Of a stretch of 64,000 bases of DNA, positions 1 to 64,000 are shown in pieces. Each line of letters starts with the position of its first letter. The stretch's first letter is position 1. The stretch is from Gammaproteobacteria bacterium (lineage in GTDB: Bacteria > Pseudomonadota > Gammaproteobacteria > Steroidobacterales > Steroidobacteraceae), in assembly GCA_003134045.1 (NCBI GenBank), contig PLAH01000184.1:1-64000 (forward strand). The letters are read 5' to 3'. The position numbers were made by a program, and so were the translations under genes. The notes beneath the pieces were generated by a model. The model did no database searches, was not told the origin of the DNA, and saw nothing but the letters and a program-made list of their open reading frames with translations.

Positions 1-1
1 C

Positions 2-1552
2 GAGGATTGGCTGCCGCCCGCCGTACTGGCCGATTCGCGCATGCCCTCGCTGCGCGAGGCCTTGGTCTACGTTCATCGACCGCCGGCGGACGCCCCGGTC
101 GATGAATTGCTGGAATGGCGGCATCCGGCGCAGCGACGCCTGGCCTTCGAAGAATTGCTGGCTCATCAGCTGTCGCTGAAGCTCTTGCGACAGCGCATCC
201 AGAGCGACCCGGGCTGGCCGCTCGTCACCGACGGCTCGTTGAAGGCCGGACTCCTATCCGCCTTGCCGTTTCGATTGACCTCGGCGCAGCAGCGGACCTT
301 GCGCGAAATCGAGAGCGATCTCGCCACGCCCAAACCCATGCTGCGCCTGGTGCAAGGCGATGTCGGCTGCGGCAAAACGCTGGTGGCGGCTCTCGCCGCG
401 ACTCAGGCCGTCCAGCTGCGGCGCCAAGTGGCACTGATGGCACCCACCGAGCTGCTCGCGGATCAGCATGCGCAGAATTTCCGGCGCTGGTTCGAACCCT
501 TGGGACTGCCCGTCGCCTTGCTGACGGGCCGCCAGACGGGCAAAGCTCGCGCCGCGGTGCTCGCGGGCATACGCGAAGGACACGCGCCCATCGTGATCGG
601 TACTCATGCGTTGTTTCAGGAAAGCGTGCAGTTCCATTCGCTGGCCTTGGTCATCGTCGACGAACAGCATCGCTTCGGCGTGCATCAGCGCCTGAGCTTG
701 CGGGAGAAGGGCGGCCGCGAGGGCCATCAGCCGCACCAGCTCATCATGACCGCGACGCCCATTCCGCGAACCTTGGCGATGACGGCGTATGCCGATCTCG
801 ACGTATCCGTGATAGACGAGCTGCCGCCCGGACGCACGCCCGTGAAAACCGTGGTCTTGGCGGAGACCCGACGCGACGAAGTGGTGATGCGCATCCGCAC
901 GGCCTGTCTCGAGGGCCGCCAAGCCTACTGGGTATGTCCCCTCATCGATGAATCGGAAGAGATGCCCTACCAGGCCGCGGAGGAAACGGCGGCGGCGCTC
1001 GCGGCGGCATTGCCGGAACTCAGCGTAGGTCTGGTCCACGGCCGCATGCCGGCGGCCGCCAAGGAGCTCGGCATGCGCCGTTTCAAGGACGGCGAGATCC
1101 AGCTGCTGGTGGCGACCACCGTCATCGAAGTGGGTGTCGACGTTCCCAATGCAACGCTCATGGTGATCGAGAACGCGGAACGCATGGGATTGGCGCAATT
1201 GCACCAGCTGCGCGGCCGAGTCGGGCGCGGCCGGCACGCGAGTTCGTGTCTCCTGATGTATCGTGCGCCGTTGTCGCTGCTGGCGCGGGAGCGTCTTGCG
1301 GTCATGCGCGACACCAACGACGGCTTCGTGGTCGCGCGCCGCGATCTGGAACTGCGCGGCCCCGGCGAATTGATGGGGACCCGCCAGACCGGACTCGCGC
1401 AGATGCGGGTGGCCGATCTGCTGCGCGACGCCGACCTGCTCCCGAAGGTCCAGATCGCCGCCGAGACCATGCTGCGCGATTGGCCGCTCAACGTGGCGCC
1501 GCTGGTCCGGCGTTGGGTCGGACATGCAGAGCAATACGGGCGCGTCGGGTAG
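2..1552 (+). CDS. recG: ATP-dependent DNA helicase RecG, 3' part
   Basis: Superfamily 2 helicase that regresses stalled forks and processes Holliday junctions. The 5' end lies outside the window; the frame is open from base 2, so the ATG at 41 is internal. 516 residues are visible. Walker A reads GDVGCGKT, motif II DEQH, motif III TATPIPRTLAMT, and the motif V/VI region TTVIEVGVDVPN followed by QLRGRVGRGR; the RecG-typical TRQTG lies near the C-terminus. The missing part is the N-terminal wedge domain. The stop is followed after about 9 bases by ubiC, so the two genes may be co-transcribed. Identification is secure. Confidence 0.97.
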   Translation, partial: EDWLPPAVLADSRMPSLREALVYVHRPPADAPVDELLEWRHPAQRRLAFEELLAHQLSLKLLRQRIQSDPGWPLVTDGSLKAGLLSALPFRLTSAQQRTLREIESDLATPKPMLRLVQGDVGCGKTLVAALAATQAVQLRRQVALMAPTELLADQHAQNFRRWFEPLGLPVALLTGRQTGKARAAVLAGIREGHAPIVIGTHALFQESVQFHSLALVIVDEQHRFGVHQRLSLREKGGREGHQPHQLIMTATPIPRTLAMTAYADLDVSVIDELPPGRTPVKTVVLAETRRDEVVMRIRTACLEGRQAYWVCPLIDESEEMPYQAAEETAAALAAALPELSVGLVHGRMPAAAKELGMRRFKDGEIQLLVATTVIEVGVDVPNATLMVIENAERMGLAQLHQLRGRVGRGRHASSCLLMYRAPLSLLARERLAVMRDTNDGFVVARRDLELRGPGELMGTRQTGLAQMRVADLLRDADLLPKVQIAAETMLRDWPLNVAPLVRRWVGHAEQYGRVG

Positions 1553-1561
1553 ACTGTGCGC

Positions 1562-2122
1562 ATGAAACTCAAACAGGCAAAATCGCTGCAATCGGTTCAA
1601 TGGCTTCCCGCCGAACGTCTCGGCCAGCTGTCCGTCGATGCGAACCTCCGACCGTGGCTCATCGGCAAGGGTTTGCTGTCGAGGCGCGTGAAAGAAGCGT
1701 GCGGCGATCGATACGCATTGCGGCTGGTCGATCAATGGAGCGGGCTGCTGTCCAGTTCCCACAAGCTGGGGTTGCGGGCGGACGACAACGCCGGCCTGTT
1801 CCGCGACGTCGAAATATTCCGCGGCGATCAGGTGTGGGTGTTCGCGCAGACCGTGACGCCGGACTCCACGCTGTGCCTGCATCCCTGGCTCGCCGAATTG
1901 GGCGACACGGCGCTCGATGAAACATTGCAGGGCCTGTCCGGCATCGAACGCGGCTCCTACGAATACGCGTGGGTACCGGTCGCCGATCCCCTCACGCTGC
2001 GCGCGTTGCGCGAGGCGGACGTGAAGCCGGCAGGGCTGTGGGCGCGCCGCGCGCGGGTAACGCTGCGCGGGGCGCCGTTGCTCATGCAGGAAGTCTTCCT
2101 CCCCGCCATGGCCCGCTCCTAG
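1562..2122 (+). CDS. ubiC: Chorismate pyruvate-lyase UbiC
   Basis: Converts chorismate to 4-hydroxybenzoate and pyruvate, the first committed step of ubiquinone synthesis. The 186-residue length fits the family. Seen are the N-terminal LRPWLIGKGLLSRRVKEAC segment, the central arginine in FRDVEIFRGDQVWVF, and the C-terminal QEVFLP containing the family glutamate. The track begins at a GTG six bases earlier; the ATG at 1562 is preferred. ubiA follows within about 10 bases, so the pair supplies and then prenylates 4-hydroxybenzoate. Confidence 0.93.
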   Translation: MKLKQAKSLQSVQWLPAERLGQLSVDANLRPWLIGKGLLSRRVKEACGDRYALRLVDQWSGLLSSSHKLGLRADDNAGLFRDVEIFRGDQVWVFAQTVTPDSTLCLHPWLAELGDTALDETLQGLSGIERGSYEYAWVPVADPLTLRALREADVKPAGLWARRARVTLRGAPLLMQEVFLPAMARS

Positions 2123-2132
2123 GGCTCGACCC

Positions 2133-3107
2133 GTGCCGTTGCCGCGCTCGGGCGTCGAGTTGGGGGAGCGCATCGCCGAGCGCTGGCGCTGGTTCGCCTA
2201 TCGCGTGCGCTTCCACCCGTGGACCACCAACGAGCTGCCGCGGGTATTCGCGACCATCGACGATTACGTTCAACTCACGCGCTTGAACCGGCCGATCGGC
2301 ATCTGGCTCTTGCTGTGGCCGACACTGTGGGCGTTGTGGATCGCGAGTCACGGCAAGCCGAACGCGCGGCTGTTCATCATCTTCGTGGTGGGCACGGTGC
2401 TCATGCGTTCCGCCGGCTGCGCCGTCAACGATTATGCCGACCGCAGCTTCGATCCGCAGGTCGAACGCACCAAGGAGAGACCCTTGGCCACCGGCCGCAT
2501 CTCCCCGGTCGAAGCACTGCTGCTGTTCGCGGCGCTGTCGCTGACGGCGCTGGCCTTGGTGCTGCAATTGAATCGCCTGACCTGGTTGCTGGCGGTGTTC
2601 GGCGCCGCTCTCGCCGTCACGTATCCGTTCATCAAACGTTTTCTGTCGGTGCCGCAGATGTATCTCGGCCTCGCCTTCGGCTGGGGAATCCCGATGGCGT
2701 TTGCGGCGCAGCTCGACCGCCCGCCGCCGCCGGTCGCTTGGCTGATATTCATCGCCAATCTGATGTGGGTCACGGTGTACGACACCTTCTATGCGATGGT
2801 GGACCGCGATGACGATATCCGCATCGGCGTGCGCTCCACCGCCATTCTGTTCGGCGACTCGGATCGCCACATCATCGCCGTGCTGCAGGTGATGACGGTG
2901 CTCGCGCTGTACCTGGTGGGCGGCATACTGCACATGGGCCCGTGGTACTACGGCGGATTGATCGCCGGCGCGACGTTCTTCGTCTACGAGCTGTGGCTGG
3001 TCCGCGGGCGGGAGCGCCACGCCTGCTTCCACGCCTTCCTCAATAACCACTACTTCGGCCTGTCGGTGTTCCTCGGCATCGCCCTCGACTACCAGTTCGG
3101 GCGATAG
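2133..3107 (+). CDS. ubiA: 4-hydroxybenzoate octaprenyltransferase UbiA
   Basis: Integral membrane prenyltransferase that attaches the polyprenyl tail to 4-hydroxybenzoate in ubiquinone synthesis. It carries both aspartate-rich motifs of the family: NDYADRSFD followed by KERPLATG, and YDTFYAMVDRDDD. The family start LTRLNRPIGIWLLLWPTLWALW appears at about residue 48, so the 324-residue product has an N-terminal extension of roughly 35 residues. The GTG at 2133 is only the earliest start, and a downstream one may be used. About eight hydrophobic segments are visible. The partner ubiC is immediately upstream. Confidence 0.95.
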   Translation: MPLPRSGVELGERIAERWRWFAYRVRFHPWTTNELPRVFATIDDYVQLTRLNRPIGIWLLLWPTLWALWIASHGKPNARLFIIFVVGTVLMRSAGCAVNDYADRSFDPQVERTKERPLATGRISPVEALLLFAALSLTALALVLQLNRLTWLLAVFGAALAVTYPFIKRFLSVPQMYLGLAFGWGIPMAFAAQLDRPPPPVAWLIFIANLMWVTVYDTFYAMVDRDDDIRIGVRSTAILFGDSDRHIIAVLQVMTVLALYLVGGILHMGPWYYGGLIAGATFFVYELWLVRGRERHACFHAFLNNHYFGLSVFLGIALDYQFGR

Positions 3108-3225
3108 CTGCACGAGCGTCGTTGCGCGGCGGCTGCGGCCGGTACCGCGGGGCCGTCGCTCGATCCGATGGCGCCCAGCCTCGACGATTCCCGGAAGCCT
3201 CGTCAACCAGAACTCTCATGGCCAG

Positions 3226-3254
3226 TTGACTAAGATCCGGGGCGACTCGATACT
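3226..3254 (+). promoter_or_regulatory. sigma70-like promoter for the bio operon
   Basis: TTGACT at 3226-3231, a 17-base spacer and GATACT at 3249-3254 lie 50 bases upstream of the bioB ATG, in the only sizeable gap ahead of the bio genes. No convincing BirA operator palindrome was seen overlapping it, so control of the operon is open. Confidence 0.5.
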
Positions 3255-3304
3255 TCGCTCAATTTCGCGTCTGACCGCCGCCCGCGCGCGGCCTCGAGGT
3301 GGCT

Positions 3305-4429
3305 ATGCAAGTACGGAACGATTGGACCCTCGCCGAAGTCGAGGCCTTGTTCGCTTTGCCGTTCATGGACTTGATCGTCGAGGCGCAGCGCGTGCATCGG
3401 CAATTCCACGCGCCGAATACGGTGCAGATCAGCACCTTGCTGAGTATCAAAACAGGCGCCTGCCCGGAGGATTGCGCCTATTGCCCGCAGAGCGTGCGTT
3501 ATGACACCGGCCTTGCGGCCGAAGAGCTGATGGAACTCGAGGCCGTGGCTGAGAAAGCGCGCGCCGCCAAACGAGCCGGCGCCACGCGCTTCTGCATGGG
3601 CGCCGCCTATCGCTCGCCGAAACCGAAGGATCTGCGCAAAGTCACGGCCATGATCCGCGAGGTGAAGGCCTTGGGGCTCGAGACCTGCGCCACCCTGGGC
3701 ATGGTGACCCCGGCTCAGGCCTTCGAACTCAAGGCGGCCGGCCTCGACTATTACAATCACAATTTGGATACCTCGCCGCAGTACTACGAGAAAATCATCT
3801 CGACCCGCACCTATCAGGATCGGCTCGACACCCTGCAGGCGGTGCGCGACGCGGGAATGAACGTGTGCTGCGGCGGCATCGTCGGGATGGGCGAAGAGCC
3901 CGCCGACCGCGCCGGGCTCCTGCAGACGTTGGCGACCCTGCCCAGCCACCCGGAGAGCGTCCCCATCAATCAGCTGGTGCGCGTCGCCGGCACGCCGCTC
4001 GCTGATACCGCCGCCCTGGACCCCTTCGACTTCGTGCGCACCATCGCGGTCGCGCGGATTCTCATGCCGCGCTCGCACGTGCGTCTGTCGGCGGGCCGCG
4101 GCGAGATGAGCGACGAATTGCAGGCCTTGAGCTTTCTGGCAGGGGCCAATTCGATTTTCTACGGCGAGAAGCTGCTCACCACCGGCAATCCGGACACGGC
4201 CCACGACCAAAGGCTGTTCGAGCGCCTGAAAATCGTCGCCGAGCCGCCGCAGCACGCACACGCGACCCACGCCACGACCCAGGCGGCGACCGGTCATCCG
4301 GTGCCCGATGAGTCGATACTCGCTCGGCCTGACACCGGACCCGCGGCTCGCGATTCCGCGACCCCCGAGGCCGCCCCGCTGGCGGCAATCGCCGCAGCGC
4401 TCCGCGAGTCCCGCACCGCGGCCGCGTGA
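3305..4429 (+). CDS. bioB: Biotin synthase BioB
   Basis: Radical-SAM enzyme that inserts sulfur into dethiobiotin, the last step of biotin synthesis. The CxxxCxxC cluster is [27 protein letters not shown] and the arginine in [12 protein letters not shown] are typical of BioB. The start chosen is the ATG at 3305, six bases inside the GTG used by the track. At 374 residues it carries an Ala/Pro-rich C-terminal tail of about 40 residues beyond the core, probably disordered. The stop overlaps the GTG of bioC (GTGA), indicating translational coupling. Confidence 0.97.
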
Positions 4430-5319
4430 GCGACGAGACCTCCGCCTATTCCCTGGATAACGCCTGGGTTCGACGCTCGTTCGACCAGGCGAGCGCGAGT
4501 TACGACGCCGCGGCCGTGCTGCAGACCGATGTGCGCAACCAGATGCTGGATCGTCTGAACCTGACCGACTTGTCGCCGCGCGTGGTGCTCGACGCCGGCT
4601 CGGGCACCGGCCACGCGAGCAGGTCCCTCAGGCGGCGCTATCCCGACGCGCTGGTCATCGCCTTGGACTCGTCGCTGGGTATGCTGCGTGAGGCAACCCG
4701 GCAGCAGTCGTGGTTTCGGCCGTTCAGCAGGGTGTGCGCGGCGGCCGAGAGCCTGCCCTTGCCCGAGGGGTGTGCCGACCTGATCGCGAGCAACCTGATG
4801 CTGCAGTGGAGCGACTTGGACGCTGCCTTCGCCGAGTTTCGCCGCGTGCTCGCGCCCCGCGGCCTGCTGACGTTCACCACCTTCGGCCCCGATACGCTGC
4901 GCGAACTGCGCGCCGCCTGGTTGGCGGTGGACGCGCACACCCGCGTCAATCAGTTCATCGACATGCACGACATCGGCGATGCCCTGGTGCGCGCCGGCTT
5001 CGCGGCGCCGGTACTCGACGTCGAGCGCTACACCCTGTCCTACGCCGATGTGCAGGGCCTGACCGCCGACTTGAAGGCGATCGGCGCCCGCAATGCCACC
5101 GCGGGCCGCCCCAAGGGGCTCACCTCCCCGCGTAAATTCGCCGCGATGCGGGCGGCCTATGAAAAATACCGCAACGACGGCCGCCTGCCCGCGACCTACG
5201 AGGTGGTCTTCGGCCAGGCATGGGCGCCGGTGGCCGCGGGCCGCCGCTCCTCGTCCGACGATACCCACGTCTCGCTGGATGAGCTCAAGCGTCAGCTGCA
5301 GCGACGCCGCGAACCTTGA
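4426..5319 (+). CDS. bioC: Malonyl-ACP O-methyltransferase BioC
   Basis: SAM-dependent methyltransferase that methylates malonyl-ACP so that fatty-acid enzymes can build the pimeloyl chain for biotin. The BioC signature [18 protein letters not shown] is at residues 12-29, followed by the SAM-binding motif [14 protein letters not shown]. It has 297 residues, starts with GTG overlapping the bioB stop and overlaps the next start. Its place between bioB and bioD supports BioC rather than a UbiE-like enzyme. bioF, bioA and bioH are not in the window. Confidence 0.93.
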
Positions 5320-5321
5320 GC

Positions 5322-6017
5322 GTGCCGCGGATCTTCGTCACCGGCACCGACACCGGCGTGGGCAAGACCCGAGTTGCGACCGCGCTGTGCGCGGCCTTGG
5401 CGGCCGCGGGCCGTCGGGTGGCCGCCATGAAGCCCGTGGCGTCGGGCTGCGAATCCACGCCCGATGGACTGCGCAACGAGGACGCGATGGCGCTCCTCGG
5501 CGCGATGACGGTGCGCGCGCGCTACGACGAGGTGAACCCTTACGCATTCGCGCCCGCCATCGCGCCCCATATCGCCGCCCGGGAGGCCGGAGTATCCATC
5601 GATTTCGATCTGCTGGATCGGTGTTACGGGCGTCTTGCCCTGCAAAGCGATTCGATCATCGTCGAAGGCGCCGGCGGCTGGCTCGCGCCGCTGGACGAAC
5701 GACGCAGCTTCGCGGATCTTGCCGTGCACTGGCAGCTCGACGTCATCCTGGTGGTGGGGCTACGCCTGGGTTGCCTGAACCATGCCCTGCTGACGGTGGA
5801 ATCCATCGAGCGGCGCGGCCTGCGTCTGGCGGGCTGGGTGGGAAACGCCGTCGATCCGGGTTTCGAGCGTCCGGACGAGAATCTGCTGTGGCTGGGTGCG
5901 CGCATCGGGGCTCCCTGCCTTGGGACTTTCCCCTATTCGGTACAATTCGACATAGCGCTCGCGGCGAAAATATTGTCGCCAACCTTGAGGGAATTGGAGC
6001 CGATCCCGCGTCCTTGA
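5322..6017 (+). CDS. bioD: Dethiobiotin synthetase BioD
   Basis: ATP-dependent closure of the ureido ring to give dethiobiotin, the substrate of BioB. The P-loop is FVTGTDTGVGKTRV at the N-terminus; KPVASGCE and VEGAGGWLAPLD are the other hallmark segments. Two starts are possible: TTG at 5316, overlapping the bioC stop, or GTG at 5322, which places the P-loop at the usual distance and is used here (231 aa). Third gene of the overlapping bioBCD operon. Confidence 0.94.
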   Translation: MPRIFVTGTDTGVGKTRVATALCAALAAAGRRVAAMKPVASGCESTPDGLRNEDAMALLGAMTVRARYDEVNPYAFAPAIAPHIAAREAGVSIDFDLLDRCYGRLALQSDSIIVEGAGGWLAPLDERRSFADLAVHWQLDVILVVGLRLGCLNHALLTVESIERRGLRLAGWVGNAVDPGFERPDENLLWLGARIGAPCLGTFPYSVQFDIALAAKILSPTLRELEPIPRP

Positions 6018-6033
6018 GTTATTCTTGCGCGCA

Positions 6034-6510
6034 ATGGAACAGCGCATCGAACTCGCGCCCAATTGTTCGCTGACGCCGGCGGCCGCGAGGCTTTTCTTCG
6101 GCGGTACATGCTTGTTTTCATTGGCTTTTTCCATGATTTTTGTGATTGAGGGGTTCTGGCCGGTGCTGCCGTTCTGGGCGCTCGAAATGCTGGCGCTCGG
6201 TGTGGCGCTGCACGCCAACATGCAGCGCCGCCGCTATACCCAAACTCTCACCATCACCGATGCCCAGATCAGCCTGGTGACGCGCACACGCCGAGGCGAA
6301 GGAAAACAAGAGTTTGCGCGGCATTGGGCGAGGGTTAGACTTCGCAGTCCGCGTACCCGCCTCTATCCGAGCCGTTTGATGATCGAGAGTAGTGGGCGGG
6401 CTTTCGAGGTCGGTAGTTTCCTCACCGAAGAGGAAAGGTGCCTCCTTGCCAAGCGTTTAGGGAATTTGGTGGGCGGCATGAACGAGTCGCCGCCGCTTGA
6501 AATCGATTGA
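6034..6510 (+). CDS. DUF2244 membrane protein
   Basis: 158-residue protein with two adjacent hydrophobic segments at about residues 28-70 and a soluble C-terminal half ending in the helix LTEEERCLLAKRLGNLV. Overall pattern and position match DUF2244, a family often found beside cytochrome oxidase genes; the function is not known. The start is the ATG at 6034 rather than the TTG at 6025 used by the track. coxB follows after 25 bases, so a role connected with the oxidase membrane complex is an inference from context. Confidence 0.75.
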   Translation: MEQRIELAPNCSLTPAAARLFFGGTCLFSLAFSMIFVIEGFWPVLPFWALEMLALGVALHANMQRRRYTQTLTITDAQISLVTRTRRGEGKQEFARHWARVRLRSPRTRLYPSRLMIESSGRAFEVGSFLTEEERCLLAKRLGNLVGGMNESPPLEID

Positions 6511-6535
6511 CTGACCGAATAGGGGACATGTTGAG

Positions 6536-7459
6536 ATGAGAGTTATCAGGGCTAGCGACATCGACCATCGCATTTCTCGGCCACGGGGCTTTTCCGGCGC
6601 CATCGCGCTCTGCATCGCTGCTCTCGCCGCCGTCGGCTTGATCGATACGGCCGGCGCCAACACCTCGAACGGCTATAACCTGCCGATGGGCGTCACGGAT
6701 CTGAGCCAGAACATGTACGCCCTGCACATGGAAGTGTTCTGGATCTGCGTCGGCATCGCCGTCGTGGTATTCGGCGTGATGATCTATTCGATGGTGACAT
6801 TCCGCCACTCGAAAGGCGCCATCCCGGACACCACCATGGTGCATAGCACCAAGGTCGAGATCATCTGGACCATCATTCCGGTAATCATTCTGGTGGTCAT
6901 GGCGGTTCCCGCCGCGGATCTGATCCTGAAGCAGGAAGACACGCGCAACTCCGAGCTCTCCATCCGCGTCACCGGCTTCCAATGGAAATGGCAGTACCAG
7001 TACATGGACGCAGGCGAGGGCGTGGATTTCTTCTCCACGCTCAAACAGGATTCCAATTTCGCGCGTCAGCTGGGCTCGGGGGTAGACCCCAAGACCGTGC
7101 CGAATTATCTGCTGGACGTGGACAAGCCGCTGGTGATCCCGAGCGGCACCAAGGTCCGGCTGCTGCTCACCTCCATGGATGTCATTCACGCCTGGTGGGT
7201 CCCCGACTTCGGCGCCAAGCGTTCCGCCATTCCGGGATATGTCAACGAACTCTGGTTCAAGGTCGAATCCGGGAAAGAAGGCATCTATCGCGGCCAATGC
7301 GCCGCCCTGTGCGGTCGCGACCACGGCTTCATGCCGGTGGTCGTCGACGTGCGAACGCCGGACGATTTCAAGAAATGGGTCGAGGAACAAAAAGCCGCTT
7401 CGAAACAAGCGGCAGCACCGGCCGACGTGCCGCCGCCCTCCGCCCAAGTTTTGAACTAG
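6536..7459 (+). CDS. coxB: Cytochrome c oxidase subunit II
   Basis: Subunit II of the aa3-type oxidase, which takes electrons from cytochrome c through the binuclear CuA site. An N-terminal signal-like segment is followed by two transmembrane helices (about residues 60-125) and a periplasmic cupredoxin domain. CuA ligands are visible in CAALCGRDHGFMPVVV with the upstream histidine in MDVIHAWWVPDFGAK. FQWKWQYQY is the aromatic patch for electron entry. The Ala/Pro-rich tail carries no heme c motif, so this is not a caa3 enzyme. First gene of the cox cluster. Confidence 0.97.
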   Translation: MRVIRASDIDHRISRPRGFSGAIALCIAALAAVGLIDTAGANTSNGYNLPMGVTDLSQNMYALHMEVFWICVGIAVVVFGVMIYSMVTFRHSKGAIPDTTMVHSTKVEIIWTIIPVIILVVMAVPAADLILKQEDTRNSELSIRVTGFQWKWQYQYMDAGEGVDFFSTLKQDSNFARQLGSGVDPKTVPNYLLDVDKPLVIPSGTKVRLLLTSMDVIHAWWVPDFGAKRSAIPGYVNELWFKVESGKEGIYRGQCAALCGRDHGFMPVVVDVRTPDDFKKWVEEQKAASKQAAAPADVPPPSAQVLN

Positions 7460-7496
7460 ACCGCATTATCCATATTCAATAGAGAGTCATCGCACC

Positions 7497-9092
7497 ATGG
7501 CCCACGATCACGCTGCCGACACCGCCCACCACGACGATCACCATGGCGAACCGGCCAAGGGAATCAAACGCTGGCTGTTCGCCACCAACCACAAAGACAT
7601 CGGCACCATGTACCTGGTGTTCAGCCTGATCATGTTCTTCATCGGCGGCGCCATGGCGATGATCATCCGCGCCGAGCTGTTCAAGCCGGGCCTGCAGCTG
7701 GTCGATCCCGCGTTCTTCAATCAGATGACCACCATGCACGCCCTGGTCATGATTTTCGGCGCGGTCATGCCATCCTTCGTCGGCCTCGCGAATTGGATGA
7801 TTCCGCTGCAGGTGGGCGCCCCGGACATGGCGCTGCCCCGCATGAACAATTTCAGCTTCTGGATCCTGCCGTTCGCGTTCACCATTCTGTTGTCCACGCT
7901 GTTCATTCCGGGCGGTGCGCCGGCCGGCGGGTGGACCATGTACCCGCCGCTGTTCCTGCAGGGCGGCAATTACGTGGCCATGGCGATTTTCGCGGTGCAC
8001 TTGATGGGCGCATCCTCGATCATGGGCGCCATCAACGTGATCGTGACCATCATGAACATGCGCGCGCCCGGCATGAACTTGCTGAAGATGCCGCTGTTCT
8101 GCTGGTCGTGGCTCATCACGGCCTACCTGCTGATCGCGGTGATGCCGGTGCTCGCGGGCGCCGTCACCATCTTGCTGACCGATCACTACTTCGGCACCAG
8201 TTTCTTCAACGCCGCGGGCGGCGGCGATCCGCTGATGTTCGAACACGTGTTCTGGTTCTTCGGGCATCCCGAGGTGTACATCATGATCCTGCCGGCGTTC
8301 GGCATCATCTCCGAGATTCTGCCGACCTTTTCGCGTAAGCCCTTGTTCGGCGCGACCTCGATGATCTACGCCATCGCATCGATCGCCTTCCTGTCGTTCA
8401 TCGTCTGGGGGCATCACATGTTCGTCGACGGCATGCCGCTGGCGGCGCAGGTGTTCTTCATGATGTCGACCATGCTGATCGCGGTGCCCACCGGCGTGAA
8501 GGTGTTCAACTGGAGCGCGACCATGTGGAGGGGTTCGCTGTCGTTCGAACCGCCCATGCTGTTCGCGCTGTCGTTCCTGTTCCTGTTCACCATCGGCGGC
8601 TTCTCCGGCGTGATGCTCGCCATCGTGCCGGTGGACTTCCAGTACAACCAGACCTACTTCGTGGTCGCGCACTTCCACTACGTGCTGGTGCCCGGTGCGG
8701 TGTTCGCCATCATGGCGGCGGTGTACTACTGGCTGCCGAAATGGACCGGCCACATGTACAGCATGGGCCTGGCGAAAACGCACTTCTGGCTGTCGACCAT
8801 CTTCGTCAACGTGCTGTTCTTCCCGCAGCATTTCCTGGGGTTGGCAGGCATGCCGCGCCGCATCCCCGACTATGCCGTGCAGTTCTCGGACTGGAACATG
8901 GTCTCGTCCATCGGCGGATTCGGCTTCGGACTGTCGCAGATCCTGTTCGTCATCGTGATCGTGCAGTGTGTGCGCGGCGGCAAGAAGGCGTCTGCGGAAG
9001 TATGGGATGGCGCCACGCCCACCGGGTTGGAATGGACCCTTCCTTCGCCCGCGCCGTATCACAGCTTCTCGGAAGCGCCCGAGATCCGATGA
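7497..9092 (+). CDS. coxA: Cytochrome c oxidase subunit I
   Basis: Catalytic heme a / heme a3-CuB subunit that reduces O2 and pumps protons. 531 residues with twelve transmembrane segments. The CuB and K-channel region reads [20 protein letters not shown], the later CuB histidines are in WGHHMFV, and the heme histidines in VAHFHYVLV. An unusually His-rich N-terminus ([13 protein letters not shown]) precedes the first helix. It overlaps the next start by four bases (ATGA). Confidence 0.98.
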
Positions 9093-9352
9093 ACGGCATC
9101 GACGTGCACAGCGCCGCGCCGGGCCGCGCCCCGGCCAATCGAGCGCCGGCCGAGCGAGGTCCCGCCAGCGGCGGCCCCGGCGATCGGCCCACCGCGCGGC
9201 TCGCGGCCAGCGACGCGGCGGCGGGCGCCCCCGCCGTCCATGGCCGGCCGCTCAACCGGCGGGCCCGTCATCTGGCGTTCGCGCTGATGTCGGTGGCCTT
9301 GGCATTCTATTTCGGATTCATCGCCATCACGGTTTACCGCAGCCATCACTGA
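9089..9352 (+). CDS. Small single-helix cox-cluster membrane protein
   Basis: 87 residues that start at an ATGA overlap with coxA and end in an ATGA overlap with ctaG. The track shows it only as the end of a longer shadow ORF. The first 50 residues are Pro/Ala/Gly/Arg-rich and probably disordered; the C-terminal 30 form one hydrophobic helix, [23 protein letters not shown] short membrane protein at this position in proteobacterial cox operons is usually annotated as a small cytochrome oxidase assembly protein; I infer the same here. The disordered N-terminal extension is unusual. Confidence 0.7.
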
Positions 9353-9900
9353 TGGACCTCCGCGAGCGACGCCAGCGGGCCAACCGCAGTTTGATTTTGA
9401 GTTTGCTCGTCATGACCGCCGGCAGCTTCGCCTTCGGTTGGGCACTGGTGCCGCTGTACGACGTTTTCTGCCGGGTGGCCGGCGTGGGCAACGCCGAGGC
9501 CAAGTCGGGACCCTGGTCCGGTACGGAAGCGGTGGATCCGAATCGGGAGATCACGGTCGAATTCGTGGCCGACCCCGCCTCGGTGGGCAGCTATGAGTTT
9601 CGGCCCAAAGTCGCGTCCATGCGGGTGCATCCGGGCAAGCTGTACGACACGCAATTCTTTGCGAAAAACCTGACGCAGCAGCCTTCCGTCGCGCAGGCGG
9701 TGCCGAGCATCTCGCCCAGCGTCGCCGCCAAGTACTTTCACAAGACCCAGTGCTTCTGCTTCAGTCCGCAACGTTTCGGGGCGGGCGAGGGCCGCGACAT
9801 GCCGGTGCGTTTCATCGTCGACCCCGGCTTGCCGGCCAACGTGGACAAGCTGACCCTGGCCTATACCTTCTTCGATACGACTCAATCCGCAGCACGTTGA
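9352..9900 (+). CDS. ctaG: Cytochrome c oxidase assembly protein CtaG (Cox11)
   Basis: Copper chaperone that delivers Cu to the CuB site of subunit I. 182 residues from the ATG at 9352, which overlaps the preceding stop. One N-terminal membrane anchor ([27 protein letters not shown]) is followed by an immunoglobulin-like periplasmic domain with the copper motif QCFCF. The track start at 8968 lies in coxA and is not real. coxC follows after 65 bases. Confidence 0.95.
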
Positions 9901-9965
9901 GCCTCAAACGGCTAAACTAATTCACTTTTCCCGACCCTATATTTATCGACTCTGGGATTTCAATC

Positions 9966-10853
9966 ATGGCGCAAGCGCACGCTCCGGAAGCAGACAAGTA
10001 CTACGTTCCCCACAGCAGCCCGTGGCCGATCTACGGATCGGTATCGCTGTTCGTGCTCATGTTGGGAGCCGCCTCCACGCTCAACAACTGGCTGCCGGCG
10101 TGGGCGCTTCTTCCCGGCTTTTTGATGCTGGTTCTGCTGTTCATCTTCTGGTTCGGCACCGTCATCGGCGAGAACGAGCACGGCATGTACAACATGGCGG
10201 TCGACCGTTCGTTCCGCATGGGCATGATGTGGTTCATCTTCTCCGAGGTCATGTTCTTCGCCGCGTTCTTCGGCGCTCTCTTCTACGCGCGCGAACTCGC
10301 GGTGCCCTGGTTGTCGGGCCACGGCGTCAAGGTGTTCAACAACCTGCTGCTGTGGAAGGATTACGCCGGCTCGTGGCCCACCAACGGGCCGAGGGCGCTG
10401 GGTCCGCGTGCCGACGGCACGTTCGAAACGGTCTCTGCCGTCGGTCTGCCGGCCATCAACACCGCGATCCTGCTCAGCAGCAGCGTCACCGTGACCATCG
10501 CGCACCATGCGCTCATCGCCGGCCACCGCACGCGTTTGAAAATCTTTCTGGCGCTCACGTTCCTGCTGGGCTTCACCTTCGTGTTCCTGCAGGCGAAGGA
10601 ATACCACGAGGCGTATACCGAGCTCGGGCTGCAATTGAGCACGGGCATTTACGGCTCCACGTTCTTCATGCTGACCGGCTTCCACGGTTTTCACGTGACC
10701 TTGGGCGCCATCATGCTGACGGTGATCTGGTTCCGCGTGATGAAGGGTCAGCTCACCCCGCAGCGCCACTTCGCCTTCGAAGCCGTGGCCTGGTACTGGC
10801 ACTTCGTGGACGTGGTGTGGCTGGGCCTGTTCATCTTCGTCTACTGGCTCTAG
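9966..10853 (+). CDS. coxC: Cytochrome c oxidase subunit III
   Basis: Seven-helix core subunit III of the oxidase. 295 residues with HGFHVTLGAIML and the C-terminal FEAVAWYWHFVDVVWLGLF typical of the family. The ATG at 9966 is used. It is the last plus-strand structural gene before a convergent DUF2909 gene; a large imperfect stem-loop lies between them. Confidence 0.97.
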   Translation: MAQAHAPEADKYYVPHSSPWPIYGSVSLFVLMLGAASTLNNWLPAWALLPGFLMLVLLFIFWFGTVIGENEHGMYNMAVDRSFRMGMMWFIFSEVMFFAAFFGALFYARELAVPWLSGHGVKVFNNLLLWKDYAGSWPTNGPRALGPRADGTFETVSAVGLPAINTAILLSSSVTVTIAHHALIAGHRTRLKIFLALTFLLGFTFVFLQAKEYHEAYTELGLQLSTGIYGSTFFMLTGFHGFHVTLGAIMLTVIWFRVMKGQLTPQRHFAFEAVAWYWHFVDVVWLGLFIFVYWL

Positions 10854-10896
10854 CGTCCCGGCACCGTCATGTTGACCGGTTCGAACCCTGGCCAGT

Positions 10897-10957
10897 AAGG
10901 TCGACGCACTTCACGGTGACTGTGTTCTTTTTCGTTGCCGTGAAGTGTCTTGACCTT
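10897..10957. repeat. Large imperfect inverted repeat between convergent genes
   Basis: Arms AAGGTCGACGCACTTCACGG (10897-10916) and CCGTGAAGTGTCTTGACCTT (10938-10957) pair at about 17 of 20 positions around a 21-base loop; an outer GACCGG/CCGGTC pair can extend the stem. It lies between convergent coxC and the DUF2909 gene. There is no proper T-tract after the stem in either direction, so a bidirectional terminator or an mRNA-stabilising structure is possible but unproven. Confidence 0.5.
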
Positions 10958-10977
10958 GCCGGTCGATGCCCTACGGC

Positions 10978-11187
10978 TCAGCGCAGTTGCTGCGGCTGGA
11001 TCCAGCCCTGGGTGTACGCCACGAGCAGCAGAACGAACAAAAATACCGACAGGCCGATGCGCCACGCCAGCGCCTTGACCATCTTGCTGCTGTCGCCCGG
11101 CTTGCTGCTCGACAAGTGGAACAAGGCTTTGCCCAAGCTGATGAGAATCAGCACCAGGATCACGATAACGAGATATTTGAATTCCAC
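10978..11187 (-). CDS. DUF2909 twin-helix membrane protein
   Basis: 69 residues read from a GTG at 11187; the track shows it only as the tail of a much longer antisense ORF. Two hydrophobic helices (LVIVILVLILISLGKALF and IGLSVFLFVLLLVAYTQGW) are linked by the polar loop SSSKPGDSSKMVKALAWR. This matches DUF2909, a family commonly encoded between coxC and surf1. Function unknown; position suggests a link to oxidase assembly. It is the only minus-strand gene in the cox cluster. Confidence 0.75.
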   Translation of the reverse strand: MEFKYLVIVILVLILISLGKALFHLSSSKPGDSSKMVKALAWRIGLSVFLFVLLLVAYTQGWIQPQQLR

Positions 11188-11226
11188 GGCCGTCCTGTTT
11201 TTGACGGGGGGTAGTATATCGCCCCG

Positions 11227-11967
11227 ATGAAACTGGGTTCCCGCATCTTCGCACCGCGACTTTTCACGACTTCTCTGGCCGTGGTGATGCTGGTCGTGCT
11301 GGTGTCCCTGGGACGCTGGCAGCTGCAGCGCGCGGACCAGAAGCGAGCCTTGTACGACGCCTTCGACAAGGGCGCCGATGCGACCCTGGCAGTCGACCGG
11401 CGGACGTTGGCGTTGCCACGGTATCAGCACGTGGAAGCGCAGGGCTCGTACGATGCATCGCGGCAGATCTTGATCGACAACATGACCGATATGAATGGCC
11501 ACGCCGGATATTTCGTGATAACCCCCTTCGCCTTGAGGAGCGGCGGCTGGCTGCTCGTGAATCGCGGCTGGGTGCCGGTGGGCGGGAGCCGCGCCGAATT
11601 GCCCCTGGTGGACGTGAGTGGCGCGCCGCGAAGCATTCGAGGGCGCGCCGATCGTCTGCCGACGCCGGGCATCCAATTGGGATCCCGGGCGGTGCTCGCG
11701 CCGCCGTATCCCATCGTCGCGAATTTTCCGAGCCATGGCGAGATCGAACGGCTGCTGCCCGACGCCTCCTGGGCCCGGGCCGCGGACCTCGTGCTGCTGG
11801 ACGCCGACCAGCCCGACGGCTATGTCCGCCAATGGCAGCCGCCGGGATTCCCGCCGCTGCGCAACGTGGCCTACGCCGTGCAGTGGTTCGGTCTGGCGCT
11901 GGCGCTGGTGGTCATCTATCTCGTCACCAATCTGCGGCGCGCACCCGAACCTAAGGCCACCGTATGA
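11227..11967 (+). CDS. surf1: SURF1-family oxidase assembly protein
   Basis: Membrane protein that helps insert heme a into subunit I. 246 residues with an N-terminal helix followed by LGRWQLQRADQKRALYDAF, the conserved NRGWVPVG segment and a C-terminal helix (VQWFGLALALVVIYLVTNL), the classic two-helix SURF1 layout. The stop overlaps the next start by four bases. Confidence 0.93.
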   Translation: MKLGSRIFAPRLFTTSLAVVMLVVLVSLGRWQLQRADQKRALYDAFDKGADATLAVDRRTLALPRYQHVEAQGSYDASRQILIDNMTDMNGHAGYFVITPFALRSGGWLLVNRGWVPVGGSRAELPLVDVSGAPRSIRGRADRLPTPGIQLGSRAVLAPPYPIVANFPSHGEIERLLPDASWARAADLVLLDADQPDGYVRQWQPPGFPPLRNVAYAVQWFGLALALVVIYLVTNLRRAPEPKATV

Positions 11968-12680
11968 CGGAAGCCACCGCCCACGACCGGCGTCAGCGCC
12001 GGCTGCTGATCGCGCTGGCCCTGTTCTTTTTCGCGCCGCTCGCGGTGTCCTTCTACTTGTACTACGGCGGTAGCTGGCGGCCCGGCCATCGCGTCAACCG
12101 CGGCGATCTGATCGATCCGCCGCGCCCGCTGCCGGACGTGGCGCTGCCGCTGGCAAAACCAGCCTCGAGCACAGCGGCGGCCGGCACCGCTGCCACTAAC
12201 GCGGGGGCTGCGCCGGCTGCCGCGACAGGTGCCGCGGGTGCCGGCTCCGCGCCGGCCACCGCTGCCGCCACCCTGACCAAGCCCGATTTCTTGAAGGGCA
12301 AGTGGACGCTGCTCTACTGGGGCGCGGGTGCCTGCAATGCGCGCTGCCGCACCAATCTGTACAACACGCGCCAGGTGCGCACCGCGCTCAATCGCGACAT
12401 GGATCGAGTGCAACGCGTATTTCTCGCAGAGGGCGCCTGTTGCGATTGGCCCTACCTTAAGCACGAGCACCCGGACCTCATCACGCTCGCCGACTCGCCG
12501 GACGCCGCGCCGCTGCTCGCCCTGTTGCCGAGTTTCGGCGGCATCGCACCCGAGACCGCCGACCGCCTCTATCTCATCGATCCGCTGGGCAATCTGATGA
12601 TGTCCTACGCGCCCGACGCGAAGCCCAAGGGCCTGCTCGAGGACTTGAAGCGTCTGCTCGGGCTCTCGCAGGTGGGCTGA
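11964..12680 (+). CDS. SCO-like membrane-anchored thioredoxin-fold protein
   Basis: 238 residues: an N-terminal anchor helix at 15-33, an Ala/Thr/Gly-rich linker at about 55-98, then a thioredoxin-like domain. GACNARCRTNL supplies a CxxxC at the position of the SCO copper-binding cysteines, followed by a SCO-like DRVQRVFL strand and YLIDPLGNLMMSY. The third SCO copper ligand, a histidine a few residues before the YLID strand, is absent (AETADRLYLID in outline). It may be a disulfide reductant or a degenerate copper chaperone for CuA assembly; context in the cox operon is strong, exact role uncertain. Confidence 0.7.
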   Translation: MTEATAHDRRQRRLLIALALFFFAPLAVSFYLYYGGSWRPGHRVNRGDLIDPPRPLPDVALPLAKPASSTAAAGTAATNAGAAPAAATGAAGAGSAPATAAATLTKPDFLKGKWTLLYWGAGACNARCRTNLYNTRQVRTALNRDMDRVQRVFLAEGACCDWPYLKHEHPDLITLADSPDAAPLLALLPSFGGIAPETADRLYLIDPLGNLMMSYAPDAKPKGLLEDLKRLLGLSQVG

Positions 12681-12683
12681 CTC

Positions 12684-13685
12684 ATGCCCCCGCGGCATCG
12701 ACTGATGTGGTTCCGCCGCCTGGCGCTGCTGGGCGCCATCCTGGCGTTCGGCGTGGTCGTGCTCGGCGCCTGGGTGCGCCTCACGGACGCCGGGCTTGGA
12801 TGCCCCGATTGGCCCGGCTGCTACGGGCACTTGTATCCACACGCCGGCCACCAGGTCGGCAAAGCGTGGCACGAGATGATCCATCGCTATGTCGCCGGCA
12901 CTTTGGGGCTCATCATCACCACCTTGGCTGTGTGGGCCTGGCTCAGGCGCAAGGACCGCGATCAGCCGCTGCTCCCCGTCGCGCTGCTGTTCGTGGTGGT
13001 CTGTCTGCAAGGCGCGCTGGGCGCACTCACCGTCACGCTGCTGCTCAAGCCGCTGATCGTGACCGCGCACTTGTTCGGCGGCCTCACCACGCTGGCCCTC
13101 CTGTGGTGGCTGTCCATCGTCCCGGAGCGCCGCGCTGTCACGGCGCCGGAAGCGAGCCTGCGCCCGTTCGCGCTCGTGGCCTTCGGGGTACTGGTGCTGC
13201 AGATTTTCCTGGGCGGCTGGACCAGCACGAATTACGCCGCGGTCGCCTGCCCGGATTTCCCGACCTGCCAACGCTCGTGGTGGCCGCCGATGGATTTCCG
13301 CGACGCCTTCGTGCTGTGGCGCGGACTGGGCATCGATTATGAAGGCGGGGTGCTCGACAACCCCGCCCGCATGGCCATTCACCTGACGCATCGCTGCGGC
13401 GCCGCGGTGACCGGCGTGGTGCTCATCGTCCTCGGGTTGCTGACCCTGTCGCGCGGCACCAGCCGGCGGCTATCCCGCGCCGGCCTATTCGTAGCCGCGG
13501 CCGTCCTGCTGCAACTGTCGATCGGCATCGCCACCGTGCATTTCGGCGTGCCCCTGCCGCTCGCCACCCTGCACAATGCCGGGGCAGCCCTCTTGGTCGT
13601 GAGCATGGTGTGGCTGCTGCGGGCGCTGTGGCCGGCACCGGCGGTCGGCATGATACCCTTGGCAGGTGTCGACCGCCCCGCATAA
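12684..13685 (+). CDS. ctaA: Heme A synthase CtaA (Cox15)
   Basis: Oxidises the C8 methyl of heme O to the formyl group of heme A. 333 residues, eight membrane helices. The first half has LGAWVRLTDAGLGCPDWPGCYGH and the heme histidine in WHEMIHRYVAG; the second half repeats the pattern with GGWTSTNYAAVACPDFPTC and AIHLTHRCGAA. It overlaps the GTG of ctaB by 20 bases, so heme O and heme A synthesis are encoded together. Confidence 0.96.
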   Translation: MPPRHRLMWFRRLALLGAILAFGVVVLGAWVRLTDAGLGCPDWPGCYGHLYPHAGHQVGKAWHEMIHRYVAGTLGLIITTLAVWAWLRRKDRDQPLLPVALLFVVVCLQGALGALTVTLLLKPLIVTAHLFGGLTTLALLWWLSIVPERRAVTAPEASLRPFALVAFGVLVLQIFLGGWTSTNYAAVACPDFPTCQRSWWPPMDFRDAFVLWRGLGIDYEGGVLDNPARMAIHLTHRCGAAVTGVVLIVLGLLTLSRGTSRRLSRAGLFVAAAVLLQLSIGIATVHFGVPLPLATLHNAGAALLVVSMVWLLRALWPAPAVGMIPLAGVDRPA

Positions 13686-14577
13686 CCCGCCGATTGCCGC
13701 TTTCAGGCCCAGCCGTTGGCGCGATTTCTTGGAGCTCACCAAGCCCAAGGTGAGCCTGTTGATCGTGTTCACGGCCATCGTGGGCATGGTGCTGGCATCG
13801 CCCGGCATGGTACCGCTGCCGGCATTGATTTTCGGCACGTTGGGGATTGCCCTGGCCTCGGGTTCGGCGGCCGCCTTCAATCACGTGGTCGACCGGCGCA
13901 TCGATGAACAGATGGCGCGCACGCGCCGCCGGCCGTTGCCGACGGGCCACTTGCTGAAGCGCCAAGCCGTCATATTCGCGAGCCTCTTGGCCTTGGGCTC
14001 CATGCTGATTCTATGGCCGACGGTGGGCGGCCTCACCGCGCTGCTCACCTTCTGCTCGTTGATCGGCTATGCCATCGTCTACACCATGTGGCTGAAGCGC
14101 GCGACGCCGCAGAACATCGTGATCGGCGGTGCGGCGGGCGCGGCTCCGCCGGTGCTCGGCTGGGCCGCCGTGACCCATACCATCGACCCGCACGCGCTGT
14201 TGCTGTTCCTCATCATCTTCACCTGGACGCCGCCGCATTTCTGGGCGCTGGCGATCGCGCGGCGCGACGACTATGCCAAGGTCGGCATCCCCATGCTGCC
14301 CGTGACCCACGGCATTCCGTACACGCGGCTGCAAATCGTGCTGTACACCATTCTACTGGTGCTGAGCACGCTGCTGCCGGTGCTCACCGGCATGAGCGGC
14401 CTCATTTACCTCGTCGCCGTGGTCGCGCTGAACGCGCGGTTCCTCTACTTCGTGATGGCGCTTCACCGCAATGTACGGCCCGGTCTGCCCATGCGTACCT
14501 TCCGGTTTTCCATCACCTATTTGATGCTGCTGTTCGCGGCGCTGATCGTCGATCATTACCTGCCGTTCCCTCTATAG
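13666..14577 (+). CDS. ctaB: Protoheme IX farnesyltransferase CtaB (CyoE)
   Basis: Membrane prenyltransferase that makes heme O from protoheme, the substrate of CtaA. 303 residues. The UbiA-superfamily motif is NHVVDRRIDEQMARTRRRPLP and the second polar motif is FTWTPPHFWALAIARRDDYAKVGIPM. GTG start inside the end of ctaA; no better internal start precedes the LELTKPKVSLLIVFTA helix. Last gene of the oxidase locus. Confidence 0.96.
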   Translation: MSTAPHNPPIAAFRPSRWRDFLELTKPKVSLLIVFTAIVGMVLASPGMVPLPALIFGTLGIALASGSAAAFNHVVDRRIDEQMARTRRRPLPTGHLLKRQAVIFASLLALGSMLILWPTVGGLTALLTFCSLIGYAIVYTMWLKRATPQNIVIGGAAGAAPPVLGWAAVTHTIDPHALLLFLIIFTWTPPHFWALAIARRDDYAKVGIPMLPVTHGIPYTRLQIVLYTILLVLSTLLPVLTGMSGLIYLVAVVALNARFLYFVMALHRNVRPGLPMRTFRFSITYLMLLFAALIVDHYLPFPL

Positions 14578-14580
14578 GCC

Positions 14581-15648
14581 ATGCCCTCGACCGCGACCTC
14601 GACTTTTTACCCGCGCGTATTCGCACTCGTCGTCGCAGCCATTCTGGGGTATGCGCTGGTCTTGATTTTCACGCCGTTCTTCGGCGCCATGACCTGGGCC
14701 GCCTTTCTCGCCTTCCTGCTGTTCCCGCTGAATGTGCGCTGGCGCCGCAGGCTGCATGGTCCCGGTATCGCGGCCGGCCTGCTCACCCTGCTCGCGCCCA
14801 TCACCATCCTGCTGCCCCTCGGCGCCTTGTCCATCGAGTTCGTGGCGCAAATCTCCGGTCTATTGCAGAAGCTGCAGAAAGCGGCCGCGCAGTGGGACAT
14901 CAAGACGTTTTCCGATCTGCAGCAGTTTCCCGTGATCGCGCGCGCCAACGCGTGGCTCGAATCGAACGCGGGAGTGTCCGCCACGCAGCTGCAGGGCTGG
15001 CTGGTCAGCGGCACTCAACACGTCCTGCAGCGCGCCGCCAGTTTCAGCGGATCGTTCTTTTTGGGCGCGCTGGACTCGCTGCTGAGCTTTGCGATCATGC
15101 TGTTCCTGCTGTACTTTTTCCTGCGCGACGGCGATGCCCTGATGAAGCGGGCGCGCGGTCTCATTCCGCTGGACGAGGCGCGCAAGGACCGTCTGTTCCG
15201 GCAGATCGGCAATGTGACGCGGGCCATCGTCTTCGGCACCAGCATGACCGCCCTGGCCCAGGGCCTGCTGATCGGCATCGGCTTCGCCATCGCCAGCCTG
15301 CCCTCGCCCGTGGTGTTCGGCGTGCTGGCGGCGCTCTTGTCCATGCTGCCCATCGGCGGCGCCGCCTTCGTCTGGGGGCCCGCGGCCGTCTGGCTGTTCT
15401 TCGATGGCCGCTGGGGCTTCGGCATCTTCATGCTGGCTTGGGGATTGATGCTGGGCGGCCTCGACAACGTGTTGCGCCCGCTGCTGATTTCCGGCCGTGC
15501 CAAGATCTCCGCATTGGCGGTGTTCGTGGGCGTCCTGGGCGGCATTCCCGCGTTCGGCGCCATCGGCGTGATCGCGGGCCCGGTGGTGCTGTGCCTGGTG
15601 CTCGCCCTGGCTGAATTTGCCGAGGAGACCCGCGAGGGCACCGCTTGA
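14581..15648 (+). CDS. AI-2E family transporter (PerM-like permease)
   Basis: 355-residue membrane protein with N-terminal paired helices, a soluble stretch at about residues 95-150 and a C-terminal block of hydrophobic helices containing LPIGGAAFVWGPAAVWLF and GGIPAFGAIGVIAGPVVL, the hallmark of the AI-2E/PerM family. Substrates vary across the family (signals, ions, sodium-proton exchange), so none is assigned. It begins 3 bases after ctaB and may read through from the cox cluster. Confidence 0.85.
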   Translation: MPSTATSTFYPRVFALVVAAILGYALVLIFTPFFGAMTWAAFLAFLLFPLNVRWRRRLHGPGIAAGLLTLLAPITILLPLGALSIEFVAQISGLLQKLQKAAAQWDIKTFSDLQQFPVIARANAWLESNAGVSATQLQGWLVSGTQHVLQRAASFSGSFFLGALDSLLSFAIMLFLLYFFLRDGDALMKRARGLIPLDEARKDRLFRQIGNVTRAIVFGTSMTALAQGLLIGIGFAIASLPSPVVFGVLAALLSMLPIGGAAFVWGPAAVWLFFDGRWGFGIFMLAWGLMLGGLDNVLRPLLISGRAKISALAVFVGVLGGIPAFGAIGVIAGPVVLCLVLALAEFAEETREGTA

Positions 15649-15708
15649 ACTAACCCCGTGCGCAAGGGCCCGTTGCCGGCCCCGACCTGCAGTACAATCC
15701 GCGCCCTG

Positions 15709-17865
15709 ATGGACGTATCTCATCTTCTCGACGGACTCAACGACGCGCAGCGCCAGGCCGTGGCTTCACCGCTCGGCCCGGCCCTGGTACTGGCCGGCGC
15801 GGGCAGCGGCAAGACCCGGGTGTTGGTTCATCGGGTTGCCTGGCTGATCCAGGTCGAGGGCACGTCCCCGAACAGCATCCTCGCCGTCACCTTCACCAAC
15901 AAGGCCGCCGCCGAAATGCGCGGGCGCATCGAAACCTTGCTGGGGATTCCCGGCGGCGCGATGTGGATCGGTACTTTTCACGGACTCACGCACCGCCTGC
16001 TGCGCCTGCACTGGCGCGAGGCAGGCCTGCCGCAAAGTTTCCAGATCCTGGATTCGGAAGATCAGGCGAGATTGCTGCGCAAAGTCCTCAAAGCGCTCGA
16101 TCTCGACGAGGCCCGTTGGGTGCCGCGCGAAATACAGTGGTTCATCAACGCGCAAAAAGACGAGGGCCTTAGGGCTAAACATCTCAAGGACAACGGCGAC
16201 CCGACGCGGCGCCAGCTCATCAAAATCTATCAGGCCTACGAAGAGGCCTGTCAGCGCGCAGGCGTGGTGGACTTCGCCGAGCTGCTGCTGCGCGCCTACG
16301 AAATGTGGCGCGACAATCCGTCGCTGCTGCAGCACTACCGCGCGCGCTTTCGCCATGTGCTGGTGGACGAGTTCCAGGACACCAACGCGATCCAGTACAA
16401 GTGGCTGCTGCTGCTGGCGGGTCCGCAAGGATTGCCGTTCGCCGTCGGCGACGACGATCAATCGATTTATCGCTGGCGCGGCGCGCGGGTCGAGAACTTG
16501 AATCAATTTCGCCGCGATTACCCGGCGGCGGCACTCTACAAGCTGGAGCAGAACTACCGTTCGACAGGCACCATATTGAAGGCAGCGAACGCGCTCATTT
16601 CCAATAACGCGGGGCGCCTCGGCAAGAATCTGTGGACCAGCGGCGAGGATGGCGAACGCGTGAAACTATACGCCGCCTTCAACGAACGCGACGAGGCCGA
16701 CTTCGTCGTGAACCGCATCCGCGAATGGGTGGATCGCGGCGGCGCGCGGCGCGAAGTCGCCGTGCTGTATCGCTCCAATGCCCAGTCGCGCGTCTTCGAA
16801 GAAGCGTTCCTGAACGCCCGCATGCCCTATCGCGTCTATGGGGGCCTGCGCTTCTTCGAACGGGCTGAAATCAAGGATGCGCTCGCCTACCTGCGTCTGG
16901 TCGCGAGCCGCGCCGACGATACCTCGTTCGAGCGCGTGGTGAACCTGCCCACGCGCGGCATCGGCGCGAAGACCTTGGACACGCTGCGCGATATGGCGCG
17001 CGCCGGCGGCACCTCGTTGTGGATGGCGGCGGGTATGGCCGTGCAAAGCGGGCTCGCGCAGCGCGCGGCGCTGGCTCTGCAAAGTTTCCTGCAGCTGATC
17101 GAACGTCTGGGCCGGGAAGTCGCGGGCCTCGAGCTGCACGAGCAGGTGGACCACGTCATTCAGATGAGCGGCCTGATCGAGCACTTCAAGAAGGAACGCG
17201 GCGAGCGCGGCGAGGGGCGGGTGGAGAACTTGCTGGAGCTGGTGAGCGCCGCCAAGGGATTCTCGCCCGAGGGCGAGACCGACATGCAGCCGCTCGAATC
17301 GTTTCTCGCGCACGCCGTGCTCGAGTCGGGCGAGGGACAGGCGGATCCCTACGCCGACTGCGTGCAGATGATGACCTTGCACACCGCCAAGGGACTGGAA
17401 TTTCCGGTGGTGTTTCTCGCCGGCATGGAGGATGGATTGTTCCCGCACCAGCGCTCGATCGGGGATCTCGCGAGCCTGGAGGAGGAACGCCGCCTGTGCT
17501 ACGTGGGCACCACCCGCGCCATGCGGCAGCTCTATATCACCTATGCCGAGCAGCGCCGCCTGTACGGCGTCGATCAGTACGGACAGCCGTCCCGCTTCAT
17601 CAGCGAACTGCCCGCCGAGCTGATCGAGGAGATCCGCCCGCGCCTGCAAGTGTCGCGGCCGGTGTTCGTGAAACGCAGCCCCACCCTGGAAGAGACGCCC
17701 GGCCATGGCATGCGCATGGGCAGCCGGGTGAGGCATGCCAAGTTCGGCGACGGCGTGGTGCTGAATTTCGAGGGCAACGGCCCCCAGGCGCGAATCCAGG
17801 TCAATTTCGAGGCCCAGGGCACGAAGTGGTTGATGCTCTCCTATGCCAATCTCGAGGTCGTATAG
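15709..17865 (+). CDS. uvrD: DNA helicase II UvrD
   Basis: 3'-5' superfamily 1 helicase of nucleotide excision and mismatch repair. From the ATG at 15709 it has 718 residues, matching the family; the track GTG at 15658 adds 17 atypical residues. Motifs: LNDAQRQAV, AGAGSGKTRVLVHR, FTNKAAAEMRGR, VDEFQDTN, GDDDQSIYRWRGA, QNYRSTG, MTLHTAKGLEF and YVGTTRA. The C-terminal tail MGSRVRHAKFGDGVVL is the UvrD/PcrA Tudor-like segment. A TACAAT sequence just upstream resembles a -10 element but no good -35 is paired with it. Confidence 0.97.
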   Translation: MDVSHLLDGLNDAQRQAVASPLGPALVLAGAGSGKTRVLVHRVAWLIQVEGTSPNSILAVTFTNKAAAEMRGRIETLLGIPGGAMWIGTFHGLTHRLLRLHWREAGLPQSFQILDSEDQARLLRKVLKALDLDEARWVPREIQWFINAQKDEGLRAKHLKDNGDPTRRQLIKIYQAYEEACQRAGVVDFAELLLRAYEMWRDNPSLLQHYRARFRHVLVDEFQDTNAIQYKWLLLLAGPQGLPFAVGDDDQSIYRWRGARVENLNQFRRDYPAAALYKLEQNYRSTGTILKAANALISNNAGRLGKNLWTSGEDGERVKLYAAFNERDEADFVVNRIREWVDRGGARREVAVLYRSNAQSRVFEEAFLNARMPYRVYGGLRFFERAEIKDALAYLRLVASRADDTSFERVVNLPTRGIGAKTLDTLRDMARAGGTSLWMAAGMAVQSGLAQRAALALQSFLQLIERLGREVAGLELHEQVDHVIQMSGLIEHFKKERGERGEGRVENLLELVSAAKGFSPEGETDMQPLESFLAHAVLESGEGQADPYADCVQMMTLHTAKGLEFPVVFLAGMEDGLFPHQRSIGDLASLEEERRLCYVGTTRAMRQLYITYAEQRRLYGVDQYGQPSRFISELPAELIEEIRPRLQVSRPVFVKRSPTLEETPGHGMRMGSRVRHAKFGDGVVLNFEGNGPQARIQVNFEAQGTKWLMLSYANLEVV

Positions 17866-17891
17866 GGACTCGTGTAGTACAGTAGCCCGCT

Positions 17892-19268
17892 GTGAAAATC
17901 ATCATCCTCGGTGCCGGACAGGTCGGCCGCACGGCGGCCTATCACCTCTCTCGTGAGGAAGCGAACGACGTCACCGTCATCGATGTGAACGAGGAAATCC
18001 TGCGCGACCTGCAGGACCGGCTCGACATACGCACCGTGAACGGCAACGCGGCGAGTCCGCGCATTCTCGAAGCCGCCGGCATCGCCGGCACCGACATTCT
18101 GGTGGCGCTCACCAACAGCGACGAAGTCAACATGCTGGCCTGCCAGATCGCGTGGACCCTGTACCGCACGCCAAAGAAAATCGCGCGGGTGCGCTCCGCC
18201 GACTACACCGAGCGGGACAAGCTGTTCGGCGAGAACGCGGTGGCGGTGGACGTCTGGATCAGTCCGGAACAATTGGTCACCGAACATGTGGCACGTTTGA
18301 TCCGCTACCCGGGGGCACTCCAGGTACTGGATTTTGCCGACGGCCGGGTGCGCCTGGTCGGCATACGTGCCTTGCAGGGCGGCCCGCTGGTGGGGCAGGC
18401 GCTGAAGACGCTGCGTGAACATATTCCCACGGCCGATGCGCGCGTCGCCGCCATCTACCGCGCGGGGAAGAGCATCAAGCCCGAGGGCACCACGGTCATC
18501 GAAGACGGCGACGAAGTGTTCTTTCTGGCCGCGCGCGCGGATATTCGCACGGTGATGAAAGAGATGCGCCGCGAGGAACGCCCGGCCCGCCGCGTCGTCA
18601 TCGCCGGCGGCGGCAACATCGGCTTTCGGCTGGCGAGCGAACTGGAGGACAAGAACCAGGTCAAGCTCATCGAGCGCGACAGCAAGCGCGCGCGCCGCGT
18701 GTCGGAGCAGCTGAACCGCACCATCGTGCTGCACGGCGACGCCGCCGACGAGGAGCTGCTGGTGGAGGAGAACATCGACAGCACCGACGTGTTCGCCGCG
18801 CTGACCAACTCCGAAGAGGCCAACATTCTCTCCGCCATGCTGGCCAAGCGGCTCGGTGCCCGCAAGGTCATGGCCCTCATCAACAAGCCGTCCTACGCGG
18901 AACTGATCGAGAGCGGCTCCATCGACGTGGCGATTTCACCGCAGACCGTGACCATCGGCTCGCTGCTCGCGCACGTGCGGCGCGGCGACGTGGTGCGGGT
19001 GCACTCGCTGCGGCGCGGCGCGGCGGAAGCGCTCGAGGTGGTGGTACACGGCGACGCGGACAGTTCGAAGGTGATCGGCCGGCGCATCGAGGATATCGCG
19101 CTGCCCGAAGGCACGACGCTGGGTGCCGTGGTGCGGGGCGAGGACGTCATCATCGCCCACCACGATACGACGGTGCAGCCGGACGACCATCTGATCCTGT
19201 TCCTGACGGATCGCCGCCACATCGAGGCCGTCGAAAAGCTGTTCCAAGGCTCCGCTTCTTTCTTGTGA
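17892..19268 (+). CDS. trkA: Trk potassium uptake regulatory subunit TrkA
   Basis: Cytoplasmic NAD(H)-binding gating subunit of the Trk potassium channel. 458 residues in a duplicated arrangement: Rossmann domain one (IILGAGQVGRTAAYHL) with a TrkA-C domain, then Rossmann domain two (VVIAGGGNIGFRLASEL) with a second TrkA-C domain. GTG start at 17892. The stop overlaps the GTG of trkH (GTGA), matching the physical partnership. Confidence 0.96.
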   Translation: MKIIILGAGQVGRTAAYHLSREEANDVTVIDVNEEILRDLQDRLDIRTVNGNAASPRILEAAGIAGTDILVALTNSDEVNMLACQIAWTLYRTPKKIARVRSADYTERDKLFGENAVAVDVWISPEQLVTEHVARLIRYPGALQVLDFADGRVRLVGIRALQGGPLVGQALKTLREHIPTADARVAAIYRAGKSIKPEGTTVIEDGDEVFFLAARADIRTVMKEMRREERPARRVVIAGGGNIGFRLASELEDKNQVKLIERDSKRARRVSEQLNRTIVLHGDAADEELLVEENIDSTDVFAALTNSEEANILSAMLAKRLGARKVMALINKPSYAELIESGSIDVAISPQTVTIGSLLAHVRRGDVVRVHSLRRGAAEALEVVVHGDADSSKVIGRRIEDIALPEGTTLGAVVRGEDVIIAHHDTTVQPDDHLILFLTDRRHIEAVEKLFQGSASFL

Positions 19269-20722
19269 AGGACATTTTACTGCCGGTAGCACATGTGTTC
19301 GCCATGGTCATGATGGTGTTCGCAGTGACCATGCTGGCGCCCCTGGTGATGGCGGTGTGGGAGCTCGACCCGGCATTGTGGGCATTCGTCACCTCCGCCG
19401 TGGCCACCTTCGTGCTCGGCGCGCTGCTCTGGCTGGCGACGCGGCGCTTCAAGCGCGAACTGAAAACCCGCGACGGACTCATGCTGGTGGCGCTGACCTG
19501 GGTGGTGCTGCCGGCGGTGGCCGGGTTCCCGCTGTGGAATTACCTGCCCATCAATTTCACCGACGCCTACTTCGAGGCGGCCTCCGGCCTCACCACCACC
19601 GGCGGGACGGTGCTGTCGGGCCTGGAGTTCCTGCCGCGGTCCATCAATTTGTGGCGGCATCTGCTCAGCTGGCTGGGCGGCATGGGCATCATCGTGCTCG
19701 CGGTGGCCATCCTGCCCATGCTGGGCGTCGGCGGCATGCAGATCTACCGCGCTGAGATGCCGGGCCCGATGAAGGACAGCAAACTGACGCCGCGCATCGG
19801 GCAGACGGCGAAACTGTTGTGGGCGGTGTATGCCGGACTCACGGCGGCGTGCGTGGTGTGCTTGAAGCTCGCCGGCATGAACTGGTTCGACGCCGTGTGC
19901 CATGGCTTCTCGGCGCTGGCCTTGGGCGGTTTCTCGACCTACGACGCCAGCATCGGGCACTTCAATTCGCTGCCCATCGAAATGGTGCTCACGGTGTTTC
20001 AGATTCTGGCTGCGCTGAATTTCGCCACGCATTTCCTGGCGTGGAGCCAGCGCGGACTGCTCGCCTATTTCCGCGACGCCGAGGCCAAGGCCGTGCTCGG
20101 CGTGCTGGCCGTGAGCTGCATCGGCATCGCCGTGTTCCTGGTCTTCAAGGGCACCTACCCGGATTTCCCGACGGCGCTCAGGCATACCACGTTCAATCTG
20201 GTGTCCGTCGCCACCGACAGCGGCTTGCACACCCAGGACTACTCCCGGTGGCCCATCTTCGCGCCCATGTGGATGATATTCTTGAGCTCCATCGTGGCGA
20301 GCTCCGGTTCCACCGGCGGCGGCATCAAGATGATCCGCACGCTGGTGCTCGCCAAGCAAGCCCACCGCGAGCTCAACATGCTGGTCCACCCGAACATGGT
20401 GCGGCCGCTCAAGGTGGGCGGTACGGTGATCGCGAACCGCGTCGTGTTCGCGGTGCTCGCGTTCGTGTTCCTGTACTTCATGAGCATCGTGACGCTGATC
20501 TTCGTGCAGCTCGCCAGCGGCTTGGATTTCCTGACCTCGCTGTCCTCCATCATCGCCTGCATCAACAACGCCGGCCCCGGCTTGGGCCTGGTGGGCCCGG
20601 GCAGCAATTACGGCATATTGAGCGATTTTCAGACCTGGGTATGTTCCGTCGCAATGCTGCTCGGTCGGCTGGAGGTTTTCACACTCCTGGTGCTGTTCAC
20701 TCCCACTTTATGGAGAAAATGA
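19265..20722 (+). CDS. trkH: Trk potassium uptake channel subunit TrkH
   Basis: Potassium-conducting membrane subunit. 485 residues with four selectivity-filter-like loops (SGLTTTGGTVL, ALGGFSTYDAS, VATDSGLHTQDY and CINNAGPGLGLVGP) between helices, as in the TrkH fold. GTG start overlapping trkA. About 100 AT-richer bases separate its stop from dtd. Confidence 0.96.
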   Translation: MKDILLPVAHVFAMVMMVFAVTMLAPLVMAVWELDPALWAFVTSAVATFVLGALLWLATRRFKRELKTRDGLMLVALTWVVLPAVAGFPLWNYLPINFTDAYFEAASGLTTTGGTVLSGLEFLPRSINLWRHLLSWLGGMGIIVLAVAILPMLGVGGMQIYRAEMPGPMKDSKLTPRIGQTAKLLWAVYAGLTAACVVCLKLAGMNWFDAVCHGFSALALGGFSTYDASIGHFNSLPIEMVLTVFQILAALNFATHFLAWSQRGLLAYFRDAEAKAVLGVLAVSCIGIAVFLVFKGTYPDFPTALRHTTFNLVSVATDSGLHTQDYSRWPIFAPMWMIFLSSIVASSGSTGGGIKMIRTLVLAKQAHRELNMLVHPNMVRPLKVGGTVIANRVVFAVLAFVFLYFMSIVTLIFVQLASGLDFLTSLSSIIACINNAGPGLGLVGPGSNYGILSDFQTWVCSVAMLLGRLEVFTLLVLFTPTLWRK

Positions 20723-20742
20723 GGATATTTTTGGTCGTTTTT

Positions 20743-20779
20743 ATCCACTTGATGGGAATTAGTTCACTTGTGGATTTTT
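20743..20779 (+). terminator. Possible weak terminator after trkH
   Basis: ATCCAC and GTGGAT can form a six-base stem around a 21-base loop, followed directly by TTTT. It is only 20 bases downstream of the trkH stop and in unusually AT-rich DNA for this window. The long loop makes it a weak call. Confidence 0.3.
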
Positions 20780-20828
20780 CGGCGCGGAAATCCTCACAAA
20801 TCGAATTCATGGTGGATATTGGCAGCTC

Positions 20829-21266
20829 ATGATTGGTCTTCTCCAACGCGTTTCCTCCGCAAGTGTGACCATTGACGAGGTGGCGGTCGCTAGCATCGGG
20901 CCCGGGCTCTTGGTACTCGTCGGGGTCAAACCCATCGACGATGAGGGGGCGGCGCTGCGACTGCTGCAACGAATCCTGAAATATCGCGTGTTTTCGGACG
21001 TTGCCGGCAAAATGAACCTCAATTTGCGGCAGATCGACGGAGACTTGCTGTTGGTGCCGCAATTCACCCTGGCCGCGGACACGCGCCAGGGCCTCCGGCC
21101 CGGGTTTTCGACGGCGGCGCCGCCCGCGCAGGCGCGGCTCTTGTTCGAATCGCTGGTGCGCGCGGCGCAGGCGCAGCACCCCCGGGTGCAGAGCGGCATT
21201 TTCGGCGCCCACATGCAGGTGGCGCTGGTCAACGACGGTCCGGTTACACTGTGGCTGGAAAGCTGA
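20829..21266 (+). CDS. dtd: D-aminoacyl-tRNA deacylase Dtd
   Basis: Removes D-amino acids mischarged on tRNA, a proofreading hydrolase. The 145-residue length is typical. It begins MIGLLQRVSSASVTIDE, has the family QFTLAADTRQGLRPGF with the catalytic SQFTL-like element in the form PQFTLAADT, and the C-terminal NDGPVT motif that gates D-chirality. No operon partner is evident; tatA follows after about 100 bases. Confidence 0.95.
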   Translation: MIGLLQRVSSASVTIDEVAVASIGPGLLVLVGVKPIDDEGAALRLLQRILKYRVFSDVAGKMNLNLRQIDGDLLLVPQFTLAADTRQGLRPGFSTAAPPAQARLLFESLVRAAQAQHPRVQSGIFGAHMQVALVNDGPVTLWLES

Positions 21267-21372
21267 TTCCTCGACCGAACACGCATCGGCCGGCCGCTGT
21301 CCAATGTCATAATGCTGTTAGCGTATCATTGATGCCTTAACCCTAAAGATTACGTGGAATCGGAGAAGCGAC

Positions 21373-21639
21373 ATGTTCGATTCAAAAATGTTGTTGGTGA
21401 TTCTGGCGATCGCGCTGGTGATTTTCGGCACCAAGCGCCTGCGTACCATCGGTACCGACTTGGGCGCGGCGGTCAAAGGCTTCAAGCAGGCCATGAACGA
21501 CGGCGAGTCGGAAGAGAAAGTGAAGCAGCTGAAGCAGGACGCGGATTTCGAGCAGGGCGTCGCGACGCCGGGAGCGACCGCGTCGGGCGCAGCCGTGCGC
21601 GAAGCCGAAGTCAAGGCACCGCCCAAAACCAGCGTTTGA
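21373..21639 (+). CDS. tatA: Twin-arginine translocase subunit TatA
   Basis: Pore-forming subunit of the Tat system that exports folded proteins. 88 residues: a very short N-terminus, one helix ([18 protein letters not shown]), the amphipathic helix following the FG hinge ([14 protein letters not shown]) and a charged tail. GGAGAAG is placed as a ribosome site before the ATG. Likely substrates nearby include the RR-containing molybdenum hydroxylase at 56.4-58.6 kb. First gene of tatABC. Confidence 0.95.
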
Positions 21640-21645
21640 TGCGGC

Positions 21646-22245
21646 ATGCTTGATTTTGGATTTTCGGAAATCCTGCTCACGTCGGCCATTGCACTCGTCG
21701 TGCTGGGCCCGGAGCGACTCCCCAAGGTTGCACGGCAGGTAGGCAACTGGATGGGGCGCGCGCGCGCCATGGCGCGGCAGTTGAGCGAGCAGCTCGAACG
21801 TGAGGTCAGCGCCGAGGAGTTGCTCAAGGACCAGATGAAGCCCCGGGCGCCCATGGCCAACCTGCTGCCGCCGCAGTACGAGCCTCCTCAGTACGTCGCC
21901 CCGGCAGCGGCTTCGCCATTCGTGTCGCCGGACCCGCACACGCCCTTGCCCGACCCATACGTGCCCCATCCACCTGTGGGCGACCCGCAGGCCGTGGTCG
22001 CCGGCCAGCCCACGCAGGCCGAGCCGCACGCCGAATACGACCCTCAACCCATTCAACCGATGAGCCCGGCGCTCGCTGGCACCGCAGCCGAGCCGTATGC
22101 CGGAGTAGCCGCGCACATAGCCGATCCGTATGCAGGTGCCGCACCCGCGGACGACCCGCATGCGGTCGTTGCCGGACGCGTGGCCGAGCCGCACGCCGCG
22201 GCTGCGGCACACGGCGCCGAATCGCGCACTCCCGCCCATGAGTGA
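21646..22245 (+). CDS. tatB: Twin-arginine translocase subunit TatB
   Basis: Part of the TatBC substrate receptor. The N-terminal MLDFGFSEILLTSAIALVVLGPERLPKVARQVG is diagnostic, followed by the amphipathic helix. From about residue 75 to 199 the tail is Pro/Ala-rich and contains loosely repeated units of about ten residues (EPYAGVAAHI, ADPYAGAAPA, DDPHAVVAGR, AEPHAAAAAH), probably disordered. It overlaps tatC by eight bases. Confidence 0.94.
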   Translation: MLDFGFSEILLTSAIALVVLGPERLPKVARQVGNWMGRARAMARQLSEQLEREVSAEELLKDQMKPRAPMANLLPPQYEPPQYVAPAAASPFVSPDPHTPLPDPYVPHPPVGDPQAVVAGQPTQAEPHAEYDPQPIQPMSPALAGTAAEPYAGVAAHIADPYAGAAPADDPHAVVAGRVAEPHAAAAAHGAESRTPAHE

Positions 22246-23035
22246 GCCTGAAGGCGAAGCCGGTGGGCTCGCTGAAGGTACGCTGATCTCCCACCTGCTG
22301 GAGCTGCGCGACCGATTGCTCAAGGCCATGCTGGCCGTGGGCATCTGTTTCATCCCCTGCGCGATGTACATGAACCAGCTGTTCACGTTCGTCGCCGAAC
22401 CGTTGAAGCGTAAATTGCCCGTGGGCGCCACCCTCATCGCGACCAGCGTGGTGGCGCCCTTCACCGTGCCGTTCAAGCTCGCGCTGGTGCTGGCGGTCGG
22501 CATCGCCATTCCGTTCGTTTTGTACCAGGCCTGGGCGTTCGTCGCGCCGGGCCTGTATCGGCACGAGAAAAAATTGGCCGTGCCGCTGCTCATCTCGAGC
22601 GTGCTGCTGTTCTACATGGGGGCGGCATTCGCCTACTACGTCGTGTTCCCGGTGATGCTGAGCTTTTTCGTCGCGACCACGCCGAACGGCGTGCAGATGA
22701 TGACCGACATGGGCAGCTATCTGGATTTCGTGATGATATTGTTGCTCGCCTTCGGTGCGGCGTTCGAAGTGCCCGTGGCTACTGTATTATTGGTGTGGAC
22801 CGGTTTTGTAAAAATAACGGCGCTCAGAAAGAACCGGGGGTTCGTGCTGTTGGGGATATTCATTTTCGCGGCGTTCGTGACGCCGCCGGATGCCATCTCC
22901 CAGAGCGCGATGGCGGTGCCGATGTACCTCCTGTACGAAATAGGGATCGTGATGGCAGGGCTGCTGCTCAAAGATAAGATCGCCGCGCGCGCGAAAGAAG
23001 AAGCGGAAAACGCCAAGCGCGAGGCCGGAGCTTGA
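22238..23035 (+). CDS. tatC: Twin-arginine translocase subunit TatC
   Basis: Six-helix receptor for twin-arginine signal peptides. The start is the ATG at 22238 inside the end of tatB, giving 265 residues; the track start at 22130 is in tatB. Signatures are LISHLLELRDRLLKAM and FAYYVVFPVMLSFF with the C-terminal FVTPPDAISQ segment. The stop overlaps the next start. Confidence 0.96.
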   Translation: MSEPEGEAGGLAEGTLISHLLELRDRLLKAMLAVGICFIPCAMYMNQLFTFVAEPLKRKLPVGATLIATSVVAPFTVPFKLALVLAVGIAIPFVLYQAWAFVAPGLYRHEKKLAVPLLISSVLLFYMGAAFAYYVVFPVMLSFFVATTPNGVQMMTDMGSYLDFVMILLLAFGAAFEVPVATVLLVWTGFVKITALRKNRGFVLLGIFIFAAFVTPPDAISQSAMAVPMYLLYEIGIVMAGLLLKDKIAARAKEEAENAKREAGA

Positions 23036-24525
23036 TGGCCGCAACGTTCTTCGGTCACCCTCGCGGACTTGCCACGCTGTTCCTCACCGAGATGTGGGAA
23101 CGGTTCACCTTCTATGGCATGCGGGCGGTCCTGCTGCTGTTCCTGGTCGCCGCGGTGTCCACCGGCGGATTCGGCCTCGACGACAGGACGGGCGCGGCGA
23201 TCTACGGGCTCTACAATGCCGCGGTTTATCTCGCGGCGCTGCCGGGCGGATGGGTGGCGGACAGGCTCATCGGCGCGCAGCGCGCCGTCATGATCGGAGG
23301 CCTGGCCATCACGCTCGGCAATACGCTGCTGGCCACGTCGAGCACTCCCAAAGGTTTCTATCTGGGCCTGGTGGTGATCGTGCTCGGCGTCGGTCTGCTC
23401 AAGCCCAATGTCAGCGCCATCGTCGCCGGGCTGTATCCGGAAGGCGGCGCGCGCCTCGATTCCGGATTCACCGTGTTCTACATCGGCATCAATCTCGGCG
23501 CCTTCCTGGGTCCGTTGGTGATCCCGTTGGCGCAGAGTTACTTCGGCTTGCGCGCCGGCTTCGGCGTCGGCGCCATCTTCATGGCCATCGGCTTGCTGCA
23601 ATTCCATTTCACCCGCAAGTATCTCGGCGAGGCAGGGATCCACAGCGCGCCCATCCACGCCGCCGGCAGCACGGCGCTCGTGCCGCGGCGCAAGGAATGG
23701 GTGCGGCTATGGATCGGCGTTGCTGTGGCGGCCGCCCTGGTGGCGGCGGTGAGCGCGGGGATCATACCGGTGGATCCCGTGAGTCTGGCGCGCGCCGGCA
23801 CGTATGTCATCGTGGGCATGGCGGTGCTGTATTTCGCTTATTACTTTTTTATCGCCGATCTCACGACGGATGAACGGAAACGCGGCGTCGTCCTGCTGGT
23901 GCTGTTCGTCGGTTGCGCACTTTTCTGGTCCGGCTTCGAGCAGGCCGGCTCGTCCCTGAATCTGTTCGCCGACCGCTATACCGACCGCACGCTGGGATGG
24001 CTGCACGTCGAGATACCGACCGCCTGGTTTCAATCGCTGAATTCGCTGTTCATTTTCATGTTCGCGCCGTTCTTCGCCTGGCTGTGGATCGCGCTCGCGA
24101 AGCGCCACCTGAATCCGGCAGCGCCCGCCAAATTCGCCATCGGCGTCATCTTGATGGGTTCCGGCTTTCTGGTGATGGCCGCGGCGGCCGCCGTCGTCGC
24201 CAAGGGCGACAAAGTGCTGCCTTACTGGCTCATCATGACCTACCTGCTGCACACCTTCGGCGAACTGTGCCTGAGCCCGGTGGGCCTGAGCTATTTCACC
24301 AAGCTGGCGCCCAAGCGTTTCGTCGGCCAGATGATGGGCATGTGGTTCCTGGCGACGTCGCTCGGCAATCTGATCGCGGGACTGATCGCGGGCGATTTCG
24401 ACGCGAACAATGTCGGCGCCATGCCGGGGCAGTACCTGCATATCGTGTATTTCTCGGTGGGCCTGGGCGCCGTCCTGCTGGCCTCGAGCCGGCCGGTGAA
24501 GAAATTGATGGGTAATGTGGTATGA
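23035..24525 (+). CDS. POT family proton-dependent peptide transporter
   Basis: 496-residue major facilitator of the POT/PTR family, which imports di- and tripeptides with protons. The family proton-coupling motif is seen as TEMWERFTFYGMRAVLLLF in helix 1, and GLLKPNVSAIVAGLYPEGGARLDSGFTVFYIGINLGAF covers the PTR2 signature. The ATG at 23035 overlaps the tatC stop; the TTG one codon earlier is the track start. It overlaps the OPT gene at its end, so both peptide transporters are coupled to the tat operon. Confidence 0.92.
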   Translation: MAATFFGHPRGLATLFLTEMWERFTFYGMRAVLLLFLVAAVSTGGFGLDDRTGAAIYGLYNAAVYLAALPGGWVADRLIGAQRAVMIGGLAITLGNTLLATSSTPKGFYLGLVVIVLGVGLLKPNVSAIVAGLYPEGGARLDSGFTVFYIGINLGAFLGPLVIPLAQSYFGLRAGFGVGAIFMAIGLLQFHFTRKYLGEAGIHSAPIHAAGSTALVPRRKEWVRLWIGVAVAAALVAAVSAGIIPVDPVSLARAGTYVIVGMAVLYFAYYFFIADLTTDERKRGVVLLVLFVGCALFWSGFEQAGSSLNLFADRYTDRTLGWLHVEIPTAWFQSLNSLFIFMFAPFFAWLWIALAKRHLNPAAPAKFAIGVILMGSGFLVMAAAAAVVAKGDKVLPYWLIMTYLLHTFGELCLSPVGLSYFTKLAPKRFVGQMMGMWFLATSLGNLIAGLIAGDFDANNVGAMPGQYLHIVYFSVGLGAVLLASSRPVKKLMGNVV

Positions 24526-26441
24526 ATCCGGCGCCGCAACTCACGCTCAAGGCGATCCTGCTGTCCATCGTCCTGACCGTCATTCTCGCTTCCGCGAACG
24601 CCTACGTTGGATTGTTTGCGGGCATCACGGTGGCCACGGCGATTCCCGCCGCGGTGATTTCGATGGCCGTGCTGCCGTTGTTCGGCAAATCCAACATCCT
24701 CGAGAACAACATCGTCGCCACCGGCGCGTCCGCGGGCACGTCCATCTCCGCCGGCGCCATCTTCACCCTGCCCGCACTCATCCTGCTGCATCACTGGAGC
24801 CGTTTCGATTACTGGTGGACGCTCGCCATCGTGGGGCTCGGCGGTCTGCTGGGCGTGCTGTTCTCGGTGCCGTTGCGCCGCACGCTCATCATCGAACAGA
24901 AGCTGCTGTTTCCCGAGGGCGTCGCGGCCGCCGAGGTGCTGAAAGTCGGCGCCAATCCGGGCGTGGGCGCCAAGTTTCTGGCGTTGGCCACGGTGGTCGG
25001 CGGCGTCTTCAAACTCGTGACCTCGGGACTGCGGCTGCTGCCCGAGACCTTCACCGCGCAAGGTTTCTTCGGCGCACGCGGCATCGCTTTTTTCGGTTAC
25101 AGCTTCTCCCCGGCGCTGCTCGCGGTGGGCTACATCGTCGGGCTGAACATCGCGATCCTGATCGCGGCCGGTGGCTTCTTCTCGTGGTGGCTCGCCATCC
25201 CCGTGTACAACGCGTTCTTCTACGACCACGACCCGGTGTTGCTGCACGCGCTGGCCGGACTCAGCGCCGAGGACGCGGCGTTCGCCATCTGGAGAGCCCA
25301 GATTCGCTACATTGGGGTGGGCTGCATGCTGACGGGGGCGATCTGGGCGCTCTGGTCGCTGCGCAGGTCCTTGTGGTCCGCGATCCGCAGCGGCCTCAAG
25401 GTCGGCGTCAGCCGCTCCGCCGATATGCCGCATACCGAACGCGACATCCCCATGGGCACGGTGCTGATCTGCATCGCCTTGTTCGTCGTGCCGCTGTTCG
25501 TGCTGTACTACATCGTGGTCGGCAGCATCGGCGTGAGTCTGGCGATGGCCGTGATCATGATCGTCGCGGGGTTCTTGTTCTCATCGGTCAGCGGCTACAT
25601 GGCGGGACTCATCGGATCCTCGAACAACCCGGTGTCGGGCATCACGATCTGCACCATCCTGTTCGCCTCGGTGGTGCTGATGTGGATGGTCGGCGGCAAG
25701 TCCTCCATCGGCGCGGTCGCCGTGGTGTTCATCGGCGCCGTGGTGTGCAACGCCGCCGCCGTGGCGGGCGACAACCTGCAGGACCTCAAGGCCGGTCAAT
25801 TGGTCGGAGCGACCCCCTGGCGCCAGCAGGTCATGCTGTGCATCGGCGTCGTGGCGAGCGCCGCCGTCATGGCGCCGGTGATGAACGTGCTGCTGTTCGC
25901 CTACGGCATTGGCGAGCCGGCTCACGCCGGTGTCAAACCGCTGCCGGCACCGCAGGCAAATCTGGTCAAATCGGTGGCCGAGGGCATGTTCGGCGGAACG
26001 CTGCCCACCGGCATGATCGCCGGCGGCGTGGTCATCGGCGCCCTGATCATCGCCCTCGATCTGTATCTGAAGCGCCGCGGTTCGCGCTGGAGCGCGCCGG
26101 TCCTCGCGGTGGCGGTTGGAATCTATCTGCCCTTGGATGTGTCGACCCCCATTTTGGCCGGCGGCATCGTCGCCGAGGTGGTCGATCGCTGGCACATCCG
26201 CCGCAACCCCGGCGCGGATCATGAAAAGCTCAAGCAGAACGGCATGCTGTTCGCCGCGGGCCTCATCACCGGCGAGGCGCTGGTGGGCATTTTCATCGCC
26301 ATGTGCATTTGGATAGCCAAGAACCCCGACGTGCTGACGATGGGTCACGAGCTTGCCGGCGGCCGTTGGTGGGCCGCGGTGCTGCTCGTCGGAATCTGCG
26401 CCTGGATTTATCGCGCCGGAACACCGCGCCCGGTTGCCTGA
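24522..26441 (+). CDS. OPT family oligopeptide transporter
   Basis: 639-residue transporter with about 15 hydrophobic segments. ILASANAYVGLFAGITVATAIPAAVISM at the N-terminus and NNIVATGASAGTSISAGAIFTLP are typical of bacterial OPT proteins; FPEGVAAAEVL is another family segment. OPT members move oligopeptides or metal chelates with protons; the substrate here is not determinable. ATGA overlap with the POT gene suggests co-regulated peptide uptake. Confidence 0.92.
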   Translation: MNPAPQLTLKAILLSIVLTVILASANAYVGLFAGITVATAIPAAVISMAVLPLFGKSNILENNIVATGASAGTSISAGAIFTLPALILLHHWSRFDYWWTLAIVGLGGLLGVLFSVPLRRTLIIEQKLLFPEGVAAAEVLKVGANPGVGAKFLALATVVGGVFKLVTSGLRLLPETFTAQGFFGARGIAFFGYSFSPALLAVGYIVGLNIAILIAAGGFFSWWLAIPVYNAFFYDHDPVLLHALAGLSAEDAAFAIWRAQIRYIGVGCMLTGAIWALWSLRRSLWSAIRSGLKVGVSRSADMPHTERDIPMGTVLICIALFVVPLFVLYYIVVGSIGVSLAMAVIMIVAGFLFSSVSGYMAGLIGSSNNPVSGITICTILFASVVLMWMVGGKSSIGAVAVVFIGAVVCNAAAVAGDNLQDLKAGQLVGATPWRQQVMLCIGVVASAAVMAPVMNVLLFAYGIGEPAHAGVKPLPAPQANLVKSVAEGMFGGTLPTGMIAGGVVIGALIIALDLYLKRRGSRWSAPVLAVAVGIYLPLDVSTPILAGGIVAEVVDRWHIRRNPGADHEKLKQNGMLFAAGLITGEALVGIFIAMCIWIAKNPDVLTMGHELAGGRWWAAVLLVGICAWIYRAGTPRPVA

Positions 26442-26476
26442 CGAGGACCGCGCTTCCAGTTCTCCCCCGATCCCGT

Positions 26477-27409
26477 ATGCATGTCGACCCCCGCTATTCA
26501 GCGAAGCTCGGGCTGTCCCTCTCGATCGTCTACATCGTGTGGGGCTCGAGCTTCATGTTCACCAAGATTGCCGTCAACAATCTGCCCATCGCCCTGTTCT
26601 CTGCCGTGCGGTTCATCACCGCGGGCACGGTGCTGGCGCTGGTCGCGCGCTTTTGGAGAAAGGATGCGTTCCCGCGCCGGCTCATCGATTGGCGGCACGT
26701 GGCCGTCGCCGGGTTTTTCATGGTGTTCGCCAACAACGGCTTGAACGCCTGGGCCATTCAGTACATTCCGAGCAATGAATCCGCGCTGCTCAACGGCACC
26801 GCCGCGTTCTGGATCGCCGGGCTGGGCGTGTTCGGCCCGCGCGGACATCCGCTCACGCGCCCGGCGGTGGTGGGGCTGGTCATCGGCTTCGCGGGCACCG
26901 CGCTGATGCTGGTCCCCAAAGGCGAGGTGCACGCGGCCGGCTTGCTGGCGCAACTCGCCGTACTCGCCGCCTGTCTCGCGTTTTCCCTGGGCACGTTGTA
27001 CTACCGCAGCGTCGACACCCAGGTCGGCTCGCTGATGTTCATGGCCATGCAGTTGTGGTTCGGCGGCCTGATGTTGCTGGCCATCGCCGTCGTGCACGGC
27101 GACGGCGCGCACTGGAGCTTCAACATTGCCGGCATGACCGCACTGTCCTATCTCACGTTCGTCAGTTCCTGCCTGGCGTTCAGCGCCTATGGCTGGCTGA
27201 CCCGAAACTCGACGCCCGCCCTGATCGGCACGTACAGCTATGTGAATCCGGCGATTGCCGCGTTTGTCGGCTGGGAGTTCCTGCACGAAACCTTGTCGCG
27301 CCTGCAACTCGTCGGCATGGTGATCATCATCGTCGGCGTGTCCATTTTGACGCTGCCGGGCGGCAGCCTCACCGATCCCAGGACGCGCAATGAACCCAAG
27401 GCCCAGTAG
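26477..27409 (+). CDS. DMT superfamily (EamA) transporter
   Basis: 310-residue membrane protein with ten hydrophobic helices in two EamA halves, starting SIVYIVWGSSFMFTKIAVNNLP and ending with the family GWEFLHETLSRLQLVGMVIIIVGV. The ATG at 26477 replaces the upstream track start at 26303, which overlaps the OPT gene. EamA proteins are usually exporters of amino acids or other metabolites; the substrate is unknown. It is convergent with the next gene, 3 bases away. Confidence 0.9.
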   Translation: MHVDPRYSAKLGLSLSIVYIVWGSSFMFTKIAVNNLPIALFSAVRFITAGTVLALVARFWRKDAFPRRLIDWRHVAVAGFFMVFANNGLNAWAIQYIPSNESALLNGTAAFWIAGLGVFGPRGHPLTRPAVVGLVIGFAGTALMLVPKGEVHAAGLLAQLAVLAACLAFSLGTLYYRSVDTQVGSLMFMAMQLWFGGLMLLAIAVVHGDGAHWSFNIAGMTALSYLTFVSSCLAFSAYGWLTRNSTPALIGTYSYVNPAIAAFVGWEFLHETLSRLQLVGMVIIIVGVSILTLPGGSLTDPRTRNEPKAQ

Positions 27410-27412
27410 CTT

Positions 27413-27787
27413 CTAGCGGCGCTTCACGATCACTTCGAACTTGCCCTTCGGTCCCACGAACCACGAGCCCACGATGCTGACCAGGCTCACGACGACGGCG
27501 GTCCAGAATGCCGCCCAAAAGCCCGCAACGGTCATGCCCGGCAAGATCCACGCGACCAGAGCCACCATCCCCGCGTTGATGACCAGCAAAAACAAGCCGA
27601 GAGTGACGACGGTCATCGGCAGCGTCAGCACGATGGCAATGGGCCGTACGATGGAATTGACGATTCCGAGCAGCACGCCCGCCAGCACCAATGTCGCAGG
27701 GCCATCGATGGTCACACCCTTCACCCAGGCGGATGCGAGCCAGAGGCCCAGTGCGACGATCGCCGCGCGAATGAAAAATCCGAGCAT
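27413..27787 (-). CDS. Phage-holin-4/DUF360-type small membrane protein
   Basis: 124 residues with four hydrophobic segments (FFIRAAIVALGLWLASAWV, LVLAGVLLGIVNSIVRPI, LTLPMTVVTLGLFLLVINAGMVALVAWILPG and FWTAVVVSLVSIVGSWFVG). NSIVRPI and TLGLFLLVINA are typical of the widespread family related to phage holin 4 (Mycobacterium-type membrane proteins). The start at 27787 has a clear AGGAGG ribosome site; the track start at 27931 lies in the upstream gene. Function unknown. Confidence 0.8.
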   Translation of the reverse strand: MLGFFIRAAIVALGLWLASAWVKGVTIDGPATLVLAGVLLGIVNSIVRPIAIVLTLPMTVVTLGLFLLVINAGMVALVAWILPGMTVAGFWAAFWTAVVVSLVSIVGSWFVGPKGKFEVIVKRR

Positions 27788-27822
27788 GTGCCCTCCTTGC
27801 CATCCCTTATGCCACCGAGCCC

Positions 27823-28347
27823 TCAATAATCCAAGCCCGGTAAGGGTGGGTCCTTCGGCGGCGGGGGCGGTTTCTTGGGCGGCGGCGGACTTTCGAGCGT
27901 CACCTTGATGCGCCCGAGCAATCGCTCCCAACCCACGCGCATACGCATGTACGCTTTATCCCATTCCGGCGCATCCGGTACACCGGAGCCCAGCAAGCGC
28001 AGCGAGGCCGTCCCTTCGCCTTTGCGCACGTCCAGGAGGAAGTCGTCGACCACCGCGCTGTCGCCCGGCGGCGTGTCCCGGCCGCTCAAGTAAATCAATC
28101 GAAGACGCCGGTTCACATCGAAAATATCGATGTGCGCCTCCCGGCCGCCGGCGTTGCGGAGCCCGAGACGGTAATAGCCGCCCTGGCGTGCGTCGACCTC
28201 GGCTTCCTGGCCCGACCAGATTCGGATCAATCCTGGGTCGGTCAGGGCCCGCCAGACCCGCCCCGCGGGTACCTCGATTTCGACCAGGTGGGCATAACCC
28301 CGGGTGCCGGAACGGGTGGATCTACGGGGTACACTCATGGACATCAT
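27823..28347 (-). CDS. SRPBCC (AHSA1-like) domain protein with proline-rich tail
   Basis: 174 residues. The segment VEIEVPAGRVWRALTDPGLIRIWSG is a typical SRPBCC/AHSA1 start, and the rest follows the helix-grip pattern to GWERLLGRIKVTLE. The last 20 residues are almost only Pro, Lys and Asp (PPPPKKPPPPPKDPPLPG), probably an unstructured tether. An alternative ATG at 28338 has slightly better ribosome-site spacing. Family members bind small hydrophobic ligands or act as co-chaperones; no specific role is assigned. Encoded 35 bases upstream of the small membrane protein, probably co-transcribed. Confidence 0.75.
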   Translation of the reverse strand: MMSMSVPRRSTRSGTRGYAHLVEIEVPAGRVWRALTDPGLIRIWSGQEAEVDARQGGYYRLGLRNAGGREAHIDIFDVNRRLRLIYLSGRDTPPGDSAVVDDFLLDVRKGEGTASLRLLGSGVPDAPEWDKAYMRMRVGWERLLGRIKVTLESPPPPKKPPPPPKDPPLPGLDY

Positions 28348-28405
28348 CCTGACGGAAATGAGACAGGGATGCAGTGCTAGACTTCAACAACACCAAGGAA
28401 CCGCC

Positions 28406-28795
28406 ATGCCATATGTCGATATCGTGACTGCGCTCGCACTTATCCAATTCATCGTTTTCGGCTACCAGGTCGGCGCCGCCCGCGTGAAATACGGGGTCAA
28501 GGCGCCGGCAATCACGGGTAACGAGATCTTCGAGCGGCATTTCCGCGTTCAACAAAATACATTGGAACAGTTGATCGTGCTGGTGCCCGGATTGTATCTG
28601 TTCAGCCGGTACTTCGACCCCCGATGGGCCGCGGGACTCGGCGTCGTGTATCTGATCGGCCGGCAAATCTACGCCGCCACCTACGTCAGGAATCCCGCCA
28701 CGCGCAGCTTGGGGTATGGGCTCACATTCTTGCCCATGGTGGTGCTGGTGGCGGGCGCCGCGTTCGGAGCAATTCGGCAATTATTCTGGCATTAG
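28406..28795 (+). CDS. MAPEG family membrane protein
   Basis: 129 residues, four hydrophobic helices. GNEIFERHFRVQQNTLEQLIVLVPGLYLFSRYF carries the RxxxNxxE pattern of MAPEG glutathione-dependent enzymes, and IGRQIYAATYVRNPATRSLGY is the second conserved segment. Start at the ATG at 28406 with AAGGAA upstream; the track start at 28304 is antisense to the SRPBCC gene. A role in glutathione-dependent detoxification is the usual inference. Convergent with and overlapping the TonB receptor stop by 4 bases. Confidence 0.88.
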   Translation: MPYVDIVTALALIQFIVFGYQVGAARVKYGVKAPAITGNEIFERHFRVQQNTLEQLIVLVPGLYLFSRYFDPRWAAGLGVVYLIGRQIYAATYVRNPATRSLGYGLTFLPMVVLVAGAAFGAIRQLFWH

Positions 28796-30900
28796 CGGCC
28801 TTTTCGACCGATCTGATAATCAACGGTGATCCCGATCTGGCGAGGATCGCCGCGATCCAAGAACGGCTGATTGGGATAATTAGGCGGGATGAGTCCAAAG
28901 TAGAAGCCGTTTTGGGCGTAGTTTGCGTCAAAGACATTGTGCACCCATAGGCTCGTCGTCCACGGGCCGCGCTGATATCCGATCCGGATGTTTTCCAGGT
29001 TGTAGGCGCTCGAGGTCTGCGCATCGCTGGTGTAGTAATAGAAGCTATCCATCGCCGAGGCATCGAGACGCGCAAACCAACCGGCCGGATGGTGATATTC
29101 CACGGCCGCCGACAGCTTGTAACCAGGCGCGAACGGCTGCGCACGCCCGTCCAGATCCAAGCCTGCAAACAATCCGCTCGCGCCGAGATACCGCGTGCGC
29201 AGCAGCGAGGCGCTGCCCGAGATCTGCCAATAGCTGCCCAGGCGATAGGCAGCTTCGATTTCCAGCCCGTAGTTTTCACCGTTGCTTGCGTTCTGCGTGT
29301 AGAACACATAGTCCAACGGATTGTTCTGCTGCAACTGCTCCGACAGGTAAACTTGCATGTTTTGCCGGCGCATGTAGAAGATGTCCGTCTGCAGATCCAA
29401 GGGGCCGCCGGCGCGCGAATACTTCAATCCCGTCTCGAGGCTCCATAACGATTCGGGCCCGAAGCTCCGCTGTTCCGCTAAAATCTGCGATCCGATGTTG
29501 AAGCCGCCACCCTTGTAGCCGCGGGCCAACGTCACATACACATGCTCTCCCTCACCCGTATTTCTTTCCCAGGAAAGATTGCCGCCGACCATGTGATTGG
29601 TCTGCCGTGGAAACGGAGTCTGCGCATCGGCGCTATCGGCATAATGCGCTTCGCGCTGCTCGACGCGCAGGCCGCCGGTGAGCGTCGTGCGCGGGCCGAG
29701 ATCCGCGTCCAGCGAACCGTACAGCGCCACATTGGTCGCGGTATACCGGCTGGTCAGACCGCTGCTACCCGCGCCGTCGTACTGGTCGTCGTACATGTAG
29801 AGCAGGTTGTCGGACTCCGTCAGACGCAACGCATACACACCCGCGAGCCACCGAACGCGGCCGAAAAGGGCCCTCGACGGGTCCCCGATCAGCCGCAGGT
29901 CCTCGGCAAGCGTCCGACGGGTTCGATCATCGCTTTGGAAGAAGTCGTAGGGCGCATACGGTCCCCACAAGGCATCGTTACCCCAATCGCCATCGAACGA
30001 ATACGTGATTTTGGAACTCGCGGCGCTCGTGACACTGCGCAATTCCCCAATTCCCAGCGATTCGGTCACGCGCAGTGCAGCGCCGTTCGACAGCTGCGCG
30101 TCGCGGCCGGGCTGATTTGAGTACGTGGTGCGCGTATTGTAGATCGACCAGGCATCGTAGCCGTTGTCGATATTCACATGCATCAACGTGAGATCCGCCG
30201 ACAGCGCATCCGTCACCTGCCAATGCACCTTGCCACGCAGCGTTCCCTCGTCGTAGCCATTGGTTGAGTTCTGATCGAGGTACGCGTTGTGGCGAAATCC
30301 GTCGCTCAAATATTGTTGCGCCACCACACGCCAGCCGGCAGAGCCGGCGGCCATCCCATCGCCGACGGCAAGCCCCACGGCCCGAGTATCGTAAGTCGCA
30401 CCCGTGACCTCGCTTTTCAATTCGAACTCGGTACCGGGGTCGGCAGTCCGGACGCTGATCAAGCCCGCCAGCGCATTCGCGCCATAGGCGGTGCCCTGCG
30501 GTCCGCGCAGCACCTCGATCTGCTGCGTGTCGAACAAGGTCGCCGGCATGCCGACGCCGGAAAAATCGATGTCGTCGATCAGGAAGCCGACCGAGGGATT
30601 CGGCGCGCCTTGGTATTGTTCCACCTCGCCGATGCCGCGCAGTTGAAAAAAGCGGGGTCGGGAAGTTCCGCTGGTCCAGTTCAAATCCGGAACCAGACCC
30701 AGCACATCCTCGAAATGTTGTACGCCTGCCGCTCGCAGCGTTTCGCCGTCGAGCACGGTTACGCTCTGCGGCGACTCGGCCACGCTGCTCGAGCGCAGCC
30801 CGGCCGTGACCACGATCTCGTCGAGCGAGTCGTCGGCGCCCAGTATCGGCTGTACGACAAGAAAATAGGCCGCAAGCGGCCCCATATAAAAACGATTCAT
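28792..30900 (-). CDS. TonB-dependent outer-membrane receptor, TPP-riboswitch controlled
   Basis: 702 residues: signal peptide (FYMGPLAAYFLVVQPILGA), TonB box DEIVVTA, a plug domain with RFFQLRGIGEVEQYQG and VEVLRGPQGT-type element IEVLRGPQGTAYGANALAG, then a 22-strand barrel with FARLDASAMDSFYYYTSDAQ and WVHNVFDANYAQNGF. The chain ends DYQIGRKGR, so the usual terminal aromatic residue is followed by a short basic tail. A TPP aptamer directly precedes the ATG, so I infer uptake of thiamine or a thiamine precursor across the outer membrane. No inner-membrane thiamine permease or thi gene is adjacent. Confidence 0.9.
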   Translation of the reverse strand: MNRFYMGPLAAYFLVVQPILGADDSLDEIVVTAGLRSSSVAESPQSVTVLDGETLRAAGVQHFEDVLGLVPDLNWTSGTSRPRFFQLRGIGEVEQYQGAPNPSVGFLIDDIDFSGVGMPATLFDTQQIEVLRGPQGTAYGANALAGLISVRTADPGTEFELKSEVTGATYDTRAVGLAVGDGMAAGSAGWRVVAQQYLSDGFRHNAYLDQNSTNGYDEGTLRGKVHWQVTDALSADLTLMHVNIDNGYDAWSIYNTRTTYSNQPGRDAQLSNGAALRVTESLGIGELRSVTSAASSKITYSFDGDWGNDALWGPYAPYDFFQSDDRTRRTLAEDLRLIGDPSRALFGRVRWLAGVYALRLTESDNLLYMYDDQYDGAGSSGLTSRYTATNVALYGSLDADLGPRTTLTGGLRVEQREAHYADSADAQTPFPRQTNHMVGGNLSWERNTGEGEHVYVTLARGYKGGGFNIGSQILAEQRSFGPESLWSLETGLKYSRAGGPLDLQTDIFYMRRQNMQVYLSEQLQQNNPLDYVFYTQNASNGENYGLEIEAAYRLGSYWQISGSASLLRTRYLGASGLFAGLDLDGRAQPFAPGYKLSAAVEYHHPAGWFARLDASAMDSFYYYTSDAQTSSAYNLENIRIGYQRGPWTTSLWVHNVFDANYAQNGFYFGLIPPNYPNQPFLDRGDPRQIGITVDYQIGRKGR

Positions 30901-30993
30901 ACCTGCTCCCTACGCCGGTACTAACCGGATCAGGTTCAACGGGTTCGTCGGTTCGCCGACGTCTCAGGTCTCGCAAGACCACCCCAAGGCTTA
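30901..30993 (-). promoter_or_regulatory. TPP riboswitch (THI element)
   Basis: Read on the minus strand: GGGGTGGTC, then CTGAGA (30962-30967), a variable hairpin (GTCGGCGAACCGAC), AACCCG, GAACCTGATC (30928-30937), then CCGGTTAGTACCGGCGTAGGGA. These are the conserved core segments of the TPP aptamer in the right order. The 3' edge, GGGAGCAGG, is purine-rich and touches the ATG of the TonB receptor, so the ribosome site is inside the closing stem: ligand-dependent block of translation is the expected mechanism. A possible promoter (TTGCAC, 18 bases, AATATT) precedes it. Confidence 0.92.
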
Positions 30994-31063
30994 AGAATGT
31001 CGAATATTCGGCTAACTGCGCAGCGAGTGCAACAGCTAATTATTCCATCGGCGGTATTTTCCG

Positions 31064-31079
31064 GCCCGGCTTTCCGGGC
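31064..31079 (-). terminator. GC hairpin after the PBP7-like gene
   Basis: GCCCGG-AAAG-CCGGGC lies 8 bases downstream of the peptidase stop. The stem is perfect but it is not followed by a T-tract, so factor-independent termination is doubtful. It separates the cell-wall genes from the riboswitch. Confidence 0.35.
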
Positions 31080-31086
31080 GCGGCCA

Positions 31087-31950
31087 TCAACGCATCGAGA
31101 CTTGCACGCGCTCCGTGGCCGTCGTTTCCATCCAGCTCTTGACGCGCTTGGCATCGGCCACGCGAGTGAGCTTGCCGGCGGAATCGAGCAGCACCATCAC
31201 CACGTTCCGGCCTTCGATCACGGTCTCCATGACCAGACATTTACCGGCCTCGGTGATGTAGCCGGTTTTCTGAACGATGATGTTCCAGGTGGGGTTCGAC
31301 ACCAGGTTGTCCGTGTTGTGGAATTCGACCAAGTGATTGCGGACCCGGACGGTGTAGCGCTTGTCCGTGGAGTACTCGCGAATGCTCGGATTATGCGAGG
31401 CCGCGACCACCAGCTTGGAGAGATCTTCGGGGCTCGCCACGTTCTCGCTCGACAGACCGGTGGGATCGATGAAGTGCGCGCTGGTCATGCCGAGAGCCGC
31501 CGCCTTGGCGTTCATGGCCTGGACCGCGGCAGAGAGGCCGCCCGGATAGTTGACCGCGAGCGCATGCGCGGCGCGATTCTCCGAGGACATCAACGCCAGA
31601 TGCATGAGGTCGCCGCGGCTCAACACCGTGCCTACGCTCAGGCGTGAAAAGCCGCCGCGCGGCAAATCCGTTTCGGCCTGGGTGATCTCGAGCGGCTGGC
31701 TCAACGATTGTTTGGCATCCAGCACGACCAACGCGGTCATCAGCTTGGTGATGGAGGCGATCGGCGCCGCCACGTCCGAATGCCGCGAATACAGCACGGT
31801 GGCATCGCTTTGATCGACGATGAGCACCGAACTCGACTTGAGCTTCGGGAAAAGCGCGGGTTTTGCAGTCGCCGCGAGGCTCGAAAAAGCCAGGAGGGCG
31901 CCGGCCAATGCCGCCACCGGCGGGAACGGCACTCGAGTAATTGGTCTCAT
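31087..31950 (-). CDS. pbpG: D-alanyl-D-alanine endopeptidase (PBP7-like, peptidase S11)
   Basis: Periplasmic low-molecular-weight penicillin-binding protein that trims or cuts DD-peptide cross-links. 287 residues from the ATG at 31950, with signal peptide VAALAGALLAFSSLAATAKPA. The catalytic motifs are SITKLMTA (SxxK), SEN and QKTG. Length and the absence of a C-terminal PBP5-like domain favour PBP7. It is the last of a run of minus-strand envelope genes (envC, S41 protease, GGDEF) but has its own upstream gap. Confidence 0.88.
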   Translation of the reverse strand: MRPITRVPFPPVAALAGALLAFSSLAATAKPALFPKLKSSSVLIVDQSDATVLYSRHSDVAAPIASITKLMTALVVLDAKQSLSQPLEITQAETDLPRGGFSRLSVGTVLSRGDLMHLALMSSENRAAHALAVNYPGGLSAAVQAMNAKAAALGMTSAHFIDPTGLSSENVASPEDLSKLVVAASHNPSIREYSTDKRYTVRVRNHLVEFHNTDNLVSNPTWNIIVQKTGYITEAGKCLVMETVIEGRNVVMVLLDSAGKLTRVADAKRVKSWMETTATERVQVSMR

Positions 31951-31966
31951 CACTTTCCCTAGTAAG

Positions 31967-31997
31967 CTCAAAGTCGGACAAGGTAAGCATATGTCAA
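31967..31997 (-). promoter_or_regulatory. Possible promoter of the PBP7-like gene
   Basis: A perfect -35 TTGACA (31992-31997) lies 42 bases upstream of the ATG, but no good -10 hexamer is found at 16-18 bases. Listed because the 116-base gap to the GGDEF gene otherwise only shows short inverted repeats (AACTTTG/CAAAGTT and CACGC/GCGTG). Confidence 0.3.
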
Positions 31998-32066
31998 CCA
32001 CGCTCCGGCGTGATGCGGCGCTAACTTTGCCATCTTTCCGTTCAAAGTTAAATGATCAATCCTTCA

Positions 32067-33065
32067 TCACGCCCGTGCCTGCGCTCCCGGCGCCCGCCGC
32101 AGCTCCTTGTCGCGGTACATCCTGCGATCCGCCACGCTCATGAGCTCGCGCATGTCGCGGCCATCCTTCGGGTAGTTCACCACGCCGATGCTGACGCTGC
32201 AGCGGATCATGCGCGAGCGCAGATCCAGCGTGGTTTTATAGACATTATGTCGCACGCGTTTGACCACCGCGTCGGCGACTTCCTCGGTGGCGCCTGGCAG
32301 CAGGACGGCAAATTCGTCGCCGCCGAAGCGTGCCGCCGTATCGGTGCCGCGGATGCTCCGTTGCAGGCACTGGGCCACCAGCAGGATGGCGCTGTTGCCG
32401 CCCTCGTGGCCGAAACCGTCGTTGATGTCCTTGAGCTTGTCCATGTCGATCATCAGCAGGGCATACATGCCCTGGCCGCGCTCGGCGGCCGCGTGTTCGC
32501 GTTGCCAGACTTCGTTGAACATGCGCAGATTGAACAAGCCGGTGAGCGAGTCGGTCTGCGCCAGGTTCTCGATGTGCTCGCGGGCCTCCGTAATGTCGGC
32601 CGACAGGGTGGTCGTGAGGTAGGCGACCAGCAGAAAGGGCGCCAATTGGCCGATCGCACGGCTGGCGTACACCAGCGAGGCCACGTCCAGGCCGGGCGTC
32701 GCGGCGGCCAGCGCGAAGTGACAGACCGCGATGACGGCCACCTGGGCCAGGGTGACGAGGCGGCCCAGGGTGAAGGCGCTCGAGATGATGGGCAGCAGAT
32801 ACAGATTGAGCAGCGGGCTCGAGCTCTTGCCCGTGAACCATAAGACCGCCGTGATGAAAATCACCATGGACCACGACTCGATCTGCAGCTTGGCGCGAGT
32901 GTGGTGCGGGAAGAATCGACGCGCCCGAAAGGCGACGATGGCCAGCGCGAACATGGCCAGAAGCCCGAGAACCGGCCATAACTGCTGCGCCAGTGCGTTC
33001 GACCAGACCAGCACCAGCGCCGCCAGCGCCAGACACAGTATTTCGATGGAGCGGGTGCTGCGCAC
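32067..33065 (-). CDS. Membrane-anchored diguanylate cyclase (GGDEF)
   Basis: 332 residues: about five hydrophobic helices in residues 5-155 as a sensor region, then a GGDEF domain from about 170 (AQTDSLTGLFNLRMFNEV) with the active-site RFGGDEFAVLLPG and the metal and substrate residues in IDMDKLKDINDGFGHEGGN. The catalytic signature is intact, so synthesis of cyclic di-GMP is expected. The residues around the RxxD position do not show a clear inhibitory site. GTG start only two bases after the S41 protease stop, so the two are translated from one mRNA. Confidence 0.9.
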   Translation of the reverse strand: MRSTRSIEILCLALAALVLVWSNALAQQLWPVLGLLAMFALAIVAFRARRFFPHHTRAKLQIESWSMVIFITAVLWFTGKSSSPLLNLYLLPIISSAFTLGRLVTLAQVAVIAVCHFALAAATPGLDVASLVYASRAIGQLAPFLLVAYLTTTLSADITEAREHIENLAQTDSLTGLFNLRMFNEVWQREHAAAERGQGMYALLMIDMDKLKDINDGFGHEGGNSAILLVAQCLQRSIRGTDTAARFGGDEFAVLLPGATEEVADAVVKRVRHNVYKTTLDLRSRMIRCSVSIGVVNYPKDGRDMRELMSVADRRMYRDKELRRAPGAQARA

Positions 33066-33067
33066 GG

Positions 33068-34330
33068 CTAGCGCGGCGGGAGGGCCGCGGTGACCGAACC
33101 GCTGCCGCCCACGGTCGGCACTTTGAGCTCTTGGATGGCGCGCTTCACACCCGGATCGCGTTGTTCCAAGGGGGCATCCGCGGGCAGCGGACCCTCGGGA
33201 GGCTTCGGATCGCGTTCCAGCTCGATGTCCGGCGCGATGCCCCGGTGGTTGATCGAAACGCCGGACGGGGTGTAGTAGAGGGATGTCGTCAGCTTGATGG
33301 CGCGGTCTCCGGACAGCGGCATCACCGTTTGCACCGACCCTTTGCCGAAGGTGGTGCGCCCCATCAGTTTGGCACGACGATGGTCCTTCAAGGCGCCGGC
33401 CACGATCTCGGCCGCCGATGCCGAACCGCCGTTGACCAGCACCACGATGGGCGCGCCGTTGAGTTCGTCGCCCGGCGTGGCTTTCATCTCGAATTTGGAT
33501 TCCGGCGTACGGCCTCTCGCGCTCACGATCACGCCGCTGTCGAGAAAGGCGTCGGCGACCGCGACCGCGGCCTCCAATACGCCGCCCGGATTGTTGCGCA
33601 GGTCGAGCACCAAGCCTTTGAGCGCGCCGCCGTTGCGCTTGCGCAAGGCGCGCAGTGCACTCACCAGATCGTCGCCCGTGGTTTCGCTGAACTCGGCGAT
33701 GCGTACATAGCCGAAACCGGGCTCGGGCAGCTCGGAGGCCACGCTGTGCAATTCGACCTTCGAGCGCTTGAGCGTGAATTCCAGCGGTTCGGCGTTGCCC
33801 TCGCGTAGAATGCCGACCTTCACCGAGGTTCCCTCCTTGCCGCGCATGCGCCCGATGGTGTCGCCGAGCGAGGCCGTATTGACCGGAATGCCGTCGATGG
33901 AGGCGATGATGTCGCCGGTGCGAATTCCGGCGGCGGCGGCGGGCGAGCCGTCGAACGGCGATACCACCACGACTTGGTCGTCCTCCATGGACACTTCGAT
34001 GCCGACGCCGGAATACTCGCCCGAACTCGAAATCTTGATCTCGTCGTACTCGTCGCCGTCCAGGTACGCCGAATAGGGATCCAGCGACGACACCATGCCG
34101 CGTATGGCAGCCTGCAACAGCTGGTGATCGTCGACCGCGTTCACATAGTCATGTTCGACGCGGTCCAGCACTTCGGCCAGCATGCGTGCGTCGGCCCATG
34201 GCAGGTCCTTGCCGAGCGTGTCCGGTTTGCCGGCATAGACGCCCCGCGCCAACCCGAAGCACAGGCCGATCGACACACCCGACAGCCACAAAGCGTTGCG
34301 CATTTTCTTGAGCATCAGGCAGCGGAGCAT
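33068..34330 (-). CDS. S41 family C-terminal processing peptidase (CtpA-like)
   Basis: Periplasmic serine protease, 420 residues. An N-terminal hydrophobic segment precedes a PDZ domain (GEYSGVGIEVSMEDDQVVVVSPFDGSPAAAAGIRTGDIIASIDG) and the S41 catalytic core with the Ser/Lys dyad in NGGSASAAEIVAGALKDH and GKGSVQTVMPL. The first ATG is at 34330, but ATGs at codons 6 or 10 are also plausible. Together with EnvC upstream it fits the envC-ctp pairing common in proteobacteria and points to control of peptidoglycan hydrolases. Confidence 0.92.
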   Translation of the reverse strand: MLRCLMLKKMRNALWLSGVSIGLCFGLARGVYAGKPDTLGKDLPWADARMLAEVLDRVEHDYVNAVDDHQLLQAAIRGMVSSLDPYSAYLDGDEYDEIKISSSGEYSGVGIEVSMEDDQVVVVSPFDGSPAAAAGIRTGDIIASIDGIPVNTASLGDTIGRMRGKEGTSVKVGILREGNAEPLEFTLKRSKVELHSVASELPEPGFGYVRIAEFSETTGDDLVSALRALRKRNGGALKGLVLDLRNNPGGVLEAAVAVADAFLDSGVIVSARGRTPESKFEMKATPGDELNGAPIVVLVNGGSASAAEIVAGALKDHRRAKLMGRTTFGKGSVQTVMPLSGDRAIKLTTSLYYTPSGVSINHRGIAPDIELERDPKPPEGPLPADAPLEQRDPGVKRAIQELKVPTVGGSGSVTAALPPR

Positions 34331-34382
34331 ACGTGCGGCAACGGCGTGCCGCCAGTTGCGCAGCGGCCGGGCGAGCAGCAGT

Positions 34383-35564
34383 TCACGGTGTCGCCTTCAA
34401 CCACAGCGTTGGATCGACGGCTCTGCGCCCGTCGCGGATCTCGAAATACAGCTGCGGCACGGCGCCGCTCGAGTCGCCGAGCGCGGCGATCACGTCGCCG
34501 GGGGCCACCCAGTCGCCCACCGATTTATAGAGGACCTCCGCATGTCCATACAAGGTCATGTAATTGCCGCTGTGTCCGATGATGAGCAGCAAGCCGAGAC
34601 CCTGCAGCCAGTCCGCATACACGACACGGCCGAAATAGGGCGCGCGGACCTTGGCGCCGCGCGCGCTGTCGATCAGCACGCCGTTGCGCCGCGGGCTGGC
34701 CTCGGCGGCGTTCGCTGCACTTAGCCCCAGGTCTTGATAACGAGAGACTATTTTTCCGGGCACGGGCCACGGCAGCTTGCCGCGCAAGCCCTCGAAGCTC
34801 TGTTGCGTGTCGACCGGAAAATCCTGCAGCACGCGCGCCAGATCGGCGACCAAGGATTCTTCGGCCTGTTCCTCGCGTTTGAGTTTGGCGAGTTCCTGGC
34901 TGCCGCTGCTGACTTGCTGGTTCATGGCCGTGAATGCAGCGGAACGCTGCTCGCGCGCGTGCTGCAGATCAGCCACCTCCGCGCTGGTCTGCGCCTGCAG
35001 CTCCTCGAGCTTCGCGCCGGCCTGCTCGATGTCGACGACCAATTGTTGCACGCGCGCGACGCGGGTGCGGATCTCGTCGATCTTCGCCCCGCGCTCGCGG
35101 GCGAAATATCCGTAGAAGGCCAGCATCCGCCCTGCGCCCGCGGGATCGCTCTGGTTCAGCAGCAGCTTGATTTGCTCCTGCTGACCGATCATGTAGGCGG
35201 CCCGCACTTGGGATGCCAAGGTGGCTCGCTGTGCGTCGAGCGCGCTCTGGTTGCGGACCTGTTCGGCGCGCAATTCGCCGCGGCGCCGCACCGTGGCGAG
35301 TTGCGCGGTGCGCAGGGCCTCCATACGTACACGCCGCGCGGTGATTTCCAAGTCCGCGTCGCGCACGCGCGCGGCGAGGGCGTCGCGGTCCTTGAGCTGC
35401 GAGCCGAGCCGGCTCGTCAATGCGGCGATGCGGGCCCGAACCTCGGCGAGCTTGGCCTTCGCCTGTGCCGATTCGGCCGTTTCCACGGACTGCCCGTACG
35501 AACCCGCGCACAGCGCCAGGCTCACGCTAGCGAGCACGCATAAGTATCTGATATAGAGGTTCAT
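34383..35564 (-). CDS. envC: Murein hydrolase activator EnvC
   Basis: Periplasmic activator of division amidases. 393 residues: signal peptide ending near CAGSYGQS, a long coiled coil at about 28-250 (rich in Ala, Arg, Glu and Gln) and a C-terminal LytM domain (PWPVPGKIVSRYQ ... GVLIDSARGAKVRAPYFGRVVYADWLQGLGLLLIIGHSGNYMTLYGH). The first zinc-binding histidine typical of active M23 enzymes is replaced in GVLID, which fits a degenerate LytM activator. Divergent from the yibN-grxC-secB-gpsA block, as in enteric genomes. Confidence 0.92.
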   Translation of the reverse strand: MNLYIRYLCVLASVSLALCAGSYGQSVETAESAQAKAKLAEVRARIAALTSRLGSQLKDRDALAARVRDADLEITARRVRMEALRTAQLATVRRRGELRAEQVRNQSALDAQRATLASQVRAAYMIGQQEQIKLLLNQSDPAGAGRMLAFYGYFARERGAKIDEIRTRVARVQQLVVDIEQAGAKLEELQAQTSAEVADLQHAREQRSAAFTAMNQQVSSGSQELAKLKREEQAEESLVADLARVLQDFPVDTQQSFEGLRGKLPWPVPGKIVSRYQDLGLSAANAAEASPRRNGVLIDSARGAKVRAPYFGRVVYADWLQGLGLLLIIGHSGNYMTLYGHAEVLYKSVGDWVAPGDVIAALGDSSGAVPQLYFEIRDGRRAVDPTLWLKATP

Positions 35565-35645
35565 TTTCGAGGTGGTTCGGGGTCAGGACGGCAAGCATAC
35601 AAGCCTTGTGGCCGCTGCTATACTTGCGCGCCCGAAAAACCCAAA

Positions 35646-36107
35646 GTGCTCAGCCGAATGCAGCGATTGTTCGAGTTTATTGGCCATCACCCCTTCCTTG
35701 CGAGCGGCGCCGTGCTGATGGCCGTCGCACTGGCCGTGTACGAGGTCATGGCCCGGGTTCAGGCGTTCGCCGCGCTCTCCGCCATGCAAGCCGTGCGGCT
35801 GATGAATCAGGGGGCCCTCGTTCTGGATCTGCGCAACAAACAGGCGTTCGAAGCCGGCCATATCGGCGATGCGCGCAACGTCCCTGCCGCGGAACTCGAA
35901 TCCCAGGCAGAGTCGTTGAAGAAATGGCGCGACAAGAATGTCATTACCTACGACGACAGCGGCACCGGCGGCGCGGGCGCCGCGCGTACGCTCACGAAAC
36001 TCGGTTTCACCAAGGTATTCAGCCTGGAAGGCGGCCTGAACGCCTGGGTGAAGGACAATCTGCCGGTGACGAAGACGGCCGCGGGCGGTAAGGGCAGTGC
36101 GAAGTGA
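35646..36107 (+). CDS. Rhodanese-like membrane protein YibN, without active-site cysteine
   Basis: 153 residues: one N-terminal helix (FLASGAVLMAVALAVYEVMA) and a rhodanese domain (QGALVLDLRNKQAFEAGHIGDARNVP ... GFTKVFSLEGGLNAWV). At the catalytic loop the sequence is VITYDDSGTGGAG; there is no cysteine there or anywhere in the protein, so sulfur transfer is not expected. GTG at 35646 or ATG at 35658 are both possible starts. It overlaps grxC by four bases; the order yibN-grxC-secB-gpsA is conserved in Gammaproteobacteria. Confidence 0.88.
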   Translation: MLSRMQRLFEFIGHHPFLASGAVLMAVALAVYEVMARVQAFAALSAMQAVRLMNQGALVLDLRNKQAFEAGHIGDARNVPAAELESQAESLKKWRDKNVITYDDSGTGGAGAARTLTKLGFTKVFSLEGGLNAWVKDNLPVTKTAAGGKGSAK

Positions 36108-36367
36108 CGCAGCCGGCCATCACGATATACATGACGGCATGGTGCCCGTACTGCCAGCGCGCCGCCACACTGTTGAAACAGAAGAGCCTCGCGTTCGCGG
36201 AAGTCGACGTGGATGAAGATCCGAAGTTTCGACAGGAAATGATCGCCCGCAGCGGACGGCGCAGCGTTCCGCAAATTTTTATCGGCGATGACCATATTGG
36301 CGGGTGCGACGATCTGGTCGCCCTCGACGGCAGCGGTGAGCTGGATCGATTAATTCAGGGGGCTTGA
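36104..36367 (+). CDS. grxC: Glutaredoxin 3
   Basis: Small thiol-disulfide oxidoreductase that works with glutathione. 87 residues with the dithiol active site WCPYC, the cis-proline in RRSVPQIFIGD and the glutathione-binding GGCDDL. GTG start overlaps the rhodanese stop; the stop overlaps the secB ATG. Confidence 0.96.
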   Translation: MTQPAITIYMTAWCPYCQRAATLLKQKSLAFAEVDVDEDPKFRQEMIARSGRRSVPQIFIGDDHIGGCDDLVALDGSGELDRLIQGA

Positions 36368-36843
36368 TGAACGAGGTTAGAACGGAAGCGGTAGAGGCCA
36401 ATGTCGGCGGCGTGTCGGTCAGCCTGCAGAGCGTGTACCTGAAGGACAGCTCCTATGAGTCGCCGAACGGTCCGCGGCTGCCGAACAATCAGGGCTGGGA
36501 ACCGAAGTTTCAGCTCAACATGAACACCTCGGCCGAGGAACTCGGCCCCGATGTGCGCGAAGTACTGCTGACGATCACGCTCGAAGCGAAGCAGGGCGAT
36601 GCCACGTTGTATCTGGTGGAGGTCAAGCAGGCGGGCGTCTTCTCGATCGCCAACGCGTCCGTCGACGACCTGAAGCGTCTGATCGGCAGCTTCTGTCCGA
36701 GCGTCTTGTTTCCGTACGCACGCGAAGTCATTTCGGATTTGATCGTCAAGGGCGGCTTTCCGAATTTCCTGCTGCCGCTGGTGAATTTCGACGCGTTGTT
36801 CGCACAAGCGGCGGAAACGCCGCAACCCGGTTTGGTCAACTAA
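36367..36843 (+). CDS. secB: Protein-export chaperone SecB
   Basis: Tetrameric chaperone that keeps preproteins unfolded and hands them to SecA. 158 residues from the ATG at 36367 (the track uses the TTG before it). YLKDSSYESPNGP and FCPSVLFPYAREVISDLIVKGGFP are the conserved SecB segments; LNPVNFDALFAQ-type end is seen as LVNFDALFAQ. Between grxC and gpsA as in enteric bacteria. Confidence 0.96.
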   Translation: MNEVRTEAVEANVGGVSVSLQSVYLKDSSYESPNGPRLPNNQGWEPKFQLNMNTSAEELGPDVREVLLTITLEAKQGDATLYLVEVKQAGVFSIANASVDDLKRLIGSFCPSVLFPYAREVISDLIVKGGFPNFLLPLVNFDALFAQAAETPQPGLVN

Positions 36844-36855
36844 GCGAGGCGCACC

Positions 36856-37866
36856 ATGCATAGCTTGCGCCAAGAACCGATGGCGGTCATCGGCGCCGGC
36901 TCCTGGGGGACGGCACTGGCCATCCAGCTGGCGCGCGCCGGGCATCCCACCTTGTTGTGGGGCCGCGATCTCGCCCAACTGGACGCGATGCGGCGCGCGC
37001 GCTGCAATGAGCGCTACCTGCCCGATGCGGCATTCCCCGATGCGCTCAACGTCGCTTTCGAACTGGAAGAGGCGCTGCGCGGCGCGCGCGACGCGCTGAT
37101 AGCGGTTCCCTCGCATGCCTTCCGCACCACGCTCGAGCACGTGGCGCGCTACCTCGGCGAGGACACCCGCATTGCATGGGCGACCAAGGGCTTCGAGAGC
37201 GCGACGGGCCTGCTGCCGCACCAAGTTGCGGGCGAAGTCCTGGGCACTCGGCCCGGCGCGGTTCTCTCCGGTCCGACGTTCGCCCGGGAAGTCGGCGCCG
37301 GATTGCCCACGGCCATGACGGTCGCTTCGCGCGATGCCGTATTCGCCCGGGAATTGGCCGCGAGATTGTCGGGCCCCAATTTTCGCGCGTACCGGCAGAG
37401 CGACATCATGGGTGTCGAGGTCGGCGGCGCCGTCAAGAACGTCATCGCGATCGGCTCCGGCATCGCGGACGGCATGGGGTTCGGCGCCAACACTCGCGTC
37501 GCACTCATTACGCGCGGCCTCGCCGAAATGATGCGCCTGGGCGTGCAACTTGGCGCGGCTCGCGAGACCTTCATGGGCTTGGCTGGCCTCGGCGACCTGG
37601 TGCTCACCTGTACCGACGATCAATCCCGCAACCGCCGGCTGGGCCTGGCGTTGGGCCGCGGCCGCTCCATGGCCGATGCTCAAAACGCGATCCATCAAGT
37701 GGTCGAGGGCGTGCTCGCGTCGCGGGCGGTATGCGCGGTGGCGGAGCGGTTGGCCGTGGAGATGCCCATCTGCCGCGAGGTCTTCCGCATCATGCACGAG
37801 GACAAACCGGTCCGAGAAGCCGTGCAGGAACTCATGGGCCGCGAACTGCGCTCCGAGACGGAGTAG
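36856..37866 (+). CDS. gpsA: Glycerol-3-phosphate dehydrogenase [NAD(P)+] GpsA
   Basis: Reduces dihydroxyacetone phosphate to sn-glycerol-3-phosphate for phospholipid synthesis. 336 residues with the dinucleotide motif VIGAGSWGTALAIQLARAG, the catalytic lysine in VGGAVKNVIAIGSGIADGMGFGANTR and GLAGLGDLVLTC. Its 3' end overlaps the convergent MFS gene by 35 bases. In enteric genomes cysE and trmL follow; here an accessory segment intervenes. Confidence 0.96.
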   Translation: MHSLRQEPMAVIGAGSWGTALAIQLARAGHPTLLWGRDLAQLDAMRRARCNERYLPDAAFPDALNVAFELEEALRGARDALIAVPSHAFRTTLEHVARYLGEDTRIAWATKGFESATGLLPHQVAGEVLGTRPGAVLSGPTFAREVGAGLPTAMTVASRDAVFARELAARLSGPNFRAYRQSDIMGVEVGGAVKNVIAIGSGIADGMGFGANTRVALITRGLAEMMRLGVQLGAARETFMGLAGLGDLVLTCTDDQSRNRRLGLALGRGRSMADAQNAIHQVVEGVLASRAVCAVAERLAVEMPICREVFRIMHEDKPVREAVQELMGRELRSETE

Positions 37867-38974
37867 CGCGCGCGACGGCGAGCGAGATTCCCCAGACGGC
37901 GAGGCCGGCCAGTGCCAGCGCACAACCCACATAGCCCGTCGAGGCCAAACCGCAGCCGGCCGCGATCGCCATGCCGCCAAGCCACGGCCCCAGGGCATTG
38001 GCCACATTGAAGGCCGAATGATTGAGTGCCGCGGCCAGGCTTTGGGCCTCGCCGGCGACGTCCATCAGCCGGGTCTGCAGCACGGTGCCCAGCGCACCGC
38101 CAACGCCGATGGCGAACACATCCAAGGTCACGGTCCAAAAATTTGCCGACGCCAGGGGATAGAGCGCCAGCACCGCGGCCGACCAGACCAACACCGCGCC
38201 GGCCGTGGGCATGAGGGCGTGATCGGCGAATCGCGGCACGATCAAATTGCCGGCCGTCATGCCGATGCCGAAAGCCGCCAGCACGAAGGGCACCCGGTAC
38301 GGTGCCACGCCCGTGACATCGATCAGCGTCGATCCCAAGTAGGTGTAGACGGCAAAGAGTCCGCCGAATCCGATCGCACCGATGGCGAGCGTCAGCCACA
38401 CTTGCCCGCTCCTCAAGGCGCCAAGCTCGCGCAGCGGGCTCGCCCCCACAGCCGCCCGGTCACGCGGCGCGAACGCCGCGATCAGGGCGGCGCAGGTGAG
38501 CGCCAGTACGGCCACCACGGCAAAGCCCCAGCGCCAACCGAACGCCTGGCCGAGCCAATTGGCGAGCGGCACGCCGACGATGGTGGCAACGGTCAGGCCC
38601 AGCAGCACGCGTCCCACCGCCTGGGTACGTTTCTCGGTGGGCACGAGCGATGCGGCGACCAGCGTGGCGATGCCGAAGTAGGCGCCATGCGGCAGACCGC
38701 TCAAAAAACGAAACACCAGCATCCAGTGGTAGGTCGGCGCCAGCGCGGACAAACCGTTCGCCAGCGCAAACAGGCCCATCAGCGCGATCAGCAACGTGCG
38801 CCGCGCCAGCCGCGCCGACAGCACCGCGATGATGGGAGCGCCCACCACCACGCCCAGTGCATACGCGCTGATGACATGGCCTGCCGTGGGTTCATCGACG
38901 TGCAGATCCTGAGCGAAATAGCGCAACAGACTCATCGTGGCAAATTCGGTGGTTCCGATCGCAAAACCACCCAT
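37832..38974 (-). CDS. MFS drug/metabolite exporter (AraJ/YdhP-like)
   Basis: 380 residues, twelve hydrophobic helices. GGFAIGTTEFATMSLLRYFAQDL is the N-terminal pattern of sugar-efflux and AraJ-type exporters, with RFLSGLPHGAYFGIATLVA as the MFS motif C region. The frame remains open upstream of the ATG at 38974 with a hydrophobic VVHFALA that looks like the true start of helix 1, but no ATG or GTG is there, so the N-terminus may be slightly short. Substrate unknown. Downstream member of the minus-strand run relaxase, DUF763, MFS. Confidence 0.85.
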   Translation of the reverse strand: MGGFAIGTTEFATMSLLRYFAQDLHVDEPTAGHVISAYALGVVVGAPIIAVLSARLARRTLLIALMGLFALANGLSALAPTYHWMLVFRFLSGLPHGAYFGIATLVAASLVPTEKRTQAVGRVLLGLTVATIVGVPLANWLGQAFGWRWGFAVVAVLALTCAALIAAFAPRDRAAVGASPLRELGALRSGQVWLTLAIGAIGFGGLFAVYTYLGSTLIDVTGVAPYRVPFVLAAFGIGMTAGNLIVPRFADHALMPTAGAVLVWSAAVLALYPLASANFWTVTLDVFAIGVGGALGTVLQTRLMDVAGEAQSLAAALNHSAFNVANALGPWLGGMAIAAGCGLASTGYVGCALALAGLAVWGISLAVARATPSRSAVRGP

Positions 38975-39018
38975 CGCAAGCGCGAAATGGACGACATTCG
39001 GATGGACGGCAGCGCGCG

Positions 39019-40299
39019 CTATAACGGTATCTCCGGCGGGGCTGCGGTACGCGACGTGACCGTGCGCCCGCCGTAGGTGTCGGACAGCGCGCGCTCGGCG
39101 GCGATGAACGACTCGAAGGTGGGGCCCAGCACCGTGGCCTCGAGTGCCCGCGCTTGGGCGTCCAGGCGCCGGATCGCCGCGAGCGCTTCGCTCGAACCCA
39201 ACTTGGCACGATCGACGGCCCGCTTCAGTACTCGAATGGTTTCATCGAAAACCTCGATGGGCACGGGAAACGGCTGGCCGTCCTTGCCGCCGTGCGCCAG
39301 CGAGAACCGCGCGGGATCCGAGAATCTCGAGGGCGCGCCATGCACCACTTCCGCGACGAACGCGAGCGCCGCCACGGTTCGCGCCCCGACGCCGGGCGTC
39401 AGCAATAAATCCGCAAAGTCCGTGAGGCCCGCGTCGGCCGCAGCCGCCAGCGTGCCGTGCAGCCTTCTGAGCATCACGTCCGACGCGAGCACCTCATGGC
39501 GGTCCGGCAGCTGCAGATGCGGCAGCGGGCACGGCGCAGGTGCACAGACGGGTTCGATTTCCGGAAACAACGGCAGCGATGCGGCGGCGTTTCCCGAACC
39601 GTAGCGGCGCAGCACGGCAATCGTCCGAGCAGGACCGCCGCGCGCAAGCTCGAGGCCCGCCGCGCGGCTCCGTTCGGCGCGCACATCCGCCAGGTTCACG
39701 ATGGCGCCCACATTGCGTCCCTCGATGGCGGCATGCGGGGATTCGAAGAAGCCCGGCAGATTCTCGGACTGCCAGTGGTAGCGGCGCGCTTCGCGCCGCG
39801 TCTCGTTCATCCCCTGCTGGACCACGCACCAGTGGCCGTCGACCGTCGCGAAGAACGCGTGCAGATAGAGGTCATAACCGTCCTGCACGGCGGCGCTGTC
39901 GATTTTCGCGACCAGACGGCTCGCGCGCACCAGTGAGCCGGCATCCACGCCGGTCCGGTCGCCAACCTCGAGCAGTTCGTCGGGCGTACGCCGCGAATGC
40001 GCACCCTTGCCGCCGCACACGTAGATACCGAGCTCGTTTCGGATCGGAGCAAGGCCTCGCTTGAGCGCGCCGACGACACTGGTGGTGATGCCCGACGAGT
40101 GCCAGTCCATGCCCATGACGGCGCCGAACGCTTGGAACCAAAACGGATGGGCCAAGCGCCGCAGAAACTCATCGCGGCCGTACTCGTGAACGATGGCTTC
40201 GGCGATCACCCGCCCGAGCGCCGCCATGCGCGTCGACAGCCAACGGGGTACGTGTCCCCCATGGAGGGGCAGATTGGCGCTGCCGGTGCGTTGGTGCAT
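39019..40299 (-). CDS. DUF763 family protein
   Basis: 426 residues. RTGSANLPLHGGHVPRWLSTRM at the N-terminus, WFQAFGAVMGMDWHSSGITTSV and YVCGGKGAHSRRTPDELLEVG match DUF763, a family of unknown function best known from archaea and scattered bacteria. DLLLTPGVGARTVAALAFVAEV (about residues 305-330) looks like a helix-hairpin-helix DNA-binding element. It begins 10 bases after the relaxase stop on the same strand. The link to DNA handling is an inference from the hairpin and the neighbour. Confidence 0.85.
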   Translation of the reverse strand: MHQRTGSANLPLHGGHVPRWLSTRMAALGRVIAEAIVHEYGRDEFLRRLAHPFWFQAFGAVMGMDWHSSGITTSVVGALKRGLAPIRNELGIYVCGGKGAHSRRTPDELLEVGDRTGVDAGSLVRASRLVAKIDSAAVQDGYDLYLHAFFATVDGHWCVVQQGMNETRREARRYHWQSENLPGFFESPHAAIEGRNVGAIVNLADVRAERSRAAGLELARGGPARTIAVLRRYGSGNAAASLPLFPEIEPVCAPAPCPLPHLQLPDRHEVLASDVMLRRLHGTLAAAADAGLTDFADLLLTPGVGARTVAALAFVAEVVHGAPSRFSDPARFSLAHGGKDGQPFPVPIEVFDETIRVLKRAVDRAKLGSSEALAAIRRLDAQARALEATVLGPTFESFIAAERALSDTYGGRTVTSRTAAPPEIPL

Positions 40300-40308
40300 G
40301 CGAAAGGA

Positions 40309-41706
40309 TTACACCACAGGCAGCCCGATCCCGCGCAACACGTCCTGAAACGGCGAGTCGAGATTCATCGCCTGCAGCTGCTGCAAATCGCCGATGAGAA
40401 CGATCTTGGCACGCGCTTTATCGGCGACGGCCACGATTCGTTCGAGCGGCTTCAGAGAAATCATTTCCGCACCGTCCACCACGAGAACGCTGGCTCGCGT
40501 CGGCGGGTCGCGCCCTTGCTGCCACCCGTCCCGCGTCACGCCGTAAACCCGCAACCCATCCCGCTCCCAGGCCTCGCGCGCCGCCGTCAGCAGCGACACC
40601 CTGCCGGCATTCGCGGCGAGCGCCAGCGCCTTCGCATCGCCCTCGCCCAGCAGGTAATCGAATGCCCGCCGCTGTTCATCCTCGAAACCAAATTGCGACA
40701 GGACACCGGCGTGGGCGTGAGATGAAATGCCATGACCCTGCCGGCTCGCCATCGATGCCGCGCGTTGCCGGAGCGATTTCGCGGCCTCCAGCATGTCGCG
40801 GGAAGTGAAACGATTCTCGCCGGCGCGACCGGACTGTAAAGCGACGAGCTCGTCGGATTGGGTCACCGCGAGCAACGCGGCGTCGAATTGCGCCGCCCCA
40901 TCGGTGCGTGGCCGCAAGAATCGCGCGATGTCGTCGTGCGTGAAGGTTGGCGACCGATGCGCGAGAGCCCGCAGCACCACGCTGGGATCTTCGAGGATGG
41001 CCGCGCCATTCTCCCGTACGATCCTTTGCTGCTCGGTAATGCGGTCGGCGAGGTGGTCCGGCAAGTTCGCGTCGCCGTCCCGCGGCCGCCCGAGCCCGAC
41101 ACGGCGTGCCGGCGTGAGTTCGATTTGTTGCGCCTCGAGCGTCCGATGGTCGATTCTGATGGCATGTCCCGCCCGCGCCAAATGTTCGTTGGCCCGCTCG
41201 GCCCATGCCGCGCGCCACTCCAGCAAATTGGCCTTGCCGTTCCAATGCCGCGCCTTGGGCCCAAAACCCAGGGGCCCCACCTCGCGCAAGGTGAGTAACA
41301 GATGCGCAAGCGGATTCTCGGGGTTATCGCGGCGGATACTAAAATCGGCGACCATGCCCTTCGAGACGAATGTTCTCGCGATGTAATCCCGCACCAGGAC
41401 CAGACACTGGTCGGCGGACAACTCCACCGGCAGCCCCACCTCGATGGCCCGCGCCAGCTGCGAATCCTTGCGCAGCTCGGCCGATTCCACCCGGTTCCAC
41501 AGCGCTTCGCGGTCCCGCACCCAGTCCGGAGCGCCCGCCGGCGCCATGATTTCCGCATGCGCACCGCCACGCTTGGCGGTGTAGTCGTGCGTGGACCCGT
41601 AGCGATCGTCGCGCAGCCGGGTGCCGGAGCGGTAGGCCGCCGCGGCAACGATGCTCTGGCCGCGGCCCCGCGAGATGACGTTTGCGTTCAGATGGTAGAT
41701 CGCCAA
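40309..41706 (-). CDS. Degenerate MobA/MobL (TraA-type) relaxase with remnant helicase domain
   Basis: 465 residues from a TTG at 41706, which has a GGGGAGG ribosome site; the track start at 42003 runs through the divergent gene. N-terminal MOBQ domain: AIYHLNANVISRGRGQS and the tyrosine region VAAAAYRSGTRLRDD are present, but the metal-binding HxH reads NPLAHLLLTLRE, with Leu for the first His. C-terminal TraA helicase part: the Walker A position reads AANAGRVSLL (no GKS/T), about 30 residues after it are missing, Walker B is VLVVDGAEM (Glu lost) and the chain stops after GDLQQLQAM. Nicking and unwinding are therefore doubtful, although the frame is intact. Confidence 0.88.
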   Translation of the reverse strand: MAIYHLNANVISRGRGQSIVAAAAYRSGTRLRDDRYGSTHDYTAKRGGAHAEIMAPAGAPDWVRDREALWNRVESAELRKDSQLARAIEVGLPVELSADQCLVLVRDYIARTFVSKGMVADFSIRRDNPENPLAHLLLTLREVGPLGFGPKARHWNGKANLLEWRAAWAERANEHLARAGHAIRIDHRTLEAQQIELTPARRVGLGRPRDGDANLPDHLADRITEQQRIVRENGAAILEDPSVVLRALAHRSPTFTHDDIARFLRPRTDGAAQFDAALLAVTQSDELVALQSGRAGENRFTSRDMLEAAKSLRQRAASMASRQGHGISSHAHAGVLSQFGFEDEQRRAFDYLLGEGDAKALALAANAGRVSLLTAAREAWERDGLRVYGVTRDGWQQGRDPPTRASVLVVDGAEMISLKPLERIVAVADKARAKIVLIGDLQQLQAMNLDSPFQDVLRGIGLPVV

Positions 41707-41787
41707 GACTTTTCCTCCCCTGAAGTACCCGGTAGGATACCTAAAATTCCACTGCCTCATGGATGAACGTATAAGTGCAGGCTCCCC
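41707..41787. other. Candidate oriT-like region with MOBQ nic-like sequence
   Basis: 81-base gap between the divergent relaxase and TraD-like genes, the same place as oriT in Ti-type tra regions. It holds ATAAGTGCAGGCT (41771-41783), sharing the TAAGTGC core of MOBQ nic sites (TAAGTGCGCCCT), next to short inverted repeats GGTA-GGA-TACC and TCAT-GG-ATGA. The bases after the core differ from consensus, so activity is uncertain. Confidence 0.4.
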
Positions 41788-42165
41788 ATGCCCAAGCTCG
41801 ATGATCAGATCTCGACTCTGCAGCAGCGGCTGCAGCAGCTGAAACTCCGCCAGCAGCGCAGCGATGCACGCAAACGCGCCATCGCCGCCACGCGTGATCG
41901 CAAGGCGGACACACGGCGCAAGATTTTGCTGGGCGGCCTGGTGCTGGAGAAGATCCGGCAAGGCGAGATGAATAAAGACCAAGTGTCGGCGTGGCTGGAT
42001 CACGCGCTCGCGCGCGCCGCCGACCGCGCCCTGTTCGCTCTGCCGGCACGGCCATCCGCCGCGGGATCGGCCGCAGCGGAATCAGCCGTGGCGGAGGCAG
42101 CCTCGGCGGAGCCACCCTCTGCGGAACCGTCCGCCGCGGGATCAGCGACTGCCGAGTCCGCCTAG
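41788..42165 (+). CDS. TraD-like conjugal-transfer accessory protein
   Basis: 125 residues: an N-terminal coiled coil (ISTLQQRLQQLKLRQQRSDARKRAI), the segment KADTRRKILLGGLVLEKI typical of the small Ti-type TraD proteins, and a 45-residue Ala/Ser/Glu/Pro tail built from degenerate repeats of a GCGGAATCAGC-like unit. TraD proteins of this type accompany TraA relaxases at oriT. It is divergent from the relaxase gene and has no further tra gene downstream. Confidence 0.75.
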   Translation: MPKLDDQISTLQQRLQQLKLRQQRSDARKRAIAATRDRKADTRRKILLGGLVLEKIRQGEMNKDQVSAWLDHALARAADRALFALPARPSAAGSAAAESAVAEAASAEPPSAEPSAAGSATAESA

Positions 42166-42180
42166 CTTAGTAGAGCTTGC

Positions 42181-42290
42181 GTGCCGCTGCAGGCCCTCCA
42201 CCAACGCGTCGAACGTGACGCGGCAGCGCGGGCTGCTGCGCAGGTCTTCGTGCATGCCGCCCCGACGTGCTGGTTCGTCGGGACGCCGCG
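42181..42290 (-). pseudogene. LysR regulator, C-terminal remnant
   Basis: On the minus strand the frame reads GGMHEDLRSSPRCRVTF then DALVEGLQRHA, which fits the last 25-30 residues of LysR effector domains (HxDLRxxPRVRxxxDxL). Nothing LysR-like continues upstream, where trmL begins after a few bases. It looks like the tip of a deleted gene left at the edge of the accessory segment. Short, hence moderate confidence. The rest of 42166-42298 shows nothing else. Confidence 0.5.
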
Positions 42291-42298
42291 CCCTGGAC

Positions 42299-42763
42299 TC
42301 AAGCGCGCCCCGCGAAGCCCAGCTGCCGCCAGGCCTCGAAAGCGACGATGGCCACCGCGTTCGAAAGATTGATGCTGCGGCTGCCGGGCCGCATTGGAAT
42401 GCATACGGAACGGTCGCGCCCGATGCGATCCAAAACCGGCGCCGGCAGGCCTCGCGTTTCGGGTCCGAACACGAACGCATCGCCGGGCCGGCAGACGAGT
42501 TCGCTGTACTGCAGATGTCCACCCGTTTCCACGGCGAACACCCGCGAGTCCGCCAACTCGAGCAGACAGGCGTCGAGATCCGCGTGCACCTTCACGTCCG
42601 CGAGATCGTGATAGTCGAGGCCCGATCGTTGCAAGCTTTTGTCGTCCAGGCGAAAGCCGAGCGGCTTCACCAGATGCAGCGTGGCGCCGCAATTGGCGCA
42701 CAGGCGAATCGCGTTGCCCGTATTCGGAGGAATTTCGGGCTCGAACAACACGACATGAAACAT
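42299..42763 (-). CDS. trmL: tRNA (cytidine(34)-2'-O)-methyltransferase TrmL
   Basis: SpoU-class (SPOUT) methyltransferase for the wobble ribose of tRNA-Leu. 154 residues from the ATG at 42763; the track start at 44092 runs antisense through mscS. Motif 1 PEIPPNTGNAIRLCANCGATLHLVKPLGFRLDDK, motif 2 FGPETRGLP and motif 3 IPMRPGSRSINLSNAVAIVAFEAWRQLGF are complete. mscS lies two bases upstream on the same strand. Confidence 0.95.
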   Translation of the reverse strand: MFHVVLFEPEIPPNTGNAIRLCANCGATLHLVKPLGFRLDDKSLQRSGLDYHDLADVKVHADLDACLLELADSRVFAVETGGHLQYSELVCRPGDAFVFGPETRGLPAPVLDRIGRDRSVCIPMRPGSRSINLSNAVAIVAFEAWRQLGFAGRA

Positions 42764-42765
42764 GG

Positions 42766-43833
42766 CTATGAGTCGAGAACGAGGCGCTGCGTCGGGTAGG
42801 CGAACTCGATGTCGAGGCGGTGAAACTCCTCGATGATGCGGAAATTGACGATCTGCTGCAGATCCATCAAGGGATTGAGCTTGGGCTGCTGCACGAAATA
42901 CGACAGTTCGAACAGCAGCGACGATTCGCCCAAAGTCTTCAAATGGCAGCGATCGAACCGGGCATTGGGTTCCGCGCGCACGATATCTTCCAGCAGCTTG
43001 GGGATCCCGCGCAATTTCTCGGCCGAGGTGGCGTAGGTCACGCGCAGGGTCGTCAACACCCGTTGTTCCGGCATGCGGCCAAAATTTCGCACGCGGCTCT
43101 TCAGGACATCGGCATTCGACAGGATGATCTGCTCGCCGCTTTCGCTGCGCAGCCGCGTGGTCTTGATGCCGATGTGCTCGACGGCGCCGGTGAAGGTATC
43201 GATGTTCAGGGTGTCGCCAACCACGAAGGGCTTGTCCAGCGCGATCGACAAGGAGGCGAACAAATCGCCCAGCACGTTCTGCAGGGCGAGCGCCACGGCG
43301 ACGCCGCCGACGCCGAGACCCGCGAGCAGCGCGGTGATGTTCACCCCGAAATTGTCGAGCGCCAGCAGAATCAACAGCGACCAGATCAGCACGCGGGCCA
43401 CGAAATTGATGATGTCGAGGGAGCCGGCGAAGACGCGGTCGGCGCCGCGCTCCATCTCCTTGAGCTCGAGGTAGAAGCGCACCGAGCGCCCGGCCCACAA
43501 TCCGACCTGCAGCAAAATCAGCGTCAGCACCGAGTTGGAGATGATGTGCTGCAGCTTCGGCGGGAAGCTTAAGTTTTCCTGGCCCGCGTCGAGTGCGATC
43601 GCCAGGAACAGAAATTGCTTGGTGTAGCCCAGCAGATAGAAAATGAGACGGACGGGCGTCGAGTGATGCGCCGTCGAGTACTTTCGGTAGCGCGAGGAGA
43701 TCACCCGTCGCACGAGGGTGAGCCCCGACCACACCGTCACGGCCACCACGCCGGCAATCAGCCAATCGGCAAGCGAATTGCCGTAGAAGATGCGCTCCGA
43801 GACCCCGAGCGTGTGCGTTAAAAAATCGGCCAT
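42766..43833 (-). CDS. MscS family mechanosensitive channel
   Basis: 355 residues. Four hydrophobic helices precede the pore helix NITALLAGLGVGGVAVALALQNVLGDLFASLSIALDKPFVVGD, the MscS hallmark, followed by the beta domain (GAVEHIGIKTTRLRSESGEQIILSNADVLKSRVRNFGRM) and an alpha-beta C-terminal domain. Probably an osmotic-shock release valve. It sits just upstream of trmL and follows the ntrBC genes on the same strand. Confidence 0.92.
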   Translation of the reverse strand: MADFLTHTLGVSERIFYGNSLADWLIAGVVAVTVWSGLTLVRRVISSRYRKYSTAHHSTPVRLIFYLLGYTKQFLFLAIALDAGQENLSFPPKLQHIISNSVLTLILLQVGLWAGRSVRFYLELKEMERGADRVFAGSLDIINFVARVLIWSLLILLALDNFGVNITALLAGLGVGGVAVALALQNVLGDLFASLSIALDKPFVVGDTLNIDTFTGAVEHIGIKTTRLRSESGEQIILSNADVLKSRVRNFGRMPEQRVLTTLRVTYATSAEKLRGIPKLLEDIVRAEPNARFDRCHLKTLGESSLLFELSYFVQQPKLNPLMDLQQIVNFRIIEEFHRLDIEFAYPTQRLVLDS

Positions 43834-43875
43834 GATCGGCGCCGATTATAAACCGGTGCGGAGGTCCTACGTCGC

Positions 43876-45282
43876 CTAGGTGACATCCTCCATGCCCAGT
43901 TCCTTCATTTTCCGCGTCAAGGTATTGCGGCCCCATCCCAGAAGCTTCGCGGCGTCCTGTTTCAGGCCATCGGCCTTGCGCAAAGCGACGCGTATCAAGA
44001 TGCGTTCCACTTCCGGGACCGCTTGGTCCAAGAGTCGCTGTGTGCCTGCCTCGAGTTCCTGCTCGGCCCAGTGAGAGAGTTTCGCGGTCCAATCGTGGTT
44101 GGTGGCATGACCCACAGGCACGCCACCCAGGTCGGGCGGTATGTCCTCGGCTCGAATTTCGCGTCCCGGCGCCGTCACGGTCAATCGCCGGCAGGCATTG
44201 ACCAACTGGCGCACGTTGCCCGGCCAGTCGAAAGTCACCAAGGCGGTTTCGGCCGTCGGCATCAGCAGCTTGGGCTCGACGCCGAGTTCCTGGCCGGCCA
44301 CGCTCAGATAGTGGCGCAGCAACTCCGGAATATCCTCGCGCCGCTCGCGCAGCGGCGGAATCTCGATGCGTATCACGTTGAGCCGATGCAGCAGATCCTC
44401 GCGGAAATGTCCGGACTTCACGCGCGTCTCGAGATCCTGGTGGGTGGCGGCGATGACGCGCACGTCCACTTTCACGGGAGTCTGGCCGCCGACGCGGTAG
44501 AACTCGCCCTCGGCCAGCACGCGCAACAGACGCGTCTGCAGGGCGGGCGACATGTCGCCGATTTCGTCGAGGAACAGCGTGCCGCCGTCGGCTTGTTCGA
44601 AGCGTCCGCGGCGCAGCGCGTCGGCGCCCGTGAAAGCGCCCTTCTCGTGGCCGAACAATTCAGACTCGAGGAGATCCGCCGTAAATGCGGCCGTGTTGAG
44701 CGCCACGAACGCCTTGTTCGATCGCGGGCTGTGCCGATGCAGGGCACGCGCCACCAGCTCCTTGCCGGTTCCCGATTCGCCGGTGATGAGCACCGTCATG
44801 CTGGAACGAGACAGCCGGCCCACCGCACGGAACACCTGTTGCATGGCTGCGGCCTGGCCCAGGAGTTCGGGAATGCTGCGGCGGGTGGCCTCGACGTCGG
44901 TGGAGACCGTCGCCTGTTGCGCGGCGCGGCGCACCAGATCGACCGCCTTGTCGATGTCGAACGGCTTGGGCAGATATTCGAATGCCCCGCCCTGATAAGC
45001 GGCCACCGCCGCGTCCAGATCGGAGTGCGCCGTCATGACGATGACGGGTAAGCCGGGGCGAGAACCTTGAATCTCCTTCAGCAGATCGAGTCCGCTGCGG
45101 CCGGGCATACGGATGTCGGTCATCAGCACGTCGGGCGCATCGGCGCGCAGCGCCGTCAACGCGTTGTCCGCGCCGTCGAAGCACTTGGCGACCATGCCGC
45201 TGCCTTTCAGCGCTTTTTCGAGCACCCATCGAATGGACGCATCGTCGTCGACCAACCAGACTTGCAAGGGCTTCGCATTCAT
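43876..45282 (-). CDS. ntrC: Nitrogen regulator NtrC (NRI)
   Basis: 468-residue response regulator and sigma54 enhancer-binding protein. Receiver domain with the phosphoacceptor in [17 protein letters not shown]+ domain with [21 protein letters not shown] and [13 protein letters not shown]-terminal Fis-type helix-turn-helix ([30 protein letters not shown]). Likely activates glnA from the sigma54 promoter seen at 48.5 kb. Its start overlaps the ntrB stop by four bases. Confidence 0.96.
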
Positions 45283-46349
45283 ACGGAATCCATGGGTAGG
45301 GAAATCACGAATATGGTTCTACCCGGCGCGCTGTCGTACTCGATGAGGCCGCCGTGGCGGCTCACCAAATCCTGAGCGATTCCTAGACCGAGGCCTGTTC
45401 CGTCGGAGCGACCGGACACGAGTGGATAAAAAATGGTGTCGCGAATTTCCGCGAGCACGCCGGGACCGTTGTCCTCGAACTGGATCGAGGCCACCAAGCG
45501 ATGGCGCCGCGCGCCGACGCTGACGTTGGACGCCGCGCGGGTGCGCAGCACCAGACGCGGCGACTCCACGCCGCCGCTCGACAGCGCCTGGATGGCGTTG
45601 CGGCCGAGATTCAGCATGGCTTGAATGATGTGATTGGGATCGACGGTGAGCGCGGGCAGGCTCGGGTCGTAGTCGCGGTCGACGATCACGCCCTCGGGCG
45701 CCTCGCTGCGCAATAAATGATAGACCCGCTCCAACAGCTCATGCACGTTGATGAGCTGTTTCGCGGGCGGCCGGCCCGGGCCCAGCATGGAGTCGAGCAG
45801 ATTGGTCAGCCGGTCCGCCTCGCTGATGATGATGCGGGTGTATTCGCGCAGCGCCGGATCGAGCAGCTCGCGTTCCAGCAGCTGCGCCGCGCCGCGCAGG
45901 CCGCCCAGAGGATTCTTGATTTCGTGCGCCAGCTGGCGAACCATCAGCCGGCTGCCGCCGAGCTGCGCGAGCAGCGCGCTCTCTCGGGTGAGCCGTCGAT
46001 GCTGGGTGATGTCCTCGATCTCCAACAGCAGTTGCGGCGCGTGCCCCACGGTTATCTGCGTCACCGCACAATCGAGGATGCGATCGACGCCGCCCGGGGC
46101 CGGCCATGCCAATTCCCTCTGCACGACGCCCTCGCCGCCCGAACGCGCGCGCTCGAACAGAATGAGCAGCGTTTCGGCGCCGCGCGCGAGTTCGGTGAAA
46201 CGCCGGCCGAGCGCCTGATTGGCGCCGAGCCCCAGTAACGTCTGGGCGGCCGCGTTCAGATAAACGACGTGTAAATCCTGATCGAGCAAGAAGACGCTGG
46301 TCACCAGCGCGTCGAGCAGTTCGATGCCCTCGATGGGCTGCGCTGACAT
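45279..46349 (-). CDS. ntrB: Nitrogen sensor kinase NtrB (NRII)
   Basis: Cytoplasmic PAS-containing histidine kinase/phosphatase that, with PII protein, sets NtrC phosphorylation. 356 residues from the ATG at 46349; the track uses a TTG 18 bases earlier. PAS domain in residues 10-120, phospho-histidine in QLAHEIKNPLGGLRGAAQLL, N box NLGRNAIQAL, G1 box FEDNGPGV and G2 box GRSDGTGLGLGIAQDLV. Confidence 0.95.
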   Translation of the reverse strand: MSAQPIEGIELLDALVTSVFLLDQDLHVVYLNAAAQTLLGLGANQALGRRFTELARGAETLLILFERARSGGEGVVQRELAWPAPGGVDRILDCAVTQITVGHAPQLLLEIEDITQHRRLTRESALLAQLGGSRLMVRQLAHEIKNPLGGLRGAAQLLERELLDPALREYTRIIISEADRLTNLLDSMLGPGRPPAKQLINVHELLERVYHLLRSEAPEGVIVDRDYDPSLPALTVDPNHIIQAMLNLGRNAIQALSSGGVESPRLVLRTRAASNVSVGARRHRLVASIQFEDNGPGVLAEIRDTIFYPLVSGRSDGTGLGLGIAQDLVSRHGGLIEYDSAPGRTIFVISLPMDSV

Positions 46350-46397
46350 GCGAAGTTCAGCGGCCAAGCGGGGTATCCGCTCGCAGCTGTGGAGGAC

Positions 46398-46934
46398 TCA
46401 CTGTTTCTTGTGCTGCGGGGACAACTCGGAGGGCTGTCGGACGTAGAACGTCACGCTGTCCGTACTTTGCGAAGCGCCCGTCTCCTGATCGGTGACGGTC
46501 GCCGCGATGGCGTAGGCACCCCGCGGCAAGGTCTGCAGCACGAAACTGACGGCATCCGGCGCCTGATCGTCGAGCTGCTTGCCGTTCAAGTGCCAGGTGA
46601 CGGTTTGATGCGGCTTCAACGCCGGCACGATATGCAAGCGTACCGGCACCACGTTGTCGCCGAAGAAGACTTCTTCCTGGGCCGGCGACTCGATCGCCAG
46701 CTCGGAGATCTCGGCGGCCGCCGGCTTCGGCTCCGGGTTCGCTGCCGCCCGCGCCGGACCACCACCGATGCCGTTCGACGCCGGCGACGAGGTGACGATC
46801 TTCTCCGCGCCGGGCACCGCCGTGTCCGAGAAATGCACCACGCCGTCCGCGTCGGTCCATTTGTAGACCACGGCAGCGCCGGCCGCCGACGCTGCGAGCA
46901 GGCAAAGAGCAATCCACGGTCGCCGAAGGTGCAT
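46398..46934 (-). CDS. DUF4124 periplasmic protein
   Basis: 178 residues with signal peptide (WIALCLLAASAAGAAVV) and an N-terminal DUF4124 motif, YKWTDADGVVHFSDTAVPGA. The C-terminal half (about 85-165) resembles an immunoglobulin-like beta domain (VVPVRLHIVPALKPHQTVTWHLNGK). DUF4124 proteins are often encoded beside glnA and ntrB in this group; function unknown. It follows the glnA terminator and precedes ntrB. Confidence 0.8.
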   Translation of the reverse strand: MHLRRPWIALCLLAASAAGAAVVYKWTDADGVVHFSDTAVPGAEKIVTSSPASNGIGGGPARAAANPEPKPAAAEISELAIESPAQEEVFFGDNVVPVRLHIVPALKPHQTVTWHLNGKQLDDQAPDAVSFVLQTLPRGAYAIAATVTDQETGASQSTDSVTFYVRQPSELSPQHKKQ

Positions 46935-46967
46935 AAGTCGAAAGCATAGACCTAACGCCTCTCAACC

Positions 46968-47004
46968 ACAAAACGCCGGAGACGGCGGCGTGACCGCCGT
47001 CTCC
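46968..47004 (-). terminator. Strong intrinsic terminator of glnA
   Basis: Perfect 11-base stem GGAGACGGCGG / CCGCCGTCTCC (46978-46988 with 46994-47004) around CGTGA. On the minus strand it starts 28 bases after the glnA stop and is followed by GGCGTTTTG. Confidence 0.75.
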
Positions 47005-47031
47005 TTCAGGCTCGCACCCCGTGAGGGAATC

Positions 47032-48441
47032 TCACAGACTGTAGTACATCTCTATCTCGATCGGATGCGTCGTCATGCGCAAGCGCGTCACTTCCTTCAT
47101 CTTCAGTTCGATGTACGCATCGATGAGATCGTCCGTAAACACGCCGCCCGCCTTGAGAAACCCGCGATCCTTGTCGAGGTAGTCGAGCGCCATATCCAGC
47201 GAATGACACACGGTCGGGATCTTCTTGTCCTCCTCGGGCTCCAGATCGTACAGATCCTTGTCGGCCGGATCGCCGGGATGGATCTTGTTCTGGATGCCGT
47301 CGAGCCCCGCCAGGAGCATCGAGGCAAAGGCGAAATACGGATTCGCCGTGGCATCCGGAAAGCGTACTTCGATACGGCGTCCCTTGGGATTGGCGATCCA
47401 GGGAATGCGGATCGAGGCGGAACGGTTGCGCGCCGAATAGGCGAGCTTCACCGGCGCTTCGAATCCCGGCACCAGCCGCTTGTACGAGTTGGTGCTCGCG
47501 TTGGTGAACGCGTTCAACGCGCGGGCGTGTTTGATGATGCCGCCGATGTAGTACAGCGCGATGTCCGACAAACCGCCATACTTGTCGCCCGCGAACATCG
47601 GTTTGCCGTCTTTCTGCAGCGACATGTGCACGTGCATGCCGCTGCCGTTGTCGCCGACGATGGGTTTCGGCATGAACGTCAGGGTCTTGCCATAGCCGTG
47701 CGCGACGTTCTGCAGCGCGTACTTGAGGATCTGAACCTCATCGGCCTTCTTGGTCAGCGTGTTCGCGGCGACGTTGATCTCGCCCTGTCCGGCGGTGGCC
47801 ACTTCGTGATGATGCACTTCGAACTTGAGCCCCATCTCCTCGCACGCCAGCGACATGGCGGTGCGGATGTCCTGCTGGGCGTCGACCGGCGGAACCGGGA
47901 AGTAGCCGCCTTTGACGCCCGGACGGTGGCCCTTGTTGCCATCCTCGTACGTCTTGTTCGAATTCCAGGCGCCCTCGTAAGAATCCACTTCGTAGGAGCA
48001 GCCGTTCATGCTGACGCTCGAGGTGACCGTGTCGAAAATGAAGAACTCGTTCTCCGGACCGAACAGCGCGGAGTCGGCGATGCCGGAGGACTTCAAGTAG
48101 GCCTCGGCCCGCTTGGCGAGCGACCGCGGGTCGCGGCCATAGCCCTGCATGGTCATCGGCTCGATGACATCGCAGCGCAGGTTGACCGTCGTTTCCTCGT
48201 AGAACGGGTCGATGACCGCCGTCGACGGATCCGGCATCAAGATCATGTCCGATTCGTTGATGCCTTTCCAACCGGCGATCGACGAGCCGTCGAACATCTT
48301 GCCGTCCTTGAAAAAACCCTCGTCAACGAGACGCGTCGGTACGGTTACGTGTTGTTCCTTACCGATGGTGTCGGTAAATCGAAGATCGGCGAATTTCGCT
48401 TCTTTTTCTTTAATCAATTTCAGAACATCTGCAGGAGTCAT
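47032..48441 (-). CDS. glnA: Glutamine synthetase type I
   Basis: Assimilates ammonia by making glutamine from glutamate. 469 residues from the ATG at 48441 with GGAG-like ribosome site context, the same length as E. coli GlnA; the track start at 48525 is upstream of the promoter. Seen: [32 protein letters not shown], the ATP-binding [16 protein letters not shown], and the adenylylation-site region DLYDLEPEE. Adenylylation control by GlnE is expected from the tyrosine. Transcription is likely driven by sigma54 and NtrC. Confidence 0.97.
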
Positions 48442-48500
48442 CTGCGTCCTCGCGAGGTCAAGAGTTCTTCGGGGCCGGCGGTGGCCGGGTTCTCTGACAA

Positions 48501-48516
48501 TGCAGCAAGTGTGCCA
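48501..48516 (-). promoter_or_regulatory. sigma54 promoter of glnA
   Basis: On the minus strand TGGCACACTTGCTGCA matches the -24/-12 consensus (TGGCAC-N5-TTGCA) with exact GG-to-GC spacing and one mismatch. It lies 60 bases upstream of the glnA ATG, the right place for NtrC-dependent initiation. Confidence 0.75.
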
Positions 48517-48567
48517 GTGAGGCACGTATACGGATCAAGTACTTGCGGTTGAGATTGGTGCATTGGC

Positions 48568-48582
48568 GCGCCATTATGGCTC
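48568..48582. promoter_or_regulatory. Candidate NtrC-binding site
   Basis: GCGCCATTATGGCTC resembles the NtrC dyad GCACCA-N3-TGGTGC with three mismatches and lies about 60 bases upstream of the sigma54 promoter. A second TTGGTGC half-site is nearby at 48555-48561. Confidence 0.35.
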
Positions 48583-48636
48583 AACGGCGAGCATCGCGCT
48601 CTAGTTTGGTGCGCTCATGGGCATCCCACACGGCGA

Positions 48637-48666
48637 CGGACAGCGCGCGCACGGCGTCGCTATACT
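48637..48666 (+). promoter_or_regulatory. sigma70-like promoter of glyQS
   Basis: CGGACA (48637-48642), 18 bases, TATACT (48661-48666), 27 bases ahead of the glyQ ATG. The rest of the 251-base glnA-glyQ gap holds the glnA control sites. Confidence 0.45.
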
Positions 48667-48692
48667 CGCGGCCGATCTTTATCAACGAGCAC

Positions 48693-49625
48693 ATGATGGC
48701 CAAAGCACTGGCAAAGCCGCCGCGGACCTTTCAGGATTTGATTTTCGCCCTGCAGAAATACTGGTCGGAGCAGGGCTGCATCATCTTGCAGCCATACGAC
48801 ATGGAAATGGGAGCGGGTACGTTCCATACCGCGACTTTTTTGCGCGCCGTGGGCCCTGAGCCCTGGAGCGCCGCCTACGTACAGCCGTCGCGGCGCCCCA
48901 CCGACGGGCGCTACGGCAACAATCCGTTCCGGCTGCAGCACTACTACCAGTTCCAGGTGTGCATCAAACCCTCGCCCGACGACTTTCAGGAGCTGTACTT
49001 GGGCTCGCTGCGATCCTTGGGGTTCGATCTGCTGACGCATGACATTCGTTTCGTCGAGGACAATTGGGAATCGCCCACCTTGGGCGCCTGGGGGCTTGGC
49101 TGGGAGGTATGGCTGAACGGCATGGAAGTGTCGCAATTCACGTATTTTCAGCAGGTCGGGGGGTTGGATTGCCGGCCGGTGATGGGCGAAATCACCTATG
49201 GCCTGGAGCGGCTCGGCATGTATATCCAGGGTAAGGAGAGCATTTTCGACATCGTGTGGACCGACGGTCCGTTCGGCACCATCACCTACGGCGACGTGTT
49301 TCACCAGAACGAGGTGGAACAGTCCATCTACAACTTCGAGAAAGCCGATATTCAGGTGCTGCTCGCGCAATTCGACATATACGAGTCTGCATGCCAGCGT
49401 CTGCTCGCCGACAAGCTGGTGCTGCCGGCCTACGAACAGATGGTCAAGGCCTCGCACTCCTTCAATCTGCTCGACGCCCGGCATGCGGTCTCCGTCACCG
49501 AACGCCAGCGCTTCATATTGCGGGTGCGAACCCTGGCCCGCGGCGTGGCCGAGGCTTATCGCGAGAGCCGTGAGGCGCTCGGCTTTCCCTTGATCAAGGA
49601 CGCCGCCGCGCAGCGGGTCGCCTGA
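48693..49625 (+). CDS. glyQ: Glycyl-tRNA synthetase alpha subunit
   Basis: Catalytic subunit of the tetrameric bacterial glycyl-tRNA synthetase. 310 residues from the ATG at 48693 (an adjacent ATG at 48696 is equally possible); the track start at 48543 lies across the promoter region. [34 protein letters not shown] and the motif-2-like [16 protein letters not shown] are diagnostic. The stop overlaps the glyS ATG. Confidence 0.97.
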
Positions 49626-51685
49626 TGGCCGCACGCGACTTGCTGTTCGAGCTGGGCACCGAGGAATTGCCGCCGCGCACCTTGCTGGCGTTGTCGGTGG
49701 CGCTGCGCGATGGCGTACTCGAGGGCCTTGACGGCGCCGGCATACCCCACGGCCAAGCCCACAGCTACGCGACGCCGCGCCGTCTCGCCGTGCGCGTCGA
49801 CGCCTGCGCCGAGTCCGCTCCCGAGCGGCGGATCGAACGCCGCGGGCCTCCCGTCAGCAGTTCTTTCGATGCTGCCGGTGCGCCGACGCAGGCGGCGACG
49901 GCGTTTGCCAGGAGCTGCGGCGTTCAGGTCGAAGATCTGGAGCGTTTGACCACGGACAAGGGCGCGTGGTTGGCCTTTCGCGGCACCGAACCCGGGGCCG
50001 CTACGGCAGGCCTGCTCGGCGGCATCGTGAATCAGGCTGTCGCGGGATTGCCCATTGCCAAGCGCATGCGTTGGGGCGCACGCAGGGTGGAATTCGTGCG
50101 GCCCGTGCGCACCGTGGTGCTGCTGTTCGGCGATGACGTGGTTCCCATCGAGGTACTGGGTCTGCGGTCCGACCGGATGACGCTGGGCCATCGGTTCCAC
50201 GCCCCGCGTCCCATTTCGCTGAAGTCTCCCAAGACCTATGAAAGGCAGCTGCGTAGCGCCAAAGTGATAGCCGATTTCGGCAAACGCCGAGCGGTGATTC
50301 GCGAGGGTGTCATGGCGGCGGCGGCGGCGGCGGGAGGCACGGCATTGATCGAGGACGCGTTGCTCGACGAGGTCACGGCCTTGGTCGAATGGCCGGTCCC
50401 CATTGCCGGTCGGTTCGAGCAGCGTTTTCTGGCGCTGCCGCGCGAGGTGGTGATCGCCACGGTGCAGGACCATCAACGCTATTTCGCGGTGCAGGGAGCG
50501 GATGGTCGCTTGACCGGCGACTTCATCACGGTCAGCAACATCCGGAGCCGAGACCCGGTGAAAGTGCGCGAAGGCAACGAGCGCGTGGTCCGGCCGCGAC
50601 TCGCGGACGCGGCTTTTTTCTGGGACCAGGACCGCGCGATATCGCTCGATGCGCATGCGGCGAAGCTCGCCGGCGTGACCTTTCAGGCCAAGCTGGGCAG
50701 CTATGCGGACAAGACGCTGCGGGTCAAATGGCTGGCCGAATTCATCGGCGAACGTATAAGTGCGCCGGCCATGGTTGGTAGAGCCGCGGAGCTCGCCAAG
50801 GCGGATCTCATGACGGCCATGGTGGGCGAATTTCCCGAGCTGCAGGGGACCATGGGTCGCTACTATGCCGAGGCGCAGGGCGAGCCGGCCGAGTTGGCGC
50901 TGGCGCTCGAGGAACATTACCGGCCCCGGTTCGCAGGCGACGGGCTGCCGACGACCAAAACCGGCCAAGCGCTGGCGCTGGCCGACAAGCTCGACACGCT
51001 GGCTGGCATCTTCGCCATCGAGCAGAGGCCGACCGGAACCAAGGATCCGTTCGGCCTGCGCCGCGCCGCGCTCGGCGTTCTGCGCATTCTGCTCGAGTGC
51101 CACCTCGATCTGGATCTGCACCAGCTGCTGCGGGAGGCCGCAACCCTGCAGCCCATACGGCGCGCCGGCGTGGCCGACGAGGTCTACGATTTCATTGCCG
51201 AGCGGCTGCGCGGCGTGCTGCTGGAGCGCGCCGGCACCTCGGCCGAAATGATCGATGCGGTGCTGGCCGGCAGGCCGCACTCGCCCTTGGACGCGGAAGC
51301 CCGGCTGCAGGCGCTCGAGGACTTCCTGCGGCTGCCCGACGCCGGCGTGTTGACGGCCATCAACAAGCGCATCGTCAATATCCTGCGCAAGGCTCCGCCG
51401 GGTACCGACCTCGCCGTGCTGGAAGGACTGACGGAAGAAGCCGAGCGCGGATTGCATCGCACGCTCGGCGGTTTGAGCGGCGGCGTGAAGCAGGCCATCG
51501 CCGAGCGTCGTTACGCGGACGCTTTGCGGTCGCTGACGGGCCTGCGCGCGCCAGTCGACGAGTTCTTCGAGCGCGTCATGGTGATGGATGAGGATCTCGG
51601 ACGGCGCAACAACCGGCTCGCGCTGCTGCGCGAGGTTCGGGAACTGCTTGGCGGCGTGGCGGACTTGTCGCGCCTCCCGGGCTGA
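49625..51685 (+). CDS. glyS: Glycyl-tRNA synthetase beta subunit
   Basis: 686-residue tRNA-recognition subunit. LLFELGTEELPPRTL at the start, KRMRWGARRVEFVRPVR, LPREVVIATVQDHQRYFAVQ and the HD-like region with FGLRRAALGVLRIL are typical, with a C-terminal anticodon-binding-like domain. Partner of GlyQ; ATGA overlap ensures balanced synthesis. The long antisense ORF on the minus strand here is a shadow. Confidence 0.97.
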   Translation: MAARDLLFELGTEELPPRTLLALSVALRDGVLEGLDGAGIPHGQAHSYATPRRLAVRVDACAESAPERRIERRGPPVSSSFDAAGAPTQAATAFARSCGVQVEDLERLTTDKGAWLAFRGTEPGAATAGLLGGIVNQAVAGLPIAKRMRWGARRVEFVRPVRTVVLLFGDDVVPIEVLGLRSDRMTLGHRFHAPRPISLKSPKTYERQLRSAKVIADFGKRRAVIREGVMAAAAAAGGTALIEDALLDEVTALVEWPVPIAGRFEQRFLALPREVVIATVQDHQRYFAVQGADGRLTGDFITVSNIRSRDPVKVREGNERVVRPRLADAAFFWDQDRAISLDAHAAKLAGVTFQAKLGSYADKTLRVKWLAEFIGERISAPAMVGRAAELAKADLMTAMVGEFPELQGTMGRYYAEAQGEPAELALALEEHYRPRFAGDGLPTTKTGQALALADKLDTLAGIFAIEQRPTGTKDPFGLRRAALGVLRILLECHLDLDLHQLLREAATLQPIRRAGVADEVYDFIAERLRGVLLERAGTSAEMIDAVLAGRPHSPLDAEARLQALEDFLRLPDAGVLTAINKRIVNILRKAPPGTDLAVLEGLTEEAERGLHRTLGGLSGGVKQAIAERRYADALRSLTGLRAPVDEFFERVMVMDEDLGRRNNRLALLREVRELLGGVADLSRLPG

Positions 51686-51690
51686 AGGGC

Positions 51691-52401
51691 ATGCAGACGC
51701 TCAGATCCCTCGTCTTCACGACGTACATGATCCTGTCGGCCTGCGTCGTCGGCGGCGTGATGGGCATCTGTTTTTGGCTGCCCTATCGCTGCCAATTCGG
51801 CATGGCCCGCTGCTGGGCACGGTGCCTGTTCTGGGTGCTGGAGCGACTGTGCGGATTGAATTTCGTGGTTGAAGGACGCGAACGAATTCCGGCGGGCGCG
51901 CACATCGTCATGAGCAATCACGCGTCGGCCTGGGAGACGATCGCATTGTTCATTTTCTTCCCGCCGCATTGCTGGGTGTTGAAGCGCGAGCTGCTCTGGA
52001 TACCGTTCGTCGGATGGGGCCTGAAAGTGTTGCGCCCCATTGCCATCAACCGCGGCGAAGGCCACCGTGCCGTCAATCAAGTGGTTGAACAGGGCAAGGA
52101 ACGGCTGGCCGACGGCATCTGGATCGTCGTCTTCCCGGAAGGCACACGGGTGGCAGCGGGCGAAACCAAGAAGTACGGCGTGAGCGGCGCGTTGCTTGCC
52201 ACCTCGACGGGCAACCTCGTGCTGCCGATGTCGCACAACGCGGGGCAGTTCTGGCCGCGCCGTGGCATCGTGAAAAAGCCCGGGACCATTCGCGTGGTGA
52301 TCGGCGAGCCCATTTCGTCCGTGGGCAAGAAGCCGCGTGAGCTCAACCAGGAAGTGCGCCTCGCCATCGATGCGGGATTGGCGAAAATAGCGGCGTCTTG
52401 A
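51691..52401 (+). CDS. 1-acyl-sn-glycerol-3-phosphate acyltransferase (PlsC-like)
   Basis: 236 residues. N-terminal hydrophobic anchor, catalytic HX4D-type block SNHASAWETIALF (Glu in place of the usual Asp), the acceptor-binding FPEGTRVAAGE and LPMSHNAGQFWPRR. Makes phosphatidate or a related acylated lipid in the inner membrane. It starts 5 bases after glyS, an order common in Gammaproteobacteria. Its last 325 bases are overlapped antisense by the next ORF. Confidence 0.88.
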   Translation: MQTLRSLVFTTYMILSACVVGGVMGICFWLPYRCQFGMARCWARCLFWVLERLCGLNFVVEGRERIPAGAHIVMSNHASAWETIALFIFFPPHCWVLKRELLWIPFVGWGLKVLRPIAINRGEGHRAVNQVVEQGKERLADGIWIVVFPEGTRVAAGETKKYGVSGALLATSTGNLVLPMSHNAGQFWPRRGIVKKPGTIRVVIGEPISSVGKKPRELNQEVRLAIDAGLAKIAAS

Positions 52402-52880
52402 GACGTGCGCGCGGGCGCGGCCTGTGCATGAGCGGCCTTTGCATGAGACTTAGCCGGTTTCTTGCCGGGGGGCGGAGCGGCGCTCGATTCCGTCGTTGGC
52501 GCGGCAGCCGGCTGTACGGCCTCGGACCGCGGCGGCGCGGCTTGCGGTGGGGGCTTCGGCAGCGACAGGACCGGCACCCATCTTTCGGGCGCATAGCTCG
52601 CCTTCAGGCGCAGCGGCGGCGTCAGCCACCAGCCCAGCACCAAAATCACGTGCAGCAGAACCGCTACCCCAAAACCGATGACCACGCGCCGGCGCGTGAA
52701 GAGCCGTGACTTTTCATCGCTCGGCGGAGGGCCGAGCACCGCGGGTGTGGTCTGGCGGTAGGCGGCCGGCGTCGGCAGTTCCGGCGCGCGGACGCCCCGC
52801 TGCGGCGTCATCGGCAAATAACCGATGTCCCTGCGCGGCACGTGGTCGCCGGAACCATCCGGTGGGGGGGGCGATTTCAT
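52077..52880 (-). CDS. Proline-rich single-pass membrane protein, frame runs antisense into plsC
   Basis: 267 residues from the ATG at 52880. N-terminal Pro-rich cytoplasmic part, one helix VVIGFGVAVLLHVILVLGWWL (about 70-90), then a Pro/Ala/Lys-rich periplasmic stretch to about residue 160 ending near KPAKSHAKAAHAQAAPART. The general layout recalls TonB-like proteins but no TonB C-terminal domain is present. The remaining ~108 residues are the antisense of plsC and are probably not an evolved domain. An 8-C run (CGCCCCCCCCACC) follows the start. Function unknown. Confidence 0.55.
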   Translation of the reverse strand: MKSPPPPDGSGDHVPRRDIGYLPMTPQRGVRAPELPTPAAYRQTTPAVLGPPPSDEKSRLFTRRRVVIGFGVAVLLHVILVLGWWLTPPLRLKASYAPERWVPVLSLPKPPPQAAPPRSEAVQPAAAPTTESSAAPPPGKKPAKSHAKAAHAQAAPARTSQDAAIFANPASMARRTSWLSSRGFLPTDEMGSPITTRMVPGFFTMPRRGQNCPALCDIGSTRLPVEVASNAPLTPYFLVSPAATRVPSGKTTIQMPSASRSLPCSTT

Positions 52881-52903
52881 GATTCGCAATCCAACAGCAA
52901 AGA

Positions 52904-53073
52904 GTGACCGCCCTGCCGACAGCAGCTGCGGACAATTCTAAGTCCCAGGGGTCGCTCGCGGGTGAATTCCGAGCATTGGCCGGTTTGCCGCCCGTTCCCG
53001 CTCAGGGCAACCGCTGGAGGCGTACTCTGTACGGACTCGTCGCCGACGAGGATCCGCACTCGAGGAGCTTGAT
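52904..53073 (+). other. Intergenic stretch with weak small reading frame
   Basis: Between the minus-strand Pro-rich gene and the glycosyltransferase. A GTG-initiated frame begins TALPTAAADNSKSQGSLAGE and would run to 53149, overlapping the next gene. No family is recognised and there is no clear ribosome site; it may simply be leader DNA. Confidence 0.2.
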
Positions 53074-53088
53074 ATCGCGCGTTTCACC

Positions 53089-54312
53089 GTGGTCACCTAC
53101 GGCAGCGAGGGGGATACCCGCCCGCTGGTCGCGCTGTGCGTGGGTTTGATCGAGGCAGGCCACGAGGTCCGGTTGTTCGCCGAGCAGTCGACCGTCGGCA
53201 GCGCGCGCAGCCATGGCGTGCCGGTCGAGGCTCTCGCAGGCGATATCAAGTCCACGTTGCCCGCGACCGACCCGTCGCAGGAACTACGGGGACGCGACGT
53301 GATCGCGGCGATACGGCGGGGCTTCCGAGTGATCAACGGTAGCACGGCGGCATGGATGAGCGCGGTAACCGAGCACGCCCGCGGTTCCGACGCGATGCTG
53401 TTCGCGGGTCTGGCCTCTCCGATGGCCCAGGCAGTGGCCGAAGCCCTCAGAAAGCCGGCAATTTCCCTATGGCTGCAGCCCACCACGCCGACACGCGAGT
53501 TTTCGTCGCCCGCGTTGCCGTCGATGAACCTCCCCGGCTGGCTCAATCGAGTGAGTTACCACGCGTCGCCGCAGGCGCTGATCCGGCGTTTCTACGGTGG
53601 GGCCTCCGAGAGAGCGCGGACGGACATCTTTGGAGAGCGAGCGCAGCGCAAGCTCGCAGACCTTCCCTATCTTTACGGATTCTCCCGGCATCTCGTCGCG
53701 CGGCCCGCCGACTGGCCCGGCTCGCATCGAATCTGCGGACATTGGCCATTACCCACGGGCGAGTGGCGGCCGCCGGCCGAACTGGCCGATTTTTTGGCGG
53801 CCGGGCCGCCACCGATTTACCTCGGCTTCGGTGCCGTGTCGAGTTTCATGAGGCAGAAGGGATTGGCCGCAATCGCCGAGGCACTGAATGGCCGACGCGC
53901 GCTGTTCTATCCGGGTTGGAGCAAGATCACGGCAGCCCAGTTGCCGAGCAATTTTTTGGTTCTGGGCGACACACCGCATGCCTGGTTGTTTCCGCGCACG
54001 TCGATGGTGATTCATCACGGCGGAGCCGGCACCACTCACACCGCGGCTCGAGCCGGAATACCGTCGATCCCGCTGCCGGTAGGCGCCGATCAGTTCTTTT
54101 GGGCCGGCAGACTTGCCGCGGCGGGCGTATCGCCCAAGACCGTACGCGCGACCAGAATCGATGCAAAATCGCTCGCGGCAATGATGGAGTTCGCGCAGCG
54201 GGATGACGTTCGCGCGCGCGCCAAGGCGCTCGGCGCCGCGATGGCCGATGAGAACGGCATCGCCTGTGCGGTGGCGGCCATAGAGAATCAAACGGCGAGG
54301 ATGTCGATATGA
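53089..54312 (+). CDS. GT1-type glycosyltransferase (UGT/rhamnosyltransferase-like)
   Basis: 407 residues from the first legal start (GTG). VTYGSEGDTRPLVALCVGLIEAGHEVRLFAE is the N-terminal Rossmann strand of the MGT/RhlB-like GT1 family, and HHGGAGTTHTAARAGIPSIPLPVGADQFFWA is the C-terminal nucleotide-sugar motif with the HGGxGT core. The natural start of strand 1 (ARFT) lies upstream in the same frame: ATC GCG CGT TTC ACC, with GAGGAG seven bases before the ATC. Substrate unknown; glycolipid or small-molecule glycosylation is typical. Coupled to the next gene by ATGA. Confidence 0.87.
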   Translation: MVTYGSEGDTRPLVALCVGLIEAGHEVRLFAEQSTVGSARSHGVPVEALAGDIKSTLPATDPSQELRGRDVIAAIRRGFRVINGSTAAWMSAVTEHARGSDAMLFAGLASPMAQAVAEALRKPAISLWLQPTTPTREFSSPALPSMNLPGWLNRVSYHASPQALIRRFYGGASERARTDIFGERAQRKLADLPYLYGFSRHLVARPADWPGSHRICGHWPLPTGEWRPPAELADFLAAGPPPIYLGFGAVSSFMRQKGLAAIAEALNGRRALFYPGWSKITAAQLPSNFLVLGDTPHAWLFPRTSMVIHHGGAGTTHTAARAGIPSIPLPVGADQFFWAGRLAAAGVSPKTVRATRIDAKSLAAMMEFAQRDDVRARAKALGAAMADENGIACAVAAIENQTARMSI

Positions 54313-54905
54313 GGGGACGGGGATCTTTGATCTGCGCCGCGGTTGCGGTTTTATCGGGGGTCGCGCTGGGCGCTTCCGAGGCAAGGGCCGCGGTTCTGTC
54401 ACTGGGACCTCGTGGCGTGCAGGCACTCGTGTCGGAGCAATTGTTCAATCGCAAGGGCCGCTGGTATTTGATCGATGACGGCGCCTGCTACACCTATCTC
54501 GAATCGCCGCGAACTCATCTGGACGCGGGCCGTCTCGTGTTGAACGCGCACTTGTCGTCGAGGCTGGGCCAACGCATGGGCGATGCGTGCGCGGGCGCAG
54601 ATTTCGCGTCCAATGTCGCGCTGTCCGGTCGATTGCGCGCAGCCGACCGCCAATTGATCCTCGACGACATACGCATCGAGCGCGTCGACGACGAGTCGAC
54701 CCGCAGTGCGTTGGCCCTCGCGCTGCAGCTTGCGCCTCAAACCCTGCCGCGAGAGGCCCGCATCGACGTGTTGGAACTGGTCCGCAAGCAAGTCGTCGCG
54801 GTCGCGGGCTTGCCCGTACGCCTGGAGCAGTTTCATGTCGTGAATCTGACGACGCGTCCGGATGGAATCGTCGTTCAGTTCGATCTGAGCCTGAGCACTC
54901 CCTGA
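54309..54905 (+). CDS. Exported protein of unknown function
   Basis: 198 residues with a signal peptide (LICAAVAVLSGVALGASEARA). The mature part begins LSLGPRGVQALVSEQLFNRKGRWYLIDDGACYTYLESPRTHLDAGRLVLNAHL and appears rich in beta strands; two cysteines (ACYTY and DACAG) may form a disulfide. This resembles periplasmic lipid-binding beta proteins such as DUF1439 only in outline. No firm family. It overlaps the glycosyltransferase stop, so the pair probably acts together, for example on an exported glycolipid (inference). Confidence 0.6.
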   Translation: MRGRGSLICAAVAVLSGVALGASEARAAVLSLGPRGVQALVSEQLFNRKGRWYLIDDGACYTYLESPRTHLDAGRLVLNAHLSSRLGQRMGDACAGADFASNVALSGRLRAADRQLILDDIRIERVDDESTRSALALALQLAPQTLPREARIDVLELVRKQVVAVAGLPVRLEQFHVVNLTTRPDGIVVQFDLSLSTP

Positions 54906-54975
54906 GCAGCCGCGGGGCGAGCGCAAGCGGTTCGCGGCGGCCTGCCACGGACGATGCGATCCGGCCTCGCTACGA

Positions 54976-56340
54976 TCAATCCTCGCTACGCAGCTTGGCG
55001 ACCTTGGCCGCGCTGAGCTCGGAGCCCTTCGAGCCGAAGCGGGCGGTCACATAATTCGCGACGCTGGCGATCTCGGCATCCGAATAGGCATCGCCGAAAG
55101 CGGGCATGTTGGTCGAGGTGTCGGCCATGTGCCGCAGCGCGCCGTGAATGATGACTTGCGCCACATTCGTGGCGGTCGGATCGTTGACGCCGCGGGTGCC
55201 GGTGAGCGTGGCAAAGGGGAGCACGGGACTGACGCCGGTCCAGCCGTGGCAGCCTGCGCAGGCGCCTTCGTAGACTGCCCGGCCGCGGGTTGCGCTCGCG
55301 GCGGCAACCCCTTCGGCGTAGGACGCGGACGCCGGATTGGCGCGGGGTTCCGGCAGATCGGACGTCGCAACGTCCGGCACCGTACGCAGATAGGTAACCA
55401 TGGCGGTGATGTCGCTGGGACTCAAATGACTCAAGCTCTCGTCCACCACGTCGCCCATCGGGCCCGATGCGGTGCCGCGGCCGTCGGCATGCCCGAGCGA
55501 CAGATAGTGGGCGAGATCGGCATCGCTCCATGCGCCCACTCCGCTGCCGCGATTCGCAGTGATGTTGTATGCGCGCCATCCCGCCTGCACGGTGCCCGCG
55601 AATTTCTGGCGATTGTTCAACGCGAAAGCCAGATTGCGCGGCGTGTGACACTCGCCGCAATGTCCCATGGCCTCGGTGAGGTACGCGCCCCGGTTCCAGG
55701 CGGCGCTGCGCTCGACATTCGGCTCGTAGCGCTTGTCCGGATTGAAGAGCACCGACCAGATGCTCATCAGGCTGCGCTGATCGAAGGGGAAGGCCAGCGT
55801 GTTCTTCGGCGCGGGGGCATGCAGCGGTTTGAGCGTGAACAGGTACGCCATGATGGCGAGCGCGTCGGCATCGGACATGTACGTATAGCTGGCATAGGGC
55901 ATGGCGGGATACAGCTTGGTGTTGCCGCGGCCGATACCCTTGTGCATGGCGTCGAGGAAGTTGGCGTTGGTATAGCTGCCGATGCCCGTGTCGACATCGG
56001 GAGTGATGTTGGTCGAGTACAGCGTCCCGAACGGCAGTACGAACGCGCGTCCGCCGGCAAAGGGCGCGCCGTCCTTGGCGGTGTGGCATACCATGCAGTC
56101 CGCGGCGCGGGCCAGGTACTCGCCGCGCTCCACCAGGCTTGCGGATTTAAATTCAGGCGGTACGCCGGTAGGGTCCTCAGCGCGATAATCGGCGAGCGCC
56201 ACGCGCTTGCCGCCGGCGAAATCGGTGGGATGAGGACCGAACACGAGGTAGCCGCCGACCACGGCCGCCACAACGACGATGGCGGCCAGGGTCCACAGCA
56301 GGGGGTGAGCTGCGCGCCCGCGTTGCAGGTTTTTGTTCAT
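54976..56340 (-). CDS. Triheme cytochrome c, electron acceptor of the Mo hydroxylase
   Basis: 454 residues from the ATG at 56340 (the track start at 56829 is within the upstream gene). One N-terminal helix (LLWTLAAIVVVAAVVGGYLVF) anchors a periplasmic protein with three CxxCH sites: CMVCHTAKDG, CGECHTPRNLAF and CAGCHGW, each in its own c-type domain, as in cytochrome subunits of membrane alcohol and aldehyde dehydrogenases. It follows the molybdenum subunit by 14 bases and should pass electrons from it to the respiratory chain, possibly toward the aa3 oxidase encoded at 6.5-10.9 kb. Confidence 0.9.
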   Translation of the reverse strand: MNKNLQRGRAAHPLLWTLAAIVVVAAVVGGYLVFGPHPTDFAGGKRVALADYRAEDPTGVPPEFKSASLVERGEYLARAADCMVCHTAKDGAPFAGGRAFVLPFGTLYSTNITPDVDTGIGSYTNANFLDAMHKGIGRGNTKLYPAMPYASYTYMSDADALAIMAYLFTLKPLHAPAPKNTLAFPFDQRSLMSIWSVLFNPDKRYEPNVERSAAWNRGAYLTEAMGHCGECHTPRNLAFALNNRQKFAGTVQAGWRAYNITANRGSGVGAWSDADLAHYLSLGHADGRGTASGPMGDVVDESLSHLSPSDITAMVTYLRTVPDVATSDLPEPRANPASASYAEGVAAASATRGRAVYEGACAGCHGWTGVSPVLPFATLTGTRGVNDPTATNVAQVIIHGALRHMADTSTNMPAFGDAYSDAEIASVANYVTARFGSKGSELSAAKVAKLRSED

Positions 56341-56354
56341 GGCGGATTCCTTCC

Positions 56355-58559
56355 TTACGACTGGCCGGCAGCGGCGCTGGGTTTCGGGAATGGCAGCACG
56401 CGCATGCGCTTGCCGGTGGCCGCAAAGACGGCATTGGCCATCGCGGGACCGACGGGCGCGACACCCGGCTCGCCCACACCGGTCGGCGGCTCGGTCGAGG
56501 GCACGATGTACACTTCGACCTTGGGCATTTCGTTCATGCGCAGCACCCGGTAGCTGTTGAAATTGTCCTGCTCGACACGGCCTTCCTTGAGGGTGATCGC
56601 GCCGTACAAGATGGCGCCGACGCCAAAGCCGATCCCGCCCTCCATCTGCGCCGTGATGACGTCGGGGTTGATCGGCGTCCCGCAATCCACCGCGCACACC
56701 ACTCGATCGACCGTGACGTGACCTTGGTCGTCGACGCTCACCTCGACCACTTGGGCGACCAGCGTCTTGAACGCTTCGGCCACCGCGATGCCGCGGCCCT
56801 TGCCCTTGGGCATGGGCGCGCTGCTCCAACCCGCCTTCTCGGCCGCGAGTTCCAACACCGCTTTCATGCGCGGCTCATGTTCCAGCAGCTTGCGGCGGAA
56901 CGCGAAGGGATCTTCGCCCGCGGCGTGCGCCACCTCGTCGATGAAGGCTTCGACGGCAAACGTGGTGTGCGAGCTGCCGACGACACGCCACCAGAGTACC
57001 GGCACGCCGGTGGTGGTGGTCGACAAGTCCACCGAAATATTGGGAATGGCGTACGCAATGCTCGCAGCGCCTTCGACGGACGTGGGATCGACGCCGTTCT
57101 TGATCGCCGCGGCAAAAGAACTGCCGGCCATGATGGACTGGCCGACGATCACGTGGTGCCAGCCGGTCAATTCCTTCTTGTCGTTGAGGCTGGCTTCGAG
57201 TTTGTGGAAGTACATGGGCCGATACAAACCGCCATGAATGTCGTCCTCGCGGGTCCACTGCAGCTTGATGGGCGTACCGTCGGCGCCATAGGCCTTGGCG
57301 ATCGATACCGCTTCGACGATGTAATCGGAACCCGGATTGGCGCGCCGGCCGAAGCTGCCGCCCGCGTACAGCGTGTTGATGCTGACCTGCTGGGGTTCCA
57401 GTCCCGCGGTCTTTGCGGCGTTGGCCTGGTCGATCGTTTGGAATTGATCGCCCGCCCAGATCTCGCAGCCGGATGCGGTCAATTTAACGACAGCGTCCAG
57501 AGGCTCCATGGGCGCATGCGCGAGATAGGGAAACTCGTAGCTCGCCGATACCGTGTGAGCCGCGTTGCGCAGCGCCTGTGCGGCATCGCCGTCCTTGCGC
57601 GCAGAGACCGCCGGCTGGTCGGCGAGGCGGCGATACTCGTCCATCAATTCTGCGGAGCCGCGTTTCTCGGCGTGAGTGTCATCCCACTCCACCCGCAGCG
57701 CGTCGCGGCCGAGTTTCGCCGCCCAGAAGGTCTTGGCAATCACCGCGACGCCGCGCGGCACCGCGACCACCTTGACCACGCCCGGAACGGCGGAGGCCGC
57801 GGTTGCATCGAAGGATTTCACCGTCGAGCCGAATTGAGGCGGCCGCTTCAGCAGCGCCACCAGCATTCCGGGCAGCACGACGTCCAAGGTAAATTGCGCG
57901 GTTCCGTCGACCTTGGACGGCACATCGACGCGCGGCGCTTCGCGCCCGATCAGCTTGAAGTCCTTGGGATCCTTGAGGACCACTTTGTCCGGCACGGGCA
58001 GCAGCGCGGCCTTGCCCGCCAACGCTCCGAAGGTTGCCTGCCGTTTGCTGGCCGCATGGTAGACGACGCCCTTGTCCACCGTGATTTCCGTGCCGGGGAC
58101 TTTCCAGTCCTTGGCCGCCGCCGCCACCAGCATGGCGCGGCCCTTGCCGCCCGCTTCGCGAAGCTGCGTCCAGGAATTCGCCATCGCCGAACTGCCGCCC
58201 GTGCCCTGCATGCCGAACGCCAGATTGGCATAGCGCTTCGCGTCGGCGGGTGCGCTCTCGACGCGCACACTCGCCCAGTCGGCGTCGAGTTCCTCGGCAA
58301 CCACCGTGGCAATGCCCGTGTAGGCTCCTTGGCCCATCTCCACGTGTTTGGCGATCACCGTGACGGAGTTGTCGGAACCGATGCGCAGGAACGCGTTGGG
58401 CGCGAACAGCGCGCCGGCCGGTGCCGCCATCGCAGCGGCGCGCCGCGTAGCGCCCATCCATTCGAAGCTTATCGTCAATGCCGTGACGCCGGCGGCGCCC
58501 GCACCCTTCAAGAAGGCGCGCCGCGTCGGTCGTGGCGGCGCAGGAGTTTGAATAGCCAT
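56355..58559 (-). CDS. Molybdenum hydroxylase large subunit (IorB / aldehyde oxidoreductase-like)
   Basis: 734 residues. The N-terminal RRAFLKGAGAAGVTALTISF is a twin-arginine signal, so the enzyme is exported folded by Tat. VEMGQGAYTGIATVVAEELDADW and AYEFPYLAHAPMEPLDA-like segment SYEFPYLAHAPMEPLDA are typical of isoquinoline 1-oxidoreductase-type subunits binding molybdopterin cytosine dinucleotide; WRVVGSSHTTFAVEAFIDE lies near the cofactor. Substrate (aldehyde or N-heterocycle) is not determinable. No FAD subunit is encoded; electrons should go to the 2Fe-2S subunit and the cytochrome. Confidence 0.9.
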   Translation of the reverse strand: MAIQTPAPPRPTRRAFLKGAGAAGVTALTISFEWMGATRRAAAMAAPAGALFAPNAFLRIGSDNSVTVIAKHVEMGQGAYTGIATVVAEELDADWASVRVESAPADAKRYANLAFGMQGTGGSSAMANSWTQLREAGGKGRAMLVAAAAKDWKVPGTEITVDKGVVYHAASKRQATFGALAGKAALLPVPDKVVLKDPKDFKLIGREAPRVDVPSKVDGTAQFTLDVVLPGMLVALLKRPPQFGSTVKSFDATAASAVPGVVKVVAVPRGVAVIAKTFWAAKLGRDALRVEWDDTHAEKRGSAELMDEYRRLADQPAVSARKDGDAAQALRNAAHTVSASYEFPYLAHAPMEPLDAVVKLTASGCEIWAGDQFQTIDQANAAKTAGLEPQQVSINTLYAGGSFGRRANPGSDYIVEAVSIAKAYGADGTPIKLQWTREDDIHGGLYRPMYFHKLEASLNDKKELTGWHHVIVGQSIMAGSSFAAAIKNGVDPTSVEGAASIAYAIPNISVDLSTTTTGVPVLWWRVVGSSHTTFAVEAFIDEVAHAAGEDPFAFRRKLLEHEPRMKAVLELAAEKAGWSSAPMPKGKGRGIAVAEAFKTLVAQVVEVSVDDQGHVTVDRVVCAVDCGTPINPDVITAQMEGGIGFGVGAILYGAITLKEGRVEQDNFNSYRVLRMNEMPKVEVYIVPSTEPPTGVGEPGVAPVGPAMANAVFAATGKRMRVLPFPKPSAAAGQS

Positions 58560-58562
58560 GAG

Positions 58563-59024
58563 TTATGCCTTGACTGACTGAGCCGCGGAATGGATCGCGG
58601 CCCGGATACGGGAATACGTGGCGCAGCGGCAAATATTGCCGCTCATGGCGCCATCGATGTCGGCATCCGTCGGAGCGGCATTCTTTTCCAGCAGCGCCGT
58701 CGCCGACATCACCTGTCCGGATTGGCAATAACCACACTGCGGAACCTGGAGCGCGATCCACGCCGCCTGCACCGCCTTGGCTTGCTTGCTTTGCAGACCT
58801 TCGATCGTGGTGATGCTACGGCCGGCGACGGCGGCCAGCGGCATCACGCAAGAGCGGATCGCCTGGCCGTCGAGATGCACGGTGCATGCGCCGCACAGCG
58901 CCATGCCGCAGCCGAACTTGGTGCCGTGCAGACCCGCCACTTCGCGGATGGCCCAGAGCAGCGGCATGGTGGGATCTGCATCCAGTATGGTGGGACTGCC
59001 GTTGAGCGTGAACGCGATTGACAT
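58563..59024 (-). CDS. 2Fe-2S subunit of the Mo hydroxylase (IorA-like)
   Basis: 153 residues with the plant-type ferredoxin cluster [20 protein letters not shown] and the second cluster [10 protein letters not shown] ... [18 protein letters not shown], the standard two-cluster small subunit. It has no signal peptide and probably travels with the large subunit's Tat signal. First gene of the iorA-iorB-cytochrome operon; GGAG precedes the ATG. The ~220 bases upstream contain a TAGAAT -10-like sequence but no good -35. Confidence 0.93.
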
Positions 59025-59241
59025 GGATGACTCCGTGAGTTGTCATTCGATTCTACAAACTTCGCGGCGGTAAAAAAAAGAAAGTTTTGCCCGTGCGCCG
59101 ATGCGCGAAAGTACCTAAATCGTAGTATCCCGCCGTATATCACGGTGCCTCGCGCCAGCATCGCTACCCGCCAAGAAGGCCCCATGGCGGCAGTCGAATG
59201 GTGAGCCCCGCGGGCGCGCTGATCCAATCCCTCGCGGCTGA

Positions 59242-59670
59242 TCAGCGACTGATGGGTCGCTCCGTAAATCCGCGACACACCGCAGCCAGCTTGTTGCCGT
59301 CGGGATCTCGCACGTAGGCCGCGTAGAAGTCCGGGTTGTATTGAGGCCTGAGTGCGGGTGCGCCTTCGGACGTGCCTCCTGTCGCAAGCGCCGCGGCATG
59401 GAACTCGTCAACCTCGCTCCACGACATCGCCGTCAGGGCGACCATGGTGCCGTTCCCCGGCGTGGCCGATTTGCCATCGAAGGGCGGGCACACCCATAAG
59501 GCGACCTCCGTCGCACCGCCGTTTTCGTACGTGCCCCAACCCGCCCACCCATCCCACTCGTTCTCGCCCGACGTATCGCAGCGGCCAATGCCGAGCGCGC
59601 CGAGCGTCGCGTCGTAGAAGCGAGTCGCGCGGTTCAGATCGTTGGTACCAACACACACGTAGGTAAACAT
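59242..59670 (-). CDS. VOC (glyoxalase/bleomycin-resistance-like) protein
   Basis: 142 residues from the ATG at 59670. FTYVCVGTNDLNRATRFYDATLGALG is the start of a VOC fold and FYAAYVRDPDGNKLAAVCRG the end, with a possible metal glutamate lost (the usual GHxxE pattern ends KLAAVC). Members act in lactoylglutathione metabolism, resistance or dioxygenation; no specific role. It starts 4 bases after the neighbouring LysR pseudogene. Confidence 0.8.
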   Translation of the reverse strand: MFTYVCVGTNDLNRATRFYDATLGALGIGRCDTSGENEWDGWAGWGTYENGGATEVALWVCPPFDGKSATPGNGTMVALTAMSWSEVDEFHAAALATGGTSEGAPALRPQYNPDFYAAYVRDPDGNKLAAVCRGFTERPISR

Positions 59671-59674
59671 GCAA

Positions 59675-60118
59675 TCACCCTGTAGCGGCAAGCGGCAAGT
59701 CGGCGAGCCGTAGCTCCCGATCCAACCAGTCGACGAATGCCCTGCGTGCTGCCACGGTTGACCGCTCGGTCGACTCGAGCAGCCAATAGGCGCCGAACGT
59801 CACGGCCGTTCGACCGATCCGCGTCAGTCCGGCAGCCTTCAAATTGGATCCGATATAAATTGGCGCGCTCAACGCGACCCCCTGGCTGCGTACCGCGGCG
59901 GTGAGCGCGAGCGACGAGTCGTTGAGGTGCAAATGCTTTGCGCGCTCATATCCTGGAAGGTTAGCGGCTGCGAACCAGCTTCGCCACGCCGTACCGTCAT
60001 CGTCGTGCAACAACCGATACCTCGTGACGTAATCGTCGATGGCCAGGCCAGCGCGCCGTCCGGCACCAGCCTCGAAGGCGCGTAGTCCTAGCAGCGATGG
60101 CAGCCGACTGAAGGTCAT
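59675..60118 (-). pseudogene. LysR-type regulator with large internal deletion
   Basis: 147 residues in one open frame. The first 18 residues, FSRLPSLLGLRAFEAGAG, are the N-terminal start of a GcvA-like LysR DNA-binding domain. They run directly into GRRAGLAIDDYVTRYRLLHDDDGTAWRSWFAAANL, which belongs near the middle to end of the effector domain. About 140-160 residues, including the helix-turn-helix, are missing, so it cannot bind DNA as a normal LysR protein. The deletion keeps frame. Probably once regulated the adjacent VOC gene. Confidence 0.75.
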
Positions 60119-60705
60119 CGAGGCTTAGGCTCCGGCGTAGCGAGTTCTTCGCATAACTCTAGGTTATCCCATAGCGCGTGACAAATCGTTTGTGGATGTT
60201 GCGCGTCGGCGGTGCAATGGCGTCGCGGCACATCTCTCTGGAGGCCACATGAACCCACTCGGTATGACGGTGCTGTTGGCGTTGTCTGCATACGATGCGA
60301 AACGCGCGCCTCAGCGTAAGGAACACGGCGACCCGCCCATGCGCTGCCATTTCGCACCCCTGCCGGAAGCGCGGCGTCCGTGGCGCTGGTTCGGTCAGCG
60401 CGAGGCGGCCCGCGACCTCGGTGGGTGCCGAACGTGCAGGCGAGACTGAGGACGCTCGTCGCTGCAGCGCTGTAAGCGTGTTCCGTGAACAAGAACCGGA
60501 GTGTGCGCCCGACAAAGGCTTGCTAACTTGGCTTACGTCAACCAACGCAAGGACGGCGCCATGCAGCGGCGAGTGCCATAGGGCGCGCGATGATGTGAGC
60601 CGCTTGCATTCGGGTCATCGCCATACCGCGGGTATAATCTTTGACGAAGGCATGTGAGCGCGGCCACGCCCAAGCCCGCTGACGGCGGCTCACGAGGACG
60701 GAATC
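60119..60705. other. Long stretch without a convincing gene
   Basis: 587 bases between the LysR pseudogene and alkB. It contains one small ORF with a good ribosome site (listed separately) and a perfect TATAAT at 60633-60638 without a clear -35, a possible promoter element of alkB about 70 bases from its ATG. The minus-strand ORFs of 125-128 codons here resemble no family. Confidence 0.4.
60249..60449 (+). CDS. Small hypothetical protein
   Basis: 66 residues starting at an ATG preceded by CTGGAGGCCAC, a good ribosome site, which is the main argument for it. The product (NPLGMTVLLALSAYDAKRAPQ..., Arg-rich end with GGCRTCRRD) has a short hydrophobic start and no recognisable family. It may be a chance ORF in decayed DNA. 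Confidence 0.25.
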   Translation: MNPLGMTVLLALSAYDAKRAPQRKEHGDPPMRCHFAPLPEARRPWRWFGQREAARDLGGCRTCRRD

Positions 60706-61359
60706 ATGTCAGCAACATTCGATGAGGTTTTTGCATTACCCGACGGTCGGGTGCTGCCCATCGGCCCGAGCGCGTTCGTGCTGCCCGGATTCGCGCGCCT
60801 GTCGATGGACGACGTGCTGCCTACGCTCTCCGAGATTGCACGGCGGTCTCCCTTTCGTCACATGGTGACCCCCGGAGGGGATACGATGTCGGTGGCGATG
60901 ACCAACTGCGGGCGCTTGGGCTGGGTCACCGACCGCCGCGGCTATCGCTACACGGAGGACGATCCTGACACCGGCGCACCATGGCCGGCCATGCCGGCAG
61001 CGCTGTCGCAGCTGGCGCGAGCGGCGGCGGCTGCCGCCGGATTCACCGCATTCGAGCCCGATGCATGTTTGGTCAATCGGTATTTGCCCGGTAATCGGCT
61101 CTCGCTGCACCAGGATAGGAATGAGCGCGACTTCGATTCGCCGATCGTTTCGGTGTCGTTGGGAATCCCCGCGGTTTTTCTGTTCGGCGGACACAAACGC
61201 AGCGACAAGCCGCTACGCGTGCCACTGATGCACGGCGATGTCGCAGTGTGGGGCCGTGAGGACCGCCTGAGATTCCATGGCGTGATGCCCCTCAAAGAGA
61301 ACTCGCATCCCTTGCTGGGCGGACAACGCATCAATCTCACGTTTCGCAAAGCCGCCTGA
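60706..61359 (+). CDS. alkB: Alpha-ketoglutarate-dependent DNA repair dioxygenase AlkB
   Basis: Oxidative demethylase that repairs 1-methyladenine and 3-methylcytosine in DNA. 217 residues, as in E. coli. ACLVNRYLPGNRLSLHQDRNERDFDSPIVSVSLG carries the HxD iron ligands and the FLFGG strand follows; the second histidine is in RFHGV and the 2-oxoglutarate arginines in RINLTFRKA. GAGGACGGAATC gives a moderate ribosome site. Convergent with ada. Confidence 0.95.
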   Translation: MSATFDEVFALPDGRVLPIGPSAFVLPGFARLSMDDVLPTLSEIARRSPFRHMVTPGGDTMSVAMTNCGRLGWVTDRRGYRYTEDDPDTGAPWPAMPAALSQLARAAAAAAGFTAFEPDACLVNRYLPGNRLSLHQDRNERDFDSPIVSVSLGIPAVFLFGGHKRSDKPLRVPLMHGDVAVWGREDRLRFHGVMPLKENSHPLLGGQRINLTFRKAA

Positions 61360-61452
61360 GTCCCCGACGGTGGTGCCCAAGCCCGGACATTGACGGGCCG
61401 GCCGCGGAGGCTGTTCAAGGCTCCGGACGTGCCCGCGTCGCTGACGGAATGC

Positions 61453-61471
61453 CGTGCTGCCGATCAGCACG
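61453..61471. terminator. Hairpin between convergent alkB and ada
   Basis: CGTGCTG-CCGAT-CAGCACG, a perfect seven-base stem in the 194-base gap between the two genes. No T-tract follows on either strand, so it is only a possible bidirectional stop; nothing else was seen in the gap. Confidence 0.35.
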
Positions 61472-61553
61472 ACATTGATGGCTTCTCGAACCGAGCGCCA
61501 GCCCCTCGAGCCGTGGGCAGCGACCGGAGAATCACCATCCCAGGCACTTTATA

Positions 61554-62633
61554 TCAGGTCAAGGCCTCCCGCTCGATGAGTGCTCGCTTGCGCTCGATCC
61601 CCCAGCGGTAACCGGACAACTCACCGTCGCTGCGCACGACGCGATGACATGGAATGGCCACGGCAATCGCGTTTGCGGCACAGGCCCCGGCCACCGCACG
61701 TATCGAGCGCGGCGAACCCATTTTCCGCGCGATCTCTCGATAGCTCGCGGTCTGCCCGGGGGGGATCTCACGCAGCGCCTGCCACACGCGCTGCTGGAAG
61801 GCGGTTCCTCGGACATCCAACGGCAGATCGAGACCGATCCCGGGCGACTCGACGAATCCAACGACTTGCGCCACGAGGGATTCGTAATCTTCGTTGCCGC
61901 CAATCAATGTCGCGCGCGGAAATTGGTCTTGCAGACTGCGAACCAGTGCTTCCGGATCATCGCCGATCAGAATGGAAGCGACGCCTTTGTCGCTGGATGC
62001 CACGAGAATCGCGCCAAGCGAACATTGCCCCACGGCAAAGCGCAGTTCCTCGTTGGCGCCGCCGGCGCGAAACCGCTGCGGCGTCATCCCGAGCATGCCG
62101 GTTGACTGCTCGTAGAAGCGCCCGCTCGAATTAAACCCGCCGTCGTAAATCGCCTCGGTCACCGACGCTGCCGTGACCAACCTGTCGCGGACTCGCGCCG
62201 CTCGGTGGGCGCTCGCGTAGGCTTTCGGCGTCAGGCCAGTAACCTGTTTGAACAGCCGATGAAAGTAGCCGGGGCTCAGGTCCACCGCATCGGCCAGCTC
62301 TGTCAGGGACGGGGCCGACTCCCGCTCTTCGATGAGCCGGCACGCCTTGGCGACGATGACCGCGTTCTCCGCGTCCGGCGCCGGACCGTCGGGACGACAG
62401 CGTTTGCAGGGTCGGAAGCCGGCCTTGCGAGCCAGCTCTTGCGTCCCGTAGAACGTGACATTCTGCGGGTTCGCCCGCCGGGAGGAACACGAGGGCTTGC
62501 AATAGACCCCGGTTGTTGCGACGCCGTACCAGAACACCCCGTCCGCTCCGGCATCACGCTCGACAACGCGCTGCCAGCGGGGATCCTGCGTGGTCGCCGG
62601 GCTTTCGTCTTTCTTTCGAGCGGTGGCTGCCAT
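61554..62633 (-). CDS. ada: Bifunctional regulator / methylated-DNA cysteine methyltransferase Ada
   Basis: Repairs alkylated DNA and activates the adaptive response. 359 residues from the ATG at 62633, which has GGAGA nine bases upstream; earlier ATGs at 62639, 62648 and 62723 are less suited. N-terminal zinc domain FWYGVATTGVYCKPSCSSRRAN with GFRPCKRCRP supplies the four cysteines, then an AraC-type helix-turn-helix (FHRLFKQVTGLTPKAYASAHRA) and the O6-methylguanine methyltransferase domain with IPCHRVVRSDG. Confidence 0.95.
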   Translation of the reverse strand: MAATARKKDESPATTQDPRWQRVVERDAGADGVFWYGVATTGVYCKPSCSSRRANPQNVTFYGTQELARKAGFRPCKRCRPDGPAPDAENAVIVAKACRLIEERESAPSLTELADAVDLSPGYFHRLFKQVTGLTPKAYASAHRAARVRDRLVTAASVTEAIYDGGFNSSGRFYEQSTGMLGMTPQRFRAGGANEELRFAVGQCSLGAILVASSDKGVASILIGDDPEALVRSLQDQFPRATLIGGNEDYESLVAQVVGFVESPGIGLDLPLDVRGTAFQQRVWQALREIPPGQTASYREIARKMGSPRSIRAVAGACAANAIAVAIPCHRVVRSDGELSGYRWGIERKRALIEREALT

Positions 62634-62700
62634 GGTCATCTTCTCCATTAAAGCTGGGCGACCAGATTGACCCACCTCATGGTGTCGGACACTCCGAGTC

Positions 62701-62713
62701 TTGCTTTTGAATT
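62701..62713 (-). promoter_or_regulatory. Ada-box-like operator upstream of ada
   Basis: Minus strand AATTCAAAAGCAA contains AAT-N6-GCAA, the arrangement of the A and B boxes bound by methylated Ada in E. coli. It lies about 70 bases upstream of the chosen start, consistent with autoactivation. Short motif, so moderate confidence. Confidence 0.45.
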
Positions 62714-62728
62714 CTCCAGTCATCCAGC

Positions 62729-63490
62729 CTAGCGCGCCTTGTTTGAGACGCGCGCAACGAGTTCGTCCAATCGCGAAAGAAAGATCTGCAGGACCGGGGA
62801 GTCATTGTCCTTCTTGTAGCCGATGCATAGATCGATCGTCGGCGGCTCGCCCTTGAGTGGACGGCTCGTCACCGACGAGTGGAGCAGATTCTTGGCGTAC
62901 GTGGGCAGCAGCGCCACACCGCGCGTCGACGTAATGAGCGACATCACTCCGGCGAGGTTGTCCACCTCATGGCTCGGCTTGATATGGATGCGGCAGTGTT
63001 TCAGGTAAGCGTCGATCACGATCCGCAATGCGGGCGGCCGCCCCAGGCCGCTCAGCGCCTTGCCCGATACGCTCAGAAATATTTCGTTCGCGATGTCCTG
63101 TGGGTCGATCGAGTCCAGGGCGGCGAGACGATGATCGTTCGGCATAAACACCTCCAAGGGCTCTTTGACCAAGAAGCGGAATGCCAGATCGGATGTTCCC
63201 TCTTCCCGTCGAAGGAAGGCGGCGTCGATGCTGCCTTTCGAGAGAGCCACGGCAAGCTGAGGAGATACCTGGCTCGATACCACGACATGGATGTTGGGCA
63301 GCTCGTCGCGCAAGAGCTGCAAGGCTTCGGGCAGCCACGTCGATTCGTGTCCGGTCAAGAACCCAAGCACGAAGTACGGCTTGGCAGGTTCGGCCAGCCG
63401 GCGCGCGGACTCGACCGCGATCTCGACCTGCGACAGCACCACACGAGCATGGTCCAGAAAGACTCGCCCCGCTGCTGTGAGTTCGACGCC
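62729..63490 (-). pseudogene. LysR-type regulator lacking its DNA-binding domain
   Basis: Frame from GVELTAAGRVFLDHARVVLSQVEIAVESARR (the linker right after the helix-turn-helix) through a full effector domain (FVLGFLTGHESTWLPEALQLLRDELP ... GVALLPTYAKNLLHSSVTSRPL) to the stop. The first ~55 residues are missing; upstream codons in the same frame are antisense of the SDR gene, and the track start at 63787 is spurious. Cannot bind DNA as a normal regulator. Confidence 0.85.
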
Positions 63491-64000
63491 GCAGCAATCA
63501 AGGCGGCGGTCGAAAAGGCCGTCGCAACCTTCGGCCGGCTGGATGTGCTGGTGAATAACGCCGGCACTGCCATTCCGAAAAAGTTCGAAGAGACCACGCT
63601 GGAAGAGATGGACCACATGGTCAACATCAACCTCCGCGGCGTATTCGCCACCACGCACGCTGCGCTCAAGCACCTGAATGACGGTGGCCGCATCATCATG
63701 ATTGGTTCGTGCGTGGGAGAGCGTGTCCTGACGCCCGGGCTGGTGGCTTACTCGGCGACCAAGGGAGCCGTGAAGATGTTTACCCAAGGGTTGTCCCGAG
63801 AAGTCGGGAGCCGGGGCATCACGGTCAACAATGTGCAGCCGGGTCCGATCGATACGGATTTGAATCCCGCCGCGGGCGATTGGGCGGTGCCGCAGAAGGC
63901 AGCCACAGCGCTCAACCGCTATGGGCGCGTCGATGAAGTTGCCGCGTTGGTGGCGTTCATCGCGGGCCCGGAATCCTCGTACATCACCGGGGCGAATCTC
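63485..64000 (+). pseudogene. Short-chain dehydrogenase, 5'-truncated (runs off window)
   Basis: Frame reads DAAAIKAAVEKAVATFGRLDVLVNNAGTAIPKKFEE, the middle of an SDR, through the catalytic GSCVGERVLTPGLVAYSATKGAVKMF (Ser, Tyr, Lys) and NNVQPGPIDTDLNP to the window end at TGANL. The first ~70 residues with the TGxxxGxG cofactor motif are missing, and no start codon is found at the break; the sequence switches directly into the antisense of the truncated LysR gene. The track shows only fragments of it in other frames. Confidence 0.85.

Follow-up and report, generated by a model that had tools for sequence, protein, structure and literature searches.

The presence of a relaxase gene is commonly taken as a sign of a mobile element. 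Full-length Ti-type TraA proteins of the MOBQ class (TIGR02768; examples in Sphingobium, Aquicella and the genomes G020 and G063) are 865–1100 aa long, lie on plasmid or plasmid-like contigs, and contain intact E87, H125, H133 and H135 residues, the GKS/T and DEAG motifs and a complete helicase half. The MOBQ catalytic set consists of Y25, E87, E89, H125, H133 and H135 (PMC6856555). The nick region of RSF1010 is TAAGTGCG/CCCT (PMC4814116), and the published MOBQ oriT consensus is NcgtNtaAgtGCGCcCT (PMC10333310). Autoregulation by intact relaxases is known; TraA of pIP501, TrsA of pUC11B and MobM of pMV158 bind DNA at their own promoter region (PMC10873654). These autoregulating relaxases still serve transferable plasmids, whereas the protein described below could retain binding alone. 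No described case of a chromosomal, selected, non-nicking domesticated relaxase was found in the open-access literature.

The window, which is the whole stretch of 64,000 nucleotides analysed here, contains a traA-like gene at 40309–41706. The initial annotation had given these coordinates correctly, and the gene runs from 41706 down to 40309, on the minus strand. It consists of 465 codons with no internal stop, and GGGGAGG precedes the TTG start at 41706–41704, in agreement with the uninterrupted frame and the ribosome site described earlier; the plus-strand frame across the same interval is interrupted by stops. Profile searches revealed matches of the protein to MobA_MobL (PF03389, E 1e-62) and to the MobQ profile NF041496 (242 bits against a cut-off of 200), while TraA_Ti (TIGR02768) matched residues 1–390 with 378 bits, below its cut-off of 590. 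The protein is homologous to Ti-type TraA over its 465 residues, with 41–43% identity to plasmid TraA and 50–61% to relatives in the family, and it is composed of a MOBQ relaxase domain (residues 1–205), a linker and a helicase-lobe remnant (residues ~340–465). The nearest solved structures by sequence match to the N-domain were the NES relaxase of S. aureus plasmids (4HT4, E 3e-33) and MobA of R1162/RSF1010 (2NS6, E 8e-7). As in Ti-type TraA loci, a divergent TraD-like partner is present (41788–42165, plus strand; 125 aa; weak PF06412) with an oriT core between the two genes; unlike those loci, the window gene is chromosomal, truncated and catalytically disarmed, and little more than this core, without the hairpin arm, is left of the oriT region. 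The gene derives from a relaxase-helicase, TraA of the Ti type (MOBQ), and has been stripped of its cutting and helicase parts. Because the defining catalytic features of a relaxase were tested and not found, the protein was assigned as a descendant of MOBQ TraA and not as a relaxase.

The residue numbering of the window protein coincides with that of the MOBQ catalytic set of PMC6856555, and the corresponding positions are occupied by Y25, A87, E89, R125, L133 and H135. Three of the six catalytic residues are therefore missing, including two of the three metal-binding histidines. By alignment to that residue set, the codon of the catalytic tyrosine is kept at 41632–41634 (minus strand, as are all codons below) within AAYRSG, the tyrosine region recognised in the initial annotation. 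The NPLAH sequence reported there in place of NPHAH is confirmed by the CTT codon at 41308–41310, where the metal-binding His133 has become Leu (L/S/Y/Y/H across the five carriers of the gene), and the alignment shows that metal-binding His135 is kept at 41302–41304. Two further catalytic losses had been overlooked: Glu87 to Ala at 41446–41448 (Ala or Leu throughout the five carriers, Glu in 10 of 10 intact TraA aligned) and the metal-binding His125 to Arg at 41332–41334 (Arg in 5/5 carriers). Among 42 other MobA/MobL relatives, H133 and H135 are kept in every protein and H125 aligns in 38; reading of the remaining four sequences revealed that the histidine is present and shifted by alignment gaps. 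A substitute residue pair for HxH, which had been raised as a possible refutation, is unsupported by the alignments. NES and MobA resemble the window protein in N-domain sequence and predicted fold, but their E87, H125 and H133 have no equivalents in it. The helicase losses proposed earlier were likewise borne out by alignment with intact TraA. The former Walker A (residues 361–370, 40597–40626, minus strand) is without GKS/T and reads AANAGRVSL where intact TraA has GVAGAGKST, followed by a gap at which intact TraA has about 22–30 residues. The former Walker B (40465–40476, minus strand) has changed from DEAG to DGAE with loss of its Glu, and the C-terminal helicase half is missing.

An AlphaFold2 model of the window protein was built from 12 sequences and had a mean pLDDT of 81. 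The HUH fold of the N-domain was found in this model; the modelled relaxase domain superposed on the NES relaxase 4HT4 with a TM-score of 0.90 by target (rmsd 1.6 Å) and the N-domain on MobA 2NS6 with a TM-score of 0.73 by target, while the C-terminal part resembled a partial RecD2-like lobe. The HUH DNA-binding scaffold therefore appears intact, while the nicking chemistry is gone.

Orthologs were searched in 23 genomes of the genus, all of them drafts, with an estimated contamination of 6–7% for the window genome (G000) and for G018. Four further orthologs with open frames were identified, in G018 (62% identity), G021, G008 and G007, and the key losses are common to them. E87 and H125 are gone in all five carriers, as are the Walker A GKS/T, the Walker B DE and the full helicase; (D/A)G(A/V)E stands in place of DEAG, and the helicase domain ends at about the same place in all five. 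Y25 is present in the window protein and three orthologs and is replaced by His in G007. Thirteen positions (R15, Q194, K310, S311, Y351, L353, A360, G412, E414, K419, K430, R432 and M447) are invariant in the five carriers and different in intact TraA. In one of the 23 genomes, G020, the copy is intact, reads NPHAH and is cut short by the contig end, and two full-length TraA proteins (868 and 865 aa) were found in the wider family. Since the contigs of the G020 and G063 copies bear ParA-like genes, intact TraA is probably plasmid-borne there. In a tree of the N-terminal part, the five truncated proteins grouped together (100/99) on a long stem beside the intact G020 TraA, and the alternative grouping of G020 with four truncated proteins, leaving G007 outside, was rejected (AU p 0.0009).

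The initial annotation had left open whether the gene was decaying or retained as a non-enzymatic DNA-binding protein, and had proposed a dN/dS comparison. A codon model run on the five carrier sequences gave an omega of 0.107 (2dlnL 830 against omega = 1), indicating purifying selection across the orthologs. By part, omega was 0.081 for the relaxase, 0.093 for the middle, 0.127 for the helicase remnant and 0.184 for the last 65 codons; the TraD-like gene gave 0.110. Terminal-branch omegas ranged from 0.087 to 0.118 with neutrality rejected for each, and the window's own branch had an omega of 0.118 (2dlnL 20). With dS near or above 1 on most branches, the absolute omega values are rough and their direction is not in doubt. 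Under neutrality about 31 stops would be expected on the window branch, and none was seen. A dead plasmid remnant that has stayed free of stops by chance would account for the loss of several activities, the shrunken oriT region and the missing C-terminal half. It does not fit the low omega of the gene and of the window branch, the five open frames in a single clade, or the shared derived invariant residues of the helicase remnant, and broken orthologs among close relatives were not found. A pseudogene under neutral codon evolution was rejected, every terminal branch being significantly below 1. The codon-model results for the gene, the terminal branches and the expected stops therefore rule out decay, leaving it extremely improbable, and of the two alternatives retention is the one that stands.

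Examination of the neighbourhoods revealed that the G000 and G018 copies occupy one site between trmL and gpsA, within the conserved run glyQ-glnA-ntrB-ntrC-mscS-trmL ... gpsA-secB-grxC, whereas the G021 and G008 copies are flanked by argR, which belongs to the arginine operon, and by a gene for a luciferase-like monooxygenase, and the G007 copy has a third context. Four of the five copies are thus located at two chromosomal sites, each common to sister species, as G000 with G018 (100/99) and G021 with G008 (94/91) come out as sisters in a species tree built from five genes. G013, G014 and G017, the nearest relatives of the latter pair, are without a traA-like gene. Many relatives have gpsA and trmL side by side, tens of bp apart, and elsewhere the two are parted by unrelated sequence; at the argR site of such relatives another gene follows argR and there is no traA/traD pair. 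Where the gpsA–trmL interval was read in close relatives for a broken ortholog, it was empty, with no matching traA-like remnant. The flanks at both chromosomal sites examined consist of core genes (glnA-ntrBC, trmL and gpsA-secB; the arg operon), and no linked replication, integration or T4SS genes were found there. For a single degenerate ancestor to have given rise to copies at two or three sites, the gene must have relocated or been transferred laterally, a point against the reading favoured below. The divergent TraD-like gene is the constant element of the linkage, being present in 5/5 carriers.

On the downstream side, a DUF763 gene (window 39019–40299) follows the traA-like gene after 9 bp in the same orientation. 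It is missing in the sister G018, in which a nucleotidyltransferase-HEPN pair of the MNT/HEPN type (L060:11161–12194) occupies its place directly downstream of the traA-like gene. Near its C-terminus the G018 HEPN protein contains SLEDIRRQARENWLRLR, the tail motif of the 320-aa MobA/MobL proteins of the genus, which is possibly a shared T4SS signal. Orphan TraD-like genes were also observed at L151:8750 (G018:C20) and L152:7667 (G014:C163), with no TraA or 12-mer (described below) beside them.

In the plasmid forms, 160–240 bp separate the TraD-like and TraA genes, and this region contains GCGC(A/G)CTTATACGTCG or a near variant, in most cases with an inverted repeat after it. The reverse complement of this core, CGACGTATAAGTGCGC, matches the RSF1010 nick region and the published consensus. 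The intergenic region of the degenerate copies is only 57–132 bp long (81 bp in the window), and a single invariant block, CACTTATACRTT, is all that can be aligned among the five. This block is a 12-mer, invariant apart from one R, and equals the plasmid oriT core; in the window it is CACTTATACGTT (reverse complement AACGTATAAGTG) at 41766–41777 on the minus strand, where it represents what is left of the core of the MOBQ nick region. The degenerate copies have lost the second hairpin arm together with most of the remaining oriT sequence, and the bases at the nick (GCG/C side) are altered in most. The distance from the 12-mer to the start codon is variable for either divergent gene, and the reverse complement of the 12-mer includes TATAAG. 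Continued relaxase activity, in which a rearranged active site nicks this reduced oriT by means of the remaining Y25, E89 and H135, would agree with the presence of Y25 in four of five carriers and with the predicted intact HUH fold. The loss of two metal-binding histidines and the invariant Glu in the window, the lack of Y25 as well in G007, stubs without the second hairpin arm and with a changed nick side in most, and the absence of a compensating HxH pair make it very unlikely.

The motif CACTTATACRTY was fixed from the intergenic regions ahead of the genome scan; at its final position T was relaxed to Y, since C occupies this position in plasmid oriTs. Sequence search over the genus genomes gave 28 occurrences in the five carriers (7, 6, 5, 5 and 5). 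Exclusion of the five intergenic copies and of two that fall within the G021 and G007 traA-like genes themselves left 21 dispersed exact copies, or 18 independent ones after merging those shared by sisters. The 18 non-carriers had one dispersed exact copy in addition to the G020 oriT. One-mismatch words numbered 79 in carriers and 110 in non-carriers, and the enrichment of the exact 12-mer in carriers was significant (Fisher p 6e-7; 5e-6 with merged independent sites). A reversed-sequence control in carriers gave the same answer; the exact 12-mer was enriched about tenfold over both one-mismatch words and the reversed control, in carriers only. The enrichment was little changed without G007, which has the most one-mismatch words (p 2e-6), and the closest non-carriers, G013, G014 and G017, have no dispersed 12-mer. 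The dispersed copies are mostly intragenic, in several frames and on both strands. One exact copy in the window is located at 50751–50762 (minus strand) within glyS (49625–51685, plus strand); this copy, CGT ATA AGT GC, is shared by G018 and absent in 8 other aligned genomes. The glyS, mgtC-like and bioC-like copies are common to sister genomes. Sharing of dispersed sites by sisters lies slightly above the baseline of 10.7% for AT-rich 12-mers, and their conservation may thus be taken as suggestive only. Origin-proximal clustering of the sites was considered and was unsupported; three of the seven G000 sites lie on contig C113, and no such cluster is seen in G018. The sole non-carrier 12-mer besides the G020 oriT, G003:C111:17511, lies in a large secreted-type gene in which the carrier G008 also has a copy, at nearly the same place (G008:C9:137371; L160, L156).

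As five related bacteria keep an intact gene and a piece of its old target under strong selection, the locus probably has a DNA-binding role and is not a product of decay. The reading favoured here, held with somewhat better than even confidence, is a domesticated non-nicking relaxase that is kept, along with its TraD-like partner, for sequence-specific binding of DNA. In an ancestor within the genus, a TraA gene of plasmid origin would have settled in the chromosome together with the divergent TraD-like gene and an oriT stub; the nicking chemistry (E87, H125 and often H133) and the helicase (Walker A, Walker B Glu and C-terminal half) would then have been lost, and purifying selection would have maintained the disarmed gene since. 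The HUH domain, aided by the TraD-like protein, most likely recognises CACTTATACRTY and binds without cutting; binding at its own divergent promoter region could provide autoregulation, and the few dispersed chromosomal copies may be bound as well. The DNA-binding part of the initial annotation is in this way supported indirectly, by the predicted HUH fold, the conserved oriT core and the carrier enrichment. The mostly intragenic position of the dispersed sites is unlike a classical regulon. In a more far-reaching version, the relaxase would have become a chromosomal site-specific DNA-binding protein with a few dispersed targets of its own, oriT-derived and mostly intragenic, and would work as a parS/matS-type or nucleoid system instead of a promoter regulator; a specific motif is enriched genome-wide together with the gene of the protein (Fisher p 5e-6), and this more particular proposal is a tentative possibility. 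If domestication is correct, the locus would represent a chromosomal relaxase that is strongly selected although it neither nicks DNA nor has a helicase function, and it would offer a natural case in which DNA recognition is uncoupled from cleavage and the target sequence can be tested; profile-based relaxase counts, as used in mobility typing, can then include non-mobile chromosomal genes.

The main functional rival uses the same biochemistry. A non-nicking protein that occupies the oriT of related MOBQ plasmids, whether incoming or resident, would block relaxosome assembly and act as a chromosomal fertility-inhibition gene, for which dominant-negative competition would be natural in a binding-only relaxase. 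Among intact relatives the closest is a TraA of the same genus that appears to be plasmid-borne, and the 12-mer matches its oriT. The effect, a conjugation block, would be shared with the fertility-inhibition factors PifC and Osa; these are plasmid-encoded and aimed at coupling proteins, whereas the window protein would target oriT (PMC5696584). Such interference leaves unexplained the 12-mer enrichment in the carriers' own chromosomes, and a matching intact TraA occurs in only 1 of 23 genomes, so the selective pressure is unproven. The search for membership in known defence systems gave weak hits only, such as DpdH (E 1e-8) over nothing but the relaxase region, and the proposal is doubtful. 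Retention for another reason, such as protein-protein contacts, with the 12-mer serving as a promoter -10 element (TATAAG) and its dispersed copies being coincidence, would be in line with TATAAG in the reverse complement, the varying distance to the start codons and the mostly coding location of the dispersed copies. The roughly tenfold carrier-only enrichment of the exact 12-mer over both controls, with none in G013, G014 and G017, argues against coincidence and renders this unlikely.

Another MobA/MobL protein, commonly about 310–350 aa long and with an intact Y25 and His triad, is encoded in most genomes of the genus (L007–L027). In two genomes (L013, L020), SPFMTGATSLQT, which looks like a TrbC/VirB2-like pilin start, runs in frame into a MobA/MobL protein at different points, as either a fusion or an assembly artefact.
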